The position numbers and the translations under genes are program-made. Below, one piece after another: positions 1 to 5,142 of a stretch of 5,142 bases of DNA. Position 1 is the first letter of the stretch. Every line of letters starts with the position of its first letter. Under the pieces are notes generated by a model. It saw nothing but the letters and a program-made list of their open reading frames with translations. It did not search any database and was not told where the DNA came from. This DNA is from Enterobacteriaceae endosymbiont of Plateumaris sericea (GTDB taxonomy: Bacteria; Pseudomonadota; Gammaproteobacteria; Enterobacterales; Enterobacteriaceae), in the NCBI RefSeq assembly GCF_012562605.1, contig NZ_CP046225.1:1-5142 (forward strand). Direction: 5' to 3'.

Positions 1-2769
1 ATGAAAAAATTTTTTTATTTTTTTAAAAAATTTCTAATTTTATATTTAATAAATTTTAAATATAAAAAAATATTTAATTTTAATAGTAAATTAAAATTAA
101 TTTTTGTAATATTTTTTCTATTTGTAAATAATCTGAATATTATGGCTAATCAATTACACCATAAAAAAATAAATGTTAATAAAATTAATTATTTCAAAAA
201 GAAAAAATATCATTCTTTAAAATTCTCTGAGAAAAAAAAATTATATTTTATTAATAGTAATGATTTAGAAAATCATTCTATAAATGTTCCTAAAATTAAT
301 GCAGAATTAAATAATAGAAGAGAATTATATAAAAAAATGTTTCCTCAAGATAATTCATTACAATCATTTGAAAATAATAATTTTAATCAAAAAAATTTAT
401 TCGATTTAATATTAGAAACTAAAAATATAATAGAAATAGGATTAAATAACAAAGAAAAATTATATAAAATTTTACAAAATAATTTTTTTAATACTGTCAC
501 TGAAGAATTAAATAATCAAATAAATTCTGGAATAAAAGATATATTTGGTTTATTTAATCTTAAAGGCAAAAGTTTAATAAGTTTAAACTTAGATGAAAAT
601 TTAGTTTTAGATAATTCTGAAATTAAAATTTTATTTTCACTTTTTGAAAAAAACGAATATTTATTTTTTTTTCAAGATGGTATTCACAAATCTGATAATA
701 GAAATCAAATAAATTTAGGAATTGGTTTTCGTAAATTTTATAAAGATTATATGTTAGGTATAAATAACTTTTTAGATTATGATATTATTCATGAAAATAC
801 AAGAACTAGTGTTGGTATAGAATATTGGCAAGATTTTTTTAAATTAAGTGCAAATGCTTATATTAGATTGAGTGGATGGAATCATTTAGATCAACAAAAA
901 ACTTTTTTTAATGATCATATTAATCCACTTGAAAAAAATAAATTTTTTAATTATAATGAATATTATGAAAGACCTGCTAACGGATGGGATGTTAGATTAG
1001 AAGGATCTTTCCCTAAAATACCAGAAATTACTTTAAAATTTTCTTATGAAAGATATTATGGTAATATAGGATTTAAAGAAAAAGAATTTAGTTTTGAACA
1101 TGAAAAATTATTTTTTCCATATATAATGACTGCAGGAATTTCTTATAGACCTATACCTGCATTAGTTTTTTTTTGTGGAAAAACATTAACTTTATCAGGA
1201 GATAGTAATACTAATTTTGGTATTAGTTTAGAATTTCAGTTTGGTATGCCTTGGAATAATCAAATTCATCCTAACAAACGATTATTAGTAAATAAATCTT
1301 CTATAAGAAAAAATAAATATGATTTTGTAAATAGAAATGATAATATTATTTTAGAATATAGAAAAGAACATATAGTTAAATTAAAAACAATAAAAAAAAT
1401 AGTTAATTATCCTGGAACTGAGAATTCTTTAAATGTAAAAGTTGATACAATTGATTTTTTTAAAGGTCTAATTTTTAATAATTTAATTGAATTTAATAAA
1501 AATAATGGTTATATTAAAAAAGATGTAGGTGAGAATTATATTCTTGTATTACCTAATTATAATTTTCAAAATATTAGTAAAAATCATTATTTAATAAAAG
1601 TAACAGCTTTTGATATAAATAATAATAAATCTACATCTTATGTAGATGTTACTGTTTTAAAACCTCCTATTAATAAAAATTTTTCAACATTTACTGCTTT
1701 TCCTAAACAAATATTAGTAAATAGAGAATCTACAAAAATTGTATTTGAAGCAAGAGATATGAATAATAATATAATTGCTCATATAAAAAATATAGAATTT
1801 TTAGTTAATGAAGGAGTAGTTAATAAACGTAATATTCGTATTTCTAAGATAATTGAAAATCCTAAAGGAACATATACTGCTAAAGTAATTTCTTTAACTA
1901 CTGCTAAACTTATTTTAAGAGTAAAAATAGATAAAAAAATTGATAAAAATTTATCTGATGTAGTTACTGTAATAAATCCTTCAGCAGATAATATACAAAT
2001 TGTTGCTAATACTTATAAATGTAAGATTAGTGATGTAGTTCGTATGACCATAATTGTTTTTGATAAAAAAGGTAGTAGATTAGGTAATGCTCCAGTTAGA
2101 ATAGAAACAAGATCTATTAGAGATCGTCAAGGTAAAATACGTAAAGATTCTGGATTATTACATATTCATAATTTAAGAACAGGACAAATATCTATTGGTA
2201 GAAAATTCTTATTTTATACAAATAGTTTTGGAGAAATACCTTTAAGAATGTCTGATCCTAAAGGTATTGGTGTTAAAACTGAATTAGATTTTATTGCTGA
2301 AGATTATATAAGAAAAAGAATGTCTTTTATATTTACAGTAGTTACAAGTCCTGATGTTCCTGAAGCAAATATGTATGGACATATGCAAGATATTATAGAA
2401 GTTAATAAAGTAAAATTTCTTAGACCCCCATTAATGCAAGAATATAGAGGTGATGTTGTACGTCATCATCTAAATGAAGATTGGGCAGCATTAACTTGGG
2501 ATAATGGAGTTTCATATTGTAGAACTATTCAACATGGTGATATTCCAGAAAAATATAAATTAAAATATCTTTTAGATGCACATGGTGATGATATTTTTAG
2601 TATTTATGGATGGCCTATAACTACAGATTTTGTAGAAGTGTGGAGTGCTAGTTGGATAATAAAAGCATATATTAAAAGACCTTTATACTATTATTATGAT
2701 TTTTCAACAAAAGAGGAAGTTGAAGGAATTAATAGTTCTTCTTTTGCAGTAACTTGTGAAGTTAAATAA
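1..2769 (+). CDS. Intimin/invasin-family inverse autotransporter adhesin
   Basis: Outer-membrane adhesin: a beta-barrel anchors the protein and exports its C-terminal part to the cell surface. Residues 1-50 form a long signal peptide (Lys/Phe-rich start, hydrophobic stretch about 31-45, likely cleavage near IMA|NQ at 49), typical of this family. Residues 50-180 are low-complexity Asn/Lys-rich with no clear LysM domain. The barrel spans about 185-418, with family signatures FFQDGIHKSDNR (223-234), NLGIGFRKF (238-246), YWQDFFKLSANAYIRLSGW (275-293), ERPANGWDVRLEG (323-335) and FSYERYYGN (347-355). NRNDNIILEYRK (444-455) matches the conserved segment after the barrel. Ig-like domains follow (about 475-555, 560-660, 665-785). 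The C-terminal domain (about 790-922) has NEDWAALTW, YGWP and WSAS motifs; C840 and C919 are spaced like the terminal disulphide of intimin and invasin. It somewhat resembles the ends of SinH/RatA-type Salmonella proteins. The internal ATG at 142 is rejected because it would remove the signal peptide. The ligand is unknown. Confidence 0.93.
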   Translation: MKKFFYFFKKFLILYLINFKYKKIFNFNSKLKLIFVIFFLFVNNLNIMANQLHHKKINVNKINYFKKKKYHSLKFSEKKKLYFINSNDLENHSINVPKINAELNNRRELYKKMFPQDNSLQSFENNNFNQKNLFDLILETKNIIEIGLNNKEKLYKILQNNFFNTVTEELNNQINSGIKDIFGLFNLKGKSLISLNLDENLVLDNSEIKILFSLFEKNEYLFFFQDGIHKSDNRNQINLGIGFRKFYKDYMLGINNFLDYDIIHENTRTSVGIEYWQDFFKLSANAYIRLSGWNHLDQQKTFFNDHINPLEKNKFFNYNEYYERPANGWDVRLEGSFPKIPEITLKFSYERYYGNIGFKEKEFSFEHEKLFFPYIMTAGISYRPIPALVFFCGKTLTLSGDSNTNFGISLEFQFGMPWNNQIHPNKRLLVNKSSIRKNKYDFVNRNDNIILEYRKEHIVKLKTIKKIVNYPGTENSLNVKVDTIDFFKGLIFNNLIEFNKNNGYIKKDVGENYILVLPNYNFQNISKNHYLIKVTAFDINNNKSTSYVDVTVLKPPINKNFSTFTAFPKQILVNRESTKIVFEARDMNNNIIAHIKNIEFLVNEGVVNKRNIRISKIIENPKGTYTAKVISLTTAKLILRVKIDKKIDKNLSDVVTVINPSADNIQIVANTYKCKISDVVRMTIIVFDKKGSRLGNAPVRIETRSIRDRQGKIRKDSGLLHIHNLRTGQISIGRKFLFYTNSFGEIPLRMSDPKGIGVKTELDFIAEDYIRKRMSFIFTVVTSPDVPEANMYGHMQDIIEVNKVKFLRPPLMQEYRGDVVRHHLNEDWAALTWDNGVSYCRTIQHGDIPEKYKLKYLLDAHGDDIFSIYGWPITTDFVEVWSASWIIKAYIKRPLYYYYDFSTKEEVEGINSSSFAVTCEVK

Positions 2770-2813
2770 TTTTATAGAGTATAAAAAAATAAAAATATGT
2801 AGTTGTTTTTTTT

Positions 2814-2853
2814 GTCAAAATTTAATAAAAATATATTTTTATTAAATTTTGAC
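2814..2853. repeat. Perfect 40-bp palindrome between convergent genes
   Basis: Positions 2814-2833 are exactly reverse-complementary to 2834-2853 with no spacer; the arms begin GTCAAAATTT. It lies 44 bp after the adhesin stop and 40 bp before the pheA stop. On the + strand the stem is followed by T5 (2854-2858), so it could act as a weak intrinsic terminator for the adhesin. Each arm has only two G/C bases. On the - strand the stem would be followed by an A run, so it does not look bidirectional. A cruciform or replication-related role is also possible. Confidence 0.9.
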
Positions 2854-2878
2854 TTTTTAAAAAATATTTAACTTTTTT

Positions 2879-2900
2879 AAAAAAATAAAAATTTTATTTT
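2879..2900 (-). terminator. A/T-only hairpin overlapping the pheA stop codon
   Basis: On the - strand AAAATAAAA (2900-2892) pairs with TTTTATTTT (2890-2882) around a single central base and runs into further T (2881-2879). The pheA stop codon TAA (2896-2894) lies inside the left arm. The form is that of an intrinsic terminator, but the stem has no G/C pair, so real termination strength is uncertain. Nearly the same sequence ends repA. Confidence 0.4.
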
Positions 2901-3574
2901 GTTAATACTAGAAATTTTGTTTTATTATTTATTTTATTTGATAAAAATAAAGTTTTGATTATATTTAAATTATATAATTTAGCTGTTTCTTTATTTCCTA
3001 TTGCAGCAAAATATTTTGATTTAAATATAGATATTTTTTTTATTGCATCAGCTGTACTATCACAAATATTTTTTTTCCAAAGAGGATATTTATCAATAAA
3101 AATACTACATTGTTTGAATGGTTCAGAATGACTAAAAATAGTGTTAATATCATTAATATTAGTAATATTACTATATGAAATTAAACAATGTTTAATTGGA
3201 ATTTTAAATTGATAAAAAATTTTTAAAGAATTATATTTTAATAATAATTTATTTACTTCTTTTATTTTTCCAGAACAATTATTTTCTATAGGTACTATAG
3301 CAAAATTAATAATATTTTTTTCTATAGAAAAAAATATTTCAGAAAAACTATTACAACTTACATTAAAAATTTTTTTTCTAGAAAAAAAATTTTTAATGTA
3401 AGTTAAAGTAGCTAAATAAGAATAAGTACCTTGAGGGCCTAAAAATGCTATACTTATAGAACTATTCTTCTGTATATTAAAATCTACATTTTCAATAAAA
3501 TTTTTTAAATTACTAATATTTATTATATTATTTGAAAAATAAAATTTAAAATTTGTATAAATATCATTAATCAT
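2894..3574 (-). CDS. pheA: Prephenate dehydratase domain of PheA, lacking chorismate mutase and ACT domains
   Basis: Predicted to convert prephenate to phenylpyruvate (loss of water and CO2), the penultimate step of phenylalanine synthesis, in the cytosol. Residues 40-224 align with the dehydratase domain of the E. coli P-protein: IAFLGPQGTYS (42-52), VPIEN (94-98), SHSEPFKQC (148-156), STADA (173-177), AAIGN (190-194) and the end TKFLVL (219-224). Residues important in E. coli are kept: E97 and N98, S148, Q155, and T219 of the TRF motif, here TKF. E. coli E232 corresponds to D172. At 226 residues it is far shorter than the usual ~386. Only a linker-like stretch (1-39) remains before the domain, and the protein stops where the ACT domain would begin. 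No ACT remnant is visible downstream. Phenylalanine feedback control should therefore be absent, and chorismate mutase must come from elsewhere. The frame is intact, so it is not called a pseudogene. No Shine-Dalgarno is visible. repA ends 62 bp upstream on the same strand. Confidence 0.93.
   Translation of the reverse strand: MINDIYTNFKFYFSNNIINISNLKNFIENVDFNIQKNSSISIAFLGPQGTYSYLATLTYIKNFFSRKKIFNVSCNSFSEIFFSIEKNIINFAIVPIENNCSGKIKEVNKLLLKYNSLKIFYQFKIPIKHCLISYSNITNINDINTIFSHSEPFKQCSIFIDKYPLWKKNICDSTADAIKKISIFKSKYFAAIGNKETAKLYNLNIIKTLFLSNKINNKTKFLVLTK
3311..3338. repeat. Perfect 28-bp palindrome inside pheA
   Basis: Positions 3311-3324 are exactly reverse-complementary to 3325-3338, with no spacer, centred on TCTA/TAGA and flanked by T7/A7 runs. 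It encodes approximately codons 80-88 (IFFSIEKNI). That segment aligns without gaps to E. coli PheA, so the palindrome seems to have arisen by substitution within inherited coding sequence. Confidence 0.92.
3355..3404. repeat. Perfect 50-bp palindrome inside pheA
   Basis: Every base from 3355 to 3379 pairs with its partner from 3404 back to 3380; symmetry breaks at 3354/3405. The arms start AACTTACATT and the centre is CTAG flanked by T8 and A8. It encodes about residues 58-73 of PheA (TYIKNFFSRKKIFNVS). By my remembered alignment, PheA is about two residues longer than E. coli PheA in this stretch. The mRNA could form a 25-bp stem. Confidence 0.95.
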
Positions 3575-3604
3575 AAATTATGATAATAAAAATTTTGAAC
3601 ATAT

Positions 3605-3617
3605 TGATATTATATCA
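3605..3617 (-). promoter_or_regulatory. Candidate pheA -10 element within a small dyad
   Basis: A perfect TATAAT on the - strand (3614-3609) lies inside a dyad TGATAT-T-ATATCA, about 35 bases upstream of the pheA ATG. No convincing -35 lies 16-18 bp upstream, where only T-rich sequence is found. pheA may instead be read through from repA. A second dyad (ATCATAA, one base, TTATGAT; 3570-3584) overlaps the pheA start codon and could affect initiation. Confidence 0.25.
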
Positions 3618-3618
3618 T

Positions 3619-3644
3619 AAAAAAATAAAAATTGTTTTATTTTT
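3619..3644 (-). terminator. A/T-only hairpin overlapping the repA stop codon
   Basis: On the - strand AAAAATAAAA (3644-3635) pairs with TTTTATTTTT (3630-3621) across a CAAT loop and continues into T. The repA stop TAA (3639-3637) lies in the left arm. It could terminate or attenuate transcription between repA and pheA. The stem has only A-T pairs, so strength is uncertain. Apart from a CAA insertion at the loop, its core matches the hairpin at the pheA stop. Confidence 0.4.
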
Positions 3645-4494
3645 CGATATGTACAAAATCATGAATATCAATTAAACATTTCCATCCTGTTGCTAATGAA
3701 ACTTCTTTAAGGGATTTTTTTAAATTTTGTCTAAATTTCCAAAGAATATTAATATTACTACCACAAAGTTTATATAAAGTATTTACTTTATAAGGTAAAG
3801 GTATATTATGAGAACAATAAAAACAATGTATCCATTGTGATAATGACTTACCTTTTAATTTCATTCGTTCTTTTAAAGAAACTCCTGTCCACATTGTATC
3901 AGAAAAAAAATAAATTATTTTTTTATTTAAAATAATTATATGTTCCTTTGTTTTTTCATTTCTATACCATTCATGTAATAAATGACCCATATAAAAAAAA
4001 TATTCATTTCTTATTTCTATTCCACATACAGATAATCTAACTAAACAAGATTTTAACCATTCATAATCACTTTTACCAGTATTTCTATTTATAGATTTTA
4101 AAAAATCATAAGATTTAAATTGAACTTTTTCTCCTAAAGGAACTTTTTTTAATCTATGTAAACATTCTAACCAAACATCTAAATCAGATTGATCTAAACT
4201 TTCACCTGTAAATCGTATATAAATATTATTTAATGTTGCTTTTAAAACATTTTTTTCATATTTTCTATAACCTTTTTTAATAACACCAAATAATGAACTA
4301 CGTAACATTATATTAGGAACAGCTCTTTTACTATTTGAAATAATAGGCATTCTTTTTTTAATAAAAATATTTTCATCTTCTTTTGAAATATTAGATGAAT
4401 TAAATAAAATTTTTTTATTTTTATTACAAGACGAAATTCTACTATTACTTTTACTAGCTAATTTACTAATTCTAGTATACAGAGATTTATACAT
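3637..4494 (-). CDS. TrfA-family plasmid replication initiator (RepA)
   Basis: Initiator that would bind the iterons at 4687-4766, open the origin and recruit host helicase and polymerase. Residues 58-285 follow IncP/RK2 TrfA closely: AVPNIMLRSSLFGVIKKG (58-75), RFTGESLDQSDLDVW (94-108), PLGEKVQF (119-126), INRNTGKSDYEWLK (135-148), GHLLHEWYRNE (170-180), GKSLSQWIHCFYCSH (215-229), LYKLCGSN (240-247), FRQNLKKSL (254-262) and the end DFVHIEK. These cover the tandem winged-helix region. Length 285 equals, from memory, the short TrfA form of RK2. Residues 1-55 are poorly conserved and Lys/Ser/Asn-rich; I see no QLSLF-type beta-clamp motif there. The start at 4494 is the first in-frame ATG; an ATG at 4506 opens only a two-codon ORF. 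No Shine-Dalgarno is visible. The nearest iteron is about 190 bp upstream of the start codon, a usual arrangement for iteron plasmids. pheA follows after 62 bp. Confidence 0.92.
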   Translation of the reverse strand: MYKSLYTRISKLASKSNSRISSCNKNKKILFNSSNISKEDENIFIKKRMPIISNSKRAVPNIMLRSSLFGVIKKGYRKYEKNVLKATLNNIYIRFTGESLDQSDLDVWLECLHRLKKVPLGEKVQFKSYDFLKSINRNTGKSDYEWLKSCLVRLSVCGIEIRNEYFFYMGHLLHEWYRNEKTKEHIIILNKKIIYFFSDTMWTGVSLKERMKLKGKSLSQWIHCFYCSHNIPLPYKVNTLYKLCGSNINILWKFRQNLKKSLKEVSLATGWKCLIDIHDFVHIEK

Positions 4495-4521
4495 TAATTA
4501 TTTCATAGTTAAATTTATATT

Positions 4522-4545
4522 TTGTAAAATTAATTTACAATTATA
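4522..4545 (-). promoter_or_regulatory. Operator-like dyad with overlapping -10 upstream of repA
   Basis: TTGTAAA (4522-4528) and TTTACAA (4534-4540) are perfect inverted repeats around a 5-bp spacer, 28-46 bp upstream of the repA ATG. A perfect TATAAT on the - strand (4545-4540) abuts the dyad, placing a possible transcription start inside it. No good -35 is visible for this -10. Autoregulation of the initiator gene through such a dyad is common in iteron plasmids. The dyad does not resemble the iterons, so binding by RepA is only a guess. Confidence 0.35.
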
Positions 4546-4597
4546 ATAAAAAATTATTTTAAAAATAAACAACTTCAAAATAAACACATAAAACATT

Positions 4598-4626
4598 ATT
4601 TTCTAATAATTTTAAATAAATGTCAA
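4598..4626 (-). promoter_or_regulatory. Candidate sigma-70 promoter for repA
   Basis: The - strand carries a perfect -35 TTGACA (4626-4621), a 17-bp spacer, and GAAAAT (4603-4598) as a -10 that keeps the key second A and final T. Transcription would start near 4590 and give a leader of roughly 100 bases containing the 4522-4540 dyad. A G/C-containing consensus -35 stands out in this background. Confidence 0.5.
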
Positions 4627-4627
4627 G

Positions 4628-4661
4628 TTTTATAAATATATTTTTATAATTATTTATAAAA
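4628..4661. repeat. 11-bp inverted repeat between the repA promoter and the iterons
   Basis: TTTTATAAATA (4628-4638) pairs perfectly with TATTTATAAAA (4651-4661) around a 12-bp A/T-only spacer. It sits directly upstream of the repA -35 and 25 bp from the first iteron. It may be part of the origin or chance symmetry in A/T-only DNA. Confidence 0.4.
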
Positions 4662-4686
4662 AATTTTTAAAATAATATAAGTAAAA

Positions 4687-4766
4687 ATAGAAGGTAGCAA
4701 GACTCGGGATAGAAGGTAGCAAGACTCGGGATAGAAGGTAGCAAGACTCGGGATAGAAGGTAGCAA
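4687..4766. repeat. Origin iterons: three perfect 22-bp tandem repeats plus a 14-bp partial copy
   Basis: Each unit is ATAGAAGGTAGCAA followed by GACTCGGG. Full copies lie at 4687-4708, 4709-4730 and 4731-4752; a fourth at 4753-4766 has only the first 14 bases. All copies are identical. The unit is half G+C in DNA that is otherwise roughly four-fifths A+T. A period of about two helical turns puts sites on one face of the helix; RK2 iterons have similar 22-23-bp spacing. With a TrfA-type gene next door these are best read as RepA-binding sites of the vegetative origin, with the 14-bp part as the minimal candidate site. The sequence itself is unlike the RK2 iteron as I remember it. Confidence 0.88.
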
Positions 4767-4786
4767 AAAATTAATAATTAATAACG

Positions 4787-4799
4787 TAATTATTTGATT
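4787..4799 (-). promoter_or_regulatory. Candidate IHF site beside the iterons
   Basis: TAATTATTTGATT matches the reverse form of the IHF consensus (YAA-N4-TTGATW) at every fixed position, 20 bp from the last iteron. IHF bends several plasmid origins. A/T-rich DNA produces this motif often, and IHF presence in this host is not shown. Confidence 0.25.
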
Positions 4800-4830
4800 T
4801 AAATAATGATTTTAAGATTTGAATAAAAAT

Positions 4831-4881
4831 ATATAATCTTTTATAATCTTTTATAATCTTATATAAAAAAAGATATCTTTT
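4831..4881. other. A+T-rich 10-bp repeats and dyad: probable DNA unwinding element
   Basis: Three consecutive 10-mers (4831-4840, 4841-4850, 4851-4860) read ATATAATCTT, TTATAATCTT and TTATAATCTT. They are followed by the 14-bp palindrome AAAAGATATCTTTT (4868-4881). Tandem A+T-rich repeats beside iterons are the usual melting site of iteron origins, and the repeats start about 65 bp from the last iteron. The TATAAT inside each copy could also act as -10 elements. The whole region is so A+T-rich that other stretches could melt as well. Confidence 0.5.
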
Positions 4882-5089
4882 AAAATATATTAAGTATATA
4901 AATATTTTTTCTTATAATACTTGAAATAAATAAAAAAAAAGATATAATTTAAAAAATATCTATTTATAAAAAAGTTTTCTATATAAATTATATTTTACTC
5001 ATAAAAAAATAAGGGAACATAAACTATAAAAATTAAAACAATTAAATAATATAAATACACATAAAAAATATAAAATTCATAACTACATG
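4882..5089. other. A+T-rich intergenic stretch without a recognised gene
   Basis: All frames are closed by frequent stops and no RNA gene is recognised. An inverted pair AGATAT/ATATCT lies near 4940-4963. A short G-run, AAGGGAACAT near 5011-5020, is the only G/C-rich spot. Two weak DnaA-box-like strings (see rejected items) are not convincing. Together with 4495-4881 this makes the 648-bp non-coding control and origin region. Confidence 0.6.
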
Positions 5090-5118
5090 TTAAAAACAAG
5101 ATTTAATTAATCTAAAAT
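5090..5118 (+). promoter_or_regulatory. Candidate sigma-70 promoter for the adhesin (across the circle junction)
   Basis: TTAAAA at 5090-5095 and TAAAAT at 5113-5118 are separated by exactly 17 bp. The -10 matches consensus at 5 of 6 positions and the -35 at 4 of 6. If the molecule is circular, the adhesin ATG follows 24 bases after the -10, giving a very short leader. The only ribosome-site candidate is a weak AGAAA at 5131-5135. In DNA this rich in A+T such matches arise easily, so confidence is limited. Confidence 0.35.
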
Positions 5119-5142
5119 AATGATTTAAAAAGAAACATAATA

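Follow-up and report, generated by a model that had tools for sequence, protein, structure and literature searches.

The closest described counterparts of a long palindrome translated through both of its arms are found in the mitochondria of Nematomorpha (Mikhailov et al. 2019, PMC6649704), whose protein genes harbour long perfect inverted repeats that are gained and lost between species. The excerpts available of that article count 110 repeats of at least 15 bp in four genomes, with palindromes of up to 284 bp, and its authors weigh repeat conversion or template switching as well as a parasitic character. In template-switch hairpins (Monttinen and Loytynoja 2022, PMC8794818; Abraham and Hazkani-Covo 2021, PMC8604942), stems are created or repaired from the other arm in one step, with paired changes and amino acid replacements as the result; as excerpted, these studies cover RNA genes and short inverted repeats in yeast genes. 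Quasipalindromes are also described as being made more perfect by template switching (PMC7202029, in excerpt). Rickettsia palindromic elements, as summarised in the available part of PMC6649704, lie within bacterial coding sequences as insertions that recur through the genome and lose the identity of their arms with time. Finally, the Buchnera plasmid pLeu carries a conserved 97-nt stem-loop between repA2 and leuA (PMC3229713, in excerpt).

The pheA gene on a small plasmid of the Enterobacteriaceae endosymbiont of the reed beetle Plateumaris sericea contains a palindrome comparable to each of these. As in Nematomorpha, it is long, perfect and coding in both arms, it varies in its presence between species and the identity of its arms is kept while their letters change; unlike the mitochondrial repeats, it is one long-lived palindrome in one bacterial plasmid gene, followed across 24 species through counted paired changes. 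It differs from the hairpins of the template-switch studies in that its stem of 23-25 bp is coding and persists through a genus. With Buchnera pLeu it shares the setting of a symbiont amino-acid plasmid and a very long perfect palindrome adjoining a rep gene, although the pLeu palindrome is non-coding, has arms of 44-52 bp and belongs to an unrelated plasmid and host. Of the Rickettsia traits, neither insertion, genomic recurrence nor loss of arm identity with time applies to pheA. No earlier report of the pheA palindrome was found in the open-licence literature searched, as judged from listings; the texts of PMC7289800 and PMC12508126 contain no word that begins with 'palindrom', nor does that of PMC7289800 contain the term 'inverted repeat'.

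A palindrome translated through both arms

The window, meaning the whole stretch of DNA analysed, is an entire plasmid contig of 5142 bp; the symbiont genome to which it belongs totals 522,069 bp and has a chromosome of 516,927 bp (Table 1). Among named plasmids, the one nearest to it comes from the Plateumaris pusilla endosymbiont, at 87.4% over pheA.

Table 1. Positions of the features discussed, in the window unless another sequence is named
Feature	Position	Strand	Basis or remark
Inverse-autotransporter gene (IAT)	1-2769	+	
Second perfect palindrome, arm 20	2814..2853		between convergent ends of autotransporter gene and pheA
pheA, 226 aa, prephenate dehydratase domain only	2894..3574	-	ORF list and Pfam
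Perfect 50-bp palindrome, 25 pairs, no spacer	3355..3404	coding on -	reverse-complement check and covariation in relatives
Arm encoding residues after the centre (KKIFNVS side)	3355..3379		
Central four bases (pairs 1-2), predicted hairpin loop	3378..3381		
Arm encoding residues before the centre (TYIKNFFS side)	3380..3404		
trfA-like replication initiator gene (TrfA, PF07042)	3637..4494	-	upstream of pheA, same strand; ORF list and Pfam
Tandem 22-bp repeats	4687-4766		
G021/G022 alternative pheA palindrome	L046 4645-4697; L047 4726-4780		arms agree, spacers differ
AAIGN-motif hairpin in pheA	L036 4311-4352; L042 4278-4315; L043 3445-3482; L048 4371-4408		
G012 66-bp palindrome	L037 2876-2941		
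G017 chromosomal 40-bp palindrome	L075 9308-9347		
Buchnera pLeu 97-nt palindrome, repA-leuA	L080 2892-2988		compared in L081-L090

An earlier note on this DNA, made from the sequence alone, had described a perfect, spacer-free palindrome of 50 bp that encodes part of an enzyme and lies far beyond chance expectation, and all three statements were borne out. Direct comparison confirmed that the segment equals its own reverse complement over 25 pairs, with a centre between positions 3379 and 3380 that falls on a codon boundary; the next pair outwards, C at 3354 and A at 3405, does not match, and the palindrome ends there. Both arms are translated within the protein gene pheA, the ORF containing a prephenate dehydratase (PDT) domain (PF00800, E 3.6e-46), and the 50 bp have an exact match at one place only in the 522,069-bp genome. 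The single-stranded palindrome is predicted to form a hairpin of 23 pairs with a 4-base loop, and predicted folding energies of the region are -26.2 kcal/mol for 101 nt as RNA (z -6.1) and -19.8 as DNA (z -6.7). A role as an intrinsic terminator within pheA was rejected on inspection of the sequence, the stem being A/T and in mid gene, with GTAATAG preceding any T run on the coding strand.

Chance, or an assembly artefact in A/T-rich DNA, is scarcely credible as the source of the palindrome, even though A/T runs make up its core. Five 200-kb third-order Markov sequences built from the sampled host chromosome yielded, with spacers of up to 8 allowed, a single hairpin whose arm reached 14 or longer, namely 15. 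Perfect arms of at least 17 are similarly rare in real coding DNA from the chromosome: the 522,617 bp (353,937 + 168,680 bp) sampled from chromosomal ORFs of at least 100 aa contain one (arm 20), as against 21, including by manual count 15 at the pheA palindrome site, in the 117,847 bp of ORF DNA of 24 related plasmids; the many repeats per genome of the Nematomorpha type were accordingly not found in the chromosomal sample. Furthermore, 21 of these plasmids show coordinated changes in the two arms, some of which match a synonymous third-position G or C in one arm to a substitution in the other (GCT/AGC, GAA/TTC, GAT/ATC), and the palindrome is therefore not an assembly error.

Several other observations concern the remainder of the plasmid and the enzyme. 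The second window palindrome probably serves as a two-way terminator, to judge from its place between convergent genes, and the tandem 22-bp repeats, amounting to about 3.6 units, are likely iterons of a TrfA-type origin. Pfam reported no ACT domain in the plasmid PheA, which comprises the prephenate dehydratase domain only, in contrast with the bifunctional label that PheA receives in the excerpted text of PMC7289800. Chorismate mutase domains (PF01817) were detected in each of the 24 genomes; all of them lie on contig 1, within open frames that measure 350-418 aa.

Distribution and paired change across the genus

PheA is encoded on contig 2 in 23 of the 24 genus genomes, that of the source included. 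The plasmid contig of the remaining genome appears to be masked, and the 23 together with the P. pusilla endosymbiont plasmid, which equals that contig in length, make up the set of 24 plasmids. The palindrome is present at homologous codons, perfect or worn, in 21 of them. All 25 pairs are Watson-Crick in 11 plasmids and 24 are in a further three, the misfit lying within the central two pairs, such that every stem pair (3-25) is intact in 14 of the 24; the remainder retain 23 pairs (two plasmids), 22 (three), 19 (G006) or 17 (G007), with decay evident in G005-G007. G021, G022 and G023, with 14, 12 and 13 of 25 pairs, were judged to be without the palindrome and were left out of the pair totals, the parsimony mapping and the helix scan of gene alignments.

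In a tree built from 11 chromosomal genes, IAT and trfA, with pheA excluded, and rooted on the five Plateumaris-type plasmids, G021-G023 are monophyletic and sit beside G005-G020; the Plateumaris-type group is reported as non-monophyletic, the root being a polytomy. Under this rooting the palindrome would have been lost in G021-G023, while a root on G021-G023 would turn this into a gain in the others. Species thus gain and lose such palindromes, as shown by the absence of this one from G021-G023, its wear in G005-G007 and the presence of other pheA palindromes in single species. In G021 and G022 another palindrome, with arms of 24 and 25 and a 5-base spacer, is located close to where pheA begins, whereas the best arm in G023 pheA is 15. 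The G012 plasmid has a perfect 66-bp palindrome (arm 33) that straddles the pheA terminus and the intergenic DNA separating it from the autotransporter gene, and in several species a second pheA hairpin, with arms of 14-17 and differing letters, surrounds the AAIGN motif.

The paired substitutions that the earlier note had proposed to count in the pheA of related symbionts were found. Across the 21 palindrome sequences, 495 of 525 cells are Watson-Crick, and ten of the 30 unpaired cells fall in pairs 1-2, two of the 25; G:U cells number 5 and A:C cells 7 of the 525, such that G:U is not preferred. When one arm was slid by 1-3 columns, the proportion of paired cells, with G:U allowed, fell from 96.3% to 49-56% (19 distinct rows representing 20 of the 21 sequences, G002 being omitted for a 3-base loop insertion and the identical G014 and G017 merged). 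On the same rows the covariation score was reached by none of 500 shuffles, while the number of further pair types was ordinary (153 of 500). One parsimony map gave 20 double changes from one Watson-Crick pair to another in stem pairs 3-25, against 12 breaks; by manual tally, ten of the 20 are transversions on both sides, which cannot pass through G:U. On that map the central pairs 1-2 break nine times and undergo one double change, besides one further mismatch change. The five plasmids that form the closest group (G000, P. pusilla, G002, G003 and G004) have no mismatch in 125 cells, even though five pairs have changed. A scan for covarying helices of at least 4 pairs, with gap columns removed, in alignments of 3 plasmid and 11 chromosomal genes found one at the pheA palindrome only, and its mirror control found none.

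These paired changes extend to the protein sequence. TAC faces GTA in 8 and TAT faces ATA in 13 of the 21 palindrome-bearing sequences, with no mixed case, and a silent tyrosine change is therefore accompanied by a valine/isoleucine change in the other arm. Likewise, GCT, which substitutes alanine for threonine, is accompanied by AGC in G008 and P. pusilla, GAA by TTC in P. pusilla and GAT by ATC in G015. In G016 only, a single pair accounts for two replacements, isoleucine to threonine and asparagine to serine.

Proposed copying between the arms and its alternatives

The explanation favoured here, and considered moderately likely, is concerted evolution, in which fold-back replication copies one arm of the palindrome onto the other and is tolerated in the absence of SbcCD. 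A quasi-palindrome in a common ancestor would have become perfect, and its arms would fold into a hairpin whenever the strand is single during replication; a polymerase switching template inside this hairpin would then either reverse a mutation confined to one arm or extend it to the other as a paired change. The palindrome would be tolerated because SbcCD, which would cut the hairpin structure, is apparently missing, and its deletion would be barred because both arms encode needed residues. It would last until accumulated mismatches stop the copying, as may be under way in G005-G007, and no selected task for the hairpin would be required. The strict pairing of the stem, the freedom of the loop, the transversional double changes and the lack of one-sided cells in the five closest plasmids all appear to fit the copying of arm onto arm in a DNA hairpin. 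The double changes have the form sought for template switching, being Watson-Crick to Watson-Crick, transversions included, with no leaning towards G:U, and the freedom of the central pairs matches the loop that a folded hairpin needs.

SbcCD cuts long palindromes, and template-switch copying is restrained by ExoI, in E. coli, and by ExoVII. Searches that find the E. coli proteins detected SbcC, SbcD and XseA in none of the 24 genomes, whereas the ExoI C-terminal domain and RecA were each present in all 24. The suggestion that the host had lost its palindrome repair is consequently supported as regards SbcC and SbcD, but not as regards recA, the loss of which is ruled out; the presence of ExoI in every genome argues against copying. 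A related suggestion, that PheA exceeds its E. coli homologue by two residues as a record of the palindrome's creation by template switching, did not survive comparison. From YSxLA (YSHLA in E. coli) to the next conserved F there are 19 residues in E. coli PheA and 21 in 22 of the 24 symbionts, with 22 in G002 and 23 in G023; G021 and G022 have the 21 residues without the palindrome, and the two extra residues are therefore not the mark of its birth, ruling out an origin with a two-residue insertion. Template switching fits better as the upkeep of a perfect palindrome than as an origin that left this trace.

The equal length of the palindrome-free G021 and G022 also bears on whether the palindrome might be an inserted or mobile element akin to those of Rickettsia, to which its location within a bacterial coding sequence lends some resemblance. 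There is no in-frame insertion and the genome has one exact copy only; in a 70-base search of the 24 genomes, the long matches were to the pheA site, with those elsewhere, among the matches listed, being partial and rich in A/T and reaching about 50-65 bases at 74-81%. Such an element is accordingly very improbable.

Alternatively, the palindrome may be a DNA or mRNA hairpin with a task of its own, such as shielding the trfA message upstream, keeping PheA output down or acting in plasmid replication, with compensating changes fixed by selection; the earlier note had likewise thought of an mRNA hairpin, a cruciform or an initiation site. This is a serious rival, though the less likely of the two. 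It would accord with the same site and boundaries recurring in 21 of 24 species, with the long-armed palindrome elsewhere in pheA in two of the plasmids that lack this one, and with the Buchnera pLeu palindrome, which likewise has a rep gene and an amino-acid gene as neighbours and for which the excerpted source suggests effects on mRNA stability (PMC3229713). It would accord too with the 14 further pheA hairpins with arms of at least 14, where synonymous shuffles give an expectation of 1.1; the corresponding figures are 5 against 0.5 for IAT, 1 against 0.1 for trfA and 10 against about 4.5 for the 11 chromosomal genes. Selection could account for this richness of pheA in hairpins, but active copying would give such an excess too. 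G:U pairs not being preferred, RNA pairing is therefore not what is kept, and the transversions that make up half of the double changes, the wear in G005-G007 and the absence from G023, which has no comparable pheA palindrome, all count against a selected hairpin. The window has no Rfam match up to E 1, which also eliminates a known structural RNA.

The evidence for hairpin-templated copying is itself uneven. A scan of sister species for clustered changes explicable by a nearby inverted copy, with mirror copies as the control, revealed no genus-wide excess of such footprints (distinct hits against mirror: chromosome 13 and 24, plasmid 28 and 30), and no second covarying helix emerged from the 3 plasmid and 11 chromosomal alignments; both count against copying, as does the unexceptional number of further pair types. 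In pheA alone, however, there were 19 footprints against 4 in the mirror, 9 of them, by manual count, at the palindrome itself. A chromosomal gene of G017 (PF03602) offers a parallel, having a species-specific perfect 40-bp palindrome at a site where four sister species have 14-16 of 20 positions paired. All five changes unique to G017 within it create pairs, which counts for copying, but their density is ordinary, at 5 in its 40 columns compared with 42 in 539 elsewhere in the gene, which counts against it.

Paired change was also apparent in Buchnera, for which 11 of 67 matching plasmid records were compared. The gap between repA and leuA contains arms of 44-52 bp in 8 of the 11, 5 of these 8 being free of mismatches; two records have no long hairpin, and one has an arm of 22 with an N at the centre. 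The arms in the 8 records change in pairs, with 387 of 392 cells Watson-Crick and 1 G:U, a proportion flattered by the choice of the best-scoring arms, and the inner letters are largely replaced between species.

Implications for symbiont plasmids

A tentative interpretation, offered as a possibility, is that pheA contains a self-preserving coding palindrome: in the absence of SbcCD, fold-back copying would overwrite the arms, allowing the palindrome to outlive the radiation of a genus and to dictate amino acids of an enzyme serving the supply of an essential amino acid. Perhaps the same process shapes the Buchnera pLeu palindrome, in which case small symbiont plasmids would be a general home of parasitic hairpins. 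Paired changes in a stem are usually read as proof of a selected structure. Those in pheA lie inside a protein-coding gene, do not favour G:U steps, drag amino acids along with them and are found in a lineage in which the palindrome-destroying nuclease is undetected. The palindrome thereby makes it possible to test directly how far mutation, acting alone, can imitate selection on structure, and it points to a route by which losing a single repair enzyme could come to alter protein sequence. The series of 24 plasmids is a ready tree for measuring the rate of arm-to-arm copying.
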